From positions 62,001-126,000 of the forward strand of contig NZ_JAQTLS010000006.1 in assembly GCF_028714775.1 (NCBI RefSeq): DNA of 64,000 bases, read 5' to 3'. Positions 1-64,000 of the stretch are shown here, piece after piece. The notes under the pieces are model-generated. The model searched no databases. It saw only the letters and a program-made list of their open reading frames with translations, and was not told the origin of the DNA. The DNA is from Thiothrix sp. GTDB taxonomy: Bacteria; Pseudomonadota; Gammaproteobacteria; Thiotrichales; Thiotrichaceae. Position 1 is the stretch's first letter; each line of letters begins with the position of its first letter. Position numbers and translations under genes: made by a program.

Positions 1-167
1 TCGGCTATGGCAAAGGCAGGATTATAGGATTCACGGTCGCTTTAAGAAACCCCTGCGTCAGTAAAATGCCCCAATAAGCCGCCCATAATGCCGCTGGTCT
101 GGCAAGCAGGGTGTGGATAAGCGCTTTTACTGCTATATAAGCTACACCCCTGTGTCAGCGTAAAAGT
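1..167. other. Left edge, no gene recognised
   Basis: I see no convincing coding region or RNA gene in this stretch. It precedes a plus-strand gene that starts at a GTG at 168 and presumably holds its promoter. I could not pick out a convincing -10/-35 pair. Confidence 0.4.
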
Positions 168-845
168 GTGTCAATGAAATCCTTAGTGCTTTGCCTTTGC
201 CTCCTGTTGAGTTGCAGCTTTTTGCAAGCGAATGAAGCCAGCGTTTTCCCCGTTACCCTCAAGGTCGATGGGACGTGCGCACAGCTATTGGGCAGCCTCG
301 AAGGCAAGGCAACGGATGCGCCGGGAACCTTTTTGCTCTACCGCGCCCTGATTGACGGCAGGACAACCCGCTACAACCAAGCGCTGTTGGCTTCCAATCA
401 TGCGGAAATGTTGACCCCCAAAGATGCCAGCAATACCTTCATGATCAAGCAGGCGGTTGCCCGTTGCGCGGATAGCAAACACAAAAATGACTATGCCGCG
501 CTGGTCAGTGAGGTGTTGGCGCAACGTTTGGCAAGTGTGTATCCCCGTGAGAAAATCGGCATCAAGCTCTCCGACACCTTGAAGCCGCAGTACCGCGAGA
601 GGGTATTGCAGGATGCTGCCGTGGTCGGCATTGGGAGGAATAAGTGCGGAACCGTTGTCCAACGTACCCGTTCGCGCTTGGGGGAAGCAGTTTACAAGGC
701 GTGGTTGGGGGCGTACCTGATGCCGAGCCAGCAAAACAAACATAGCGCTTCGGCAGATACTGCGGCTTTTTACCAACGAAGTCTGGACGTTTGCCGGGCA
801 AAACCGGATATATCCTTTGCCGCAGCAGTGCTGGAAGTGCGTTGA
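168..845 (+). CDS. Secreted hypothetical protein with four cysteines
   Basis: I do not recognise this family. The 225-aa product begins with a typical Sec signal peptide: a short basic start, then a Leu/Cys-rich hydrophobic core ending near residue 21 at LQA, so the mature protein is probably periplasmic. The mature part has four cysteines (in DGTC, VARC, RNKC and DVC), which could form two disulfides. The start at 168 is GTG; an ATG two codons later at 174 is equally possible and neither has a strong ribosome-binding site. It stands alone ahead of tadA, 38 nt away. Coding status is supported by the signal peptide and gene-like composition; function is unknown. Confidence 0.7.
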   Translation: MSMKSLVLCLCLLLSCSFLQANEASVFPVTLKVDGTCAQLLGSLEGKATDAPGTFLLYRALIDGRTTRYNQALLASNHAEMLTPKDASNTFMIKQAVARCADSKHKNDYAALVSEVLAQRLASVYPREKIGIKLSDTLKPQYRERVLQDAAVVGIGRNKCGTVVQRTRSRLGEAVYKAWLGAYLMPSQQNKHSASADTAAFYQRSLDVCRAKPDISFAAAVLEVR

Positions 846-880
846 AGCTGTGTCGCGTGGATTTTTATGGTAAAGCTTGA

Positions 881-3004
<2,124 letters not shown>

Positions 3005-3149
3005 GCGGACAACTCCTTGGCGATCCGGGGGGAACCCCCGCAATCTTTTGGTTTTTGGTTGGGTGATTATGTGCTTGAGTATAGCTGCTATGCGCTAATC
3101 CGCGATGAAAAGTGCCGATTTGTGGATGAAGCAGGAAAGATAGGGATTT

Positions 3150-3604
3150 TTACGCCAGATATTGCCAGTTGTCGAAGTACGCCGCTTGCCCGCAGTAATT
3201 GCCTTGCGTATTCCGCAAATTCCAGACAATCGCGTTTTGGATCATGAAGCGGCGGCCTGTGCTGGAAATACGTACTCCCGCGTAATGGTCGATGTAACCC
3301 TGCCGGTTGACGGTTTGCAGCAGGTGTTCGCGTTCCTCCCGCGCCAATGGTTCGGCGGAATAACGCGAGGGCAGGTGGGTTAGGGCTTCCCAATCCATTT
3401 CAAACAGTTCCAACGCTTTTTTATTGCCGTAGGTGAAAACCGGGTCGGCAGCGGTGTTGTGCGACAGCAGCACGAAGGGGGCTTGGTCGAGGGCAAGTGC
3501 CGTGCTTTCACCTTGCCATGCCAGACCGCCCAGCTCACGCCCGAGGTAGTGGCGGAAGCTGGTGTGCAACAGGCGCAGGTGTTGGGTGAGGGCAGCCGTA
3601 TCCA

Positions 3605-3605
<1 letters not shown>
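3150..3605 (-). CDS. MEKHLA-domain protein
   Basis: The 151-aa product matches the MEKHLA domain, a PAS-related sensory fold: it contains VFTYGNKKALELFEMDWEAL followed by LPSRYSAEP and a C-terminal G(R)RFMIQNAIVWNL(R) core. I took the ATG at 3605 as the start. It shares one base with the parE stop codon (TGATG), which argues for translational coupling to parE on the same transcript. The ligand and role are unknown; coupling to a topoisomerase subunit may be simply an operon accident. Confidence 0.82.
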
Positions 3606-5512
<1,907 letters not shown>

Positions 5513-5573
5513 TTAGCTAGGGTTAGGGAGCGGCTATGCATCTCGCCGGGCTTTCAGGATACGACCATGATAA

Positions 5574-5598
5574 GGCGGGAAGTCTGCCACGTCCCGCC
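5574..5598 (-). terminator. Hairpin downstream of usp, possible terminator
   Basis: A perfect 7-bp stem GGCGGGA/TCCCGCC with an 11-nt loop lies about 40 nt after the minus-strand usp stop. On that strand it is followed by TTATC rather than a clear U-tract, so it may be only a weak or Rho-assisted terminator. Confidence 0.4.
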
Positions 5599-5638
5599 AG
5601 TGTTTTACCAGCAATTTACGCTAATTTGCCAATGCGCT

Positions 5639-6082
5639 TCAGCGCCGCACCACCAATACATCGCAGGTGGCGGACTTGACCACTGCCGTGGCGGTAGACC
5701 CCAATAGCCCGAAAAATCCTTTTTTGCCGCTGTGACCGATCACAATCAGGTCAAAATGACTGTCTGCGGCGACTTGCAGGATGGTGTCGGTGGTGTCGAT
5801 GCCCATCTCCACTTGGGCGGCTTCGGCGGGTAAGCCCAGTTTTTCTGCCAACTGGCGCATCTTCTCGGCGGCGTCCTCAAGCAGTTGTTGTTCCAGTTCG
5901 CCGTTTAGTATCAAGCCGGAAGTTTCGCCGAAGGGTTCAAGGCTCGGTGGGATGTCTTGCACCACATGCAGCAAGGTCAATTGCGCGTGGTAAGCGGTCG
6001 CTGCGGCTTGCGCTTGCTCAAGCACAACATCACCCATTTCGGAAAAATCAACCGGAACCAGAATGCGTTGGTAGTGTTTCAT
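5639..6082 (-). CDS. Universal stress protein (UspA family)
   Basis: A 147-aa single-domain Usp. The N-terminus has the ILVPVDFSEMGD strand-loop, and the C-terminal half has the ATP-binding signature G-x2-G-x9-G-S/T, visible as GHSGKKGFFGLLGST, followed by CDVLVVRR. This is the ATP-binding class of Usp proteins that act in the cytoplasm in stress and growth-arrest responses. It is monocistronic: parE lies 138 nt downstream and the next gene 70 nt upstream. Confidence 0.93.
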   Translation of the reverse strand: MKHYQRILVPVDFSEMGDVVLEQAQAAATAYHAQLTLLHVVQDIPPSLEPFGETSGLILNGELEQQLLEDAAEKMRQLAEKLGLPAEAAQVEMGIDTTDTILQVAADSHFDLIVIGHSGKKGFFGLLGSTATAVVKSATCDVLVVRR

Positions 6083-6151
6083 GGGATTCTCCTCTCGCCA
6101 ATCAAGGCTATTGTTGTAAGTTTAGTGCCGATTGGATGTGGGCGCATCAGT

Positions 6152-6676
6152 TCAGTGCTGCCTGCGCATCACATATACGGGCTGTGCGGCAATCTTCCCG
6201 CGCAGCACCACGAGCATCAACGCGCCACTGAAACACGCCAGTTCCACGAAGGTGCGTATCAGGTTGCTGCTTGCCCAGCTATCCCGTGTGCTTTGCCAAT
6301 CGGAAGGCGGGGCAAGTGGGTTCCATGCCAGCATTTCCTGATGCAAGGGAATGTTGGTAACGACACTGACCCAATACACCCCAATAAAATGCAGCAAAGC
6401 CACGAGCAGCCAGTACATCGCCAGAGAGCGGCGGCTTTGCCACGCAGCGAACCCCGCCGACAGGAAGGGGAACAGGGTTGCGCCGAAAAACAGCACGGCA
6501 AAGCCTCTGTTACTGACGGTTTGGTTCAACTGCTGCTGGATTTGGGTGTAGGCGGTGGCATCCAAATGTTGCAGGGCGGGGGAAATATCCAGCGTAAACG
6601 CCATAAAGTTGCCGCAAAGCAAACCGAGCAGCACGACTGCACCGAGTTGGGGGATGAGAAGCAGTTTTGAATTCAT
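6152..6676 (-). CDS. DUF1772 (anthrone oxygenase-like) membrane protein
   Basis: A 174-aa integral membrane protein with about four hydrophobic segments: residues 5-25, about 58-75, 87-108 and near the C-terminus. Sequence pattern and length fit the DUF1772/anthrone-oxygenase-like family, which has an N-terminal GNFMAF-type helix, a central Asn-Arg pair (SNRGFAVLF) and a C-terminal LIRTFVELACF stretch. I chose the ATG at 6676 at the start of the first membrane helix; longer in-frame extensions read as non-protein. The function is unknown in bacteria. Confidence 0.72.
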   Translation of the reverse strand: MNSKLLLIPQLGAVVLLGLLCGNFMAFTLDISPALQHLDATAYTQIQQQLNQTVSNRGFAVLFFGATLFPFLSAGFAAWQSRRSLAMYWLLVALLHFIGVYWVSVVTNIPLHQEMLAWNPLAPPSDWQSTRDSWASSNLIRTFVELACFSGALMLVVLRGKIAAQPVYVMRRQH

Positions 6677-6809
6677 GGGAAACCTTGGTGGCGGAGTGTA
6701 GGGCAGTTTAGACGTGCATTGGGATTGGGGGCAAGCTCCCCTTGAAATCCCTCGCGCCCGCCCCATCTTCCTCCCCACTATATTCTGATGATACGAGGAA
6801 CAACCACCC

Positions 6810-8699
6810 ATGACTGCGACTGCGAATAAGGAAAACCTGCAATTTCAGACCGAAGTGAACCAGCTTCTGCACCTGATGATCCACTCGCTGTATTCCAACA
6901 AGGAAATTTTCCTGCGCGAACTGATTTCCAACGGTTCGGATGCTTGCGACAAGCTGCGTTTTGAAGCGATTGCCAATGATAGCCTCTACGAAAACGACGG
7001 CGAGCTGCGCGTTGAAGTGGAATACGACAGTAAGGAAGGCACAATCACCGTGCGTGACAACGGCGTTGGCATGAGCCGCGATGAAGTCGTCAACAACATC
7101 GGTACGATTGCCAAATCCGGCACGAAGGAATTCCTCAGCAAACTGACTGGCGACGAGAAAAAAGACTCGCACATGATTGGGCAGTTCGGGGTTGGTTTCT
7201 ATTCCTCCTTCATCGTTGCCGACAAAGTAACGCTGACTACCCGCCGCGCTGGTACGCCGGTTTCCGAAGGTGTGCGTTGGGAATCTGATGCACAATCCGG
7301 TTACTCATTGGAAAATGTCGACAAGGCTACCCGTGGCACTGAAATCGTCCTGCACTTGAAAGAGGACGAAAAGTTGCTGGCTGATGGCTGGCGTTTACGC
7401 AATATCATCCGCCAATATTCTGACCACATTCCGCTGCCGGTCAACATGCGTAAAACCGAAGCTGGCGAAATCAAGGACGAATGGGAAACTGTCAACAAAG
7501 CCAACGCGCTGTGGACACGTTCCAAGTCCGACATCAAGGATGAGGAATACCAAGAATTCTACAAGCACGTTTCCCACGACTGGGAAGACGCGCTGGCGTG
7601 GTCACACAACCGCGTGGAAGGCAAATACGAATACACATCCTTGCTGTACCTGCCATCCAAAGCCCCGTTTGATATGTTTGACCGCGACAACACCCATGGC
7701 TTGAAGCTGTATGTGCAGCGCGTGTTCATCATGGAAGACAAGGAATTCAAGCTGATGCCACGCTACCTGCGTTTCGTGCGTGGGGTGCTGGATTCCGCCG
7801 ACCTGCCGTTGAACGTTTCGCGTGAAATCCTGCAAGGCAACAAAATCATCGAGAACATGAAAAGCGGCTCGGTGAAAAAAGTCCTCGGTTTGTTGGAAAA
7901 CATGGCGACCAACGAGACAGAAAAATACCAAAAATTCTGGAAAGAATTCGGCAAGGTGTTGAAAGAAGGCCCCGGCGAAGACTTCTCCAACCGTGAAGAA
8001 ATTGCCAAACTGCTGCGCTTCTCCTCCACGCAGGATGACAACGCCGAGCAGACCGTTTCCCTGCCTGATTACATCAGCCGCATGAAGGAAGGTCAGGAAA
8101 AAATCTACTACATCACTGCCGATACCCATACCGCCGCGAAAAACAGCCCGCATCTGGAAGTGTTCCGCAAGAAAGGCATCGAAGTGCTGCTGCTTTCCGA
8201 CCGCGTGGACGAGTGGCTCGTGCAGCATTTGATGGAATTCGAGGGTAAATCCCTGCAATCCGTCGCCAAAGGCCAACTCGACCTGTCCAAACTGGAGTCT
8301 GAAGAAGACAAAAAAGCACAGGAAGAAGTCGAAAAAGAAGCTAAAAATATCATCGAACACATCAAGAAAGTGCTGGCTGACAAAGTGGAAGACGTGCGCG
8401 TTTCCCACCGCCTGACCACTTCACCGTCTTGTATCGTGTTGAATGATCAGGATATGGCGCTGTACATGCAAAACCTGCTCAAGCAAGCCGGGCACGAAAT
8501 GCCGACTACCAAGCCTGTGCTGGAAATCAACCCGACCCATCCGCTGCTCAAGCGCATGGAAGCGGAAACTGACGATGCGCGTTTTGCCGAATGGTCAAGC
8601 GTGCTGCTGGATCAGGCCATCCTTGCCGAAGGCGGGCAGTTGGAAGACCCGGCGGGCTTCGTACATCGCTTGAACAGGCTGATGCTGGCAATCGCGTAA
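6810..8699 (+). CDS. htpG: Molecular chaperone HtpG (Hsp90)
   Basis: Bacterial Hsp90, 629 aa, the usual length. The GHKL ATPase domain shows [18 protein letters not shown], then [13 protein letters not shown] and [11 protein letters not shown], and the lid [11 protein letters not shown]. The middle domain shows [10 protein letters not shown] with the catalytic arginine loop, and the C-terminal dimerisation domain ends around NRLMLAIA. It assists late folding and remodelling of client proteins in the cytoplasm with DnaK. Interestingly, HtpG is known to support some CRISPR-Cas proteins in E. coli, though here it is 33 kb from the cas genes. Confidence 0.97.
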
Positions 8700-8708
8700 A
8701 GACCATCT

Positions 8709-8742
8709 CCCCCTCTCCCACCAAACGGGTGAGGGGGGCTTT
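8709..8742 (+). terminator. GC-rich hairpin after htpG
   Basis: An imperfect C-rich/G-rich inverted repeat sits 10 nt after the htpG stop and ends in CTTTA. It also lies downstream of the convergent NACHT gene, so it may serve both directions. The U-tract is poor, so confidence is limited. Confidence 0.35.
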
Positions 8743-8796
8743 AGCAAAACATTCATCTGCTCATCAGCATTTGACGAAGGTTTTGCAGTTGAATAG

Positions 8797-11700
8797 TCAT
8801 TTTTGAATGCTGATTGACTCTCGCCGTTCCAACTTCAAGTCGAACCGCTCCGCCAGTATTGCGTAGTGTTGCCTTATCTCTTCTGGTGTTTTTTTCAATT
8901 TTTGTGCTGCTTGTTCAATGCGGCTTTTCAGGATGACGGCTTGTGGGTCTATCCAAGGACCAAACGCATCCAAATCTCGGGATAACAACTTGCGGTCGAT
9001 TTCATCTTTGCAGGTCTGTGCCAAGCCTTTCATCGCGGTACAACGTAGAGATTTGTCTTCATCTTTCATGTAAGAACGCACCACTATCAAACCACGAGTA
9101 TCGCCGATTTTTCCTAAAGCCTCGACCACTCTGTCCCGCAGTTCCATGCCCTCTTGCTGGTCTTGGAGGCGTTCCAGCAGTGCATCCACGGCACGGGCAT
9201 CGCCGATTTTTCCTAAAGCCCCAGCCACGGTTCTCCGCAATTCCTTGTTTTCCTGTTGGTCTTGCAGGCGTTCCAGCAGGACATCCACGGCACGGGCATC
9301 GCCAATTTGACCTAAAGCCCCAGCCACACTCCCCCGCAGTTCCATGTTCTCTTGCTGGTCTTGCAGGCATTCCAGCAGGGCATCCACGGCGCGGGCATCA
9401 CCAATTTGGCCCAAAGCCCCAGCCACGTTCATCCGCAGTTCCCTGTCCTCTTGCTGGTCTTGCAGGCGTTCCAGCAGGACATCCACGGCACGGGCATCAT
9501 TAGTTCGACCCAAAGCCCCAGCCACGTTCATCCGCAGTTCCCTGTCCTCTTGCTGGTCTTGGAGGCGTTCCAGCAGGGCATCCACGGCACGGGCATCACC
9601 AATTTGGCCTAAAGCCCTAACCACCTTGCCCCGCAGTTCCTTGTCCTCCTGCTGGTCTTGGAGGCGTTCCAGCAGGGCATCCACGGCACGGGCATCACCA
9701 ATTTGGCCTAAAGCCCCAACCACCTTGCCCCGCAGTTCCTTGTCCTCCTGCTGGTCTTGGAGGCGTTCCAGCAGGGCATCCACGGCACGGGCATCACCGA
9801 TAGCCACTAAAGCTCCAACAATGGCGTTGCGAGTATTGTTTAGGACTCGCGGCAAATGCAGCAGCAAAGCATCAACCGCTTGGACGGTGTGTTCATTTTT
9901 GAAAATCTCGGTCAACCAGCGCACTGTTTCGCTATCACAGTTCGGATTGGCGGTCGCCGCCAATAATTGAGAAAGTTGCTCCGGCGATGGATGCCAACTG
10001 CTTTGTTGATTCATCCAGCACAAAGCCCAAGCCGCCGCATGGCTCAATGCTGTACCACCGGATAGTCGTTGAATCAGCGCATCCGTCATGCCAGACACTT
10101 GGCAGTTTTTACCGCGAAAGGCATTGATCATTACAGTCAATGCAATGGCTGTGGCTTCCTGTTCCTCACATCCAGACAAGCGTTCAGCTTGGGTGTTCAA
10201 CCAAGCAGTGAAGGCGGTTTCTTCCGTCGGTGTTTGTGCTTCTCGCACCATGCTACAAAGGACTCCTAGAGTGCCACGTCTTCCTGCCTCACACTGGAAA
10301 AACTCACTCAACAAACTCTCGCTTAAGTTATCTGCCCAACGCGAGACCGCCAATTCCATCGTCGCCGCATCTATGGCGGTTTGAACACTTCCATTGCCAT
10401 CATCGTCCCCCACCTGTACCGTCAATCTCTCCAGTACCTCCCGTGCCACCGCTGAGCTGACATTCGGTTCATCCGCCAGACATAGTGCCGCCATCACTGC
10501 ACGTGCACGTTCAGTATCGGTTTCTTCCGGCAACGGACGTAAAATCGCCAGCAATGCCGTATCGACCACATCGTCATTGCAGGCAGCCAAACACAGGCGC
10601 AATGCTTCGCGCCAGTTTTCAACCACAGCGGATTCTTCCCCTCCTATTTGGTTTTTGATTTTCTTTACCTGCCCTGCCAACGGTGCAATTACTTCAGCTA
10701 AAGTCTTGTTCTTGTCGTGCCCCTGATAATGTTTCTGCACCAATGCCATACCCGCCAGATATTCCTGAAAAGTTAGGTGGCGGAACTCATATACCGGCAC
10801 ACTGTGCCCGTTGTGGCGCACGTGACCACTTTGAATCAGCAATCCAGTGCGGCCTTCCAGCAAAACTAGAAACTCTTCTGGGCTGTGCTGTTGCATAGAG
10901 TGGATATTCGGATAGTCCTGTCGTGCTTGGCGCAGCCAGTCCAGTACTTCGTCTTCGCGAATTTGCTGAACGCCGCGATCGCACATGGCATGAGCCAAGT
11001 ATTCCAGTTGCGGCAGGGCTTCACGCTTGTCCAACGGAGTGTCCACTTCGCGTCGCCAGTTGAGTAGCACTTCCACCGCTTTTTCGTACAAATCCACCCG
11101 CCGTTGCGGCAGGCGACCGATTTTGCGCTTGATCAGCGCCATGGTGGTGAGCAGCATGGGATTGCCAGTGAGGCGCTCGATGCGGTTGTTACTGTGGATG
11201 TCGCGCATCAGTTCTGCCGCCACGTCCGCTGGCGGTCTGCTTTTTTCGGTGAGTTCGCACCAGCGCTGCGCGAATTCGTCTTTGTCCTCCTTGGATAAAT
11301 CCGCCACAGTAAGGTGTTCAAAACCGCTGCGGATGCGGTAGCCCATTTCACGGTAGCCGACAATGCGCGAGGTAATAACGACAGGTGCATCGGAAAACCT
11401 CCGATGAATCTGTTCCAGGTCTTTGGCAAAGCGAATCCGGGCGGTGGGGTCGGTGATTTCATCCAATCCGTCCACTAGCAGCAGGGCTTCGCCACGTTCC
11501 AGTTTACCGCGCAGCAAATCACGCAGACCGCAGCATTCGGCCTCGTTCAATTGCGCCTTACGCAGGCTGTGGTGCAGCATCTCATCCAGTGTGCCGCAAT
11601 TCGGCGGTAAATCCCGGCAGCGAATCAACACCGGCAGCCATTCCTGATTTGGCAAGGTCGCTATGTCGGGCAAATCGCTCCAGTCGGGGTCGCTTTTCAG

Positions 11701-12483
11701 GCGCAACAAATAAGCGGTGGTGAGCCAGCGCAGCAAAGTGCTCTTACCCGCACCGGGATCACCCAACACCACCAAACGCCGTGCCGCTTGCAGACGATCG
11801 CCCAAAGAAACTTTTTCTTCATCCTCACGGGAATGCTGTTGTTCCCAATCCCAGCCAGTGGCACGGCGTTTTTCTAATTTTTCCAAAGTGGCATCGTTGA
11901 CCTCATCCCCGGCCTGAATTTCCAGTCGCATCCGCAACGCCACATACAGTCGGCGGATTTTCAGGTCTTGTGTCGCCAGATGGCGGTCGTCGTCACCCAT
12001 TTCCGCCAAATCAACGATGTCGTAGGTCTTCAGCAGCAACTCGCGGTAGCGGGATTCAAGGTCGTTTTGTTGCAGTACCTGACGGCTGTCAGCATCGAGA
12101 GGGTAATGGCGGGTGAGGGCGGCGACAAGTTCTTGCGCGGCTTGAGCGGGGTTTTGCCAATTGGTTACTTTGCCATCTTGTGCCAACGGCCCCAGATACG
12201 CGCCAGTTTCCATCAACACTGGAAAAATGCGGATGTTATCGCCGCTACGAGCAGCATTGATTAAACGATATGGCAAACCAGTACCTGCCGCTTTGATACT
12301 GCCACAAAGTACCACCGGACCATTGCAACTCAATAACTTGGATGCTTCCTCGGTAAAGGATTCACCGACCAGAATTGTGCCGTAATGCACTGGCTCATAA
12401 CCAGCTTCCTCCAATGGCTTTGCCAGCAGTTCCGCTTTATCTTCCTCGCCTTCGGCGTGGGCTATCAGGACTTTAATGCTCAT
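8797..12483 (-). CDS. TIR-like / NACHT NTPase / HEAT-repeat protein (NLR-like defence candidate)
   Basis: A 1228-aa STAND-type protein. Residues 1-127 resemble a TIR-like fold (SIKVLIAHA start, LVGESFTEEASKLL, then IRIFPVLM). Residues 235-420 hold a NACHT NTPase with Walker A GDPGAGKST (241-249) and Walker B LLLVDGLDEI, followed by the STAND helical region with YEFRHLTFQEYLAG. The C-terminal third is a HEAT sensor with seven 33-residue units of type DARAVDALLERLQDQQ. This order (effector, NTPase, repeat sensor) matches bacterial NACHT/NLR-like antiphage proteins, in which the repeats sense a phage product. It is cotranscribed with a TIR gene 20 nt upstream. Defence function is inferred from architecture. 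Confidence 0.85.
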   Translation of the reverse strand: MSIKVLIAHAEGEEDKAELLAKPLEEAGYEPVHYGTILVGESFTEEASKLLSCNGPVVLCGSIKAAGTGLPYRLINAARSGDNIRIFPVLMETGAYLGPLAQDGKVTNWQNPAQAAQELVAALTRHYPLDADSRQVLQQNDLESRYRELLLKTYDIVDLAEMGDDDRHLATQDLKIRRLYVALRMRLEIQAGDEVNDATLEKLEKRRATGWDWEQQHSREDEEKVSLGDRLQAARRLVVLGDPGAGKSTLLRWLTTAYLLRLKSDPDWSDLPDIATLPNQEWLPVLIRCRDLPPNCGTLDEMLHHSLRKAQLNEAECCGLRDLLRGKLERGEALLLVDGLDEITDPTARIRFAKDLEQIHRRFSDAPVVITSRIVGYREMGYRIRSGFEHLTVADLSKEDKDEFAQRWCELTEKSRPPADVAAELMRDIHSNNRIERLTGNPMLLTTMALIKRKIGRLPQRRVDLYEKAVEVLLNWRREVDTPLDKREALPQLEYLAHAMCDRGVQQIREDEVLDWLRQARQDYPNIHSMQQHSPEEFLVLLEGRTGLLIQSGHVRHNGHSVPVYEFRHLTFQEYLAGMALVQKHYQGHDKNKTLAEVIAPLAGQVKKIKNQIGGEESAVVENWREALRLCLAACNDDVVDTALLAILRPLPEETDTERARAVMAALCLADEPNVSSAVAREVLERLTVQVGDDDGNGSVQTAIDAATMELAVSRWADNLSESLLSEFFQCEAGRRGTLGVLCSMVREAQTPTEETAFTAWLNTQAERLSGCEEQEATAIALTVMINAFRGKNCQVSGMTDALIQRLSGGTALSHAAAWALCWMNQQSSWHPSPEQLSQLLAATANPNCDSETVRWLTEIFKNEHTVQAVDALLLHLPRVLNNTRNAIVGALVAIGDARAVDALLERLQDQQEDKELRGKVVGALGQIGDARAVDALLERLQDQQEDKELRGKVVRALGQIGDARAVDALLERLQDQQEDRELRMNVAGALGRTNDARAVDVLLERLQDQQEDRELRMNVAGALGQIGDARAVDALLECLQDQQENMELRGSVAGALGQIGDARAVDVLLERLQDQQENKELRRTVAGALGKIGDARAVDALLERLQDQQEGMELRDRVVEALGKIGDTRGLIVVRSYMKDEDKSLRCTAMKGLAQTCKDEIDRKLLSRDLDAFGPWIDPQAVILKSRIEQAAQKLKKTPEEIRQHYAILAERFDLKLERRESISIQK
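9103..9795 (-). repeat. Seven tandem 99-bp HEAT-coding repeats
   Basis: Units start at 9795, 9696, 9597, 9498, 9399, 9300 and 9201, exactly 99 bp (33 codons) apart; a degenerate eighth begins at 9102. DNA identity between units is very high, including synonymous positions, so the array expanded or was homogenised recently. The copy number is likely to vary between strains through recombination or slippage. Confidence 0.95.
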
Positions 12484-12503
12484 ACTGGTTCCCGGTCTTT
12501 TAT

Positions 12504-12995
12504 TTATCGAATCGCTTTCAGCAAGGCTTGCACACCCTTATCCCAATCCTTGGCCAAATCTGCGTGTCTGATGTCCGCTAAAATCGCGGGAGGTTTTCCG
12601 TTGCCGCTGAGCAAGATGGGGAGAATTTTCACACTTTGGTCGCTCAATTGCCGATGCAGGGTAGACATCCATTCGCGGTTAACCCAAGGGGACATGCCTG
12701 CTGAAGAATAACACAACACCAAGTAAGACATACCTTCCAACCCTTGGTTAATACGCTCGACAATGGAGTCGCCAAGATTAATTTCCCATTCGTCAAACCA
12801 TACCGTATGTCCAGCCTGCTCCAATGTCTGGCTCAGGCGTTCCGCCAGCTCAGTATCGTGCTTACGATGAGAGATAAACACATTCGCCTTGAGTGCGTCG
12901 GACTGCCGCTGAGATAGGGCTTCCGCACTAGACGCAACGTTTTGCTCCGCCTCTGGGTTGTGTAACGGCAAGAGAATTTTGCTTGAGGAGTTCAT
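12504..12995 (-). CDS. TIR-domain protein
   Basis: A 163-aa protein with a short N-terminal extension and a TIR domain: KANVFISHRKHDTELAERLS, then GHTVWFDEWEINLGDSIVERINQGL with the conserved WFDEWEI loop and the catalytic-type glutamate region, then YLVLCYSSAGMSPWVNREW and a C-terminal LADIRHADLA. Bacterial TIR domains are commonly NAD-consuming or NAD-derived signal-making enzymes in antiviral systems. The start at 12995 is backed by AAAGGA 8 nt upstream. It is the first gene of an operon with the NACHT/HEAT protein (20-nt gap), so the two probably work together. Confidence 0.88.
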   Translation of the reverse strand: MNSSSKILLPLHNPEAEQNVASSAEALSQRQSDALKANVFISHRKHDTELAERLSQTLEQAGHTVWFDEWEINLGDSIVERINQGLEGMSYLVLCYSSAGMSPWVNREWMSTLHRQLSDQSVKILPILLSGNGKPPAILADIRHADLAKDWDKGVQALLKAIR

Positions 12996-13043
12996 GATGG
13001 TTCCTTTAATCGGAGATTTCCCGTGAATGATGAACGCTGACCT

Positions 13044-13063
13044 ATTATACAGCAGAGTATAAT
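13044..13063. promoter_or_regulatory. Inverted repeat with back-to-back TATAAT boxes
   Basis: ATTATAC-(6 nt)-GTATAAT forms a perfect inverted repeat containing a TATAAT on each strand, 49 nt upstream of the TIR start. On the minus strand it is well placed as a -10 element for the TIR/NACHT operon. On the plus strand it could drive the EF-G-like gene 150 nt away. It could equally be an operator. Confidence 0.4.
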
Positions 13064-13212
13064 GCTGAAGTTCTTTCAAGTCTCAGGTTGCCATCAATGT
13101 AGGTTGGAAGAATTTATGGGGGACTGGGGGAGGATTTTACGTGACATAGGTCAGACAACCAGCCTCCCTGCGGAGTAGAATGGGCGGAAAACTCAAACCA
13201 AAAGGAGTCAGC

Positions 13213-15246
13213 GTGCATACTACTCAGGACATCAGAAATATTGTCTTCACCGGACATACAGGCTCTGGCAAGACCAGCCTGATCGAAGCCCTGCTATTTC
13301 AAGCAGGCGAAACCACCCAACAAGGCGATATTGAAAAAGGCAATACCGTCACTGACTTTGACCCGCTCGAACAGCAACATCAACATTCCCTCTACGTTTC
13401 CGTCGCCACCGCTCATCATGCTGGTTGCCATATCAACTTCATCGACACACCGGGATACCCCGACTTTCAGGGGCAAGTACTGACCGCCCTGTCAGCCGCA
13501 GATACTGTCGTGGTGGTCATCAATGCCGTGGCGGGTGTTGAGCCAATGAGCCGCAAAATCATGGAGTGGGCAAGCAACCAGCATTTGCCCTGCATGGTGG
13601 TGATCAACCGCATCGACGCCGCACCGGAAAAGCTGGAAAAGTGCCTTCAAGAAATTACCGAAGTCTTCGGTCGTGAATGCCTGCCACTGGAGCTGCCCGT
13701 CAACCACGCCGCAACTGTGGTGGAAGTGTATGACCACGAATCGGGCGAAGCGGACTTTTCCTCCGTGGATGCCGCCCATACCTCGCTGATCGAGCAGGTA
13801 GTCGAGGCGAATGAAGCCGCGATGGAACATTATCTGGAAGAGGGCACAGTGCCAGCAGAGGAATTGCACGCAGCCTTTGAACAAGCATTGCGTGAAAACC
13901 ATCTGGTTCCGGTCTGCTTCACCTCCGCTAGGACGGGGGCTGGCATTCCCGAACTGCTGGATATTATCGCCAAACTTGCGCCCAATCCGTTAGAGGCCAC
14001 GCCACATCCATTTATTCGTCACAAAGGTGAAAAGACGGTAGAAACGTGGGCTGTTCCCGACCCGGATAAGCCCTTACTGGCGCATGTTTTCCACGTGGAA
14101 TTCGACCCGTTTGTGGGCAAGTTGGCGTTGCTGCGTGTGCATCAAGGCAGCTTGAAACTGGGCGCTCAGGTACTGGTTGGCGCTGAAGGCAAACCTGTCA
14201 AAATCGGTCATCTGTATCGCTTACAAGGTAAAGAGCGCATTCCTGTTCAGCAGGCTGTAGCGGGTGATATTTGTGCCATTGCCAAGATCAGCGAAATTGA
14301 GCCAGACACCATTTTGCACGAGCGCCATGAAGATGATGGCGTCGAAATGTCCGGTATGACGCTGCCCACGCCACTGGTAGGTTTTGCCCTGCGTGCCAAG
14401 AAACGCGGCGATGAACAGAAACTGTCGGATGTGTTGCACAAGCTGGTCGCGGAAGATCCTTGCCTGCGCATTGAATACGATGCGGCAGCCAATGAAACCG
14501 TGCTGCGCGGTTTAGGCGATTTGCACTTGCGTATCGCACTGGAACGCATGGACAAGCAATATCATGTGGAAGTCGATGCAGCCCCACCCCGAATTCCGTA
14601 TCGTGAAACCATCACCAAGTCGGTGCAGTCGCAATACCGCCACAAAAAGCAAAGCGGTGGCGCGGGGCAGTTTGGCGAAGTGCAAATTGAAGTCGAGCCA
14701 CTGGAACGCGGTGCAGGCTTTGAATTCGTCAACCGCATTGTGGGCGGCGCGATTTCTGGCTCATTGATACCGGCGGTGGAAAAAGGTGTGCGTCAGCTAC
14801 TGGCATCCGGCGTGGTTAGCGGACACCCGCTGATGGATATTCGGGTAACGCTGGTTGATGGCAAGATGCATTCCGTCGATTCCAAAGAAATTGCCTTCGT
14901 GGTGGCAGGGCGCAAAGCCTTCATGCAAGCTGTTGCCGAGGCTAGCCCCATTATTCTGGAGCCGCTGGTTGATTTGGAAGTGACCGTTCCTGCCGTTGCG
15001 ATGGGCGACATTTCCGGCGATTTGGCGACCCGCCGGGCGCAGATTCATGATACGCAAGCTGATGCGGCAGGTAACATGGTCGTACAGGCCAAGGTTCCAC
15101 TGGCTGAGCTGAGTGATTATGCTTCCCGCCTGAACTCGCTAACTGGCGGGGAAGGTAGCTGGGTCATCCAGTTCAGCCACTACGAGCCGACCACGGAAAA
15201 GACCCAGCAGGCGTTGATGGCGCAGTACAAGGCGGCTGATGACTGA
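13213..15246 (+). CDS. EF-G-like translation GTPase (EF-G2 type)
   Basis: A 677-aa translational GTPase. The G domain shows GHTGSGKT (P-loop), DTPGYPDF (G3) and NRID (G4, a variant of NKxD). Domains II-V follow, including FEFVNRIVGGAISGSLIPAVEKGV and SGHPLMDIRVTL, which are characteristic of EF-G. The divergence, the ATG-free start and the solitary location away from rpsL/rpsG/tuf identify it as a paralogous EF-G-like protein rather than the main fusA. I prefer the GTG at 13213, preceded by AAAGGAG at 13201. A role as a recycling or stress factor is inference. Confidence 0.88.
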   Translation: MHTTQDIRNIVFTGHTGSGKTSLIEALLFQAGETTQQGDIEKGNTVTDFDPLEQQHQHSLYVSVATAHHAGCHINFIDTPGYPDFQGQVLTALSAADTVVVVINAVAGVEPMSRKIMEWASNQHLPCMVVINRIDAAPEKLEKCLQEITEVFGRECLPLELPVNHAATVVEVYDHESGEADFSSVDAAHTSLIEQVVEANEAAMEHYLEEGTVPAEELHAAFEQALRENHLVPVCFTSARTGAGIPELLDIIAKLAPNPLEATPHPFIRHKGEKTVETWAVPDPDKPLLAHVFHVEFDPFVGKLALLRVHQGSLKLGAQVLVGAEGKPVKIGHLYRLQGKERIPVQQAVAGDICAIAKISEIEPDTILHERHEDDGVEMSGMTLPTPLVGFALRAKKRGDEQKLSDVLHKLVAEDPCLRIEYDAAANETVLRGLGDLHLRIALERMDKQYHVEVDAAPPRIPYRETITKSVQSQYRHKKQSGGAGQFGEVQIEVEPLERGAGFEFVNRIVGGAISGSLIPAVEKGVRQLLASGVVSGHPLMDIRVTLVDGKMHSVDSKEIAFVVAGRKAFMQAVAEASPIILEPLVDLEVTVPAVAMGDISGDLATRRAQIHDTQADAAGNMVVQAKVPLAELSDYASRLNSLTGGEGSWVIQFSHYEPTTEKTQQALMAQYKAADD

Positions 15247-15249
15247 GTA

Positions 15250-15651
15250 CTACTTCCAGCATACCAATGGGTAATGGTTCCCATGCCACGTCGTCCAGCC
15301 AATGGCACGACGTAGGCGTGGGTTGTATTGCAGCATCCAGTTATCCGGTTCCGCGCCCAAGTAGCGGATGTTCAGCGCGTTGTGGCTGCTGCTGGTACGC
15401 GCCAATGGAACCCATGCGCCGCCGTTGTCGCTGAACTTGCCGACCAGTTTCGCGCTTTCATAGCCCGAACAAATGTCACCGCTACAACTGCCGACCCATT
15501 CGCTCACCACTTTCCAGTTCATGCGGGCAGGGCGACCGTCAATCGTGCAGTTGGAATCACCCATGTACCAATTTTCTACGGCTACTTGGCTGGCGTTTGC
15601 GGCAGGAATCAGGGCTGCTGCCAGTAAGCTGATGTAAATTAAACGTTTCAT
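15250..15651 (-). CDS. Small secreted protein, DUF6006-like
   Basis: The 133-aa product has a classical signal peptide (KR start, LAAALIPAANA, cleavage after Ala-Asn-Ala). The mature part shows CTIDGRPARMNWKVVSE, then FSDNGGAWVPLAR and a closing TTWHGNHYPLVCWK, and contains four to five cysteines. The pattern recalls DUF6006-type small secreted proteins known mainly from cyanobacteria; I assign this from memory with limited certainty. The function is unknown. It converges on the EF-G-like gene with a 3-nt gap. Confidence 0.65.
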   Translation of the reverse strand: MKRLIYISLLAAALIPAANASQVAVENWYMGDSNCTIDGRPARMNWKVVSEWVGSCSGDICSGYESAKLVGKFSDNGGAWVPLARTSSSHNALNIRYLGAEPDNWMLQYNPRLRRAIGWTTWHGNHYPLVCWK

Positions 15652-15833
15652 CTCGCGTTCCCTCCGTTCTGTGCTGTTTTGTTGATGGGATTCAGCATAC
15701 AACGCAGCGGGTTTGGATTCTGTGTATAAAATCACAGAGAACAAATAACGTTTATCACGGTCTACCTAAGCGTAGGTCAGCATTGCCACTAAGCGAGGGG
15801 GCGGTGCTGGTTAATAATAACGTAGATGGATGA

Positions 15834-16136
15834 GTGTCAAAAATGCAGGAAGCGAGTTCTACAGTGCTGCACTTCGGGCAGCAAGATGGTAGGTATCTGT
15901 TTGATCTGTTCGCCCGTATCAGAGAAATCATTTGTATTGAGTGGGGGTTGGTCGCGCTGGATGTGAGGCCGGAAAGCCACTTGTTCAAAGATTTTGGTGC
16001 AGACCCACAGAGCATGATTGAAGTTGCGATGGCGATGGAAGAAGAATTCAATATTGCCATCAGCGATGAACAACTGGAACACGTTGAAACCGTCAGCGAC
16101 TTGAGCAGATTGGCAGACGGTCTGACGAAATTTTGA
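15834..16136 (+). CDS. Acyl-carrier-protein-like protein lacking the phosphopantetheine serine
   Basis: A 100-aa protein whose second half aligns well with acyl carrier protein: a hydrophobic LFKDFGAD, then IEVAMAMEEEFNIAISDEQLEHVETVSDL. In real ACP the motif is GADSL, where Ser carries 4'-phosphopantetheine. Here the sequence reads GADPQSM, with Pro in the serine position. So it keeps the ACP fold pattern but should not be a normal carrier, unless the Ser two residues later is used. GTG at 15834 or ATG at 15843 may be the start. No fatty-acid or polyketide genes lie nearby. Confidence 0.72.
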   Translation: MSKMQEASSTVLHFGQQDGRYLFDLFARIREIICIEWGLVALDVRPESHLFKDFGADPQSMIEVAMAMEEEFNIAISDEQLEHVETVSDLSRLADGLTKF

Positions 16137-16212
16137 TAACGTGCTGGCAGGGAACTGCCGTGGTATTTTCCCGGTCAAACCAGCAACACAACAACCACTT
16201 AGGGAGCGGATT

Positions 16213-16725
16213 ATGTCTGTTATTCGTCTTGGGGGAATTGCCCTGTTTTCCAGCCTGTTTCTGACTGCCTGTTTGCCGCCAAACATGGTAAACGGTGGTC
16301 TCGGAAACCCGTGGGCACCGCCTTACTCAACACCCGCGCCAGCCCCGATTTCTTACGTCGACGTGTACAAATACCAAGGCTCACGTCAGTGCGAAAACGG
16401 CGGTGTACCGCTGGCTGAAATGCAGCGCGAATTACAGGCCGCTAACATTCCAGTAAGTAATAGCAGTTGCGGGATGGATGGGCGCATGTACCCCGCGTTC
16501 TGCGGCGGGGCGGATGGCAAAATCAATGTTTTCAGCATCCCCAGCGATGCAGTGAACGCAGCAAGGTCATACGGTTATTACCTGTTTAGTGACTTGCCGG
16601 GGGCGCAGCGCACCAGTTGCTACCGTGGCAATAATAGCAGCGCCAGCACTACCACTAGTAGCGATGGGATAACCTACCCCTACACAGGTGGGCGTGGGGA
16701 TGGCTCTTACTATTCCTATCAGTAA
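16213..16725 (+). CDS. Lipoprotein of unknown function
   Basis: The 170-aa product has a lipoprotein signal: a short basic start, a hydrophobic core and the lipobox LTAC with Cys near residue 20. A Pro-rich linker follows, then a compact Cys-containing domain with CENGGVPLAEMQREL, SCGMDGRMYPAFCGG and a C-terminal Ser/Thr/Gly-rich tail. The start at 16213 is supported by AGGGAG 6-7 nt upstream. I do not recognise the family; DUF4124/thaumatin-type alternatives do not fit. It ends 7 nt inside the convergent prmB. Confidence 0.68.
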   Translation: MSVIRLGGIALFSSLFLTACLPPNMVNGGLGNPWAPPYSTPAPAPISYVDVYKYQGSRQCENGGVPLAEMQRELQAANIPVSNSSCGMDGRMYPAFCGGADGKINVFSIPSDAVNAARSYGYYLFSDLPGAQRTSCYRGNNSSASTTTSSDGITYPYTGGRGDGSYYSYQ

Positions 16726-17624
16726 GCTGCGAGTTCACGCACTTGTTCGGCGGTGAGCAGGAAAACCCCGTCACCGCCGCGCTCGAATTCCAACCAATGG
16801 AACAGCACATCCGGGTAATCGGCCTGTAGCGCATACTGGCTGTTGCCCACTTCCACCACCAAAATGCCGTGGTCGGTCAAATGCTCGGCTGCCTCTCGCA
16901 GGATGCGGCGGGTATGATCCAAGCCATCATTGCCGGAAGCCAGTGCTAAATCCGCCGGTTCGTGCAGGAATTCGGGGGTAAGTGCCGCCATATCATCCGC
17001 ATCCACATACGGCGGGTTGCTGACGATGATGTCGTATTTACGCCCCCGCAAGCCCTCGAATAGGTCGGATTGGATCGCTTCAGCCTGCCCGATCAGGTTA
17101 TGGCGTTCAATATTGGCTTGGGCAACTTCCAAGGCATTCGCAGAAATATCGCTCAAGTCCACCCGCGCATGAGGGAAAGCGTAGGCACAAGCGATACCAA
17201 TACAACCGCTGCCAGTGCAAAGGTCAAGGATGCTGTTAACGTCGTTAGCCTCAATCCACGGCGCAAACTGCTTTTCGATGTATTCGGCAATCGGCGAACG
17301 TGGCACAAGCACGCGCTCATCCACGTAAAACGGCAAGCCGCAGAGCCAGCCTTCATTCGTGAGGTAGGCGGCGGGTTTGCGGGTTTCCACGCGCTGTTGC
17401 AGGATGTCGGCAACGGCTTCGCGCTCAACGATAGTCAGGCGGCTGTCGAAATACAAATCAGGCGTATCCACTGGCATGAACAGGGTATGCAGCACCAGAT
17501 AAGCGGCTTCGTCGATGGCAGACGCCATGCCGTGGGAAAAGCTCAATTCGGCTTCGGCAAAGCGGCTTGCACCCCAGCGGATGTAGTCCTTGATGGTCAG
17601 CAGTTCGGCGTGATTAAAATTCAT
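16719..17624 (-). CDS. prmB: 50S ribosomal protein L3 glutamine methyltransferase PrmB
   Basis: An SAM-dependent N5-glutamine methyltransferase, 301 aa. The SAM motif ILDLCTGSGCIGIACAYAFP and the glutamine-binding SNPPYVDADDM motif (NPPY) are intact. The N-terminal helical domain (IKDYIRWGASRFAEAELSFSHG) is the form found in PrmB (YfcB) rather than PrmC. PrmB methylates Gln150 of ribosomal protein L3 in E. coli. It stands alone, divergent from psd. Confidence 0.92.
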   Translation of the reverse strand: MNFNHAELLTIKDYIRWGASRFAEAELSFSHGMASAIDEAAYLVLHTLFMPVDTPDLYFDSRLTIVEREAVADILQQRVETRKPAAYLTNEGWLCGLPFYVDERVLVPRSPIAEYIEKQFAPWIEANDVNSILDLCTGSGCIGIACAYAFPHARVDLSDISANALEVAQANIERHNLIGQAEAIQSDLFEGLRGRKYDIIVSNPPYVDADDMAALTPEFLHEPADLALASGNDGLDHTRRILREAAEHLTDHGILVVEVGNSQYALQADYPDVLFHWLEFERGGDGVFLLTAEQVRELAAY

Positions 17625-17687
17625 GGGTTATACACTGGCTTAAAATTGCCGTATCATCCCGCATTTGCAACGGGTACATCAACTCAA

Positions 17688-18542
17688 ATGAACATACTGG
17701 ACATCCTGAAATCTTGGCCACTGTATGTGTTGCCGCACCATTTTATTTCCCGCTTGGTTTTTCGCTTGACGCGGATTCAATGTCCGACGTTTGTGCCGTC
17801 CGCGATCCGCCTGTTCAGCGACGTTTTCAAAGTCAATCTGGAAGAAGCTACCAACCCTGATCCCGCCAGTTATAAAACCTTCAACGAATTCTTCACCCGC
17901 CCGCTAAAGCCGGGGTTACGCCCACTCGCCGAAGGTGAAAACGTGCTGGCAAGCCCGGTGGATGGTTGTATCAGCCAGATGGGCAAGATTGAAGAAGGTC
18001 GCATTTTCCAAGCCAAAGGCCATTACTATTCCGCACTGGAATTGTTGGGCGGGGATGAAAAGTGTGCTGCACCGTTCATGAATGGGCAGTTTGCAACCAT
18101 TTACTTGTCGCCGCGTGATTACCACCGCATCCACATGCCACTGGCAGGGACGCTGACCGAGCAAGTATACGTGCCGGGGCGTTTGTTCAGCGTGGCAGGG
18201 CATACCGCCCGCACCATCCCGCGCCTGTTTGCCCGCAATGAACGGGTGGTGGCAATGTTCGACACCGCTTACGGCAAGCTGGCAATGGTGCTGGTCGGTG
18301 CAATCAATGTCGCCGCGATTGAAACTGTGTGGGATGGCTTGGTGACGCCACCGCAAGGTTGGGGCGTAAAGCGCCAAGTGTTCCCGGATGTGAGTTTGGC
18401 AAAAGGTGCGGAAATGGGGCGCTTTAACATGGGTTCCACCGTCATTTTGCTGCTGGAAAACCCGCAAACCGCATGGGCAAACGGCCTTGGCGCGGATGTC
18501 CCGCTGCAATTGGGGCAGGCATTAGCAGATTTACAAGCATAG
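17688..18542 (+). CDS. psd: Phosphatidylserine decarboxylase proenzyme
   Basis: Makes phosphatidylethanolamine from phosphatidylserine at the inner membrane. The 284-aa proenzyme shows the family core [13 protein letters not shown] and [11 protein letters not shown]. The self-cleavage site is [10 protein letters not shown], where Ser250 becomes the pyruvoyl cofactor. I set the start at the ATG at 17688; an open extension upstream overlaps prmB antisense and lacks protein character. It is followed by pyrE after 11 nt, so the two are probably cotranscribed. Confidence 0.95.
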
Positions 18543-18553
18543 GACTGGATGTG

Positions 18554-19195
18554 ATGAAAGCGTATCAACAGGAATTCCTGGCATTTGCCATTTCCCAAGG
18601 GGTGTTGCGGTTTGGTGAGTTCACCCTCAAATCAGGCCGTATCAGCCCGTATTTTTTCAATGCCGGTTTGTTCCAAACGGGTTCGGCGTTGTCCCGCTTA
18701 GGCAAGTTTTACGCACAGGCAATTGTTGATTCTGGTTTGGAATTCGACATGCTGTTTGGCCCTGCCTACAAAGGTATCCCGCTGGCTGCGGCTACGGCGA
18801 TGGCACTGTACGAACATCATGGCAAAGATTACCCCTATGCCTTCAATCGCAAGGAAGCCAAAGCCCACGGCGAAGGCGGCACGATTGTCGGTGCTCCTTT
18901 GCAAGGTCGCGTGCTGGTGGTGGATGACGTGATCACTGCCGGAACGGCAATCCGCGAATCTGCTGACATCGTGGCGGGGCAGGGCGCAACGCTGGCGGGT
19001 GTCGCCATTTCCCTCGACCGTCAAGAATGTGGCACGGGCAAACAGTCGGCAGTGCAAGAAGTCGAAGCCCTGTACGGCATTTCCGTGATCAGCATTGTTG
19101 GCCTAAAAGAAGTGATCAACCACGTTGGCAGCAGCCTGAACGATCCCACCCTGTTGGAAAAAGTACAAGCATACCGCAACCAATACGGTATTTGA
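18554..19195 (+). CDS. pyrE: Orotate phosphoribosyltransferase
   Basis: Joins orotate and PRPP to form OMP in pyrimidine synthesis. The 213-aa length is standard. The substrate loop [13 protein letters not shown] and the PRPP-binding motif [13 protein letters not shown] (about 120-132) are both intact, as is the N-terminal [16 protein letters not shown]. The ATG at 18554 gives the canonical [10 protein letters not shown]-terminus. It lies directly behind psd and ends immediately next to the convergent peroxidase gene (stop codons adjacent). Confidence 0.97.
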
Positions 19196-20656
19196 TTAGG
19201 GCAATTTAGCGTTCAATTGCAACCCCATTGGGTCTTGCTGATCCGGTGGTGGTGTCCATTTCGCCATGCAGATTGGGTTTGTTACGCACGGGTCAGTCAA
19301 TGTTTGTAGGAACGCCACCAGTTGCCGCACGTCCTGTTCCTCGTACTGCTGCCCGGCGAGGTCAGTATTTTCCCCCAACATTTCGCGCAGGTTTTGCTGG
19401 AGTTGTTTCGTCTGGACATTAGGTTGCTTCAGTTGCGCCACGTCGTAATTGACGGCAGTATCGAAGGGGTTGAGCATGTGCTGCACAACACCGCTGAGCG
19501 TGGTGTAAGCGCCGTTATGCCCCCACGGGCCAGTTACTGCCACATTCAATAGGCTAGGGGTGCGGAAACGGAATTTGTCTTCCGGTTTATTTGTCACCAG
19601 TGAACGCCCCAAGTCCTGCTGCGAACCATCATCCGGGGTATTTTTACCGGGGCCTATCGGTGGTATCAGTACATTGCGGAATTGTTCATCGGTAAAGAAA
19701 TCTCCCTTATGGCAGCTTGCACAGTCGCGCCCACCATCTTCGCGTTTCTTGAAGAACAGTAATGCACCTTGTTTGGCTGTTTCGTTGATCGCATCCAGAT
19801 TACCTTGCACATAATCACGCCACGGGGTATTTACGAATACTTGGGAACGTTGGTATTCCCCCAATGCTGCCGCGATGTTTTGTTCCGTAATGAGTGTTTT
19901 AGCACTGTTGTCGGGCGATTGGTAAACCTTGCGGAATTCTGTCAGCCAATAGGCGGTTTCCGCCGATTGCAGTGGATGCGGTGCGGGCGCATAGCCACCT
20001 AAACGTGCCGCTAGCAAGTCACGGCAAGATTGGGACGTACCGCCGATGTCAAAGTTTTTGCCGCGCATTTCAGCCGAGGACGTAACGGGGAAACGTGCTT
20101 GCGCATGGACCAGATTATCCCCCGCCTTCGGGTCAGCTTGGGGATAGGTGCTGTCGGGCGTGGTAATGCCTGCGGTGACTTGCCCAACCCGCCCATCATG
20201 GAACATGACGTGTTTCCACAAGCCAATATTGAAGGTGGTTGGGGCATTGCGCGGGACGCCCGGTGCTTTGTTGCCTTTCAGGGTACGGGTATGCCCGAGC
20301 ACGTCCGGGTCAGAAGCGTCCACGCCGATAGACAGGGATAAATTATCCCCACCGCCCAAGAGCGGGTGATGGCAACTGGCACAAGCCACATCCAGATTGC
20401 CAGACAGCGTTTTGCTGAAAAATAGCTTCATGCCCAATTGGGCTTTGGGCGAATCTATTGAGGGTAAGGGCGTCTGTGCCGGATTACCTGTCAGTCCGTG
20501 CTGCTGAATAATGTGGTTCAGGGTAATATCCAACTCCGAGCGCAACACCGGGGCAGTGCTGTTGGAAGGGGTATGGCTATCGGCATCAGGAGGACGCTTT
20601 TCCTCACAAGCAACCAATAGCAATGTGCAAGCCAATGCGACAAATTTTAACTGCAT
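19196..20656 (-). CDS. Di-haem cytochrome c peroxidase family lipoprotein
   Basis: A 486-aa MauG/CcpA-type protein with a lipoprotein signal (lipobox VAC, Cys17) and two haem c motifs, CASCH at residues 92-96 and CASCH at 312-316. The region after the second haem (FRNVLIPPIG, then FRFRTPSLLNVAVTGPWGHNGAY) is typical of bacterial di-haem peroxidases. At 486 aa it is longer than classical CcpA (about 320-350) and closer to the MauG-like outer groups. It is probably anchored in the periplasm, using H2O2 or acting on an unknown substrate. Confidence 0.88.
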   Translation of the reverse strand: MQLKFVALACTLLLVACEEKRPPDADSHTPSNSTAPVLRSELDITLNHIIQQHGLTGNPAQTPLPSIDSPKAQLGMKLFFSKTLSGNLDVACASCHHPLLGGGDNLSLSIGVDASDPDVLGHTRTLKGNKAPGVPRNAPTTFNIGLWKHVMFHDGRVGQVTAGITTPDSTYPQADPKAGDNLVHAQARFPVTSSAEMRGKNFDIGGTSQSCRDLLAARLGGYAPAPHPLQSAETAYWLTEFRKVYQSPDNSAKTLITEQNIAAALGEYQRSQVFVNTPWRDYVQGNLDAINETAKQGALLFFKKREDGGRDCASCHKGDFFTDEQFRNVLIPPIGPGKNTPDDGSQQDLGRSLVTNKPEDKFRFRTPSLLNVAVTGPWGHNGAYTTLSGVVQHMLNPFDTAVNYDVAQLKQPNVQTKQLQQNLREMLGENTDLAGQQYEEQDVRQLVAFLQTLTDPCVTNPICMAKWTPPPDQQDPMGLQLNAKLP

Positions 20657-20822
20657 GATATAGGCAATATGTTTGGGGTTTATGCCAGTATTATCACACC
20701 GTCACCGCTCAAGGAGAGAGGTAGTTTGTCTGCTTATCCCTACCATTTGGTGTATTCCTTCCCTGTACGTATCGGTTTAGGATTTAGCTAACAGTTTATG
20801 ATCGCTCATATATTTAAAATTA

Positions 20823-21410
20823 ATGGAGTTTGTGATGTCCGCATTATTAGGAGTATTTATTCTTGGGATTCTTAGTGGCTGGCTGATGGAGTGGATATTT
20901 GTCCGTTTATTTGTGCCAAACCCAAAGAAGAAAGTCGAGCTTGCTTTGCAAGCCAGCCGTAAGGAAGTGGAAAACCTGCAAAAACAAAACCGCGAATTGC
21001 AGGCGTCCCTCAAGGCTGTTGCAGTACCTGCGGTAGCACCTGTAGCGGTGGAAGCAGAGCCTATTGTTGAGGTTGAAGTGCCCGTGGCAGAAGCTGTTGT
21101 AGAGGAACTAGAGTCTGTTGCTGAAACGCTTGAAGCCGAAGCGCCAGCCGTTGAAGCTGCAAAGGATGATGACCTGACCCGTTTGGGCGGCATTGGGCCT
21201 AAACTGGCGGAAGCGATGAATGCGGCAGGCATTACGACTTATGCACAAATCGCAGCGATGAGCAGTGATGAGCTAAGCAAGTCCTTGAGCGAAAGCGGGG
21301 TACGCTACAACAAAACGGCAGCAGAAACGTGGGCGGCGCAGGCTAAGCTGGCAGCAGAAGGCGATTGGAAAGGCCTGAAAGATTTTCAAGCGCAAAATAA
21401 AGGCGCGTAA
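20823..21410 (+). CDS. Membrane-anchored coiled-coil protein with C-terminal helix-hairpin-helix
   Basis: A 195-aa protein in three parts: one N-terminal membrane helix (LLGVFILGILSGWLMEW); a coiled coil followed by an Ala/Val/Glu-rich linker (residues 40-115); and a C-terminal helix-hairpin-helix of the type DDLTRLGGIGPKLAEAMNAAGI, ending with WAAQAKLAAEGDW. Such HhH modules (DUF4332-like, also in ribosomal and Rad50-type proteins) bind nucleic acid or mediate protein contacts. The start could be 20823 or the second ATG at 20835. The role is unknown. Confidence 0.75.
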   Translation: MEFVMSALLGVFILGILSGWLMEWIFVRLFVPNPKKKVELALQASRKEVENLQKQNRELQASLKAVAVPAVAPVAVEAEPIVEVEVPVAEAVVEELESVAETLEAEAPAVEAAKDDDLTRLGGIGPKLAEAMNAAGITTYAQIAAMSSDELSKSLSESGVRYNKTAAETWAAQAKLAAEGDWKGLKDFQAQNKGA

Positions 21411-21418
21411 AAAACCAT

Positions 21419-21443
21419 AACAGCGCCCACTACGGGCGCTGTT
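21419..21443. terminator. Rho-independent terminator for fis (and possibly the convergent gene)
   Basis: A perfect 10-bp stem AACAGCGCCC/GGGCGCTGTT with loop ACTAC. Read on the minus strand it is followed by ATGGTTTTTTA, a good U-tract for the dusB-fis operon. On the plus strand only TTT follows. Confidence 0.75.
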
Positions 21444-21471
21444 TACCGGAGAAATGCCATTTTATCCGCAA

Positions 21472-21732
21472 TTAAAGCAGGTTATGGCGTTTCAGTTTTG
21501 TACGCAGGGTTGCACGGTTGATCCCTAAGCATTGGGCTGCCCGCGACTGGTTGCCATGTGTGTAACGCATCATGATTTCCAGCATGGGGCGTTCAACTTC
21601 ATCCAGCACGAGGCGGTAAATGTTACTCGCTTCGTGGTCACCCAATGTATCCAGATAATCTTGCAGAGTACGGTTGACCGTTTCTGACAAGGATGAATCC
21701 AGACCAACTGCACGAGAAGATGTATTCGTCAT
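21472..21732 (-). CDS. fis: DNA-binding protein Fis
   Basis: A nucleoid-associated protein and transcription regulator. The 86-aa length (E. coli Fis is 98) and the C-terminal helix-turn-helix GNQSRAAQCLGINRATLRTKLKRHNLL are diagnostic; the four-helix dimer core precedes it. It is preceded by dusB with 16 nt between, the same operon order as in enterics. It probably boosts rRNA and tRNA promoters and influences supercoiling. Confidence 0.96.
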   Translation of the reverse strand: MTNTSSRAVGLDSSLSETVNRTLQDYLDTLGDHEASNIYRLVLDEVERPMLEIMMRYTHGNQSRAAQCLGINRATLRTKLKRHNLL

Positions 21733-21748
21733 GTTTCTATAACCTTTT

Positions 21749-22729
21749 TTAATATTGTGTTAGTGCGATCATATTTAATACATCATTGACCGCAGCTAAC
21801 TGTTTACTGGGACAAGTGATGGCGAAAATCCGTTGTTTGTACCTTGGATCGGACAACATCCGATCAAAATACCAGCCGATGTGCTTCCTTGCGACCCGGA
21901 CACCTGTATCCGCACCGTAAAAGTCATGAATAGCCCTGATGTGCTCAACTACCACCTGTAGCCGAATATGGACATCTGGCGCGTCGGAGAGTTCCCCAGT
22001 TCTGAGAAATTCACCAATTTGCTGGAATATCCAAGGCTGACCCCAAGCGGAGCGCCCAATCATCAGGCCGTCTGCCTGTGTGTAATCCAGAATGAAAGCA
22101 GCATCCAGCGGGGTTCGGATGTCACCATTCGCGATTACGGGGATGGTGACGTTAGCCTTAACCTGCCGGATGGTTTCGTATTCGGCGTATCCTTGATAGG
22201 CATCAGCACGAGTCCTCCCGTGGATGGCGATTGCCTTTATGCCGGATTGTTCGGCAATTTGGGCAATTTCCACGGCATTCCGTGTTGATACCGACCAACC
22301 AGTCCTAAACTTTAGGGTCACTGGCACGTCGACAGCAGAAACAACGGTTTGCAAAATATCCTGTACTAACGGTTTGTCCCGAAGTAGGGCAGAACCAGCG
22401 GCCTTGTTGCAGACTTTCTTGGCAGGGCATCCCATGTTGATGTCTATAATCTGGGCGCCCATTTGCACACTCGCGTATGCTGCCTTGGCCATCTGCTCAG
22501 GTTCACTGCCTGCTATCTGGACGCTGCGCGGGGCAACTTCCAGTTCTTCGGGGAACCGCGTCCGGGATTTTTTGCTTCCCCATAAACTCATATCCGCACT
22601 GAGCATTTCGGAGGTTGCTACAGCAGCTCCGTACTGCCTGCACAAACGCCGAAATGGATAATCTGTGACTCCTGCCATGGGCGCGAGAAACAGATTATTT
22701 TTCAGTGTATATGAACCTATGCTAAGCAT
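21749..22729 (-). CDS. dusB: tRNA-dihydrouridine synthase B
   Basis: An FMN enzyme reducing a uridine of the tRNA D-loop. At 326 aa it shows the TIM-barrel start LFLAPMAGVTDYPFRRLC, the family signature INMGCPAKKVCNKAAGSALL with the catalytic cysteine, and AIHGRTRADAYQG. It heads the dusB-fis operon. The ATG at 22729 gives the normal N-terminus. Confidence 0.96.
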   Translation of the reverse strand: MLSIGSYTLKNNLFLAPMAGVTDYPFRRLCRQYGAAVATSEMLSADMSLWGSKKSRTRFPEELEVAPRSVQIAGSEPEQMAKAAYASVQMGAQIIDINMGCPAKKVCNKAAGSALLRDKPLVQDILQTVVSAVDVPVTLKFRTGWSVSTRNAVEIAQIAEQSGIKAIAIHGRTRADAYQGYAEYETIRQVKANVTIPVIANGDIRTPLDAAFILDYTQADGLMIGRSAWGQPWIFQQIGEFLRTGELSDAPDVHIRLQVVVEHIRAIHDFYGADTGVRVARKHIGWYFDRMLSDPRYKQRIFAITCPSKQLAAVNDVLNMIALTQY

Positions 22730-22869
22730 CCAGATAACGCATAACTTCAGCTAAAAGATTACCACTATCAGCACTAAAATCACTCACTGAGCCGACTAGC
22801 GGGCTAAAAAAGCGACTAAAGTGAAGAATCATAGCTTATTCAATGAACAATAGATGTTATCAAGAATGC

Positions 22870-23379
22870 TTAATAAAACATTCTTCTATCTTGTTTGAAA
22901 AAAAGCCATACGAGGTAGGCTGCGAACAGAATAAGCACAGGATAAGTCAGTTGAGGGATGCCAAGGCCAAATAACGACCAAGTAACTTCTGTGCATTCTG
23001 CACCACTGCGGAGCAGGGTTTCGGTGAGTTGCCCCTGTGGAAGGAGCGCAATGAAACGGTCAAGCCAGATTTCCATTCCAGGGCCACAGGATGCCGCTTC
23101 GTCTTTGGGCAGGCTGAGCAGCCAAACATGGCGCGAGGCAACGCTGACGCTGGCGATTCCACCCAAGATCAGTAACAGCCCGTACAGCCGGTCGGCGATG
23201 CCGCGTGGGTTATGTAGGAAAGCCAGTAACCCGACCAGCCCAATGAACATGATTGCCATGCGCTGGAAGATGCACAAAGGGCAGGGTTCCAGTTTGACGA
23301 CTAGCTGGAAAAACAAGGCAACGCCGAGCATCCCCAGACAGAAAAGAAAAACAAATAGGTAGTGAATCCGTTTGTTCAC
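22870..23379 (-). CDS. dsbB: Disulfide bond formation protein B
   Basis: A quinone-linked inner-membrane oxidase that reoxidises DsbA. The 169-aa protein has four hydrophobic helices, the first redox pair C33-P-L-C36, and the second periplasmic pair Cys98 and Cys129. The GTG start at 23379 has AAGAGGGA upstream; a longer open frame continues upstream but its content is low-quality. No dsbA is adjacent. Confidence 0.92.
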   Translation of the reverse strand: MNKRIHYLFVFLFCLGMLGVALFFQLVVKLEPCPLCIFQRMAIMFIGLVGLLAFLHNPRGIADRLYGLLLILGGIASVSVASRHVWLLSLPKDEAASCGPGMEIWLDRFIALLPQGQLTETLLRSGAECTEVTWSLFGLGIPQLTYPVLILFAAYLVWLFFKQDRRMFY

Positions 23380-23440
23380 AGTCGAGTCCCTCTTAAGGTT
23401 CAATGTGTAAAGCTGTCTAATTGTAGTTGAAACGGGCAAA

Positions 23441-25480
23441 TTAGTGGGGGTTATCTTCCGCTTCCTTGAGCATTGACAGGTTATTCTTGGCGGCTTTCCC
23501 GCCGCTACGTAGCAGGTTTTCAACTTCACGGAAGCGGTCAACTTTACCTTCCAGCACCAACTTGTCACCCGCTTGCAGACGGGTGGACATATCCGGGTGA
23601 TCACCACGGATGTTCCCACGCCGTAAGGTCTTGACGCTGATGCCAAAGCGCAGCATGTTGAGTTCACCGATGGCTTTGCCGTTAGCGTAGTCTTTGTCTT
23701 GCAGGATAAAGGTGCGCAGGAAGGTTTCCCCCGTGTCTTTGGCGGATTTTGCCTTATCGCCGTGATAGTAGCTGCGCAAGCTCTTGTAGCCGTCACTGCG
23801 GATGTTTTCGATGACTGGCAACAATTCGTCAGGAGCCATGCCGAGTTGCTGCAACATGCGTTCGGCAACCATCACCGTTGCTTCGAGGTTTTCCGGTAGT
23901 ACGCAGGTTGATCCGAGGTTTTCCAGCAATTCCATGTAGCGGTCATCGCGGGTACGTACCAAAATGGGAATGTCTGCGCGGGTTTGGCGGGCAGCTTCGG
24001 TGGTGCGTTTGGCAACTTCCATGTCGATGACGGTGATGATGATCATGCGGGCGCGGTCTAGCCCCGCAGCCAGCAGGATTTCGGGGCGTGTGCCGTCGGC
24101 GAAATACACCTTGTCACCTGCTTCCCACGCCTCTTGTACGATGGCAGGGTCAAGGTCGAGCGCGATGTAAGGTACGCCCTGCGTATCAAGTAAGCGTGCT
24201 AGGCTTTGCCCCATACGCCGGTAGCCGCAGATGATGACGTGCCCTTCAACCTCCTGTATGGCGGCACTGACATCGTGTGCGTCTTTGGAACGTTGGTTCA
24301 GGTAGGTGTCGCCCAGCAGTTTTTTAGTCAGGGTTTCGTTGTAACGGATAATCACTGGGGAAAGCGCCATGCTGATAATGATGGAGGCCAGCGCCGCTTG
24401 GGACTCGTTAGCCGTCAGCAAATGGTTGCTCAGCGCCAGTGACAGCAAAGCGAAACCGAATTCCCCACCTTGCGCCAATACCAAGCCAGTACGCAGCGAA
24501 GTGCCATCGTCAGCGGCGAAATAACGGGTCAAGAAAGCCACCAGCAGGCTTTTACCGACAGTCAGCCCCAATACCAGCAGCAGGATCGGTTGCCACAGTT
24601 CTGGCAATACAGCGACATTCAGTTTTGCCCCGACAGTAATAAAGAAAATCCCCATCAGGATATCGCGGAAGGGGCGTATTTCAATTTCAATCTGATGTTT
24701 GTATTCGGTTTCGCTCAGTAACATCCCGGCAAGGAATGCCCCCAGCGCCAGCGAAAGGCCAAGGGATTCAGTAATCCACGCGGCAGTCAGTGCTACCAGC
24801 AAAACGGTAATGTTGAACAATTCAGTGGATTGCGCACGGGAAATGTAATGGAACAGCGGGCGCAGCGTGTAATGTCCGACCACCAGCATGGTGACGAACA
24901 GGATCGCAGCCGCAAACACGTTCAGGCCGATTTCCAACGCGGTTTTGGTTTCTGCATTAGCGCCTGACAGGATCGGGATAATGACCAGAAACGGGACAAC
25001 CGCAATGTCTTGGAACAGCAAAACCCCCAAGGCCAGTTGCCCGTGCCGCGCCCGCATTTCTGCCTGATCAGTCAATTGTTTGACTACGATGGCGGTGGAA
25101 GACATCGCCAGCGCCCCAGCAGCGACCAAAGCGCCTTTCCAAGGCACGCCGAAGTAAGACAGTATCGCCAGCCCGCCGAGCGTCGAAAACAGCACTTGCA
25201 TCCCGCCCAGTCCGAGGATGGTATTGCGCATGGACAGAAATTGTTTGAGCGAGAATTCCAAGCCGATGGCAAACAGCAGGAACACCACGCCCACTTCACC
25301 CATAAAGGCAAAATCGGCATTTTCCTTAAGCCAGCCCAGTGCGTATTCGCCTGTTAACGCACCGACCAGCAGATAGCCAAGAATGGGGGGCAGGTTGAAT
25401 GAGCGGAAGGCTGTAACCGCGCCAACAGAAAGCACCAGCAGCAGCAGGATGCCGTGTAATAGATCAATGGTGTGTCCCAC
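23441..25480 (-). CDS. CPA2-family K+/H+ antiporter with RCK domains (KefB/C- or YbaL-like)
   Basis: A 679-aa protein. About 380 N-terminal residues hold twelve or so membrane helices of the CPA2 sodium/proton exchanger fold (GYLLVGALTGEYALGWL, then GVVFLLFAIGLEFSL). A cytoplasmic TrkA-N domain (HVIICGYRRMGQSLARLL with the NAD-binding turn) and a TrkA-C domain (GDKLVLEGKVDRF) follow. The acidic residues of the transport core are visible. The GTG at 25480 has AAAGGGGA upstream and starts exactly before the first helix. Ion preference (K+ or Na+) cannot be read from the sequence. Confidence 0.88.
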   Translation of the reverse strand: MGHTIDLLHGILLLLVLSVGAVTAFRSFNLPPILGYLLVGALTGEYALGWLKENADFAFMGEVGVVFLLFAIGLEFSLKQFLSMRNTILGLGGMQVLFSTLGGLAILSYFGVPWKGALVAAGALAMSSTAIVVKQLTDQAEMRARHGQLALGVLLFQDIAVVPFLVIIPILSGANAETKTALEIGLNVFAAAILFVTMLVVGHYTLRPLFHYISRAQSTELFNITVLLVALTAAWITESLGLSLALGAFLAGMLLSETEYKHQIEIEIRPFRDILMGIFFITVGAKLNVAVLPELWQPILLLVLGLTVGKSLLVAFLTRYFAADDGTSLRTGLVLAQGGEFGFALLSLALSNHLLTANESQAALASIIISMALSPVIIRYNETLTKKLLGDTYLNQRSKDAHDVSAAIQEVEGHVIICGYRRMGQSLARLLDTQGVPYIALDLDPAIVQEAWEAGDKVYFADGTRPEILLAAGLDRARMIIITVIDMEVAKRTTEAARQTRADIPILVRTRDDRYMELLENLGSTCVLPENLEATVMVAERMLQQLGMAPDELLPVIENIRSDGYKSLRSYYHGDKAKSAKDTGETFLRTFILQDKDYANGKAIGELNMLRFGISVKTLRRGNIRGDHPDMSTRLQAGDKLVLEGKVDRFREVENLLRSGGKAAKNNLSMLKEAEDNPH

Positions 25481-25641
25481 ATAGTCCCCTTTGCGCAGGT
25501 TTGCATGTCTTGAAGTATTTATGCCTGTCGCTGTGATAGAGTTTAACGGATTCGGCGGGTGCAACAAATACATTCAGTTGCAGAAATGCCATCTCCGTTA
25601 TTCTTGACGCTTATTGTTGCTGGATAGTTCATTTTATAAGC

Positions 25642-26082
25642 ATGAAAACACGTCCCGTTTGGCTGAAAGTTTTGCTCTACCTGTGGGTTGCACCGATTAC
25701 CTTGTGGTGCTTGCCCTTGGCGTGGCTGGCGAAATGGACGGGGGGCGGTTTTGCCGTGCATACCGGGGTGTTGGAAGTTTGGGGCGGTAAGGTCGGTGCA
25801 TGGTTGGATCGTGGTTTGCCGGTATTCGGGGCGGTGAATGCATTTACGCTGGGGCATCTGGTGGTGGGTATTTCACCTGCCCATCTGGAATGCAGCCGGG
25901 TACACGAGCGCACCCATGTGGCACAGTTTGAGCGTTGGGGTGTGCTGTTTCCGCTGATCTATGCCTTGGCGGGCTTGCGGGTGCAGCGGCAGGGCAAGCA
26001 TCGGTATTGGGATAACCCCTATGAGATTGAAGCGCGGGCAGCAGCGTGCTTAGCCGTGCAGCAAGCTACTCCGCCCGAATGA
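25642..26082 (+). CDS. Small membrane protein with an HExxH motif
   Basis: A 146-aa protein with a hydrophobic N-terminus (residues 8-30) and a conserved C-terminal block: [14 protein letters not shown] (an HExxH match, H-E-R-T-H), a hydrophobic helix, then [14 protein letters not shown], in which a downstream Glu could be the third zinc ligand. This resembles minimal membrane-associated zincin-like proteins. It may be a protease or just a zinc-binding protein; substrate unknown. Its last 17 nt overlap the end of the convergent potA-like gene. Confidence 0.7.
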
Positions 26083-27154
26083 CGTGTTCCCAGCCAGCGA
26101 CCCAATCTACCCCCACTTGTTGGTTGATGCGGTAATCAAAATCCGGGTCGTCTTCGTCGAAAAATTCATGCGCGATCACCGTCAGGCCGTTTTCCAACAG
26201 AATTTGCGAATTTAAGGTTTGCCCCGTGTAGTTGCGCTCTGTGACCTTGCCGGGGAAACCTTGGCGGATGGTATCGGTGCGGCAATCAATGCGCAGGTCT
26301 TCCGGGCGCAAGATGACGTTGACCTGTTCGCCGGTTTCAAAGCGCTGGCTGGTGCGGATTTCCTTTTCCACGCCGTAAATGTCGACAACATAGCGGTAAT
26401 CACCGAGGTCACGCAGGATGGTGGCGGCAAATACATTGCTTTCACCGATGAAACGGGCAACAAACAGGTTGCGCGGGGATTCGTAAATTTCGCGCGGTGT
26501 ACCGACCTGTTGCGCCTGCCCATTGTGCATGACCATGACCCGATCAGACATGGAAAGTGCCTCTTCTTGGTCGTGGGTCACGTAGACGAAAGTGATACCC
26601 AACTTGCGCTGCAACTGCTTGAGTTCGATCTGCATTTGTTGGCGTAATTTGTGGTCGAGGGCGCTGAGGGATTCGTCCAGCAACAAGACTTTAGGGCGGT
26701 TAACCATCGCACGGGCAATGGCGACACGTTGCTTTTGCCCGCCGGAAAGCTGATGCGGTTTGCGGCTGGCGTATTCGGTCAGTTGCACTGTTGCCAAGGC
26801 TTCCGCTACGCGCAAGGCTTGTTCCTGCACCCCAATCTTTGCCATTTTCAGGCCGAAAGCCACATTGTCGAATACGCTCATGTGCGGAAACAGCGCGTAG
26901 CTTTGGAACACGGTATTCACCGGGCGTTTTTCTGCCGGAAGCTGGGTAATATCGGCACTATCCAACCGGATTTTGCCTTCATCGGGTTGCTCGAAACCGG
27001 CAATCAGGCGCAGTACGGTGGTTTTGCCGCAACCAGAAGGCCCCAGCAGGGTAAAAAATTCACCGTTATGGATGCTCAAGCTGAAATCAGACAGCACTTC
27101 CTGCGCATCGAAGCGTTTGACAATACCGGTCAGGGTAAGGAGTGGGGTATTCAC
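26066..27154 (-). CDS. potA: Spermidine/putrescine-type ABC transporter ATP-binding protein (PotA-like)
   Basis: A 362-aa ABC ATPase with a C-terminal TOBE/OB domain. Walker [11 protein letters not shown]-loop [10 protein letters not shown], signature [15 protein letters not shown], Walker [13 protein letters not shown] and H-loop THDQEEAL are all intact. The N-terminus and the C-terminal ILRPEDLRI segment are of PotA type. No permease or substrate-binding gene (potB, potC, potD) is in the window, so the partners must be elsewhere and substrate choice is an inference. The upstream gene's stop overlaps its start (ATGA). Confidence 0.85.
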
Positions 27155-27861
27155 AGTGCCAGTAACACCAATAGGAGGATAAAAATGGGCTGGTGCAGCA
27201 TGTAAACCAGCAAGCTATGCCTGCCTAGCCACAACAGTGGTTTTGCCCAGCGTTGTGTGTGCAACGGGTATTGGAACAGGTTGGAGTTCGGGAGTTGTTT
27301 GCCGATGAATATCCCCAGCAACAAGACACCAAACCACGGAACCAGCGGCGCGTAATCTTCCGTAATCGGCTTGTGGGTCATGAACCCCAGCCATTGCAAC
27401 GCAGGCGCATCAAACAGCGGGTGGGTAAATAGCCAACTTGCCAGCAAGATCAGCACGCCCACTACCAGATTGCTGATGCCAAAGTGCAGGAATGGAACTG
27501 CCAGCAAACCCGCCAAGGCCATAAAGTGTAGGATACCAAAGAAAATCCAGCTTTGCGGGAACATGGCATAACTGCCAGCGCTGACCAATAAGGCACAAGC
27601 CAGCAAGATAGCCTCACGCCGCAGGAAACGTTGCCAATGGATGCCATCCCGCGTTGCCAGCGACAGGCTGGCTCCAGCTACTCCGACAAATAGCGTGACA
27701 ATAAAAATCCGCGCATTCAGCCAGAAAGGGTCTTGGTAGAAATCAATCCGCACATAGCCGAACATGCTTAGGTCAAAACTGAAGTGGAAAGCCATCATCA
27801 GTACCACGGCAAAGCCGCGTAGCGCGTCCAGCAAGTCAAAGCGGGTAGGGGGTGCAGGCAT
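27151..27861 (-). CDS. DUF1624 / heparan-alpha-glucosaminide N-acetyltransferase-like membrane protein
   Basis: A 236-aa multi-pass membrane protein, about seven helices. It begins [21 protein letters not shown], the hallmark (DxxRG) of the DUF1624/acyltransferase-3-like group, and continues with FGISNLVVG and [17 protein letters not shown], both typical. Related eukaryotic HGSNAT moves an acetyl group across a membrane to a sugar. The bacterial substrate is unknown. It overlaps potA by 4 nt, so the two are translationally coupled. Confidence 0.82.
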
Positions 27862-27896
27862 ATATCCGACCGATGTTTGAGGTGGTGGGAGGGCAT

Positions 27897-27968
27897 CGGC
27901 CCCAACAGGAATCGAACCTGTAGCTGCCCCTTAGGAGGGGGCCGTTTTATCCATTAAACTATGGAGCC
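27897..27968 (-). tRNA. tRNA-Arg (anticodon CCT)
   Basis: The minus strand folds into a cloverleaf. The acceptor stem is GGCTCCA paired with TGGGGCC (one U-G), the anticodon stem GCCCC/GGGGC encloses loop CTCCTAA (anticodon CCT, reading AGG), and the T arm is ACAGG-TTCGATT-CCTGT. The terminal CCA is not encoded. It lies 20 nt upstream of the MscS-type gene on the other side of the DUF1624 gene. Confidence 0.95.
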
Positions 27969-27987
27969 ACCGTGCAGGTTGGGTATT

Positions 27988-30144
27988 CTAGCGCAAATCA
28001 ACCTGTTTGGCAGATGAATCTGGCGTTTTTGTCGGTTTGGCAGGCTCTGTTTCCGGCGGTAGCAAGTGTATGGTGCGCTGTGGGAGTGGCATTTCAATGT
28101 GTTGCTGACGGAAAGCCTTGTTGATTGCCAAATTCAAGTCACTGGCGATGGTGAAGCGGGTTTCAATTTCGCGGATAAAGCAGCGCAGTTCAAAGTTCAG
28201 GCCATTTTCCCCGAAGCCACGGAATAATACGTTGATTTTCATGTTGCTGCGGTCTTTTATAACTGCCGGATGAGCTTCCGCAGCCTCACGCAGAATCCGC
28301 ATGACCTGTTCGGCATCCGAACCACTGGCGGCGTTGATGGGGACGATGATCCTGCCCATGTTATCGGTCAGCATCATGTTGGTCACTTGCCCGGAAATGA
28401 TGTCCGAGTTCGGCACGATAATGTCCGAATGGTCAAAGGTCTGGATGGTGGTGGAACGGATGCTGATCTCACGCACGTAACCTTCCGCATTGCCCACCTT
28501 GATCCAGTCACCCTTGCGGATAGGGCGTTCAAACAGCAGGATCAGGCCGGAAACAAAGTTATTGACGATATTCTGTAAGCCAAAACCGATACCGACCGAC
28601 AGTGCCCCGACGATGATGGCGAGGTTCTTGAACTCAATGCCCGCCACCGACAAGCCCAGCAATATCGCCAGCAAAATGCCCACATAACCGGAAACGGTGG
28701 TCGCTGTTTCTTGTGCAGCGCGGCTAAGGCCGGTGCGTTGCAGCCAATTGTCTGCCAAATGTGTCTTGAGGACATGGGTCATGCTGATCAGCAAGGCAAT
28801 CACTAGCAGCCCACCGATGATGCGTAACGGTTCCAGCGTGAACCCGGCAATTTCAAAACCATTGTCGAGTCGATTGAGGAATAGCGCCAGATATTGTTCT
28901 GGCACACCCCACAGGCGCAACATCAGGAGTGCAGCCAAGCCGGTAATGGTCAGCGTATGGGTCAGGCGTAACCATACCAGTCCCGGTACAAATTGCTTGT
29001 CCTTCAAACCCAGATGCTGGCGGATGCGTTGTTGCCAGGGGGCGCGGCCTTCATCCAGTCCGTCGAATATTTCCGCTGGAATTTTGAGTAACAGCCCCGC
29101 AAGCAGCAGCAGGCACAGCGTACCGATCACACCGCTAAACAAGAATGCCGAGAAATTCTGGTATCCCAGCCACAAACTGCCAACAGCAAGCAGCAAGGCA
29201 ATCGAAACAAAAAAGTACAGGCGGGTATTTTGCAACCACGGAAAGCGCCCGGACATCAACCAAATGAAGCGGATCAGCACCAGCCCCAGCAGCGTTCCGC
29301 CGAAAATCCTCGTCAGGCCAATCAGGTGGTTTTCTGGCAGCAAGGGGAAACCAACGGGGGCGATGTACAAGGATAATGCCATTAGCAGGGCAAACAGCGT
29401 ATACGGCAGGAATCGCAATACGTAACGCCACATATACCCCAACGTGGGGCTGCTGGTAGCAATAGTAAGCGCTCGCCCTTGATGGCGTTGCTGCATGTTT
29501 TTGCGCCAAAATAGCCCGGCAAGCAATCCGGCACTACCATACAGGATTGCCATCAACAGGTTGCCCCACTGGATGGGCGATTGGAACAGACGCGAAACGG
29601 TGTCGATGATTTCCAGCTTCCACACACCCGGTTCCAGTAGGATGGCATACAGATGCGCCAGTACTGAGGGGGAGGGGGTAAACAGTTGTTGTTTGAGGAT
29701 CAGTTGGCGGATGCGGTTGGTTTCTTCCAATAAGGTAGTTGCCCGCAGGCTGGAAAGGCGGCATTGCGACAGGGTTTTTTCGGTTTGCTGCTGCTGTTTT
29801 TCCAGCTCCTTGCGTTTGAGTTTGACATCGGCGGACTCTTCTGGGGTGGCTTCGCCCAAGCTGTCGACGGCTTGTTTGGTTTGGGTTTGTTGTTGCCCGT
29901 AATCGTTGATGCAGGTTTGGGCTTGTTGCGATAGCGCGGCGGCTTGGGTTGCCAATTTGTCCAGACGTAGTGGGTCGGCGCTGGCTTCTGGCAAGGCTTG
30001 TTCGGCAGCATCCAATTGCTGGTTGATGGGTTCCAACAATGCTGGGGTGGCGCTGTTATCCGCTTGTACCGGCAACGCGGTCAGTACACACAGGGCAAGC
30101 CACACCAGCCATAAATGAAGAAATTTGCTTCGCATAACATCCAT
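27988..30144 (-). CDS. MscS-family mechanosensitive channel with DUF3772 N-terminus
   Basis: A 718-aa protein. A signal peptide (residues 1-28, cleavage after PVQA) and a periplasmic Gln-rich coiled coil (30-150, DUF3772-like) lead into about eleven membrane helices. The C-terminal MscS core shows SVGIGFGLQNIVNNFVSGLILLFERPIRKGDWI (pore-lining helix and the following Sm-like beta domain) and IVPNSDIISGQVTN. It releases osmolytes under hypo-osmotic stress. The length is between MscS and MscK/MscM. The start may be 30144 or the ATG at 30135. Confidence 0.88.
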   Translation of the reverse strand: MDVMRSKFLHLWLVWLALCVLTALPVQADNSATPALLEPINQQLDAAEQALPEASADPLRLDKLATQAAALSQQAQTCINDYGQQQTQTKQAVDSLGEATPEESADVKLKRKELEKQQQQTEKTLSQCRLSSLRATTLLEETNRIRQLILKQQLFTPSPSVLAHLYAILLEPGVWKLEIIDTVSRLFQSPIQWGNLLMAILYGSAGLLAGLFWRKNMQQRHQGRALTIATSSPTLGYMWRYVLRFLPYTLFALLMALSLYIAPVGFPLLPENHLIGLTRIFGGTLLGLVLIRFIWLMSGRFPWLQNTRLYFFVSIALLLAVGSLWLGYQNFSAFLFSGVIGTLCLLLLAGLLLKIPAEIFDGLDEGRAPWQQRIRQHLGLKDKQFVPGLVWLRLTHTLTITGLAALLMLRLWGVPEQYLALFLNRLDNGFEIAGFTLEPLRIIGGLLVIALLISMTHVLKTHLADNWLQRTGLSRAAQETATTVSGYVGILLAILLGLSVAGIEFKNLAIIVGALSVGIGFGLQNIVNNFVSGLILLFERPIRKGDWIKVGNAEGYVREISIRSTTIQTFDHSDIIVPNSDIISGQVTNMMLTDNMGRIIVPINAASGSDAEQVMRILREAAEAHPAVIKDRSNMKINVLFRGFGENGLNFELRCFIREIETRFTIASDLNLAINKAFRQQHIEMPLPQRTIHLLPPETEPAKPTKTPDSSAKQVDLR

Positions 30145-30268
30145 TTGCTTGCTTTATTTGAGGTAGAGGATAACACACGCCAAGCCCTTATCGCAGGGCG
30201 GGTGCTTGTGGGCGATTGTGTTATTATGCCATCCTTTTCACTCCCCTCGAAATTTAGAGCTTGTATCA

Positions 30269-31627
30269 ATGAATAGTTTGGAATGGCGCGTCACAGCCTC
30301 ATTAGCGGCGATTTATGCCGTGCGGATGCTGGGATTGTTCATGATTTTGCCCGTGTTCGCCCTGTATGCAGAAACACTGCCCGACTCCACCCCGTGGCTG
30401 GCGGGCTTGGCGATCGGCATTTACGGCTTGTCACAAGCACTTTTCCAAATCCCTCTGGGTATCCTCTCTGATAAAATTGGGCGTAAGCCAGTGATCATCG
30501 GTGGCTTGCTGGTGTTTGCAATAGGGAGCGTGGTAGCAGCCCTTTCGCACACCATGTGGATGATTGTGGTGGGGCGGGCGATTCAGGGCATGGGCGCAGT
30601 CGCTGCACCGACAATGGCGCTGGCGGCGGATTTGATCCGTGAAGAAAACCGTATCCGCACGATGGGTATCATTGGTTTGACCATCGGCATCTCTTTCATG
30701 TTGGGCATGATGTTGGGGCCAGTGATCAGCCAACTCGGCGGCGTACCGAGTATTTTTTGGTTCACCATGTTGCTGGCATTCATCGGCATTGCCTTGGTGA
30801 TATTTGCCATCCCCACCCCAGCACGGACTTTGCAGCATAATGATGCGGGCATTATTAAAGGGTATTTGGGCAAAGCATTGGCGAATATTGCCTTATTGCG
30901 TATGAATGTGGGGGTCTTTATCCTGCATTTGGTCATGACGGCCAACTTTTTGGTGCTCCCGAGCATTTTTGAAAATGAGTTGGGCTTGCCCAGTGCGGAA
31001 CATTGGAAAGTGTATTTGCCCGTCTTCCTCGGTTCGTTTTTGCTGTCTATCCCCTTGATTATCATCGCAGAAAAGCAGCACAAGATACGTCCATTGTTAC
31101 TGGGCTGTACCGTTGCCCTGATTGTGGCAGAACTCGTCATGGGTTGGGGATACACGCATACGGTTTGGTTGTTGGTAGCATTTTTACTGTTTTTTATTGG
31201 CTTCAACTTTTTGGAGGCAGTGCAGCCTTCCTTGGTCGTCAAATACTCGGCGGTCAACACCAAAGGTACGGCAATGGGATTGTTCAGCACCTCACAATTT
31301 TTAGGTATTTTTGCAGGCGGTTCACTCGGCGGCATGGTCAACCATACGTGGGGTGCAACGGGCGTGTTTATTTTTAGCGCACTTATCACCTTGGTATGGT
31401 TGTTAGTTGCGCTGCAATTGCCAGCCCCAACGTTCTATACTAGCAAGATACTCAAACTTGACCCGTTGCTTTTCTCAGACAAGCAACGCCTGTATGACGA
31501 GCTAACGGCAGTCGCGGGGGTCAAGGAAGTGGCAATATCCGCTGACGAATGTATCGCTTATCTGAAATACGATAAAGCCACCTTGGATGAGGCGGCACTG
31601 GATGCATTCTCTGCCCCTTCTGCGTAA
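30269..31627 (+). CDS. MFS transporter, YajR-like with C-terminal YAM domain
   Basis: A 452-aa transporter with twelve membrane segments. The A motif GILSDKIGRKPVIIGG follows helix 2. After the last helix is a soluble ferredoxin-like tail (LLFSDKQRLYDELTAVAGVKEVAIS) that matches the YAM domain of E. coli YajR. The true start is the ATG at 30269, which puts the first helix at residues 8-28; a longer frame upstream adds no sensible sequence. The substrate is unknown. Confidence 0.86.
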   Translation: MNSLEWRVTASLAAIYAVRMLGLFMILPVFALYAETLPDSTPWLAGLAIGIYGLSQALFQIPLGILSDKIGRKPVIIGGLLVFAIGSVVAALSHTMWMIVVGRAIQGMGAVAAPTMALAADLIREENRIRTMGIIGLTIGISFMLGMMLGPVISQLGGVPSIFWFTMLLAFIGIALVIFAIPTPARTLQHNDAGIIKGYLGKALANIALLRMNVGVFILHLVMTANFLVLPSIFENELGLPSAEHWKVYLPVFLGSFLLSIPLIIIAEKQHKIRPLLLGCTVALIVAELVMGWGYTHTVWLLVAFLLFFIGFNFLEAVQPSLVVKYSAVNTKGTAMGLFSTSQFLGIFAGGSLGGMVNHTWGATGVFIFSALITLVWLLVALQLPAPTFYTSKILKLDPLLFSDKQRLYDELTAVAGVKEVAISADECIAYLKYDKATLDEAALDAFSAPSA

Positions 31628-31661
31628 AATCGGCAACCGTATTTAAAGCAAGGATAAAGAC

Positions 31662-32156
31662 ATGGCACGTGGTATCAATAAAGTTATTTTGGTCGGCACG
31701 CTGGGGCGCGACCCGGAAGTGAAGTACATGCCCAGCGGCGGTGCAATCACTAATGTGACGCTGGCAACCAACGATTCCTACAAAGACAAGAATACTGGGG
31801 AAAAGAAGGAAATCACTGAGTGGCATCGCATTGTATTCTTCAATCGCTTGGCTGAAATCGCCGGGGAATACCTGCGCAAAGGCCAGCAAGTATACGTTGA
31901 AGGCAGCCTGCGTACCCGCAAATGGCAGGGGCAGGATGGGCAAGACCGTTACACTACCGAGATCGTTGCCAACGAAATGCAAATGTTAGGCGGGCGTCAA
32001 GGTGGTGGCATGGGTGCTGGTAACTATGATGAAGCACCACGCGCTAATACAGGTGGTTATGGCGGCGGCGGTAGCAGCGCTCCGGCAGCATCCCCGAGTG
32101 CAAGCCATACGCCTGACCGTGGATTTGAAGATTTTGATGATGACATCCCGTTTTAG
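31662..32156 (+). CDS. ssb: Single-stranded DNA-binding protein
   Basis: A 164-aa SSB. The OB fold starts [23 protein letters not shown]; a Gly-rich disordered linker (residues about 112-145) and the acidic tip DFDDDIPF follow, the docking site for repair and replication proteins. AAGGAT upstream of the ATG is the ribosome-binding site. It follows the MFS gene by 34 nt and may be cotranscribed. Confidence 0.97.
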
Positions 32157-32200
32157 GGAAAACCCTTGGCAGCACTGCAATATTCCTTGGTAGCAAAGTA

Positions 32201-32229
32201 TTCGCATTAGCAGTCCTGCCACTTATAAT
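32201..32229 (+). promoter_or_regulatory. Candidate sigma-70 promoter after ssb
   Basis: TTCGCA at 32201 and a perfect TATAAT at 32224 are separated by 17 nt, predicting transcription from about 32236. No open reading frame with a ribosome-binding site follows at once, so the transcript begins with a structured RNA. Confidence 0.5.
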
Positions 32230-32235
32230 ACGAGC

Positions 32236-32393
32236 CTGTACTTGCGCTGGACGACGCGCTCGACGCAAAGCTAGGAGGAACGCAAGTACATCTTTTCACG
32301 TTGTGATAACGTTTTGTAAGAATAATAGAACCAAGCCAAAAGCAAGAAAAAGCCTATATCGTAGGGTCAGTTCCCCTGACCCTTTTCTTTTTT
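32236..32393 (+). ncRNA. Putative structured RNA or leader ahead of the CheB-CheR kinase
   Basis: The 322-nt gap between ssb and the kinase holds two hairpins behind the candidate promoter. The first, 32237-32290, has a perfect 10-bp stem TGTACTTGCG/CGCAAGTACA enclosing 34 nt and is followed by TCTTTT. The second, AGGGTCAG-TTCCC-CTGACCCT at 32363-32383, is followed by TTTTCTTTTTT and is a textbook terminator. Together they suggest a roughly 160-nt small RNA, or a leader with an attenuator for the gene at 32479. Alternatively hairpin 1 simply terminates ssb. I do not recognise a known RNA family. Confidence 0.45.
32363..32393 (+). terminator. Intrinsic terminator
   Basis: An 8-bp perfect stem with a 5-nt loop is followed by a U-rich tract of about 10 nt. 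It stands 86 nt before the kinase start, so any transcript entering from ssb or from the candidate promoter should stop here unless antiterminated. Confidence 0.8.
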
Positions 32394-32478
32394 CGTAACC
32401 TTCTTGATAATCGGCTTTAGGTTTGCTTCACACCATACTCACTTCATAATTTTCAGGACATACGACAAGGATCAGTAT

Positions 32479-35400
32479 ATGACGGGTTCTTCTGGCTCAG
32501 TTGATGATGATAATCATGATGAGGGTCTAATCATTGTCGGCATTGGGGCATCAGCAGGAGGACTGGAGGCATTACGCCAACTGGTTCCGAAACTTCCGAT
32601 TGATAATCGGGTTGTCTATATTCTAGCCCAACACCTTGACCCTAAACACAGCAGTATGTTAGTGCCGATTCTGGCGCGTGAAACCCATTTGCAGGTTAAT
32701 GAATTACAGCACGACCAAGTATTGGAAACGGGCCAGCTTTATATTATCCCGCCGGGAATGGATGCTTATTACGCAAAGAAACGTATCTTCTTGGAAAAAG
32801 CCACTGGTATTGGCCCTAAACCTTCGGTAGACCGTTTACTGGCTTCGTTGGCGGAAAACCACGGCGAACGTTCCATTGGCATTATCCTTTCCGGTACAGG
32901 TATGGATGGGGCGCATGGTATCCGTGCGATCAAGGCGGAAGGTGGTATTACCATTGCGCAATTGGAATCCACCGCCCGTTTCGACAGTATGCCCCACGCG
33001 GCGATTAATACCGGGCATGTCGACTTGGTGCTGCCCCCGGAAGATATTGCCCAACAAATCCAAGACTTACTGAGCCAACCGAACTCATCCTTCCTGTTTG
33101 CGCACAAGCCGGAACCTTCCGAAGACGAGATACAGGAAATCCTGCGCTTATTGCAAGAGCAGACTGGTACGGATTTCCGTGATTACAAGCGCAATACCCT
33201 GCTGCGGCGCATTGAACGGCGCATGACTGTACACAAATGCAAGCGGCTGGATGAATATTCTGCGTTCTTGAAAGAAAAGCCGGAAGAATTGTATGAGTTG
33301 CATAACGATATTCTGATTTCCGTCACGGCTTTTTTCCGCGATACCGATGCGTATCAAGCATTGCACCGCTCTTTGGAAGATATTCTGCCGCAAAATGGCA
33401 CTGAAATCCGCATTTGGATTGCGGGGTGTGCAACTGGGGAAGAGGCGTATTCCATTGCCATTATGTTGGCGGAGTATTTGGGTAATCGCATTACCCGTTA
33501 TAAAGTCCAAATTTTTGGTACTGATTTGTATGAAGGGGTGCTGTCGATTGCGCGTCAGGCACGTTATCCTAAAGCGGCGGTAGCAGGTATTGAGCCGCGA
33601 TTATTGGATAAGTATTTCATCCAAAAAGATGGTGCTTACCAGCTTGTGCAGTCGATCCGTAATATGGTGCTGTTTGCCCGGCATAATTTGGTACGTGACC
33701 CGCCTTTTTCGCACTTGAATTTGGTTTCTTGCCGTAATGTGTTGATTTACTTTAACCAGAATTTACAACGTAAAGTGCTGGAGTCTTTCCATTACGCGCT
33801 GGAAACTGGGGCTATCTTGCTGCTGGGAAAATCCGAAACCATTGGCAATACTGACCACCTGTTTACCGTGGTTGATCGCAAGGCACGCATCTACCGCCGC
33901 CGGGGTGATGTGAAAGGCCATCTGCCATATTTACTGCAACACCGTCACCAGCGCGAACAACGCACTGCTTACCAAGGGGCGGGCGTGCGTGAAAAGAGCC
34001 AAGTGAAGCTCCAAGATGTGTTCGATAAACTATTGGTTAGCATCTACCAGCCTGCCTGTATTTTGCTGGATGACCGCCAAGAAATTGCTTATGTACGTGG
34101 CCAAGTAGACCCATTCCTGCGTTTTATGGAAGGGCGTGCCGCGCTGAGTGCCTTGGAATTGATACGTCCTGAACTACGCCAAGATATGCGCGGGATGTTG
34201 TATAAAGCCCGGCGTACTGATGAAACCCTTACGAGCCGCCGTATTGCCATGCGTATCAATGGCGAAAATGTACGGGTGGTGATGCGCGTCAGCCATTTTC
34301 CGGCAGGTAAATTGACGGAAAATGAAGTCAGCGTGGTCATTTTTGAGGTTCTGCCTGATAACGATCCGGGTGCGGCGGAACGTGCGGCGGAACAGGTGAT
34401 TGACACCATCCGCCTGAAAGAATTGGAAGATGAATTACGCGAAACCCGCGAAAGTTTACAAACCACCATTGAAGAACTGGAAACCTCCAACGAGGAATTG
34501 CAATCCACCTACGAGGAAGCCCAGTCAACCAACGAGGAGCTTTATACTTCCACCGAAGAGCTACAAACCTCTAATGAGGAGTTGCAATCCACCAATGAAG
34601 AATTGCGCACGGTCAATCAGGAAGTCAGCGTCAAAAGTGCGGAATTGGAAGCTGCCAACCAACAGCTTAAAGCCACCAATGAGCAATTGACCCACGAAGT
34701 TGAAGAGCGCAAGTGGGCGGAAGCACGTTTGGAAATCGAACGTGCCAAGCTCGACACCATTTTTCAGTGCCAACCTAACTGGATTAATATCTGCACCTTG
34801 GATGGGACTATCCAAGAGGTCAATCCGGCAGGTTTTACCATTATGGAAGTGGAACATGCGGGGCAATTGGTGGGGCATTCACTCAAGGAATATGTGTTCC
34901 CCGAATACGTTGCCGAGATCGAACACTGCCTTACCAGCATAGGGCAAACAGGCGAAGTCCGCAAACGTGAAGTTAAGATCAAGACGCTCAAGGGCAATAG
35001 CCGCTGGTTAGAAATCCATTCGGTGCTGATCCATCTTGCTGATGATGAACTGCGCATCATGTCGATTATTGTCGACCATACCGACCGGAAAATAGCGCAG
35101 GAATTGCTTGCCGAACGCCAGCAAGAGCTTGCCCACATCATGCGCCTCAACACACTGGGGGAAATGGCTTCCGGTATTGCGCATGAACTCAACCAGCCAT
35201 TGTCTGCGATTGCCAACTATATTCGGGGCTGCGAGCGCCGTTTAGAGATGGATGAGTGCAGCATGGATGAGTTGCGCGAAGTGATGCAATTGGTCAGCAC
35301 ACAAGTGCGGCGGGCGGGCGACATCCTGCGTTATGCCAAAGACTTTACCCGCAAGGATCAAGATGTTGAGCGGGTTTCATGCGACATTAACGATGTCATC

Positions 35401-35826
35401 CAAGAAACTTTGTATTTGCTGGAAACAACCGAGCAATTCAAGGAAGTGAAACTGGTGGTGGAACTGGATACCGATTTGCCCAAGGTTTCCATCAATAAAA
35501 TCCAGATCGAGCAAGTCCTGATCAATATGGTGCAAAACGCACTGGATGCGATGGCGGAAGCGGAAAATGGCAAAACCGGGGTGTTGCGCATCCGCACCCA
35601 AAAAGAGGGCAAACATGCCTTGCGGGTCTTGGTGGTTGACCAAGGAACGGGGTTGTCAGGGGATTTCGAGGTGAATATTTTCCGCCCGTTCTACACTACC
35701 AAAAAGAACGGGATGGGGATGGGCTTGCCGATCAGCAGTTCCATTATCGAAGCGCATGGTGGTAAGCTTGAGGCCACTAATAACCTTACCAAAGGCTCAA
35801 CCTTCAGCTTCGTACTGCCGTTATAA
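32479..35826 (+). CDS. Fused CheB-CheR-PAS-histidine kinase
   Basis: An 1115-aa hybrid sensor. Residues 15-205 are a CheB methylesterase with its triad (Ser25 in GASAGG, His in AQHLD, Asp in GTGMDGAHG). About 210-480 is a CheR methyltransferase (TDFRDYKRNTLLRRIERRM, then WIAGCATGEEAYSIA). About 650-760 is a long coiled coil of ETSNEELQST-type repeats. About 765-885 is a PAS domain. The kinase follows, with His902 in GIAHELNQPLSAI and an HATPase domain (NMVQNALDAM, GMGMGLPIS). No CheA/W or receptor genes are nearby, so it acts in its own pathway with the FixJ-type regulator 14 nt downstream. The ATG at 32479 was chosen; the upstream extension is not protein-like. Confidence 0.9.
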   Translation: MTGSSGSVDDDNHDEGLIIVGIGASAGGLEALRQLVPKLPIDNRVVYILAQHLDPKHSSMLVPILARETHLQVNELQHDQVLETGQLYIIPPGMDAYYAKKRIFLEKATGIGPKPSVDRLLASLAENHGERSIGIILSGTGMDGAHGIRAIKAEGGITIAQLESTARFDSMPHAAINTGHVDLVLPPEDIAQQIQDLLSQPNSSFLFAHKPEPSEDEIQEILRLLQEQTGTDFRDYKRNTLLRRIERRMTVHKCKRLDEYSAFLKEKPEELYELHNDILISVTAFFRDTDAYQALHRSLEDILPQNGTEIRIWIAGCATGEEAYSIAIMLAEYLGNRITRYKVQIFGTDLYEGVLSIARQARYPKAAVAGIEPRLLDKYFIQKDGAYQLVQSIRNMVLFARHNLVRDPPFSHLNLVSCRNVLIYFNQNLQRKVLESFHYALETGAILLLGKSETIGNTDHLFTVVDRKARIYRRRGDVKGHLPYLLQHRHQREQRTAYQGAGVREKSQVKLQDVFDKLLVSIYQPACILLDDRQEIAYVRGQVDPFLRFMEGRAALSALELIRPELRQDMRGMLYKARRTDETLTSRRIAMRINGENVRVVMRVSHFPAGKLTENEVSVVIFEVLPDNDPGAAERAAEQVIDTIRLKELEDELRETRESLQTTIEELETSNEELQSTYEEAQSTNEELYTSTEELQTSNEELQSTNEELRTVNQEVSVKSAELEAANQQLKATNEQLTHEVEERKWAEARLEIERAKLDTIFQCQPNWINICTLDGTIQEVNPAGFTIMEVEHAGQLVGHSLKEYVFPEYVAEIEHCLTSIGQTGEVRKREVKIKTLKGNSRWLEIHSVLIHLADDELRIMSIIVDHTDRKIAQELLAERQQELAHIMRLNTLGEMASGIAHELNQPLSAIANYIRGCERRLEMDECSMDELREVMQLVSTQVRRAGDILRYAKDFTRKDQDVERVSCDINDVIQETLYLLETTEQFKEVKLVVELDTDLPKVSINKIQIEQVLINMVQNALDAMAEAENGKTGVLRIRTQKEGKHALRVLVVDQGTGLSGDFEVNIFRPFYTTKKNGMGMGLPISSSIIEAHGGKLEATNNLTKGSTFSFVLPL

Positions 35827-35840
35827 GGAAATGCCCACAG

Positions 35841-36476
35841 ATGAATTACCCGCCTACCGTTTTTATTGTCGATGATGATCCGGCAGTACGCGATTCTTTG
35901 CGCTGGCTGTTGGAGTCCATGCGCCTGAAAGTGGCAACGTTTGAATCTGCCGAAGCCTTCCTGAAGTTTTATACCATGCACATGGTTGGTTGTTTGATCT
36001 TGGATGTGCGGATGCCGGGTATGAGTGGCCTGCAATTACAGCAACACCTGACCAAGCAGCAGTATTCCGTGCCGATCATTTTTATTACCGGGCATGGCGA
36101 TATTCCGATGGCGGTGCGTGCCATGCAAGCGGGGGCGATGTACTTTCTGGAAAAGCCGTTTGAAGACCAAGTATTGCTTGATTACGTCAATGAAGCTTTA
36201 GCGCTGGATAAGGAAAACCAACAAGCACGTATCCGTTTGACCATGATCCGGGCGCGGATTGCTAACCTGACTGACCGTGAACGTGAAGTGATGGAGTTGG
36301 TCACAAATAATCACTCCAATAAGGAAATGGCGGAAAAACTGGGAGTCAGCGTCAAAACAGTTGAATTCCATCGCAGCCACATGATGGAAAAAATGCACGC
36401 TACGTCTTTGATTGAACTGCTGAATATGACGCGGGAAGCGAGCATGGCTGAACAAGCCGCAGTGGGTCATGTTTAG
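35841..36476 (+). CDS. FixJ/NarL-type response regulator
   Basis: A 211-aa two-domain regulator. The receiver has the acidic pair DDD at 11-13, phospho-acceptor Asp55 (LILDVRMPGMSG), the Thr in ITGHGD and Lys in LEKPF. The C-terminal LuxR-type helix-turn-helix reads LTDREREVMELVTNNHSNKEMAEKLGVSVKTVEFHRSHMMEKM. It follows the hybrid kinase directly, so it is very probably its partner. Confidence 0.93.
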   Translation: MNYPPTVFIVDDDPAVRDSLRWLLESMRLKVATFESAEAFLKFYTMHMVGCLILDVRMPGMSGLQLQQHLTKQQYSVPIIFITGHGDIPMAVRAMQAGAMYFLEKPFEDQVLLDYVNEALALDKENQQARIRLTMIRARIANLTDREREVMELVTNNHSNKEMAEKLGVSVKTVEFHRSHMMEKMHATSLIELLNMTREASMAEQAAVGHV

Positions 36477-36512
36477 CCGCCTGTTTTGCTTCCCGCCTAT
36501 CGCGGGTTAGGC

Positions 36513-37229
36513 TTATTCCTCAAACCCTTGGGCAATCCATGAAGCAAAGGTTTCATGGAAAATCACGTCAATTAACTCTTCAGCGATAGCGGCTTCTACA
36601 TCGGCGGCTTCGTAGGTTTGGTCTTCGTTTTGTGCGGTTTCCAGCATTTCTGTACGCACTTGCTGCAAATAGGCAAGGATGTCTTCCGCTTCACTGCGTT
36701 CAACCGGCAGCAAACCGAAACTGAAGGTATAACTACCGTCCGGCAATTGCAGCAGGCGTGAGGCAATGCAAATGTTCGCGGGGATGCTGTCGGCTTCCAT
36801 CGGGACTTGCAGGGTAGGGCCGTCAGTACCCAAACGCCGTACTTGCGCTGTTTTTCCGGCTTTGAAGTTCAATACTTCCCAGATGGCGAGTTCAGATTTG
36901 CTGAGCGCTTTTAAGTATTGGCAGGCAAATGAGTTTTCGTCCTGTTCGACACGGGTGCGCATGAATTCGCTCAGTACACTTTCGTCGCCTTCATTGGTCT
37001 CGGTTGTGACAAAATGTTCAAACACATGCGCGTGCGCCATTTGCCCCAGCGGCTGTTCTTCGAGATAATCCAGCACTTCGTCAGCGGATAGCTCCAGCAT
37101 TTCGGCGGCGTAGTCGACGGCTTCGGTGAACACTTCGACCATCCATTCTTCCCACGGGGCTTTGGCGATGTAGGCACTCAAGAGTTCCATCGCACCATCG
37201 ACTTGCTTTTGCTGCTCTGCTGTAATCAC
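36513..37229 (-). CDS. Acidic hypothetical protein
   Basis: A 238-aa soluble, strongly acidic protein with no signal peptide or membrane segment. It is mostly helical in character, with a block LPDGSYTFSFGLLPVERSEAEDILAYLQQV and a C-terminus FHETFASWIAQGFEE. I do not recognise the family. It lies between, and is transcribed opposite to, the response regulator (convergent) and the SNF2 helicase (divergent). Confidence 0.65.
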   Translation of the reverse strand: MITAEQQKQVDGAMELLSAYIAKAPWEEWMVEVFTEAVDYAAEMLELSADEVLDYLEEQPLGQMAHAHVFEHFVTTETNEGDESVLSEFMRTRVEQDENSFACQYLKALSKSELAIWEVLNFKAGKTAQVRRLGTDGPTLQVPMEADSIPANICIASRLLQLPDGSYTFSFGLLPVERSEAEDILAYLQQVRTEMLETAQNEDQTYEAADVEAAIAEELIDVIFHETFASWIAQGFEE

Positions 37230-37317
37230 GGCGAAATCCTTTTTTGGTGGTCATTGTGGCATTGCTGCCGGTATCGGGGCATAGTAACACGATTTTGCTT
37301 TTTTCACGGATGGATAC

Positions 37318-40300
37318 ATGCACCTGTTACCCAAATATATTGACCTCCTGGCTGACGGCAACCTTCCCCAGCCGGTTTTGTTTAATGTGTTTGACACCGC
37401 CACCATTGAGCGTGGTTTAAGCTACTTTGCTGCTGGCAAGGTTGTCAGCTTCCATGCCGAAAAAAGCGCTAATGGCAATGTATCCTTACACGCCAAAGTT
37501 CAAGGCAGTGGCAAAAAGCCGTATTTGACGGTGGTCAATTACAATGAAAATGCACCCAAGTGGATTACGGGCGTATGCACTTGCCCCGTGACCATGAGCT
37601 GCAAACACACGGTTGCGGCACTGTTTGCCTACCTTGAATACGCTTCCCGCCAAAAGGTGATTGAAACCCTGCGCAAGGGGACTCCACTGTTTACGGCGGC
37701 TAGCTTGCCAACGGCACGTGCGGCTTCCGTTAACCCGATAGATATGTGGTTACAGACGGTAGCGATGGCGGGTAAACCCACGACCAGTTCGGAACAGGCA
37801 AGCGTAGAATCCGCACCTTACCAAAGCCAATTGCTGTATTTGTTGCATACCGACCTGCGTAGGCAGGGCTTGGTGACACTCGGTTTGTATAAATCCTCGC
37901 TGCTGAAAAAAGGCGGCTATGGCAAACCGGCGGCAGTGGCTTTGGATAGCCTGCTGACCACGCAACGCGCACGCAGCTACCATTACGAGCCGCATGATTT
38001 GATGATTGCGCAACTGCTGGCGGTTCCCGACTTACGCTTTTCGCCTTACTGGAACAGCGGTGCGCTGACAGGTAAAACGGGCGAGCAAGTATTAACCGAA
38101 GTGCTGAAAACCGGGCGTTTGTTTTGGTCAACGGTAGAAGGTTGGAAGCACGATGCGCGTGCCTTGCAGGCGGGTGAACCGCGCTATTTCCAGTTCCAGT
38201 GGAAGAAAAACGAGGCGGCGCAATACACCGTCAGTTTGGAACCCGAGCAAGCCATAGACATGCACTTCTGGCTGAACGGCAAGGCGTGGTACGTCGACAA
38301 CCGCACCTTGGAATGCGGGTTGTTGGAACACCCCGACCTCAATCCGCAACAGGTAGAAAAGCTGCTTAATGCCCCGCCGATCCCCGAGGAGCAAGCCGAA
38401 GCAGTCAGCGAACGTTTGCTGGAATTATTGCCTGATGCAGATATTCCCGCACCTTCCCCCAAAGCCCGCCAGCAAGTGGAAGACCTGCTCAGCGAATTGC
38501 AGCCCGGTTTGCTGTTGCAGTCGGTGCATCTGCCGGAATTGGGTCGCACTGTCCACACGGCTTGCGTAAGCTTCAATTACAGTGGGCATATCTTGCGCCC
38601 TGAAACACCCGCTGTGACCAGTTTGTTGAAGGTGAATGGTACGCGCTACCGTATTCACCGTGACAAAGAGGGCGAACAGGAAGCTATCGACGCCTTACGG
38701 GATTACGGTTTTGAGCCTGCCCCTGCGCGGTTTTCCAGCCTGCACCCGCTGGATATGCTGATGTTGGCTGAAAGTAAGACGTTATCGGCCTTGCGCTGGC
38801 ATGATTTCCTTGATCACGGCTTAGACGCGCTGCGGCTAGATGGCTGGAATATCACCTTGGCGGATAATTTTGACCTGCAATTCGACTTGGTAGACGACCT
38901 CGAAGCCGTTTGGGAGGAAAGCGATAGCGGTACAGATTGGTTTGAAATCAGCCTCGGCTTTGAAGTCGAGGGTCAGCGCATCAACTTACTGCCAATTCTG
39001 GTTGAAATGTTGTCACAGATGGAAAGCCCGCAAGCCCTGCGCGACCTGTTGCAACGCCAAGAATACATCCTCGTGCCCGTTTCTGAGAGCCGTTGGGCAA
39101 AGCTCGAATCCCGCCGCCTCGAAAGCATCATGGAAACCTTGGTTGAACTCTACGATCACCAGCCATTGAACGCTGACGGCAATCTGGAACTGAGTAAATA
39201 CCAAGGCGCAAACCTTGCCGACCTGCTCAATGCCCCCGGTATGAAATGGAAAGGCGCGGAAGAACTTTTGGCGCTGACCCAAAAGCTCAAAGATTTCAGC
39301 GGCATCCAAACCGTTACCTTGCCGGAAGGTTTGAACGCCGACTTGCGCCCCTACCAGCACGAAGGTATCAACTGGCTGCAATTCCTGCGCGAATACCAAT
39401 TTAACGGCACGCTGGCGGATGACATGGGCTTGGGCAAAACCCTGCAAGCCTTGGCGCATTTGTTGCTGGAAAAGCAAAGCGGGCGCATGGATTTGCCTTC
39501 CCTCGTGATTGCGCCCACCAGCCTGATGGGCAACTGGCGGCGCGAAGCGGCAAAGTTCACCCCCGATTTGCGCGTGCAGATTGTCCACGGCTCTGATCGC
39601 CAACAGCATTTTGATTCCTTCAGCGAATACGATGTGATCCTCACCACCTACCCGCTGATGCTGCGTGACGAAGAGCAATACCAACGGCAGGCGTTCCACT
39701 ACCTGATCCTTGATGAAGCGCAAGCCATCAAGAATGCCGCCTCCAAAACCACACAGGTCATTTACACCCTCAAAGCCCGCCACCGCCTGTGCCTGACCGG
39801 GACGCCGCTGGAAAACCACCTCGGTGAACTGTGGTCGATGTACCATTTCCTGATGCCCGGTTTTCTGGGGGCGCATGAAAAATTTACTCGGCTGTTCCGT
39901 TCCCCGATTGAAAAGCAGGGCGATATGGGGCGGCAGCAACAACTACGCAACCGTGTGCAACCCTTCATGCTGCGTCGCACCAAGGAGCATGTCGCCAGCG
40001 AATTGCCACCCAAAAGCGAAATCATCCGTAGCGTAGCGCTGGATGGCAAACAACGTGACCTGTACGAAACTGTGCGGCTAGCGATGGATAAAAAGGTGCA
40101 GGAAGAAATCAGCAAGAAAGGTTTCGCCCGCAGCCAAATCATGATCCTCGATGCCCTGCTGAAGCTGCGCCAAGTGTGCTGTGACCCGCGTCTGGTCAAA
40201 CTTGAAAAAGCGCAAAAGGTCAAACAGTCAGCCAAGCTCGAATTGCTCATGACTCTGTTGCCGGAAATGCTGGAAGAAGGGCGCAAGGTGCTGCTGTTTT

Positions 40301-40746
40301 CGCAATTCACCTCCATGCTGGCGCTGATTGAGGAAGAGTTGGTCAAAGAGGACATCAGTTACAGCAAGTTAACTGGGCAGACCAAAAACCGCGACGAGGC
40401 GGTGGCAATGTTCCAAGAGGGTGACGCAAAAGTGTTCCTGATCAGCTTGAAGGCAGGGGGGACGGGGCTGAACCTGACTGCTGCTGATACCGTGATCCAT
40501 TACGACCCATGGTGGAATCCAGCGGTGGAGCAGCAGGCCACTGACCGTGCCTACCGCATAGGGCAGGATAAGCCGGTGTTTGTCTACAAGCTGATTACAG
40601 AAGAAACCGTGGAGGAAAAAATCCTCAAGCTGCAAGAAAAGAAGCAAGCACTGGCAGATGGGCTATATTCAGACAAGGAAGCCGACGAAGGGTTACGTTT
40701 CAGTGCCGATGATCTGATGGATTTGCTGAAGCCGCTTGAAAAGTAG
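37318..40746 (+). CDS. SNF2-family helicase with SWIM zinc finger
   Basis: An 1142-aa Swi2/Snf2 ATPase. A SWIM zinc finger sits at residues 87-97 (CTC, then SCKH: C87, C89, C95, H97). An undefined middle region of about 550 residues leads to the two RecA-like lobes: motif I DDMGLGKT (about 701-708), DEAH-type box DEAQ (about 797), motif III LTGTPLEN, motif V LISLKAGGTGLNLT and motif VI QATDRAYRIGQ. These proteins move along duplex DNA and remodel bound proteins; bacterial members (RapA/HepA-like and SWIM-type) affect transcription or recombination. It stands alone and has an upstream divergent neighbour. Confidence 0.92.
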   Translation: MHLLPKYIDLLADGNLPQPVLFNVFDTATIERGLSYFAAGKVVSFHAEKSANGNVSLHAKVQGSGKKPYLTVVNYNENAPKWITGVCTCPVTMSCKHTVAALFAYLEYASRQKVIETLRKGTPLFTAASLPTARAASVNPIDMWLQTVAMAGKPTTSSEQASVESAPYQSQLLYLLHTDLRRQGLVTLGLYKSSLLKKGGYGKPAAVALDSLLTTQRARSYHYEPHDLMIAQLLAVPDLRFSPYWNSGALTGKTGEQVLTEVLKTGRLFWSTVEGWKHDARALQAGEPRYFQFQWKKNEAAQYTVSLEPEQAIDMHFWLNGKAWYVDNRTLECGLLEHPDLNPQQVEKLLNAPPIPEEQAEAVSERLLELLPDADIPAPSPKARQQVEDLLSELQPGLLLQSVHLPELGRTVHTACVSFNYSGHILRPETPAVTSLLKVNGTRYRIHRDKEGEQEAIDALRDYGFEPAPARFSSLHPLDMLMLAESKTLSALRWHDFLDHGLDALRLDGWNITLADNFDLQFDLVDDLEAVWEESDSGTDWFEISLGFEVEGQRINLLPILVEMLSQMESPQALRDLLQRQEYILVPVSESRWAKLESRRLESIMETLVELYDHQPLNADGNLELSKYQGANLADLLNAPGMKWKGAEELLALTQKLKDFSGIQTVTLPEGLNADLRPYQHEGINWLQFLREYQFNGTLADDMGLGKTLQALAHLLLEKQSGRMDLPSLVIAPTSLMGNWRREAAKFTPDLRVQIVHGSDRQQHFDSFSEYDVILTTYPLMLRDEEQYQRQAFHYLILDEAQAIKNAASKTTQVIYTLKARHRLCLTGTPLENHLGELWSMYHFLMPGFLGAHEKFTRLFRSPIEKQGDMGRQQQLRNRVQPFMLRRTKEHVASELPPKSEIIRSVALDGKQRDLYETVRLAMDKKVQEEISKKGFARSQIMILDALLKLRQVCCDPRLVKLEKAQKVKQSAKLELLMTLLPEMLEEGRKVLLFSQFTSMLALIEEELVKEDISYSKLTGQTKNRDEAVAMFQEGDAKVFLISLKAGGTGLNLTAADTVIHYDPWWNPAVEQQATDRAYRIGQDKPVFVYKLITEETVEEKILKLQEKKQALADGLYSDKEADEGLRFSADDLMDLLKPLEK

Positions 40747-40823
40747 CCTCAGCGTTGCGTTGGTGGCGCTGAATCCCTATAATGCACGCCTTACTTTTGC
40801 TTAAGCTTTCAGCTATCCCTCTT

Positions 40824-40910
40824 GCCCGGATGGCGAAATAGGTAGACGCAAGGGACTTAAAATCCCTCGACAGCGATGTCATGCCGGTTCGACCCCGGCT
40901 CCGGGCACCA
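40824..40910 (+). tRNA. tRNA-Leu (anticodon TAA)
   Basis: The 87-nt class II tRNA includes an encoded CCA. Acceptor GCCCGGA/TCCGGGC, anticodon stem GGGAC with loop containing TAA, a long variable arm, and T arm GCCGG-TTCGACC-CCGGC are all clear. It borders the CRISPR locus on the left, and tRNA genes are frequent integration sites, but I see no repeated 3' end marking an insertion. Confidence 0.96.
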
Positions 40911-41206
40911 TTAATACGTCAAACGAACTCCGTTAAATCAGCAAGTTAAGTGATTTTTTGTTCGTTGTCAAAAAGCCAACGTTTTTCGTTACTATGTCGG
41001 TGCTACGTTGGTCATCATGGCTGTGGCATTACCCTTGCGGATACGGTTGACATTTTTTGAGAGTGTGAATCCAGCCGCCAGTGTGTGCTGCTCCTGCGCC
41101 ATCATTGCGGCGTATTCCCCCCAAGTCTGAAAACCATCACCCTGTATCCCTGCCTGTCCCCAGTGTTTAGGTCAACGCTCCTGAGCGTCTTCGGCTTTTT
41201 CCCCAC
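40911..41206. other. Gene-free stretch between tRNA-Leu and array 1
   Basis: No convincing gene. Just after the tRNA is a weak terminator-like element, AAATCA-(10 nt)-TGATTTTTTG (about 40934-40960). A short palindrome ACGCTC-CT-GAGCGT lies at 41174-41187. If array 1 is transcribed leftward, as I infer, this stretch is its trailer. Confidence 0.5.
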
Positions 41207-42927
41207 TGTCAGAGGTTGTTTCAAACAGGGCAGCATTCAAACCGTTTCACTTCTGGAGCCACCGAGTCTCACAGTGTCTTAATCCCTTCTCAAACAGGGC
41301 AGCATTCAAACCTGTGTTTGAGCTGCTGAAACGCGCGGGCTACCCCCTTAATCCCTTCTCAAACAGGGCAGCATTCAAACGATTGATACATGATCTGACT
41401 GAAAAGTGTTGGTACCCTTAATCCCTTCTCAAACAGGGCAGCATTCAAACCCTTTGGCCGTTGGCTGGAATGTACAGTTTGTGTCGCCCTTAATCCCTTC
41501 TCAAACAGGGCAGCATTCAAACGCCGTCACTCCGAAAGCAAAGGTGAAGGCCGCAGGTGTCTTAATCCCTTCTCAAACAGGGCAGCATTCAAACGCCCTT
41601 AGCGAAGGGCAACATTTTAAGATGGCCGTCTTAATCCCTTCTCAAACAGGGCAGCATTCAAACCTTTCTGGATTTACTGCTGGAGTAGCTTTTTTCAGTC
41701 TTAATCCCTTCTCAAACAGGGCAGCATTCAAACCGCAGTTGCCAAAGCACTGGAGGCTGTAAAAGTGTCTTAATCCCTTCTCAAACAGGGCAGCATTCAA
41801 ACAATGGAATCCATAACGCTGCTGGTACTCTTGTAACGTCTTAATCCCTTCTCAAACAGGGCAGCATTCAAACTAAGATGGCCTGTATTGGCGCAACCAC
41901 TGAGAATGTCTTAATCCCTTCTCAAACAGGGCAGCATTCAAACAGATAGATTTGTTAACTTCCTTAAAGTAGGAAGGTCTTAATCCCTTCTCAAACAGGG
42001 CAGCATTCAAACAGGAAGATTAAAATAATAGGCAGCAACACTACCGTCTTAATCCCTTCTCAAACAGGGCAGCATTCAAACGGCAATGTTATCGTCAGTA
42101 CCGTATGCAGCTATTAGTCTTAATCCCTTCTCAAACAGGGCAGCATTCAAACTTTAAGGCCATCTATACTGGTTTTCTGAAGTTAGTCTTAATCCCTTCT
42201 CAAACAGGGCAGCATTCAAACACTGTCTTGGTATTGGGTATGCCAAGGTGATTGAGGTCTTAATCCCTTCTCAAACAGGGCAGCATTCAAACTCATCAGC
42301 GACTGAAAGCTTCATCTCTACTGGTAGTCTTAATCCCTTCTCAAACAGGGCAGCATTCAAACCTATTACCCCAAGTACTTCCATACTTGAGCTAAAGTCT
42401 TAATCCCTTCTCAAACAGGGCAGCATTCAAACTCCAGTTCAACAAATCAATGATGCCGCGCTGAATGGTCTTAATCCCTTCTCAAACAGGGCAGCATTCA
42501 AACCTGAAGAGCATAATTTAGTTGCGTCTGTGGTTACGTCTTAATCCCTTCTCAAACAGGGCAGCATTCAAACACGCTGGGCGTGGACCACACTGGTTAA
42601 TGGTGTGAAGTCTTAATCCCTTCTCAAACAGGGCAGCATTCAAACGGTACCATTGAGGAAGTCAACAGTTATGTTGATGTCTTAATCCCTTCTCAAACAG
42701 GGCAGCATTCAAACTTTCTGCAAAACAGGAAACAGTTGGCGATCTATTAGTCTTAATCCCTTCTCAAACAGGGCAGCATTCAAACATTAAATGACAGGAT
42801 AGAGACGCCGAACGAGTTTAGTCTTAATCCCTTCTCAAACAGGGCAGCATTCAAACGGTTGATGTTGACGATATTGAAGATGGTTATGATTGTCTTAATC
42901 CCTTCTCAAACAGGGCAGCATTCAAAC
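41207..42927 (-). CRISPR. CRISPR array 1: 25 repeats, 24 spacers
   Basis: The repeat is 36 nt, with spacers of about 32-37 nt. On the plus strand it starts GTCTTAATCCCTTC and ends CAGCATTCAAAC; full copies end at 41311, 41380, 41450 and so on to 42927. The first repeat (to 41242) has a scrambled 5' half, and repeats 3-5 differ in the first three bases, so decay lies at the left end. Read on the minus strand the repeat holds a CCCT/AGGG hairpin followed directly by the 8-nt ATTAAGAC, the position expected for a Cas6 cut and crRNA 5' tag. I therefore place the leader to the right, between the array and the adaptation genes, with leftward transcription. Confidence 0.97.
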
Positions 42928-43176
42928 CCCGTGCTTCGTAAAAATATTTTAAATTTCAACGAGTTGCGGTGTATGAAAAATGACATCAAATCGACACTTC
43001 AGAGTTAGCATTTTACAGCGCATGGATCGAATACGAATAGACCAGTAACAGCCATACACGACATGGTTTCAGTCGACAAATTTTACAAGAACATGGGTAA
43101 ACACCATTACCCATACCTCCATAATAAAACGAAACGCTCAGCCGGACTATGTTTTTCCGACCAGCGCCGCATAAGA
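42928..43176 (-). promoter_or_regulatory. Probable leader of array 1
   Basis: An AT-rich gene-free 249 nt separates the intact terminal repeat from the reverse transcriptase stop codon. New spacers would be inserted at 42927. It includes an A/T stretch right beside the repeat (TAAAAATATTTTAAATTTC). I could not identify a confident promoter. Confidence 0.55.
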
Positions 43177-43185
43177 TTATGCGGC
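43166..43185 (-). other. Perfect hairpin spanning the RT stop codon
   Basis: GCCGCATAA-GA-TTATGCGGC is a 9-bp perfect stem with a 2-nt centre (plus strand), overlapping the last codons of the RT gene. It has no U-tract on the minus strand, so it is more likely a processing or RNA-stability element than a terminator. It separates the adaptation operon from the array leader. Confidence 0.55.
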
Positions 43186-44019
43186 AACCCGTCTGGCCTC
43201 TGGCAACGGCTCACCGAGGAAGATGACCCGGCGGTTACTACGGATGACGCGGGTTTTCTCTGGGTGCAACGTCAAGCCCATGTCATTGAGTTTTTTACGG
43301 GCGAACACCAAGGCTTTTTCTGCCTTACCCTGATCGGTGGCGAACAACAGGAAATCATCCGCAAAGCGCACGAATGGGATGTGGGCATTACCCAATGCTT
43401 GGTCAAACTCGTTCATGTACAAGTTGCAGAACATCGGTGACAAAATCGCCCCTTGCGAAATCCCCCGCGAAGTCCCAAACAAGCTGCTGCTGTGGACACC
43501 CTGTTTCAGCCATTTGTCGATCAGGTTGAGTGCGTCGCTGTCTTTGATGAAGGCTTTCAACTTCTTTTGCAGTGGCGTCAGCGGGATATTGTCAAAGAAC
43601 TTGCTGATGTCCGCATCCACCAGCCAATCCTGCCCGATCCGCACCCGTTCCTTGGTCTTGTCCAAGGCCATTTTGACACTGCGCCCACGCCGGTAAGCGT
43701 AGCTGTCATGATGGAAAATGGCCTCTGCATTCGGTTCCAGCACAATCAGCAAAGCACGCTGCACCAGCTTGTCCCGCAAGTATTGCGCAGAAATGATACG
43801 TTGCTTGCCATCGGGCTTGGTCATTGCAAACTGGCGCAGTGGCTCCGGCTGGTAACGCCCGGATAATACATCCTCCCGGCAAGTCAGCAAGTGGCGCATC
43901 AGGTTGCGCTGCAACTGGTCGCGGTCAACCGTCACCGACCACGGCGTATGCTCGGTTTTCAGCAAATTCCATGCCTTGTCCAGAATGTCAGGCTGCATCG
44001 CCGTTTCAAGAATGCTCAT
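43177..44019 (-). CDS. CRISPR-associated group II-intron-like reverse transcriptase
   Basis: A 280-aa RT without fused Cas1 or Cas6. The RVT_1 core is intact: RDKLVQRALLIVLEPNAEAIFHHDSYAYRRGRS is split in motif order, then LVDADISKFFDNI (motif with the first catalytic Asp), GISQGAILSPMFCNLYMNEFD and the VRFADDFLLF active site (FADD variant of YADD). There is no intron maturase or endonuclease domain. Coupled to cas1 and cas2 upstream, it probably lets the adaptation complex take spacers from RNA, as shown for RT-Cas1 in other type III systems. It is the last gene of the adaptation operon. Confidence 0.93.
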   Translation of the reverse strand: MSILETAMQPDILDKAWNLLKTEHTPWSVTVDRDQLQRNLMRHLLTCREDVLSGRYQPEPLRQFAMTKPDGKQRIISAQYLRDKLVQRALLIVLEPNAEAIFHHDSYAYRRGRSVKMALDKTKERVRIGQDWLVDADISKFFDNIPLTPLQKKLKAFIKDSDALNLIDKWLKQGVHSSSLFGTSRGISQGAILSPMFCNLYMNEFDQALGNAHIPFVRFADDFLLFATDQGKAEKALVFARKKLNDMGLTLHPEKTRVIRSNRRVIFLGEPLPEARRVAA

Positions 44020-44034
44020 GGTCTTTCCCCCTTG

Positions 44035-45030
44035 TTATCCCAAATCAGTTTGCTTTAACACATCACGCACACGCATCACCTGCCCATTGATGATTTCCCC
44101 CAAACCCGCGTGGGGCCAATCGCCACCCCCATCAGGACAAAATGGGCGCGGGCAATGCTGGCGGAATTGCGCCCAAGCCGCATAAAACAGTGGGCGCACC
44201 CCCTTGCTCAGGCGGCAACCTTCGGCTTCACGGTAGTAAAAACTGCCCTTATCCAAGCGGGTGTTATGCAACCACCCCAACACAAAGGCATCCACACTGG
44301 CGCGGAAGATTTCCAGCACATCCAGCGGCAAGGACTCACGTCCCGGATAATCTTGGTGCAAAAAACCCAACGCCGGGTCGAACCCCGCCAGCAACACGGC
44401 ATGGCGCACTTCCCCCAGCATCAGCGTATACCCCAACGACAACAACGCATTGACCGGATCACGCGGCGGTTGGCGGTTGCGCCCATTGAACCCCCATGGT
44501 TCTGCCAGCACTGTCCCTAACAGGGCAAACCATGCTGCCGCCACTTGGCCTTCCAACCCGGTGAGGCTATTGATGCTGGCGGCATCCGGCAGTTTCGCCA
44601 AGGTTTGTGTCACCTGTTGTTGGAAACGCTGCACGCCATCAGGGTCAGCAGCAAACAGGCTTTGCAAGCATTGTGCAGGCAAGCTGTAACCCAACAGTTT
44701 TTGTTGCACGACATAACGCGCCATCACTAACTGTTTGCCCGCGTCATCAGCACAACGGTGTTGCATCCGGCGCACGGGCAATTGGGTTGCCAAGCCAGCC
44801 CCCAAAAAGGCCGTTTGTTGCTTGCCACGCAAGTCCACCAAGATGGCGGGCACACCCGCATCAGCCAAGGCACGCCACACCGCGCTTTCCACCAACGGGT
44901 TGCCGTAGACCACAACCTGCCCCAACATCTGGATGGGCACAGTTTTGGCAGGTTCGTCCGGGCGTTCGATACGTAATGCCCCCGTGACATGGCGCACGGT
45001 GGTTTCTTTACGGTCAATGACCAGTAACAT
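44035..45030 (-). CDS. cas1: CRISPR-associated endonuclease/integrase Cas1
   Basis: A 331-aa Cas1. The N-terminal beta domain includes VVVYGNPLVESAVWRALADAGVPAILVD. The helical catalytic domain shows LSLGYTLMLGEVRHAVLLAGFDPALGFLHQDYPGRESLPLDVLEIFR, broken into the metal-binding Glu (GEV), His (FLHQ) and Glu/Asp (LDVLE) positions. It integrates spacers at the leader end of the arrays with Cas2. It lies 12 nt after cas2 and 15 nt before the RT. Confidence 0.96.
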   Translation of the reverse strand: MLLVIDRKETTVRHVTGALRIERPDEPAKTVPIQMLGQVVVYGNPLVESAVWRALADAGVPAILVDLRGKQQTAFLGAGLATQLPVRRMQHRCADDAGKQLVMARYVVQQKLLGYSLPAQCLQSLFAADPDGVQRFQQQVTQTLAKLPDAASINSLTGLEGQVAAAWFALLGTVLAEPWGFNGRNRQPPRDPVNALLSLGYTLMLGEVRHAVLLAGFDPALGFLHQDYPGRESLPLDVLEIFRASVDAFVLGWLHNTRLDKGSFYYREAEGCRLSKGVRPLFYAAWAQFRQHCPRPFCPDGGGDWPHAGLGEIINGQVMRVRDVLKQTDLG

Positions 45031-45042
45031 GGTTCCCCTCCT

Positions 45043-45375
45043 TTACCCAAATAAGGTTTGCACGACACGACCTATCCAGCCCTGTTCCGGCGTAGCAGCG
45101 GCTTTGCCCGCATACAGCCCTTGCATGGCATTGCTTTGTTGCCCCGCAGCCCAAATGCTGTGCGGCGAATTCACCGGGTACAGGCGGATGTCATCCTCAC
45201 GCAGATGCGCCCGTTCACGTACCCCTTGCAGCGTTTGGGCAAGGTCAGCCGCCGAGCAATGCAGCAAAAACACCGATTTTTGCAGTGGCACGGCCTGTTT
45301 TTTCAGGTAGTAATGCACCTTGCGCAAGCGTTTCTCATCACGCACGTCATACGCCAGAATGTGCCATTGCTTCAT
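45043..45375 (-). CDS. cas2: Cas2 (first of two tandem copies)
   Basis: A 110-aa Cas2. The beta-1 strand HILAYDVRDEKRLRKVHYYLKKQAVPLQKSVFLL is diagnostic, with Asp in AYDV. The domain is followed by a C-terminal extension of about 30 residues that other Cas2 proteins here lack (ending GWIGRVVQTLFG). It resembles the 109-aa Cas2 of array 2 more than its tandem neighbour, judging by the LKKxAxPLQxSVFL block. Confidence 0.9.
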   Translation of the reverse strand: MKQWHILAYDVRDEKRLRKVHYYLKKQAVPLQKSVFLLHCSAADLAQTLQGVRERAHLREDDIRLYPVNSPHSIWAAGQQSNAMQGLYAGKAAATPEQGWIGRVVQTLFG

Positions 45376-45378
45376 GGG

Positions 45379-45666
45379 CTAACCCTCGTACCAAAGTGGC
45401 GCTTGGAAATGGTGGTTTTGCTTGACCGCCGTCACCATGCGCGGGGTGCGTTGCTTATCCATCCACGCCAGCATCAGGCTGTCCGTTTGCGGGTCGATTA
45501 ACCCACTGAGTTGCAGGAACAGCTCCTCCGCCTCCCGCGAACCCAGTTGGCACTCAAACAGCGAGTATTGGGAAGCCAGCCCCCACGCCTTCAGGCAACG
45601 GTGTACCTGACGGCGGCGGCTGTTTTCCACAATGTCGTAAGCGATGACGGCGGCGCTGCGTTTCAT
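45379..45666 (-). CDS. cas2: Cas2 (second tandem copy)
   Basis: A 95-aa Cas2-family protein: AVIAYDIVENSRRRQVHRCLKAWGLASQYSLFECQLG at the N-terminus matches the beta-alpha-beta core. The C-terminal part (ACR: WMDKQRTPRMVTAVKQNHHF) is different from the other copies. Its start overlaps the radical-SAM stop (ATGA) and its stop is 3 nt before the next cas2, so all are translationally coupled. Two unlike Cas2 proteins could form a heterodimer or one may have lost function. Confidence 0.87.
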   Translation of the reverse strand: MKRSAAVIAYDIVENSRRRQVHRCLKAWGLASQYSLFECQLGSREAEELFLQLSGLIDPQTDSLMLAWMDKQRTPRMVTAVKQNHHFQAPLWYEG

Positions 45667-46436
45667 GCGTTGACCCCTTGCAGCATGTCCACATGGAAGT
45701 TGTCCGCTGTACCGATCACGTCACTGTCGAGGGCGCGGCGCACACCATCCGCACCGATGAACAGCGCATTATCATGCTGGTTGTGTTCTGCGCCGCAGCG
45801 TTTGTGGAAGACGCGGTGTGCGCCATCGGTGTGCAGCCAGTCACCGCAGGCTTGACGGCTGTAACCGAGTTTTTCCCAGTTCACGGTGCGCAGGTTAGCG
45901 GTGCAGGTATCATCACCGAACATCTCGATCACCTTGCAGTCCACGCCCAGTTCACGGGTGCGTTTCACGAACTCAGCAGTTTCCTGCACGTCACGCAGTG
46001 GGTGGTTGACCCGCAGTTGCACGGGGAACTGTTGCGCGAGGCGGATGCTGCCTAGCACGTTGTGGATGCTGATGCCCATGCTGGCCTGTTGCGTTGCCGG
46101 GTCGAACGAGTCGATGTGCATTTTCAGCTCGTCGAGGTACGGCAGGGCGGCTTGCAGCAGTTGCGGATGGCCTGCGTGTGAGTCCATCGAGACGTGCGTG
46201 CCGGTAGCTTTGCACTGGCGGGCGATTTCACCCACTTGCTTGTGCAGGGTTGGTTCACCACCGCTGAGGATGATTTCCGCCGGAACGATGTTCGCCGCCG
46301 CCAGTTTGTCGAGGATCGACGTGACCGTGTGCAGATGCAGCAATGATGCACCTTGTTTGTCCTGCCCTTCGTTGTGGCAGTAAGCGCAGGTAGCCGTGCA
46401 GCGGCTGGTCAGCAGGAAGCGGATTTTCAGTGCCAT
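45663..46436 (-). CDS. Radical SAM protein embedded in the CRISPR adaptation operon
   Basis: A 257-aa radical SAM enzyme. The 4Fe-4S/SAM motif Cys13-x3-Cys17-x2-Cys20 (CTATCAYC) lies near the N-terminus; the SAM-contact motif IILSGGEPTLH follows, in a MoaA-like fold. The C-terminal half has four more cysteines (GVDC, DDTC, RQAC, KRCG), which might bind an auxiliary cluster. It overlaps cas2 by 4 nt and follows four micropeptide ORFs. Such neighbours suggest a peptide-modifying (RiPP-like) enzyme, but a nucleotide-modifying role for the adaptation complex is also possible. No known CRISPR function comes to mind. Confidence 0.9.
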   Translation of the reverse strand: MALKIRFLLTSRCTATCAYCHNEGQDKQGASLLHLHTVTSILDKLAAANIVPAEIILSGGEPTLHKQVGEIARQCKATGTHVSMDSHAGHPQLLQAALPYLDELKMHIDSFDPATQQASMGISIHNVLGSIRLAQQFPVQLRVNHPLRDVQETAEFVKRTRELGVDCKVIEMFGDDTCTANLRTVNWEKLGYSRQACGDWLHTDGAHRVFHKRCGAEHNQHDNALFIGADGVRRALDSDVIGTADNFHVDMLQGVNA

Positions 46437-46526
46437 GCGGAATCACCTCATTGGTTATTGCGTTTGTGGGAGTTGAATGGTTCGCATAGGGTTGGGCAGC
46501 CCCGCAGGGCTACCCGCTGGTGTGCG

Positions 46527-46637
46527 TCAGCGTTTGGTATCGCATTTGCACTTGTGTTTGAGGATGGTTGTCACCACCGCGATGGTGATCGGGATGATGA
46601 TGTCCGTGAGGACGGGGGCCGCAATGATTGGCAGCAT
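46527..46637 (-). CDS. Micropeptide 4 (36 aa), hydrophobic with basic Cys-x-Cys tail
   Basis: A 36-codon frame starts ATG at 46637 with AAGGAG 8 nt upstream. The first 27 residues are Ile/Val/Thr/Pro-rich (IIIPITIAVVTTIL), and the end is HKCKCDTKR, a basic tail with Cys-x-Cys. The ending TxILxHxCxCD matches micropeptide 2 nearly residue for residue, so the two are homologous. It is the last peptide before the radical-SAM gene (90 nt). Too short for automatic gene callers; coding status rests on the SD, spacing and homology within the cassette. Confidence 0.7.
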   Translation of the reverse strand: MLPIIAAPVLTDIIIPITIAVVTTILKHKCKCDTKR

Positions 46638-46658
46638 GGTTGTTCTCCTTGTGTCGGT

Positions 46659-46733
46659 TTAGGGTTTGTTGCAGGGGCAGTTGGCTTTAGCGACAACAGC
46701 CGCGACGATCATGACGATTAGGATAATGGGCAT
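46659..46733 (-). CDS. Micropeptide 3 (24 aa), hydrophobic with Cys-x-Cys tail
   Basis: A 24-codon frame with start at 46733 and GAAGGAG 7-8 nt upstream. It has a strongly hydrophobic stretch (IILIVMIVAAVVA) then AKANCPCNKP, so again a C-terminal Cys-x-Cys. It ends 21 nt before the start of micropeptide 4. It may be a membrane-associated peptide or a modification substrate of the radical-SAM protein. Confidence 0.68.
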   Translation of the reverse strand: MPIILIVMIVAAVVAKANCPCNKP

Positions 46734-46813
46734 AGTGTTCTCCTTCGCTTTTACGGATTACTGTGTTTATTTTGTGCAGGTGGCCTTATGACCGCCTGCA
46801 CGTTGGTTGTGGC

Positions 46814-46894
46814 TCAGTCGTCGTTGTCGCAGTCGCAGTTATGGTCGAGGATTACGGTGACGATGGCAGTGATGATGTTGATGATCAGGTTCAT
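46814..46894 (-). CDS. Micropeptide 2 (26 aa), hydrophobic with acidic Cys-x-Cys tail
   Basis: A 26-codon frame, start at 46894, preceded by TAAGGAGG 5-6 nt upstream, the strongest SD in the cassette. The N-terminal part is Ile/Val-rich (LIINIITAIVTVIL). The tail DHNCDCDNDD is acidic with Cys-x-Cys, the charge opposite of micropeptide 4. The TVIL-x-HxCxCD pattern is shared with micropeptide 4. Confidence 0.72.
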   Translation of the reverse strand: MNLIINIITAIVTVILDHNCDCDNDD

Positions 46895-46957
46895 GGTTGC
46901 CTCCTTAACGGCGTGTAATAAAGTGGGCGTAGGTTAAGGCATTTGGATGGCTGCTTA

Positions 46958-46989
46958 ACCGATGGCAAACTTGCGAACTTGCCATCGGT
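46958..46989 (-). other. Long hairpin between micropeptides 1 and 2
   Basis: A perfect 11-bp stem ACCGATGGCAA/TTGCCATCGGT around a 10-nt loop sits 8 nt after the stop of micropeptide 1 and 64 nt before micropeptide 2. It lacks a U-tract. It may limit downstream transcription or protect the mRNA end, so that micropeptide 1 is made in different amounts from the rest. Confidence 0.6.
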
Positions 46990-46996
46990 CGGTGTC

Positions 46997-47101
46997 TCAG
47001 TGGACGATGATTACGTCGTGGAGGATGTCCCACCAATCACGTGGACGGCGGGCATGGAACGGGAAGTGCTTATCCTTGGGGATACGTGGGATGCAGTTCA
47101 T
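46997..47101 (-). CDS. Micropeptide 1 (34 aa), Trp/His/Arg-containing
   Basis: A 34-codon frame, start at 47101, with GAGGA 8-10 nt upstream. Unlike the other three it is not purely hydrophobic: it has MNCIPRIPKDKHFPFH, then RRPRDWWDILHDVIIVH. It is the first gene after the intergenic region that separates the adaptation operon from the CARF gene. Homology to the other peptides is not evident. Coding is plausible from its SD and position. Confidence 0.55.
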   Translation of the reverse strand: MNCIPRIPKDKHFPFHARRPRDWWDILHDVIIVH

Positions 47102-47165
47102 GTTGTTGTCCTCATCTGTTGTTTCGATGGGGACAGTTTGAATGAAAAAATCAGGGCAACGATTT

Positions 47166-47179
47166 ACACAAGCTTGCTG
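47166..47179 (-). promoter_or_regulatory. Weak copy of the locus palindrome ahead of the micropeptide operon
   Basis: The core CAAGCTTG (47169-47176) matches the centre of the TGACAAGCTTGTCA palindrome, but the outer bases match poorly (9 of 14 overall). It stands 65 nt upstream of micropeptide 1, within the range of the better copies. Alone it would not be convincing. Confidence 0.3.
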
Positions 47180-47180
47180 G

Positions 47181-48344
47181 TTAAAAAATGGGCTTCTTGA
47201 GTTGTTTTACAGGGTATTCAAAACTGATGTGTTCAGGCTTCAACTCGTCAGATAAGCTGTATTGCATGGCGTTTTTTTTTCCGCTTGATTGTAGTAAATA
47301 GGCTTTTGCTTTGGGCTTGCCGAGTGTCGCATTAAGTTTTTTATTAATGTTCGTGCGTGGTGCACCAAAGTAGTCGGTATCCATGCTATTAACGCTCTCC
47401 TCAGCATGGATGTAATGTCCAGATTCCTTGGATAGTTCGGCATAAACGGCTTTGAATTCTTCGGCAAGTACCGACTTTGTCACTTTGTCAGCTAACGTAA
47501 TGACAACTTTTCCGGCTTTGTGACGTTGCAACATCCATACATATAATGCCAGTTGAGCAGGTGGCAACTTGATTTCTTCCCCGCCGCAATACAGTGTTAC
47601 CACAGCCTCGTAAACGATACGCACGCTAATAGGTGCAAGCTGCCTTTGAGCAATGGCGATAATGTCGCTGTAACTTTTGTCGGAGTCATTCAATAAATCA
47701 TCAGTCAAACCATCACGCAGGCGGATGAAGGGTAATTTGCCCAGCATTACGTTGACATCGCGGGCATCGAAGCTATCACCCGTCCACTGGTTGGTAATTA
47801 TCTGACTCTGTGCAGTGGGGTAGTAAAAACCGGGTACAGCGTAGCGGTCATCGACCAATACATGTGACATACAGTCTTGGATGCGTCCGAAAACTGACAT
47901 GGCGTAACCAAGATAATAGGTCATAGTCTTACGTCCACCAGCAATGGAAACATGCAGGCTGGAATCTTCTTTTGTCAGTTTGCGCACTTTATCGGTGATG
48001 AAGTTTGCGGCAATTTCATTTTCTTCTGATGTGGTAATGTCATTCAGATACCGCTTGTCTTTACCAATGCAGCACAGGTGAATTTTGTTGGAAGCGGGGG
48101 GTATCATTCCATAGTCACGATACAGTTGGTAAATCTTGCCCGTATCACCCAGCAGTTTTTCTTGTAGATTTGCGTAAACTCCTGCTGTGGTGATGATATA
48201 TATTTCCGTCGGCAGATAAGGTGGTTCTGCTTTTTGGGTCAGTGCGTAAAGTGTTTCAGTAACAATCGCAGGTGTGCCGCCTGCGACCGCCAATAAAATA
48301 CGCTGCTCAAAGTCTTCCGGTTTGGTTTTAGTTATTGTTGTCAT
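47181..48344 (-). CDS. CARF protein, NE0113/TIGR02584 family (Csm6-like), with winged-helix-like C-terminus
   Basis: A 387-aa protein. The N-terminal CARF domain starts ILLAVAGGTPAIVTETLYALTQ and includes the second CARF motif VSIAGGRKTMTYYLGYAMSV, the usual cyclic-oligoadenylate pocket. The C-terminal 150 residues (GGEEIKLPPAQLALYVWMLQ, then NINKKLNATLG and GKKNAMQYSL) look like a winged-helix domain rather than HEPN; no Rx4H motif is seen. It overlaps csx2 by 17 nt and ends the csx16-csx2 operon. A paralogue lies at 59506-60633. It could be a cOA-controlled regulator or a ring nuclease. Confidence 0.85.
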   Translation of the reverse strand: MTTITKTKPEDFEQRILLAVAGGTPAIVTETLYALTQKAEPPYLPTEIYIITTAGVYANLQEKLLGDTGKIYQLYRDYGMIPPASNKIHLCCIGKDKRYLNDITTSEENEIAANFITDKVRKLTKEDSSLHVSIAGGRKTMTYYLGYAMSVFGRIQDCMSHVLVDDRYAVPGFYYPTAQSQIITNQWTGDSFDARDVNVMLGKLPFIRLRDGLTDDLLNDSDKSYSDIIAIAQRQLAPISVRIVYEAVVTLYCGGEEIKLPPAQLALYVWMLQRHKAGKVVITLADKVTKSVLAEEFKAVYAELSKESGHYIHAEESVNSMDTDYFGAPRTNINKKLNATLGKPKAKAYLLQSSGKKNAMQYSLSDELKPEHISFEYPVKQLKKPIF

Positions 48345-49560
48345 GCTTGATGCCCTGTGATGATGATTTTCCTAGTGTCCGCCAGTTTTTGATGTAGTCG
48401 CCGAGGGTGGCACGCAGGGATTGCTCATTTTGCAGAACTTTACTAGATTCTTGTCGCCAGCCTTTGATGCCATGCGCCATGCCGTTACGGATGTCACTGA
48501 GACGTGCAAAACGTCCATCAGTCTTTTGCATGGTTTTTCGGTTGGTTTCGCGCTGGTCGTTAAATTCACTTTGCTGGTCATTAGGCATTGAGTCACTCAG
48601 GCAAGCTTCTTGAGTAAAGATGCTGGCACGTAGATAGTCACCTTGGTGGTAGTAGGCATCTGCAAGTGAGGCTTCCCATTCGGCACGTTGGTTTGGTTTC
48701 CACCATGAGAGGCGGCGTTTGAGTTCGTCACCAAACAAGGAAAGGAATGTGCCGTTACGCCGATCTAATGCCTGATTTAGGCTGGAAAGCTTTTGCCGTG
48801 CTTTGACCACATTAGTGGTACGTTCAAAGAATGCTGCTTCGCGTAGGGTTTGGCATTCGGTATCGCTCCAACCTTCATTTGGCAATAAGTCAGCAAATGG
48901 AGCATAGTTACCGCTAGCATCGTAAGCGGCGAAGGCTTGAATCCAATCCATCGTTCGCAACAAGCCGCGCAAGTTCAGCACAGGGGTTTTACCCGCTTGG
49001 GTCATATCCAGTGCGCCGTAGTAGATACCTTCGACCTCAATGCGCTTGACCCGTTCCAGATAATGCGCTGCCAATAAACCTAGCATGGGAAGGTGTCGGA
49101 AACCGTGGGTTACATCCATGATGACATGTTCTTGTGGTTGGATGTGGTTAGCAATTGCGGCAAGAATACCAATCTGTTCAGAGGTATCACGGGCATAGGG
49201 AATGATCTTCATCTCGACGGCACAACCAAGACGTTTTTCAATTAGTGGTGCGAATTCGTTCAAGATAGTTTCATTCACGCTGTTGCTTTGCGTCAACTCC
49301 ATCAGACGCAAGCGGCTGCTTTCTTGTTCTGTGTCGGTGGCATGGTCTTCGATCAGCACATCCCACATGCTACCGGATGTCCCCAGCAACAGAATTTTTC
49401 CCGGTTGCACATGTTCAGCCAAAGCAAACCCAAAGTAAGCAGTTTTGTATAATTTATCGTCGATTTGGTAGCTGGTTTGGCTATAGCCGCTATGGGGCTT
49501 TTTACCCAAAAAGCTAATTAGGGTAGGCTTGCTCAAGGTATTGGTGTCCTTATTTATCAT
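48328..49560 (-). CDS. csx2: CARF-HEPN ribonuclease, Csx2/TIGR02221 family (Csx1-like)
   Basis: A 410-aa protein. The N-terminus ISFLGKKPHSGYSQTSYQID with KILLLGTSGSMWDVL is typical of the TIGR02221 family and forms the CARF domain; DVTHGFRHLPML follows. The C-terminal HEPN domain has RNGMAH, a perfect Rx4H motif (Arg358, His363). On binding cyclic oligoadenylate made by Cas10 it should cut RNA non-specifically. I prefer the ATG at 49560, 10 nt after csx16; an earlier in-frame codon would run into csx16. Confidence 0.9.
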   Translation of the reverse strand: MINKDTNTLSKPTLISFLGKKPHSGYSQTSYQIDDKLYKTAYFGFALAEHVQPGKILLLGTSGSMWDVLIEDHATDTEQESSRLRLMELTQSNSVNETILNEFAPLIEKRLGCAVEMKIIPYARDTSEQIGILAAIANHIQPQEHVIMDVTHGFRHLPMLGLLAAHYLERVKRIEVEGIYYGALDMTQAGKTPVLNLRGLLRTMDWIQAFAAYDASGNYAPFADLLPNEGWSDTECQTLREAAFFERTTNVVKARQKLSSLNQALDRRNGTFLSLFGDELKRRLSWWKPNQRAEWEASLADAYYHQGDYLRASIFTQEACLSDSMPNDQQSEFNDQRETNRKTMQKTDGRFARLSDIRNGMAHGIKGWRQESSKVLQNEQSLRATLGDYIKNWRTLGKSSSQGIKHDNNN

Positions 49561-49570
49561 GATATAACGT

Positions 49571-49864
49571 TCATTGTGATTTGTGGGCAGAATAGCCTTC
49601 CAACCGTGCACCGTAGCTGCGCATATCATCGGCTGTCAATTCCTTGCCCCGCGCACCAGCAGGCAGTTCCAGCGTAAGATGGAAATACCTGCTGCCGCGT
49701 GCGTTTACTTCAGCTACCAGATTGATTGGCAGTGTTCCAAGGATCGTGTCACCCGGCTGCACGATTTCCACATCGAAATGCGCTAGTCGCTCATCGACGT
49801 GAAAGCCTTCGGATTCTGCCCAGTCCGCAGCACCAGGGTGGCGGGAGATGAAGTAGGTAGTCAT
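49571..49864 (-). CDS. csx16: Csx16 (type III accessory, ring-nuclease family)
   Basis: A 97-aa protein with the family marks MTTYFISRHPGAADWAE, then LAHFDVEIVQPGDTILGTLP and RGKELTADDMRSYGARLE. Csx16 has been described as a ring nuclease that destroys cyclic oligoadenylate signals. It is the first gene of the operon csx16-csx2-CARF, so the off-switch is made together with the RNase it controls. A palindrome copy lies 62 nt upstream. Confidence 0.88.
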   Translation of the reverse strand: MTTYFISRHPGAADWAESEGFHVDERLAHFDVEIVQPGDTILGTLPINLVAEVNARGSRYFHLTLELPAGARGKELTADDMRSYGARLEGYSAHKSQ

Positions 49865-49925
49865 GGTATGCCTTTGTTGTTACAAGAATGCGCAATGTAC
49901 CTCAAGGGAAACGGATTGGCAGGTT

Positions 49926-49939
49926 TGGCAAGCTTGTCA
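49926..49939 (-). promoter_or_regulatory. Locus palindrome ahead of csx16
   Basis: TGGCAAGCTTGTCA matches the consensus TGACAAGCTTGTCA at 13 of 14 positions, 62 nt before the csx16 start and just after the cmr6 gene end. A TGGCA five-mer lies nine bases further on, at the spacing of the third half-site seen in other copies. Confidence 0.6.
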
Positions 49940-49951
49940 TATAAATGAACA

Positions 49952-51064
49952 TCACATTATATCTAACAGTTCATTTAAGTTGCCTTGGCTACGGACAATA
50001 GCAGTTGCTGTTAACCTGTTTTTTTCCAAGAGCTTGCGCTTGTCATCGGATAGCTTTGCCAATAAGCCTTTGGCGGTTTCCCCCTTGATGGACGCACGCT
50101 TCTTATTGCCAAGTGCGGTAATTTCCCCACTGCCTTTTTGGTATTGGAATGTGGCTTTTTCCCATTGCTCATCCTGTTTCTGGATCGTTGGTGCATTGGT
50201 TTTGTTAGCAGACTCTGGCTGCATTCCGCCATAACCTGTTGCTGTTTTGCCACCTGCACCTGCTTGCTCCAAGACGCGATTCAATACATCCGCGACATCG
50301 GCTAAATCAATCGCTGGGCGTTTGCTGTCAGCATTTGGGTATTGGCGCAGCGCAAAACTGAACAGTAAAGTAACTTCTTTTGCCACCAAAAATGAAACCG
50401 GAACAGGGTCATGCCAGTCAGCAGGAACGGCTTCGGTTTGTCGAGTAACATCAGTGATGTCCCCACCTTTCTCATACCACTTCCCCATGTGAGGGGTCAT
50501 GATGTCCACACCTAATGTCACGGGTTTGATAGGCAACGCATCAAAGAAAACCAGATTACCCGCTTGACTGTCATAAACCTGTTTCGCAGGGTCTTTGTGG
50601 TCACTACCAAACCAATCGAACAGCAATTTCTGGCGATTTTCAAGCGTATCATCCAGATAGTTTTCAATGTAACTACGTACCAGTCCTTTAACCGCAGCAC
50701 CCATTAGATAGGGCACGCCCAAGGTTGGATGCCACGCGAAACCATTTTCTACCGGATGCGGATTGCCCATGCCAGTCACAAAATGCCAACTGGCTTTGAA
50801 TACATGGCTTTGCCCTTGCAAGCTGGCGGCTAACCGCATTTGGGCTTGGATATGAGCGGCAAGCTGTTTGTCATCACCTGCTTTCTTGTTGGCGAAATTT
50901 CTGAGCAACCAGTAAGCATTCCCCATCTGGTTGTTATTGGTGGTTGGTTTTAATACATCCCAGTTGCGCGGGTCGTATTGGTCAAAGAAACGCTCGAACC
51001 ACAGCCCAAGGTTGCCTTCACATTTAGTGGGTTTTTCACAGTTGGCGTATAACGGTGCTGTCAT
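49952..51064 (-). CDS. cmr6: Type III-B effector subunit Cmr6
   Basis: A 370-aa RAMP (Cas7-like) subunit at the 3' end of the crRNA backbone. It shows the family features GMGNPHPVENGFAWHPTLGVPYLMGAAVKGL in part, and the C-terminal glycine-rich GAGGKTATGYG. It begins 4 nt inside cmr5, so the cmr genes are translationally coupled. It is the last cmr gene. Confidence 0.92.
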   Translation of the reverse strand: MTAPLYANCEKPTKCEGNLGLWFERFFDQYDPRNWDVLKPTTNNNQMGNAYWLLRNFANKKAGDDKQLAAHIQAQMRLAASLQGQSHVFKASWHFVTGMGNPHPVENGFAWHPTLGVPYLMGAAVKGLVRSYIENYLDDTLENRQKLLFDWFGSDHKDPAKQVYDSQAGNLVFFDALPIKPVTLGVDIMTPHMGKWYEKGGDITDVTRQTEAVPADWHDPVPVSFLVAKEVTLLFSFALRQYPNADSKRPAIDLADVADVLNRVLEQAGAGGKTATGYGGMQPESANKTNAPTIQKQDEQWEKATFQYQKGSGEITALGNKKRASIKGETAKGLLAKLSDDKRKLLEKNRLTATAIVRSQGNLNELLDIM

Positions 51065-51453
51065 TGTCCGCTTCCCCCTTGATTATCATCGCCATCAGTC
51101 ATGAAGGCTTTGGCGAATTTCTTGACCCAATCCATCAGGGCTTGTGCTTCGGCTTGAGCAAGACGGTAAGCGTGCATGTCTTTGGTTGTAATGCCTTCCA
51201 GCAAGTTGGCACAGCCTGCATACGGCTGACCTTGTTGGCACAACCAACCAGATAGCAGGTTATACAACTCGCCATGCGTGTCACCTTTGGATTTGAAAAA
51301 CGCGGCAGCTTGCCCCAATCCATTCATGTGAATCATCGCGGGTAAGTTGGAGGCGTAGCTTTTGTATTCTTTGTGGCTAATACGTGGGTTAGTCGCTGCT
51401 TGATTGACTTTTTCCAGGGCATATTTAGCACGTTGTTGCTGGATGGTTTGCAT
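51061..51453 (-). CDS. cmr5: Type III-B small subunit Cmr5
   Basis: A 130-aa helical small subunit. MQTIQQQRAKYALEKV at the N-terminus and ASNLPAMIHMNGLGQAAAF, then YNLLSGWLC, are classic Cmr5 segments. The ATG at 51453 overlaps the cmr4 stop (TAATG). Confidence 0.93.
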   Translation of the reverse strand: MQTIQQQRAKYALEKVNQAATNPRISHKEYKSYASNLPAMIHMNGLGQAAAFFKSKGDTHGELYNLLSGWLCQQGQPYAGCANLLEGITTKDMHAYRLAQAEAQALMDWVKKFAKAFMTDGDDNQGGSGQ

Positions 51454-52331
51454 TATTTGCCTCCCATGTTCTTGACTGCACACCAGCCCATACCGACGGT
51501 TTCATTGCCACCGACTTGTAGCCACGGTTTATCAGTAAACAAGCCTGTAACCGCACCCAAGATGGCGCTTGCGGGCATTTCGGCATCTTTGGCACGGGCG
51601 TTGACGGCACTGATACCGACGTATAACAGCGTTTCCGGTGGTAAGGTTTCTTCGTACCACAATGCACCACTGCGGACGGTTTTGGTGTCAGAATCAATAG
51701 CAATGTGAGCATTGACGGGAGTGGCATGTTGGCACAAATGCGCGAACATATCGTTACTGACGATCACCAGTTGCTGTTGCAAGGCTGCTTGCGCATCATC
51801 ACGCTGGATCAGATTTGCCAGTGAGGAAATCAGGCTATCCACGTTTTCTGATTTTGCCTCAAAACGGTATTCCTCCAGGAAGAGTGCGCCAGCGGTGGTT
51901 TGCGTTGGTACAACGGCGTTATTCCCATTCACCTCTGGAATGGCCACTTTTGCAGTGTTTACCCCAAAGCGGTCGGCATCACGTTGGAAACGTTTTAACG
52001 CATCGGGGCATGTTGCCCATTTGAACTGTGAGGTCAGGGAGCGGATCGGTAATAGTAACAAGCGTGCATCGCTGACCATGATTGCCCCGGCGTGTTCGCT
52101 GGCGTTGTTGGTGTCAGGGCCGAAAACGAAAGTCACGCTGGTATTGCTTTTGCCGTATTGGGTTTCAGCACGAGTGCGCAATGCGCCTTTCATCGCCGAG
52201 CCAAATACGCAAGGGTAGCCGTTATGCCCTTCACGTTGGATAGGTAGGTCGATAACGCCTGTGTTTGAACCTGTACCAGCGTGGATTGAGGTTTGTGCCA
52301 GTAAGCCCAGAATAGTGTTTGCTTGTTGCAT
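51453..52331 (-). CDS. cmr4: Type III-B target-cleaving subunit Cmr4
   Basis: A 292-aa Cas7-like backbone subunit that cuts target RNA at 6-nt intervals. Residues 17-35 read HAGTGSNTGVIDLPIQRE, with Asp28 in the position of the catalytic aspartate; FGSAMKGALR follows. The C-terminal VGGNETVGMGW is also typical. The ATG at 52331 was chosen. Confidence 0.95.
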   Translation of the reverse strand: MQQANTILGLLAQTSIHAGTGSNTGVIDLPIQREGHNGYPCVFGSAMKGALRTRAETQYGKSNTSVTFVFGPDTNNASEHAGAIMVSDARLLLLPIRSLTSQFKWATCPDALKRFQRDADRFGVNTAKVAIPEVNGNNAVVPTQTTAGALFLEEYRFEAKSENVDSLISSLANLIQRDDAQAALQQQLVIVSNDMFAHLCQHATPVNAHIAIDSDTKTVRSGALWYEETLPPETLLYVGISAVNARAKDAEMPASAILGAVTGLFTDKPWLQVGGNETVGMGWCAVKNMGGK

Positions 52332-52344
52332 GATGTTGTTCCTT

Positions 52345-53472
52345 TTAATCTTTTGACCACAGCCCAGCCGCCAGATGACCGTAGCCATATGCACTGAGTT
52401 CGCCGATTTGTGTATTGTTTAAGGCTTGGATAGCCGCTTGCGTATCGCCATTTTTGGCGGTGCAGAAGAACACGCTACCTGCCGGAATCAAGCTGGTGAC
52501 AGCACGGGGTTGGTGCTTTGCCATATCCCAGCCGCCTTCGCGCAAGGCTTTGCCGGTAACTGCTCCGTGCAATTCCAGTTCAATGCCATTGAGTGTGCCT
52601 GTCCAGACCGTTTGGTTATCGCGTTCTTCGCGAGTAAAGCCGGGGAGCGGTTGCCATTCCTTGCCTGCTGGTTGGATGGATAACGGCGTTAGCAGGTACA
52701 ACAGCAGCCCTTGTGGTTTGTTGCTGAGTATCCTTGCGCTGGGGAACGCATCCGGTGAGCTTTTAACTTCTATGCAAGCAGTACGCCCCTCACCCCCTAA
52801 ACGGATCATCGCTTTGGGTGGCATATCATTCGGCAAGCCGCTGGCATCCAGTTCAACCGACAGCCCTTGGTGAGGGCGGATGTGCTGGGTCTGATACAAC
52901 AAGCCCTTTTCGACAGTACGGCTGGTGTTATCGCGGGCAATACCAACCCGTGATTCCCGCCCGAATAAGTCTTTGGCAGTTTTAACGTGCTTGGCGTCTG
53001 GCTTGTCACCATTCAATACGGCAATCAGCCCATCGGCGGTTAGCCACGTATTTTCCAGGGGTTTGCTGCCTTTGGCATTGTCATTGGGTAACTTCGGTAG
53101 GCGTACCTGTTTGCCTAAGTCACACCAGATGCCTTTAGTGTCCAACGTTAAGCGATAAAATATTTGGTCTTTTTGCATTAGCAACAAGGGTGCTGGGTAG
53201 AGGCGTTGACCATCCAATGCCAGCCATACACCTTGGAAATGCAGCTTGCCCAAGTCATCGCCAAAACCGATATGCGCGACAGCGGGGTGGTTCACGTCGA
53301 ATTCGCGCCAATTAACCTGCATCTGTTCGCCGATCAGGGTGCGGATTGCACCTGCTAATGTACGTACTGGCGGTGGGAAAACGCTTTGCAATTCGCCCAT
53401 AGATTCCATCGGGCGTGACTCGCGGAAAAACAGCGTGTCAGTGGCGTTAAATACCAATGTTTTTTTGCTCAT
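52345..53472 (-). CDS. cmr3: Type III-B subunit Cmr3 (Cas5-like)
   Basis: A 375-aa RAMP that caps the crRNA 5' tag. The start FNATDTLFFRESRPMESMGELQ is characteristic, and ELSAYGYGHLAAGLW near the end is the Gly-rich loop. It overlaps cmr2 by 4 nt and lies 13 nt before cmr4. Confidence 0.94.
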   Translation of the reverse strand: MSKKTLVFNATDTLFFRESRPMESMGELQSVFPPPVRTLAGAIRTLIGEQMQVNWREFDVNHPAVAHIGFGDDLGKLHFQGVWLALDGQRLYPAPLLLMQKDQIFYRLTLDTKGIWCDLGKQVRLPKLPNDNAKGSKPLENTWLTADGLIAVLNGDKPDAKHVKTAKDLFGRESRVGIARDNTSRTVEKGLLYQTQHIRPHQGLSVELDASGLPNDMPPKAMIRLGGEGRTACIEVKSSPDAFPSARILSNKPQGLLLYLLTPLSIQPAGKEWQPLPGFTREERDNQTVWTGTLNGIELELHGAVTGKALREGGWDMAKHQPRAVTSLIPAGSVFFCTAKNGDTQAAIQALNNTQIGELSAYGYGHLAAGLWSKD

Positions 53473-55397
53473 CGTTCAACCCCTTTTTGTGACAAGAAAC
53501 GCACCAGTAATGCACCATCAGCCTCCAGTCGTTTACTTCGCTTCCACTTTTTATTGTCGGTTTCATCTTTGTCGCGGGTAACGGGGCGGCATTGAATCAT
53601 GAGGGGGCGAATCCGGTCGCTGGCTTGATCCATCGTTTTCAAGTCAGATTTACCGGAGTTCAGGTATTCCATCGCCATGAGACTCAAGGCTGCTTCGGAT
53701 TGCAGAATGCTGTCCTCCCCCGTTTTTGCATCAGGGTTTAGCAAGTTAAAACGCTCACGAATTTTGTAGAAGAACTTGCTGGAGAACTGCTCTTTGTCAT
53801 CCTTGATGTTTTGGAAGGAATCGGCAATTTCCTCCAGATAGGTTTTATCAGTCTGCGGATTCAGGGCAATTTCCCACGGTTGTGCCCATTCAATCTGTAA
53901 GCCGCCCGGTTTCCACACGCGAATAGCCAAGGCATCACGCCCACGCCCGTCTTTAGCGACTTCATCCAGCAGGTGATGTGCGTCTTTCAGCACTTTGGTC
54001 AGTGGTGTTTTGATGTGCACAAACTCAATCGCACCGGAAAGCGTGGTGGGAATTTGCTTACGGTCAAAGCAGCCCATGTAGTGACTACGGAGTTCAGTCG
54101 CGCAGGGAATGGCATCTTCCAACGGCAGGATTGCCAACACATCATCACCGCCCGCGTAGATCAGAAAGCCGTTGTGCTTTTCAATAATAGGGGGAACACC
54201 TTTGGTAAATTTGGCTAAACCGTTGGTGATTTGCCCTTGCTTACCCAAGTCACTCATGTGCGAACCGAGTGAATCCCCATCCATCAGTAAAATAGCGTAG
54301 AACGGGGATACAGGATCAGATTTGGCACTTTTGCTGATGGCGCTTAGTGCTATTTGTACCCGTTTAGCTTGTACTTGGTCTGCAAAGATATTTTTGTTTT
54401 CCAGCATGTTGCTAAAGAATACGTTACCGTCCAGTGAGCGCAGGCGTTTGAAGTCTTTGGCATTCGGCAGCCTTTCGAGGCAATGAATATTCGTTGCCCA
54501 TTCACCGTATTCCATGCCCGTCAGTTCAGCAGCCGCATCATGGAAATTTTGTAAAATATGTGAGTCAGCATTGTTCAGGGTTGCTTCCAGCCAATGAACT
54601 GCTGCCATGTAAGTCACGGATGGCACGGCACTGGGCACTTCCCAGCCTTTCAGTTGCCAGCCCTGCTTCATGGAATGTTGCAGCTTGGCAAAATGGCGGC
54701 TGAAACGACGTTTGACGAAGGCGATAGCACACAAAGCTTCGTTTTCTGCCAAGTCGCTCTTCATGCCATAACGCCCGTTGGCACGCACGCTATTCCAGAA
54801 CTTGTTCATATCCGCACGGTTGGGGCTGGGTTCGCCGGAAAGCTCTTGCCAGCCCTCCATCATTGCGCATTTCACGCCGGGTTCTTTCGGTGGGGTGTAA
54901 GAACGCCAGTTTTTGCGTTTGTCGAGTGCGGCACTGTCACTCTTATCAGCGGTAATGACCCAACTCATATCCCAGAAATTAGCAATTTGCTGCTCCCAGA
55001 TAGTGTTTGCTGGTGTATCAGAACCCAGCCCTAAATCTTGCGCCCAAACCTCGGTAGCTAGGGCTTGCCATGCTTCCTGCACAGCAGCGGCTACTTGTTC
55101 TGGTTCAAAGGTTTTAGGGTCAACCGCTGCAACCAAGCTCTTAAAACGATTGGGAATACTGCCTTGCTTTGGTTCAGTGCCTTTTTCTCCTTTACCAGTC
55201 AGCCACCCCATGTAATTGTCATCGGCATTTGGGAACTGGATTTCCCCTTTTTGGTGTTTCACCGCTTGAATCGCTACGGCTGCCAGCCATGACAGGATGA
55301 ATGACCCTGCCCAGAAATCGCGGGTACGGCGAGCTTGCGATACAAAGCCTTGCACGGGGCCGAGAGTGAAGTGAAAATAGTGGGTGTTGTTGCTCAT
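53469..55397 (-). CDS. cmr2: Cas10 (Cmr2), cyclic-oligoadenylate synthetase, without HD domain
   Basis: A 642-aa large subunit. It starts directly with the first Palm-like region (LGPVQGFVSQARRTRDFWAGSF) and has no N-terminal HD nuclease, and at this length there is no room for one. The second Palm domain carries an intact GGDD at residues 416-419 (YAGGDDVLAIL), so it should make cyclic oligoadenylates from ATP when target RNA is bound. Immune output therefore depends on the CARF effectors rather than DNA cleavage. It overlaps both cmr1 and cmr3 by 4 nt. Confidence 0.94.
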   Translation of the reverse strand: MSNNTHYFHFTLGPVQGFVSQARRTRDFWAGSFILSWLAAVAIQAVKHQKGEIQFPNADDNYMGWLTGKGEKGTEPKQGSIPNRFKSLVAAVDPKTFEPEQVAAAVQEAWQALATEVWAQDLGLGSDTPANTIWEQQIANFWDMSWVITADKSDSAALDKRKNWRSYTPPKEPGVKCAMMEGWQELSGEPSPNRADMNKFWNSVRANGRYGMKSDLAENEALCAIAFVKRRFSRHFAKLQHSMKQGWQLKGWEVPSAVPSVTYMAAVHWLEATLNNADSHILQNFHDAAAELTGMEYGEWATNIHCLERLPNAKDFKRLRSLDGNVFFSNMLENKNIFADQVQAKRVQIALSAISKSAKSDPVSPFYAILLMDGDSLGSHMSDLGKQGQITNGLAKFTKGVPPIIEKHNGFLIYAGGDDVLAILPLEDAIPCATELRSHYMGCFDRKQIPTTLSGAIEFVHIKTPLTKVLKDAHHLLDEVAKDGRGRDALAIRVWKPGGLQIEWAQPWEIALNPQTDKTYLEEIADSFQNIKDDKEQFSSKFFYKIRERFNLLNPDAKTGEDSILQSEAALSLMAMEYLNSGKSDLKTMDQASDRIRPLMIQCRPVTRDKDETDNKKWKRSKRLEADGALLVRFLSQKGVER

Positions 55398-56584
55398 CGT
55401 ATAGTTACCCCGCTGACAATGCTTTGTTTACCCTGAAAACGCACATTGCCTTTATTATCGTTGCCGTCTAAGAAGTCGGTTAGGACTGACCATTCGATTT
55501 TTGCAGGAACGTTTGTGCCACCCGCATTGATTTTCTCTCCCTGTGGTAGGAATGTTGAGGGTAGCAATAGTGAAATTCCGATGTATTCAGAACCTACTTT
55601 ATGGACGTGAAAGAATAAAGGGCTAGCACGGCGATCATGACTTTCTGGCACGATTGATAGACGTTCACCTTTGCCGTAATTGTGCGGTAAACCAAAAATT
55701 ACCCGTTTGGGATGAAAATCTCTGGGGAAATGACCTTTGCTCCAATCATGATCGGCTTTGAAACGCTTTTCTGATGGTTCATTCAGCACTTTTCCATCCT
55801 TCCCCCAACTGCGATATAGCAACATTTTTTTACCAAAGGCGTTCAACGCATCGTATGGGGTTGCTGATTTCTCCAATAGGTCAATGCGTGTTTCTTGACT
55901 AAATGCGCTAAACGGTGGCTGTGCAATGGTGCTTAGGTTGCTGAGTATGCCGTGAATGGTTGCAGTGTATTCAGCGTTTGTTTTTGGTGCTGACCATGTT
56001 TGTTTTTCTGCTTGTTTGGGGAGCTTCTCATGGAGTGCTTCTAGGGTAATCGAACCCATGCCATGCCGTGTTCGGCTGCCTAAGCCACCGATTAAGCCAA
56101 AGAGCATCAAGGCTTGTTTAAGTGAATCTTCAAGGGGATTGAATGAAGTCAGTGTTACCGTGAATGTCTGATTTTCATTGAGGCAGTCACGAACAAGTTG
56201 TCCGGCTTGAGTACCTTTCGCACGGCTAGCAAACGCTTCCATCAGACCATAACCCAAGTAGCGAGCCGCCGCCTGTTTCGTGAATTCTGAATGTGTTGCC
56301 CCAGTAGTTGTTTTGGTTAACTTCTCAGAAATAACCCGCAACGTAAACGCGGCGGCGTTGCCTTTATCAGCGGATGAGCCAAATAACGCGCTTTCTTGCT
56401 TGTGCAATTCTTTCAAGTCGCCAACCTTGCCCCACATCAACGCCCGCCACCAAAAGCGCAGCGCACCTTTGACCGAAGCGGGGGAGATGCCGGATGCTTT
56501 TTGTTCTGCATCCCCGATGAACATCGGGGTCACAATCCGGTATGTTGCCCGGATACTATGCGGTTCTTTGAAGGATAGTGCCAT
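55394..56584 (-). CDS. cmr1: Type III-B subunit Cmr1
   Basis: A 396-aa RAMP. The N-terminus has TYRIVTPMFIGDAEQKASGISPASVKGALRFWWRAL in parts, the defining Cmr1 segment; GGLGSRTRHGMGS is the Gly-rich loop. It leads the cmr1-2-3-4-5-6 operon, with AAAGG upstream of its ATG and a palindrome 75 nt upstream, overlapping the end of the can2-like gene. Confidence 0.95.
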   Translation of the reverse strand: MALSFKEPHSIRATYRIVTPMFIGDAEQKASGISPASVKGALRFWWRALMWGKVGDLKELHKQESALFGSSADKGNAAAFTLRVISEKLTKTTTGATHSEFTKQAAARYLGYGLMEAFASRAKGTQAGQLVRDCLNENQTFTVTLTSFNPLEDSLKQALMLFGLIGGLGSRTRHGMGSITLEALHEKLPKQAEKQTWSAPKTNAEYTATIHGILSNLSTIAQPPFSAFSQETRIDLLEKSATPYDALNAFGKKMLLYRSWGKDGKVLNEPSEKRFKADHDWSKGHFPRDFHPKRVIFGLPHNYGKGERLSIVPESHDRRASPLFFHVHKVGSEYIGISLLLPSTFLPQGEKINAGGTNVPAKIEWSVLTDFLDGNDNKGNVRFQGKQSIVSGVTIR

Positions 56585-56649
56585 GATTAGCCTTTTTGTC
56601 GTTGATGCAATAAATTTATAAATATGAGTATTAAGTAAACATCAGTGTA

Positions 56650-56675
56650 TGTCATCACTGACAAGCTTGTCAGTG
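56650..56675 (-). promoter_or_regulatory. Three-half-site operator ahead of cmr1
   Basis: A perfect 20-nt palindrome CACTGACAAGCTTGTCAGTG at 56656-56675 includes TGACAAGCTTGTCA (56659-56672). To its left TGTCATCACTGACA (56650-56663) is a second, overlapping TGTCA-N4-TGACA inverted repeat. So three TGTCA half-sites alternate in direction 9 bases apart. It covers the stop codon of the upstream CARF nuclease gene. Confidence 0.75.
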
Positions 56676-57833
56676 GGAAATCCCCTCCATCCAGCTCATG
56701 AGAAAGTCCCGCAGCTCCCACGGGTAAACCACTTTGATCTGTTTAGAATGCGCCCGTTGCAAGGCTGGCTCTGGCAGCGGCAGGGCGCTGAGCAAGACTT
56801 TTGTGCCAAACAAGCCGGTCAGTTGCTCACCAATGCTGCTGGTTTTGTAGACGATTTCGTTGGCAACGACGTTTTTGTGTTCCAGCTTCATGGTTTTGCA
56901 CTCCATCATCAGCAGACGATTTCGGTGCACGATCAATAAATCCAGTTCATTGGTAACGTTGGAGTTCAGCCAGCGCAATTTGATACCGCAGCCCACATCA
57001 CCGTCGTCACCCAGCCCGATGTCGATGGCGGTGTGATAGGCAAATTCTTCCAGCCATAGCCCATTGACGAATTCAGTGCGTTCAACATCAAGGAAGGTTA
57101 GATATTGATTGGCGCGGAAATGTACGATATTCAACACATCCATGTGCTGTAAAATATCGTGCCACACATATTCCAGCGGTCTGGTAAATTGCTGTTCGGG
57201 GGCTTCCAGACTGTTATGGTCAACGGCAAGAGCTGAACTTGCCATGCCGTTTAAAACGCTAATCAACCCAGACCTTGTGCTATCAATGCTGAGTCGTGCA
57301 AGTTGCACCGCCGTAGTTTTGCGGCGCATCGCACATTCTTGCCACGCGGGGCTATCCGAACGAATTTCGGTGAAAACAGCGCCGTATGCCCGCAAATATT
57401 GGGGAATATCCAACACCGCTGGAATAGGTTCATCGTAAGTGCTAGGGCTGAGGTATTCGATGCAGTTGTTGGCAGTATCTGCATAAATAACACGGCAACC
57501 GACCGCCCCGAAAATATCCAGCATCCCCAGCGACATGAGTTTATTGCCCCCTGTGATGTTTAAAGTCACTCGAGCATTCGGATAAGCCGTTCCGATATGC
57601 ACATACAGGTTGCGGGCATAAGCATGGATTACACTCATGCGCGTATCTGGCATGTTGAAATGGGTAGTAAACTCAAATTGTTCGGCACTCAGCAAGCCTT
57701 CAAAGCGAGCCGTCAGACCGCGTTGCGCCATTAGTGCGGTGCTTTGAATGAGCACCAAGTCCGGCTTTTCCACCAACACGGGAATGTAGTTTGCCAGTAA
57801 CTGATCCGAAATAATGCAGATGTGAATATGCAC
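56670..57833 (-). CDS. CARF - PD-(D/E)XK nuclease, Can2/Card1-like
   Basis: A 387-aa protein of the DUF1887 type. The N-terminal CARF shows ICIISDQLLANYIPVLVEKP and the ligand loop LNITGGNKLMSLG. The C-terminal restriction-like domain has a conserved Glu (WLEEFAYH), Asp298 (NELDLLIVH) and the Glu311-x-Lys313 pair (ECK). Can2/Card1 enzymes are activated by cyclic tetra-adenylate to nick DNA or cut RNA. I took the GTG at 57833, because the CARF strand starts right after it; a TTG at 57893 would overlap the gene before. Confidence 0.9.
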   Translation of the reverse strand: MHIHICIISDQLLANYIPVLVEKPDLVLIQSTALMAQRGLTARFEGLLSAEQFEFTTHFNMPDTRMSVIHAYARNLYVHIGTAYPNARVTLNITGGNKLMSLGMLDIFGAVGCRVIYADTANNCIEYLSPSTYDEPIPAVLDIPQYLRAYGAVFTEIRSDSPAWQECAMRRKTTAVQLARLSIDSTRSGLISVLNGMASSALAVDHNSLEAPEQQFTRPLEYVWHDILQHMDVLNIVHFRANQYLTFLDVERTEFVNGLWLEEFAYHTAIDIGLGDDGDVGCGIKLRWLNSNVTNELDLLIVHRNRLLMMECKTMKLEHKNVVANEIVYKTSSIGEQLTGLFGTKVLLSALPLPEPALQRAHSKQIKVVYPWELRDFLMSWMEGISH

Positions 57834-57852
57834 GATGGTGTCTTTGCCTGCT

Positions 57853-58680
57853 TTATTGTGAGTGTTTTGCCAGACCGACGATAAAACTAACAACTAAGGC
57901 TGCACCTGTCAATGCTCCTACGACGGGCAGTGATAATAATGCTCCAAGGATAGTTATTTTGACTGCTTTTTTACCTGCTGCCCAAGCCGCAAGCCATTTG
58001 AAGCGCTCATAGCTGATGTCGCCACGTTGATAGCGTTGCCATAGTTTCCAGATCACGATACTAAGAGACATCACGCTAAAGGTCGGCACATAATCCCATA
58101 GCGTGTCGGTGGCATCAGCTTCCAGCAATTTATCGACAAAGCTTTCCACATCAGTGGTGAGGTCTTCATTGGCTATGCCAGTGCTCTCCAGTTCCATCTT
58201 GTCGGCAAGTTCGCTGGTAATGGCTATTTGACCATCGGGGTGTGTATCCAACCAATCCTGCACATAAAAGCTACTGTCGGTGGCTTTTAGCTGCACCTCC
58301 CATGTTTCGCCACTATCATCGTCGACCAGTTGAATATCAGTATCGGGGTGATTGGTGTCAGCAAAAAACGAGGCATGAACACTATCGCCGTCGGTGTTTT
58401 CGATGCGCACAAATTCCATCTCATGCAAGATGCCTTTTACGTTGGAAATCAAGCCCAGTTGCTGAGCCTCATTCATGCTATACAAATAGTCTTGAATGCC
58501 TGATAACGGTGTATCTTGCAAAAACGGGTTGGCACGTTTTAGTGCTGCCAACACCATCCTATCAGTATCATCAAGAGCCGCAAACGCATCGGTGCGGGCG
58601 ACGCTGGCGAGGGCCGCAATGATGGCAAGCGAGTCCAATCGTGTTTGCAGATATTGCACTAGGGGCTTGTGCTGTATCAT
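57853..58680 (-). CDS. Membrane protein with soluble N-domain, unknown
   Basis: I do not recognise the family. The 275-aa product has a helical N-terminus, an acidic middle with the block DIQLVDDDSGETWEVQLKA and then WLDTHPDGQIAITSELADKM, and a C-terminus with a hydrophobic stretch near 195-210 and a Gly-rich double helix at 245-270 (LGALLSLPVVGALTGAALVV). The ExQxK turn resembles a restriction-like core but catalytic residues are not convincing. It overlaps the DUF697 gene by 4 nt and precedes can2 by 19 nt, so the three form one unit. A membrane effector or anchor is a possibility. Confidence 0.75.
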   Translation of the reverse strand: MIQHKPLVQYLQTRLDSLAIIAALASVARTDAFAALDDTDRMVLAALKRANPFLQDTPLSGIQDYLYSMNEAQQLGLISNVKGILHEMEFVRIENTDGDSVHASFFADTNHPDTDIQLVDDDSGETWEVQLKATDSSFYVQDWLDTHPDGQIAITSELADKMELESTGIANEDLTTDVESFVDKLLEADATDTLWDYVPTFSVMSLSIVIWKLWQRYQRGDISYERFKWLAAWAAGKKAVKITILGALLSLPVVGALTGAALVVSFIVGLAKHSQ

Positions 58681-59210
58681 GACAAGGGTGTTCCTGCCGT
58701 TTTTACATCCTGTTCCGCGACTTTACCTTGACGTTTACCCTGTTTAAATGCATCGCGCCAGACGGCTTTCAACACTGAGTCACTAATGGCTTCGTTACGT
58801 GCTTTCGCAGAAAAATAGAAATCGGCAACAGTCATGATGGCGTAGGTCAGGGCATACACCAGCGGAATGGTCAGTGCACCGCCCATGCCCCATGTCACCG
58901 TTTTCCAGATTCCGATGGCTACCTGTTGTGCAATAAAACCCAGCCCCAGTAGACCAATCATTTCCTTCACCCAATCCAGTGCTTCTGATTCACTGACGGG
59001 TACGCCACGAATTGCTGCAATACGGCTGGAAAAATACGCTTGAATCGGAGTCAGAATAAAAATATCCGCAAATGGAATAGGTTGCACCGCAATACCCGCG
59101 CAGGCAATACAGGCGTAATGGGTGATACGGGAAACCTTGGTGTCATCATTAATATCCTGACGGCCTTCAATTTCCAAAATCTCATTTTTAAACTTTTGAA
59201 TGATAGTCAT
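58677..59210 (-). CDS. DUF697-type membrane protein
   Basis: A 177-aa protein with the DUF697 signature HYACIACAGIAVQPIPFADI followed by LTPIQAYFSSRIAAIRG, and two later hydrophobic helices (IGLLGLGFIAQQVAIGIW and GGALTIPLVYALTYAI). DUF697 is otherwise known from GTPase-linked membrane proteins. The ATG at 59210 has GGGAG upstream. It begins a three-gene unit (DUF697, 275-aa protein, can2) inside the CRISPR locus; membrane proteins are often type III accessories, so a cOA-linked membrane role is inferred. Confidence 0.78.
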   Translation of the reverse strand: MTIIQKFKNEILEIEGRQDINDDTKVSRITHYACIACAGIAVQPIPFADIFILTPIQAYFSSRIAAIRGVPVSESEALDWVKEMIGLLGLGFIAQQVAIGIWKTVTWGMGGALTIPLVYALTYAIMTVADFYFSAKARNEAISDSVLKAVWRDAFKQGKRQGKVAEQDVKTAGTPLS

Positions 59211-59460
59211 GATGCTCGCTCCCGTTTTATTTTGTTGCAATTGACTTTTAGATATATGGTTTTTAATGATAACGAACACGACAATGGTCGAGGTGATGGA
59301 TTGTTGCAGTATCGCTTATTTTTTAGTGTTTACTGTTGTTGGGCGTGTAATCCTATTAATTCTGCCTTAGTGTTATTGTGCGCTTTGCGTAGGTTTCTTC
59401 CGGTTTTTGAATGTGCGTGTTAATTAATATGGGTCAATTGTAAGTGAATAATGTTGGGTG

Positions 59461-59483
59461 TGTCAGTGATGACAAGCTTGTCA
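59461..59483 (-). promoter_or_regulatory. Three-half-site operator upstream of the DUF697 unit
   Basis: TGTCAGTGATGACA (59461-59474) overlaps a perfect TGACAAGCTTGTCA (59470-59483). It has the same alternating half-sites as the cmr1 copy. It lies 22 nt after the preceding CARF gene but 260 nt before the DUF697 start, farther than in the other cases. The rest of the 295-nt gap has no ATG codon on the minus strand, so no missed gene. Confidence 0.65.
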
Positions 59484-59505
59484 ACCCAACAACAGTTAGC
59501 ATAAT

Positions 59506-60633
59506 TTATGCGCCCATAATAAACGTCAATGATGCTGCTGGCAACGTGATTCCAAATCTTGTCACAGGACGGTTGCCATGTGCCTGCAACAAATACGGTT
59601 TTGCGCCAGCGATACCCAATGTTTTTTTTAGTATTTTGTGGGTGTTGGACTTGCGCTCATCGAACCATGCCTTATTCATGCCGCCTTTGAGGGCGTGCGC
59701 AACTTGTTCAAAGCTGCCATTTTCCCCGTGCAGGCGGGCATAAACACCCAGAAATTGGGTTGCCAATGACGGCGTTTCGCTATCTGTCCAATGGATAGGG
59801 GGAAGGTCGCGCATACGCCTTTCCAACATCCAAACATAAAATGCCAATTGCACGGGTTGCATAGCTACGGGCACAGAACCACAGGTCAGTACCGCACGAT
59901 TCCAGTCAAAATGCACTTTAGGCAGGTCAAAACCCCGTTGGGCGGCGGCGATAGTGGCGCTGAACGTGCTGCTGCCTTCCAGTAAATCACTTGGCAATCC
60001 ATCACGCAGGCGCACAAAGGGAATATCTGCCAACGTCACGTTAACCGCCGATGCATCAAAGTCCGCGCCATCCCGGTCTTTCAGCCAGCAGGTTTGTGGG
60101 GGTGGGTAGTAAAAATCCTTGAGGAAAAAATAGCAGTCATCCACCAATACATGCTTGAGTCGGTCTTGCGGCCTGCCAAACAGCGACAATGCGTAGCCAA
60201 TGTAATACGTCATGGTGCGGCGACCACCTGACAACAATGCACACAAACTTGACGTTGGGTCGGCGGTAAATTGCTGCAAGCGGTGGCTAATAAAATCTGC
60301 GGTATGTTCATTATCCTGCTCTGAGCGCACATCCCATAACACCTTATTTTGATGGTCAGTAATCAAATGAAACACGGGTGTCGTGCAGGCCATCGGTAAG
60401 CCGTAGTCCTGACACAAGCGCAGCAACCAGCCGTTATGCACGAGTGCTTGCTGTACCAGATCACACCCACGTTCGGTGGTAATGATGTGAATCTCGGTTG
60501 GAATGTAGGCGGGTTCAGAGGTTTGGGTGAGGGCGTAGAGTGCCTCAGTAATGGTTTGGGGCGAATAGGCTTCGACTGCCACGAGGATGCGGCGCGGGTA
60601 GGTATGGGGCGTGGGTATCGGTGTTTGCTGCAT
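59506..60633 (-). CDS. Second CARF protein of the NE0113 family
   Basis: A 375-aa paralogue of the protein at 47181. The CARF start ILVAVEAYSPQTITEALYALTQTSEPAYIPTEIHIITT, and ALLSGGRRTMTYYIGYALSLFGR, match the first protein position by position; the C-terminal PVQLAFYVWMLERR block is also shared. The differing CARF loop (EAYSPQT against AGGTPAI) may change ligand choice. The ATG at 60633 leaves it 24 nt from the degenerate end of array 2, so it may be read from the array's transcript; I see no palindrome in front of it. Confidence 0.84.
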   Translation of the reverse strand: MQQTPIPTPHTYPRRILVAVEAYSPQTITEALYALTQTSEPAYIPTEIHIITTERGCDLVQQALVHNGWLLRLCQDYGLPMACTTPVFHLITDHQNKVLWDVRSEQDNEHTADFISHRLQQFTADPTSSLCALLSGGRRTMTYYIGYALSLFGRPQDRLKHVLVDDCYFFLKDFYYPPPQTCWLKDRDGADFDASAVNVTLADIPFVRLRDGLPSDLLEGSSTFSATIAAAQRGFDLPKVHFDWNRAVLTCGSVPVAMQPVQLAFYVWMLERRMRDLPPIHWTDSETPSLATQFLGVYARLHGENGSFEQVAHALKGGMNKAWFDERKSNTHKILKKTLGIAGAKPYLLQAHGNRPVTRFGITLPAASLTFIMGA

Positions 60634-60657
60634 GTGGGAATTATAGCCAACAAACAC

Positions 60658-61183
60658 CCCTCTGTCCCTTCTAAATCAGGGCATCATTCAAATGGGATGC
60701 GGTGCAGGATTGGCGAGGGTTTGATGAGTCTTAATCCCTTCTAAATCAGGGCATCATTCAAATATCGCTAAGGCCATAAGGAAACAAAATGAACCCACGT
60801 CTTAATCCCTTCTAAATCAGGGCATCATTCAAATGCTGATATGAAACCGCAAACACTCCACGTCGTGGTCTTAATCCCTCCTAAATCAGGGCATCATTCA
60901 AATGCTGACCAAACAGGTAAGGGCGCATCCTTGTATATGTCTTAATCCCTTCTAAATCAGGGCATCATTCAAATAGAAATGGAACAAGCTAAACAAAACT
61001 ATGTGCTGTCTTAATCCCTTCTAAATCAGGGCATCATTCAAATGTTTGGCAGTAGTCGAAGTCACGAAAGGTCAGGAGTCTTAATCCCTTCTAAATCAGG
61101 GCATCATTCAAATAATGATTATGTCACAACTCATGTATGATAGCATAGTCTTAATCCCTTCTAAATCAGGGCATCATTCAAAT
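60658..61183 (-). CRISPR. CRISPR array 2: 8 repeats, 7 spacers
   Basis: The repeat is 36 nt and differs from array 1 at four positions; plus-strand copies start GTCTTAATCCCTTCTAAATC and end CATCATTCAAAT. Copies end at 60693, 60763, 60834, 60903 (one mismatch), 60974, 61043, 61113 and 61183. The leftmost is degenerate in its 5' half. On the minus strand it gives the same CCCT/AGGG hairpin and the same 8-nt ATTAAGAC tag, so one Cas6 can process both arrays. The leader is inferred to be on the right. Confidence 0.97.
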
Positions 61184-61402
61184 TGGCTCGTGTCGAATCG
61201 GCCTTTTGAATCAATTGGTTACACAGACCTTTAGCAGAAAATGCGCGGTACAAAAAGTTACCTTGGCACAAAATTGATCAAGTCATATTGTTAAACCAAC
61301 TACACGGTCAGGTTTCCCGTGTTAATGGCCTGATTCTATACCGATCAGGCAGGCGGTGAAAGCATTATGACAACGCCACACCGCAAGGTGAACCGGGTTG
61401 TA
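61184..61402 (-). promoter_or_regulatory. Probable leader of array 2
   Basis: A 219-nt gene-free stretch between the intact terminal repeat and the cas2 stop. It includes a 7-bp stem GCCTGAT/ATCAGGC (61328-61350) near the cas2 end. It is not obviously similar to the array 1 leader. No confident promoter found. Confidence 0.5.
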
Positions 61403-61732
61403 TTACCCCTCCAACGAATCCAGATTATAGCGCAACTCTACGGGTAGCTTCACACCAGTCAGCATCAGCCCGTCATCCCAGAATTGCTTACCCAACTTCA
61501 CCCACTCAGGCTTATCGGGAAGGGGGTAAATGCGGATGTCGTCCTGTTTGGGGTGGATCAATGTCCGCAGGTGGCGGATGACCTTTTGGCGGCGTTCCCC
61601 ATCCAATTCCACCAAAAATACCGAATACTGCAAGGGCAAAGCAATCTTTTTCAAATAGCGGTGAACCCGCCCCAGCCGTTTCGGGTTGGCAATGTCATAA
61701 GCAATAATGTGTGGTAAGCGGCGGTTTGCCAT
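61403..61732 (-). CDS. cas2: Cas2 (third copy, beside array 2)
   Basis: A 109-aa Cas2: HIIAYDIANPKRLGRVHRYLKKIALPLQYSVFLVEL, then DDIRIYPLPD, the two strongest family blocks. It resembles the 110-aa copy beside cas1. There is no cas1 here, so it must use the distant Cas1 or act otherwise. Its ATG overlaps the stop of the 92-aa gene (TGATG). Confidence 0.93.
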   Translation of the reverse strand: MANRRLPHIIAYDIANPKRLGRVHRYLKKIALPLQYSVFLVELDGERRQKVIRHLRTLIHPKQDDIRIYPLPDKPEWVKLGKQFWDDGLMLTGVKLPVELRYNLDSLEG

Positions 61733-62010
61733 CAGTCAGCCTCCTGATGCTTAAGGCTACGCCATAGCCGGTTGAGTGCAATCCGGGCGCGTTCCTCAAA
61801 ATGTCCCTGCTGCGTTTCGTAAAACTGCACCATGCTGTAACGCCAACCCCGCTCGGTGGGCTGCGGTACATTGCCATGCAGCACCAGCCAATACGCCTCC
61901 AATAGCAGCAACTTTTCCACATCCCTTGATAAGTGGACACGGCGCGTTAGCGGCAGGTGGATGTCGTCGCACACATCGTAAGCGGCGAGGTAAAGGACAC
62001 GCTCGGTCAT
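61732..62010 (-). CDS. Unknown 92-aa protein coupled to cas2
   Basis: I do not recognise this. The first residues RVLYLAAYDVCDD look like the first strand of a Cas2, but the remainder is helical: HLSRDVEKLLLLEAYWLVLHG, then GWRYSMVQFYETQQG and ARIALNRLWRSL. It is translationally coupled to the third cas2 and has a palindrome 68 nt upstream of its start. It might be an adaptation accessory or a small regulator. Confidence 0.75.
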   Translation of the reverse strand: MTERVLYLAAYDVCDDIHLPLTRRVHLSRDVEKLLLLEAYWLVLHGNVPQPTERGWRYSMVQFYETQQGHFEERARIALNRLWRSLKHQEAD

Positions 62011-62068
62011 GGTGGTTTCCCCGGCTTGCTGTAGCTCTATGGGAAATCATGCGGGAAAGGGGCTGGGT

Positions 62069-62091
62069 TGTCTGCAATGACAAGCTTGTCA
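62069..62091 (-). promoter_or_regulatory. Operator ahead of the 92-aa/cas2 unit
   Basis: A perfect TGACAAGCTTGTCA at 62078-62091 lies 68 nt before the 92-aa gene. TGTCTGCAATGACA (62069-62082) supplies the third half-site with one mismatch, again at 9-base spacing. Confidence 0.7.
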
Positions 62092-62120
62092 GTATCCGCA
62101 TGTGCCAAACGGGGAACCCG

Positions 62121-63065
62121 TCAGGTCAACTCCACTGCATACTCGCCCATTCCCATCACCGCGCCTTTGCCAATATGCACCCATTGCCCCAACCACAACC
62201 AAGGCCAGAATTCAGCCAATTGTTCCACTGGCAAACCGAAGCTCCCCAATAGCCCCCCCATCTGCACCTTGGTTTGTTGGCGGTTGGAATAGCGCGACCA
62301 CTCATACCAGTGCAAATCCTGCGCCAACACAGGTATCCCGGCGGCACGCTGGCTCAGCGCCTTAAAGTCCAAGGTTAGCTCTGCCCCAGCATGATGCGCG
62401 TGCAACAAAGAAATGCGCCGCATCAACGGCGTAAAAAAGTTCTGGAAATTGAACCGCCCACCATGCACCAGTTTGCCATCCTGAACTATCCGCAACGGTG
62501 TCTTAAAATGGATGCGTACCGACTCCGGCAACGGTGGGATTTGTGGAACCCCTATTGGCAATGCCTGCAAACTGCCCCCAACCTCATGGATCGGTTGCCA
62601 CGCCGCATCCCCCAACGCATTGGCCTGGGCCACCCGCAATAACTGGCAACGCCCATCCCCCTTGCCTAAACCCCTTTCACCCACCTGCTGCAAGGCATGG
62701 ATCAAATAGGGCAAGTGCGCCGCAGCACCCCCCAATAACGTCAGGTACAACTCGAAACACTCCCCCGGCACATACTGTTTACCCGACGTTGCCAGCGGAT
62801 GCAGGATGTAAGGGTGGGGTGCAGCATTAATCTTTTCCAACAATGGCTCTTGGCCTGCCGGGGTTTCAAACACATAACTGTAAACGCAAGACCCCTGCAA
62901 CAGGCAATGCTTGCACTCCGGCTGATGGGTAATGCACACGGTACGCCGCAATGCATGACCAAATGCACCGCGCCATGTCGAACCCGCGTAAGCCGGAAAT
63001 TGGATAGCGGTTTCTGCCCGGAACGTGAAGCGGTAGCGGGCGACTGGAAGCTGGAAAGGCGGCAT
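62121..63065 (-). CDS. cas6: Pre-crRNA endoribonuclease Cas6
   Basis: A 314-aa Cas6 of the RAMP type (PF10040-like), with an N-terminal YAGSTWRGAFGHALRR segment, a Cys cluster CKHCLLQGSC, and the C-terminal Gly-rich GQWVHIGKGAVMGMGEY loop typical of RAMPs. It cuts array transcripts at the hairpin base to leave the 8-nt tag. The histidine that would do the cleavage cannot be assigned from sequence alone. It is in its own unit, with a degenerate palindrome 64 nt upstream. Confidence 0.9.
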   Translation of the reverse strand: MPPFQLPVARYRFTFRAETAIQFPAYAGSTWRGAFGHALRRTVCITHQPECKHCLLQGSCVYSYVFETPAGQEPLLEKINAAPHPYILHPLATSGKQYVPGECFELYLTLLGGAAAHLPYLIHALQQVGERGLGKGDGRCQLLRVAQANALGDAAWQPIHEVGGSLQALPIGVPQIPPLPESVRIHFKTPLRIVQDGKLVHGGRFNFQNFFTPLMRRISLLHAHHAGAELTLDFKALSQRAAGIPVLAQDLHWYEWSRYSNRQQTKVQMGGLLGSFGLPVEQLAEFWPWLWLGQWVHIGKGAVMGMGEYAVELT

Positions 63066-63128
63066 GGAAACCCTTTAGGTGGCAGATATTTTGCCCAGTG
63101 TACCCCACCAATAATTTCCGGCAAGGGT

Positions 63129-63142
63129 TGGCAAGCTCGTCA
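63129..63142 (-). promoter_or_regulatory. Degenerate locus palindrome ahead of cas6
   Basis: TGGCAAGCTCGTCA matches TGACAAGCTTGTCA at 12 of 14 positions, 64 nt upstream of the cas6 start. Just downstream on the minus strand TTGCCG and TACACT, 16 nt apart, form a plausible promoter, so the site would sit upstream of it. Confidence 0.45.
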
Positions 63143-63266
63143 GGGGCAGGAAGGTTGGGGTTATGCCATCATAAGTTAAGTCACACATTGGGTTAAGCAT
63201 AAGTGTGCGCTTGCAGCAGGAGTGCTATACTAGCCCTAAACAAAATAACACAATTGGCAAAATATC

Positions 63267-64000
63267 ATGCAAACGGAACTCCGATCCTCCTTAGCAGGAA
63301 ATCAGTGCTCTGATCACTTGCTACATCGCCTGCACGACTTGCAATCCCGTTTCCAGCATATCCCCGCACAGGAAATTCCCCCTTTGGCAACTGAGCTGCA
63401 ATTGCCCATCAGCCAAGTGGAAGCGGTGATTGATTTCTACAGCTTTTTTCACCGTAGCCCGCGTGGGCGCATTGACCTGTTATTCAGCAATTGCACCAGT
63501 TGCGGCGACCTGTCGCTGATGCAGCAATTGTGTACCTCGCTGGACGTTAGCCCCGGTATTACCCGTGCAGATGGTGCAGTCAGTATTGATGAAACCTCCT
63601 GCATCGGCATGTGTGACCAAGGTGCATCCTTGCTGGTGAATGGGCGCATCATGACCCGACTCAACCCGCAACGCTTGCAACAGATTGCCGGGCTGGTAAA
63701 CGCGGGTACGCCGCTGGATGCGTGGCCTGCTGAATGGTTTGCCGTGCCCGACCATGTGCGTCACCCCGGACTGTTGCTCAACGATGCGCTGCAACCCGGT
63801 GCTGGCCTGCGAGCTGCCATCCAGCGTGGCGCAGAAAATCTGCTCGCCGAAATCAATCAATCCGGCTTGCGCGGCAGGGGCGGGGCTGGATTCAACACCA
63901 GCCTGAAATGGCAGCTCTGCCGTGATGCCCCCGCCACGACCCGCTATGTGGTGTGCAATGCCGATGAAGGCGAACCGGGCACATTCAAGGATCGTGTCCT
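63267..64000 (+). CDS. hoxF: NAD-reducing hydrogenase diaphorase subunit HoxF-like (cut by window end)
   Basis: Only the first 244 codons are present; the gene runs off the right edge. The N-terminal part is a NuoE-like ferredoxin domain ([10 protein letters not shown], then [16 protein letters not shown]); then a NuoF-like domain starts with [15 protein letters not shown] and [14 protein letters not shown], the NADH/FMN site. The NuoE-NuoF fusion order fits HoxF of soluble or bidirectional [NiFe] hydrogenases; a formate dehydrogenase beta subunit is the main alternative. It is divergent from the CRISPR locus and marks its right border. Confidence 0.8.

Follow-up and report, generated by a model that had tools for sequence, protein, structure and literature searches.

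A row of four micropeptide genes in the window, by which we mean the whole 64,000-nucleotide stretch of Thiothrix DNA analyzed here, is part of a variable set of micropeptides at one reverse transcriptase (RT)-containing type III-B CRISPR locus, and this set was found in five Thiothrix genomes. Substitution patterns indicate that the frames encode selected micropeptides. The peptides are independent of the radical SAM enzyme (rSAM) encoded next to them in the window, as two of the five arrays occur without it; the enzyme is optional, and at most peptide 4 follows it. Therefore, rather than just supplying the enzyme with substrate, the micropeptides are probably an accessory component of CRISPR that has gone unrecognized.

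Four micropeptide genes in a type III-B CRISPR locus

The minus strand of the window carries a type III-B locus. Cas10/Cmr2, Cmr4 and Cmr6 were identified by profile matches, and further frames lie at the positions expected of Cmr1, Cmr3 and Cmr5. The locus also encodes a CARF-HEPN protein and a CARF5/NE0113 protein. On this strand, the type III-B genes are followed by four micropeptide frames, the rSAM gene, two cas2 genes, cas1, RT and a CRISPR array, in the following arrangement.

47181..48344, minus strand, CARF5/NE0113 protein (TIGR02584), directly upstream of the micropeptide array
46997..47101, minus strand, micropeptide 1, 34 aa, not hydrophobic, with a DWWDI(I)L motif also present in T. 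lacustris and Ca. T. singaporensis
46814..46894, minus strand, micropeptide 2 (family 2/D), 26 aa, transmembrane-like, acidic tail; its profile gave one strong match per locus-bearing genome (n = 5)
46659..46733, minus strand, micropeptide 3, 24 aa, transmembrane-like, tail NCPCNKP; by eye like families C/E of the loci without rSAM
46527..46637, minus strand, micropeptide 4, 36 aa, transmembrane-like, basic tail; by eye in 3/3 loci with rSAM and 0/2 without it
45663..46436, minus strand, radical SAM protein, 257 aa, CxxxCxxC, an optional partner without a Pfam SPASM match
45379..45666, minus strand, cas2a, profile match (Pfam, NCBIfam)
45043..45375, minus strand, cas2b, profile match (Pfam, NCBIfam)
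44035..45030, minus strand, cas1, profile match (Pfam, NCBIfam)
43177..44019, minus strand, reverse transcriptase, separate from cas1, profile match (Pfam, NCBIfam)
41221..42936, no strand assigned, CRISPR array of about 25 repeats, beside RT

The order rSAM-cas2-cas2-cas1-RT had been claimed in the original prediction and was upheld by both Pfam and NCBIfam. The genes of rSAM and cas2a overlap by four bases. With cas1, cas2 and RT adjacent, the segment is an RT-containing CRISPR adaptation module, and the micropeptide array is linked to type III genes by the presence of Cas10/Cmr2, Cmr4, Cmr6, CARF-HEPN and CARF5 at the same locus. The window has a second CARF5/NE0113 gene at 59506-60657, which is about 40% identical to the array-adjoining copy and has no micropeptide array.

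The coordinates, lengths and Shine-Dalgarno (SD) sequences predicted for the four minus-strand frames were all correct. The SD sequences are, in order, GAGGA, AAGGAGG, AAGGAG and AAGGAG, and the calculated SD duplex of micropeptide 1 (-7.3) is no weaker than those of micropeptides 3 and 4 (-6.7). A hydrophobic stretch with a CxC in the tail is indeed present in three of the peptides, and micropeptides 2 and 4 do share TxILxHxCxCD, followed by acidic and basic tails, respectively. These two appeared to be paralogues of opposite charge, with 9 of 18 residues identical in stretches lined up by eye. We also surveyed SD-led ATG frames of 16-60 codons, requiring a strong SD, in 364 kb of the same genome (the window and 15 further stretches of 20 kb). 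Among the 61 frames found, the single run of three or more was the window array. The array is thus more than a chance cluster of micro-ORFs.

Arrays in other Thiothrix genomes

A Cas1 match at E<=1e-30 was present in 12 of 16 Thiothrix genomes, and a close cas1 orthologue (Cas1 77-100% identical) in only five of them: the window genome (G000), G007, T. lacustris (G011), G003 and Ca. T. singaporensis (G004). In each of the five, several small SD-led frames stand in a row, with the CARF5 region on one side and rSAM or cas2a on the other. The rows comprise 4, 9, 4, 6 and 4 micropeptides, respectively (n = 27), a count from which we dropped frames within the rSAM gene, a single 15-codon frame of Ca. 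T. singaporensis (locus L006), and one GTG frame and a 54-codon frame of G007 (locus L040). The latter 54-codon frame, with CxxC pairs and zinc-finger-like by eye, lies between the G007 array and cas2a (L040 6765-7200), where there is also a 30-codon acidic frame. In L006, no intact cas2a frame was found between rSAM and cas2b, perhaps because of an assembly error. Ca. T. singaporensis has a second RT and Cmr locus with its genes in pieces (L057, 4800-16000).

A search for the order peptide-rSAM-cas2-cas1-RT in related genomes had been proposed with the original prediction. The peptide rows recurred in all five loci, but rSAM in only three. In G007 and G003, no rSAM match was found at E<=1e-10 or 1e-30, despite their nine and six micropeptides and the same cas2-cas2-cas1-RT module. 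Family 1 (by weak similarity plus position) and family 2/D are present in loci both with and without rSAM, and so, by eye, is one further family. Micropeptide 4 is the only family confined to the rSAM loci, again by eye.

A profile of peptide 2 matched every one of the five array genomes strongly and just once (E 6e-13 to 2.5e-8). These matches follow by construction, as the profile was built from the same five sequences; it is informative for the single copy and for absence elsewhere. In the other 11 Thiothrix genomes it returned only noise, i.e. seven weak matches (best E 0.14) and four genomes with none. The 5/16 split of peptide 2 coincides with that of cas1, which has a chance of 1 in 4368 if the genomes are taken as independent, which they are not. 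The prediction had placed the peptides in spacer acquisition or its control. It is borne out that the peptides are coding and conserved, and that in the 16 Thiothrix genomes peptide 2 occurs at this CRISPR locus only; nothing in the analysis ties them to spacer acquisition as such.

A CARF5 homologue lies upstream of the array in all five loci and adjoins it in three. In G007, another gene lies between CARF5 and the array; in Ca. T. singaporensis, the intervening gene is transposase-like by eye. CARF5 was considered as a specific partner of the micropeptides and found unsupported, since of 63 genomes in the family 24 carry CARF5 relatives.

There was no such array upstream of cas2a in eight related RT-cas1 loci (L020, L024, L025, L026, L042, L054, L055 and L056). 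These are part of 11 other cas1 loci, from which L021, L022 and L023 were left out, and one of the eight belongs to a more distant Thiothrix (G002). Therefore, the adaptation module appears to be widespread and the array to have been added to it in a particular lineage. At five of these loci (L042, L020, L024, L054 and L055), a gene that recurs among them and is coiled-coil-like by eye lies upstream of cas2a, where the Thiothrix loci have the array.

Selection on the peptides

The Ka/Ks-type check proposed with the original prediction came out in favor of conservation. For six orthologous pairs of G007 and G003 (156 codons), pooled pN/pS was 0.386, i.e. 0.39 (bootstrap 0.25-0.585), and it was above 1 in the shifted frames of the same alignment (1.1 and 1.4). 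The differences at the three codon positions numbered 23, 16 and 39. Single families of this pair ranged from 0.19 to 1.02, the latter value being that of family B. For the peptides of the rSAM loci, three families were concatenated. Their pN/pS was 0.58 (0.41-0.85) between the window genome and T. lacustris, 0.76 (bootstrap 0.52-1.10) between the window genome and Ca. T. singaporensis, and 0.61 (0.41-0.96) between the latter two species. Compared with these values of 0.58-0.76, the rSAM gene had 0.22-0.32. The dN was likewise 0.25-0.45 for the concatenated peptides versus 0.08-0.15 for rSAM, so the amino acids of the peptides change faster. Peptide 4 gave 0.69-0.96, and peptide 1, compared between loci with and without rSAM, gave 0.76-1.1 with synonymous sites far diverged. 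Together, the pooled values and the single comparisons near 1 indicate that purifying selection acts on the peptide set taken together, which nonetheless evolves fast; the single comparisons are not all convincing.

Hydropathy, tails and cysteine spacing

By hydropathy alone (a 15-residue Kyte-Doolittle mean >=2), 16 of the 27 array peptides are transmembrane-like; in the genome sample, the same holds for 1 of the 34 other SD-led micro-ORFs with 18-40 codons. The remaining 11, peptide 1 included, missed the limit. All three rSAM loci combine an acidic tail on peptide 2 with a basic tail on peptide 4. A Met-Pro start is present in 10 of the 27 peptides.

CxC occurs in 7/27 array peptides when 1.03 are expected, and none of 20,000 permutations reached this number; residues were shuffled within peptides, and the excess is inflated by related peptides. 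Enrichment of cysteine itself was rejected as an argument, since the content is 4.3% in array peptides and 4.4% in other SD-led micro-ORFs; the CxC spacing remains as one. The tail CxC had been predicted to be a conserved feature, and this did not hold. It is not kept in the orthologues of peptides 2 and 4 at the two nearest loci, where the cysteine positions differ, although CxC recurs across arrays.

Hairpins around the frames

Four hairpins were found in and around the array of the window.

47107..47135, minus strand, hairpin; its 3' arm includes the SD of micropeptide 1; counterpart in 5/5 arrays, with the stem interrupted in some
46957..46990, minus strand, hairpin following micropeptide 1; each of the five arrays has a counterpart, z -2.8 to -6.0
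46773..46802, minus strand, hairpin after micropeptide 2, without a T run on the minus strand
46493..46516, minus strand, GC-rich hairpin after micropeptide 4; counterpart in 5/5 arrays (after family D in those without rSAM)

The folding energy of the SD hairpin was 3.5 to 7.9 standard deviations below that of shuffled sequences in the five arrays (z -3.5 to -7.9). In its stem, 86.7% of cells were paired, compared with 25-62% in slid controls, with mismatches in some arrays; covariation in the five-array alignment was not above control. A strict pattern of this hairpin was found in 3 of the 16 Thiothrix genomes, at the array locus only, and was not found among viral sequences. The copies of T. 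lacustris and Ca. T. singaporensis have few-base differences, visible in the alignments. The ribosome-binding sites of the other small frames are generally more open than that of peptide 1; low accessibility is not unique to it, as peptide 2 of the window and the rSAM starts are similar.

Proposed role of the micropeptides

We tentatively favor the reading that fast-evolving membrane micropeptides serve as accessory effectors of the type III-B RT-CRISPR system, with rSAM optional, while regarding it as somewhat less than an even bet. Many of the peptides would span the inner membrane once, and they would share a transcript with the neighboring CARF and adaptation genes. The first frame may be held back by the hairpin over its ribosome-binding site, so that the set would be poised for production once infection leads to remodeling of the transcript. 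The site of action of the peptides would be the membrane, where they would either form small pores or perturb the membrane potential; in this way they would add an accessory effector arm to the type III-B response, with a role comparable to that of Cam1, Csx23 or Csx28. In the rSAM loci, the acidic-tailed and basic-tailed peptides might pair, and rSAM may alter the basic one (peptide 4). Co-transcription, membrane insertion, the effector role, gating, charge pairing and the modification of peptide 4 are steps that we infer. That the peptides turn over rapidly is in keeping with an arms race. More doubtful is the fuller proposal that hypervariable, hairpin-gated polycistronic transmembrane micropeptides are a previously unseen CRISPR component, namely the membrane arm of an RT type III-B system, one of which is tailored by rSAM in some lineages.

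The radical SAM enzyme and alternative explanations

The rSAM of the window has a radical SAM Pfam domain and the CxxxCxxC motif, and no Pfam match to SPASM. Its family is rare. Overlapping sets of 57 genomes (at 1e-10), 369 (1e-30), 398 (1e-40), 2 (1e-25) and 63 (1e-30) were searched, and five distinct genomes among those searched carry it: the window genome, T. lacustris, Ca. T. singaporensis, G023 and G091. Viral sequences gave one partial match of 33%; among plasmids, there were three weak rSAM matches and three records with short cas1 matches. The relative in G023 (48% identical; L008 6444-9117) lies beside two GTPases with AIG1/IRG-type matches. It has no small-ORF array in front, and no cas gene was seen by eye within 10 kb.

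G091 belongs to another family of the same class. Its rSAM, 55% identical, is part of a type III-B locus (L019 6027-10760), where it lies between cmr6 and a set of cas2, a broken cas1 and cas2. The cas1 is reduced to two short pieces, and a nine-copy CRISPR array lies behind the locus. This rSAM is also preceded by SD-led hydrophobic frames of 18-77 codons. Five frames were chosen by eye from 15 listed, the other 10 being dropped, and three of the five passed the hydropathy limit. Since they did not match the peptide-2 profile and are without comparative support, the parallel with the Thiothrix array is suggestive only.

The original prediction regarded the peptides as substrates or partners of rSAM. 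A corresponding explanation is RiPP-like maturation, in which one or more micropeptides, with peptide 4 as the likeliest, become the active molecule through modification by rSAM. Peptide 4 adjoins rSAM in the three loci that have the gene and is absent by eye from the two that lack it, so for this peptide alone the distribution is the one expected of a substrate. Small hydrophobic frames precede each of the four rSAM genes that were found at CRISPR loci, the arrays contain more CxC than expected (a figure inflated by kinship), and SuiB, a RiPP rSAM, is among the structural matches described below. However, two of the five arrays have no rSAM, and the rSAM of G023 has no array. The enzyme lacks a Pfam SPASM match; only rSAM, cas2a, cas2b and cas1 lie between the array and RT, with no protease or exporter gene there; and CxC, as a candidate core, is not kept in orthologues. 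On balance we consider this explanation unlikely.

A rather improbable alternative is that rSAM acts on a nucleotide or small molecule, like viperin or MoaA, and was recruited to defense, with the micropeptides being unrelated to it. MoaA is the best NCBIfam profile, with prokaryotic viperin close behind, and the enzyme has the size of viperin. Foldseek with the AlphaFold model matched viperin, SuiB and MoaA; viperin had the best E-value and MoaA the highest query TM-score listed (0.57). The model itself is weak (pLDDT 62, three sequences), however, and both profile scores are far below the cut-offs: 48.7 bits versus 180 for viperin (NF038283), in a match limited to the N-terminal ~118 residues, and 55.2 versus 325.25 for archaeal MoaA.

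An addiction module that protects the CRISPR locus, with the peptides as its type I toxin-like or CreTA-like toxins, is quite improbable. Small type I toxins have a similar size and hydrophobicity, and the SD sequences are strong, as this explanation would have it. Nevertheless, a Pfam scan of ten frames, eight from the 27 Thiothrix peptides and two from G091, gave no toxin match at E<=10; the ten yielded two marginal, implausible matches, in a scan in which HMMER filters drop most weak ones. Degenerate CRISPR repeats of the CreTA kind were sought with single-base shuffles, and nothing beyond shuffles was found in the five Thiothrix regions. In the window, 8 and 44 of 100 shuffles scored as high on the two strands, and in the other four regions 17 to 83 of 100 did (the L005 region being scored with the repeat of the window). 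In L019 of G091, a 15-base match to the CRISPR repeat was reached by 2 of 100 shuffles; it lies within a stem followed by a T run.

Still less probable is that the frames and stems are leader peptides and hairpins regulating translation or decay of the cas2-cas1-RT part, with the peptide products secondary, since, despite the hairpins between frames, the SD hairpin and the place directly before the adaptation genes, the amino acids are under selection in the pooled test, hydrophobic and charged character is kept while the sequence changes, and the arrays differ in how many frames they hold (4 to 9).

If translated micropeptides are indeed, as the accessory-effector reading would have it, a regular constituent of some type III loci, they would be an overlooked layer of CRISPR biology. 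To our knowledge, surveys of CRISPR accessory genes ignore frames as short as these. A membrane effector made of units of 20-39 aa, if real, would be smaller than any CRISPR effector known to us. The five arrays make the idea testable, as they offer defined peptides and natural versions with and without rSAM, one of them in a named strain, T. lacustris DSM 21227. In their main texts, neither the 2025 CRISPR classification (PMC12669027) nor two papers on RT-CRISPR systems (PMC5513706, PMC5541045) contains "radical SAM" or "peptide"; PMC5379612 mentions radical SAM once. Literature listings and the starts of abstracts gave nothing relevant on rSAM, small frames or microproteins at CRISPR, type III or RT loci, which does not establish absence from print.

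Comparison with known systems

In RiPP clusters with radical SAM maturases, small peptide genes lie directly before the radical SAM gene, and the window shows the same arrangement. The present loci differ in having arrays without the enzyme, no SPASM match, no exporter or protease gene from the array to RT, and cysteines that are not kept in orthologues. With prokaryotic viperin (pVip), the enzyme shares the radical SAM core, a similar size and the best structural E-value, but its score is far below the family cut-off.

The type I toxins Ibs, TisB and Fst are tiny hydrophobic peptides with a charged tail. Here, by contrast, the peptides form a polycistronic row in a CRISPR locus, and the ten frames scanned had no Pfam match to such toxins. 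CreTA elements are described as small elements beside cas genes that accompany type I effectors and have an RNA toxin (PMC8501985, PMC10097628). The micropeptide genes are likewise small elements next to cas genes, but the system is type III-B, selection acts on the peptides, and no degenerate repeat was found in the five regions.

Cam1, Csx23 and Csx28 are single larger proteins, with a nucleotide-sensing part in Cam1 and Csx23. Cam1 and Csx23 are described as CRISPR-encoded accessory proteins acting at the membrane (PMC10808066, PMC11014256), and Csx28 as a partner of Cas13b that also acts there (PMC12669027). Unlike the type III membrane effectors, the array peptides, with 20-39 aa, have no room for a domain sensing a second messenger, so that sensing could occur only in trans. 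They resemble Cam1, Csx23 and Csx28 in being CRISPR-encoded and in their proposed action at the membrane, whereas the form is different: a variable row of several peptides of 20-39 aa.
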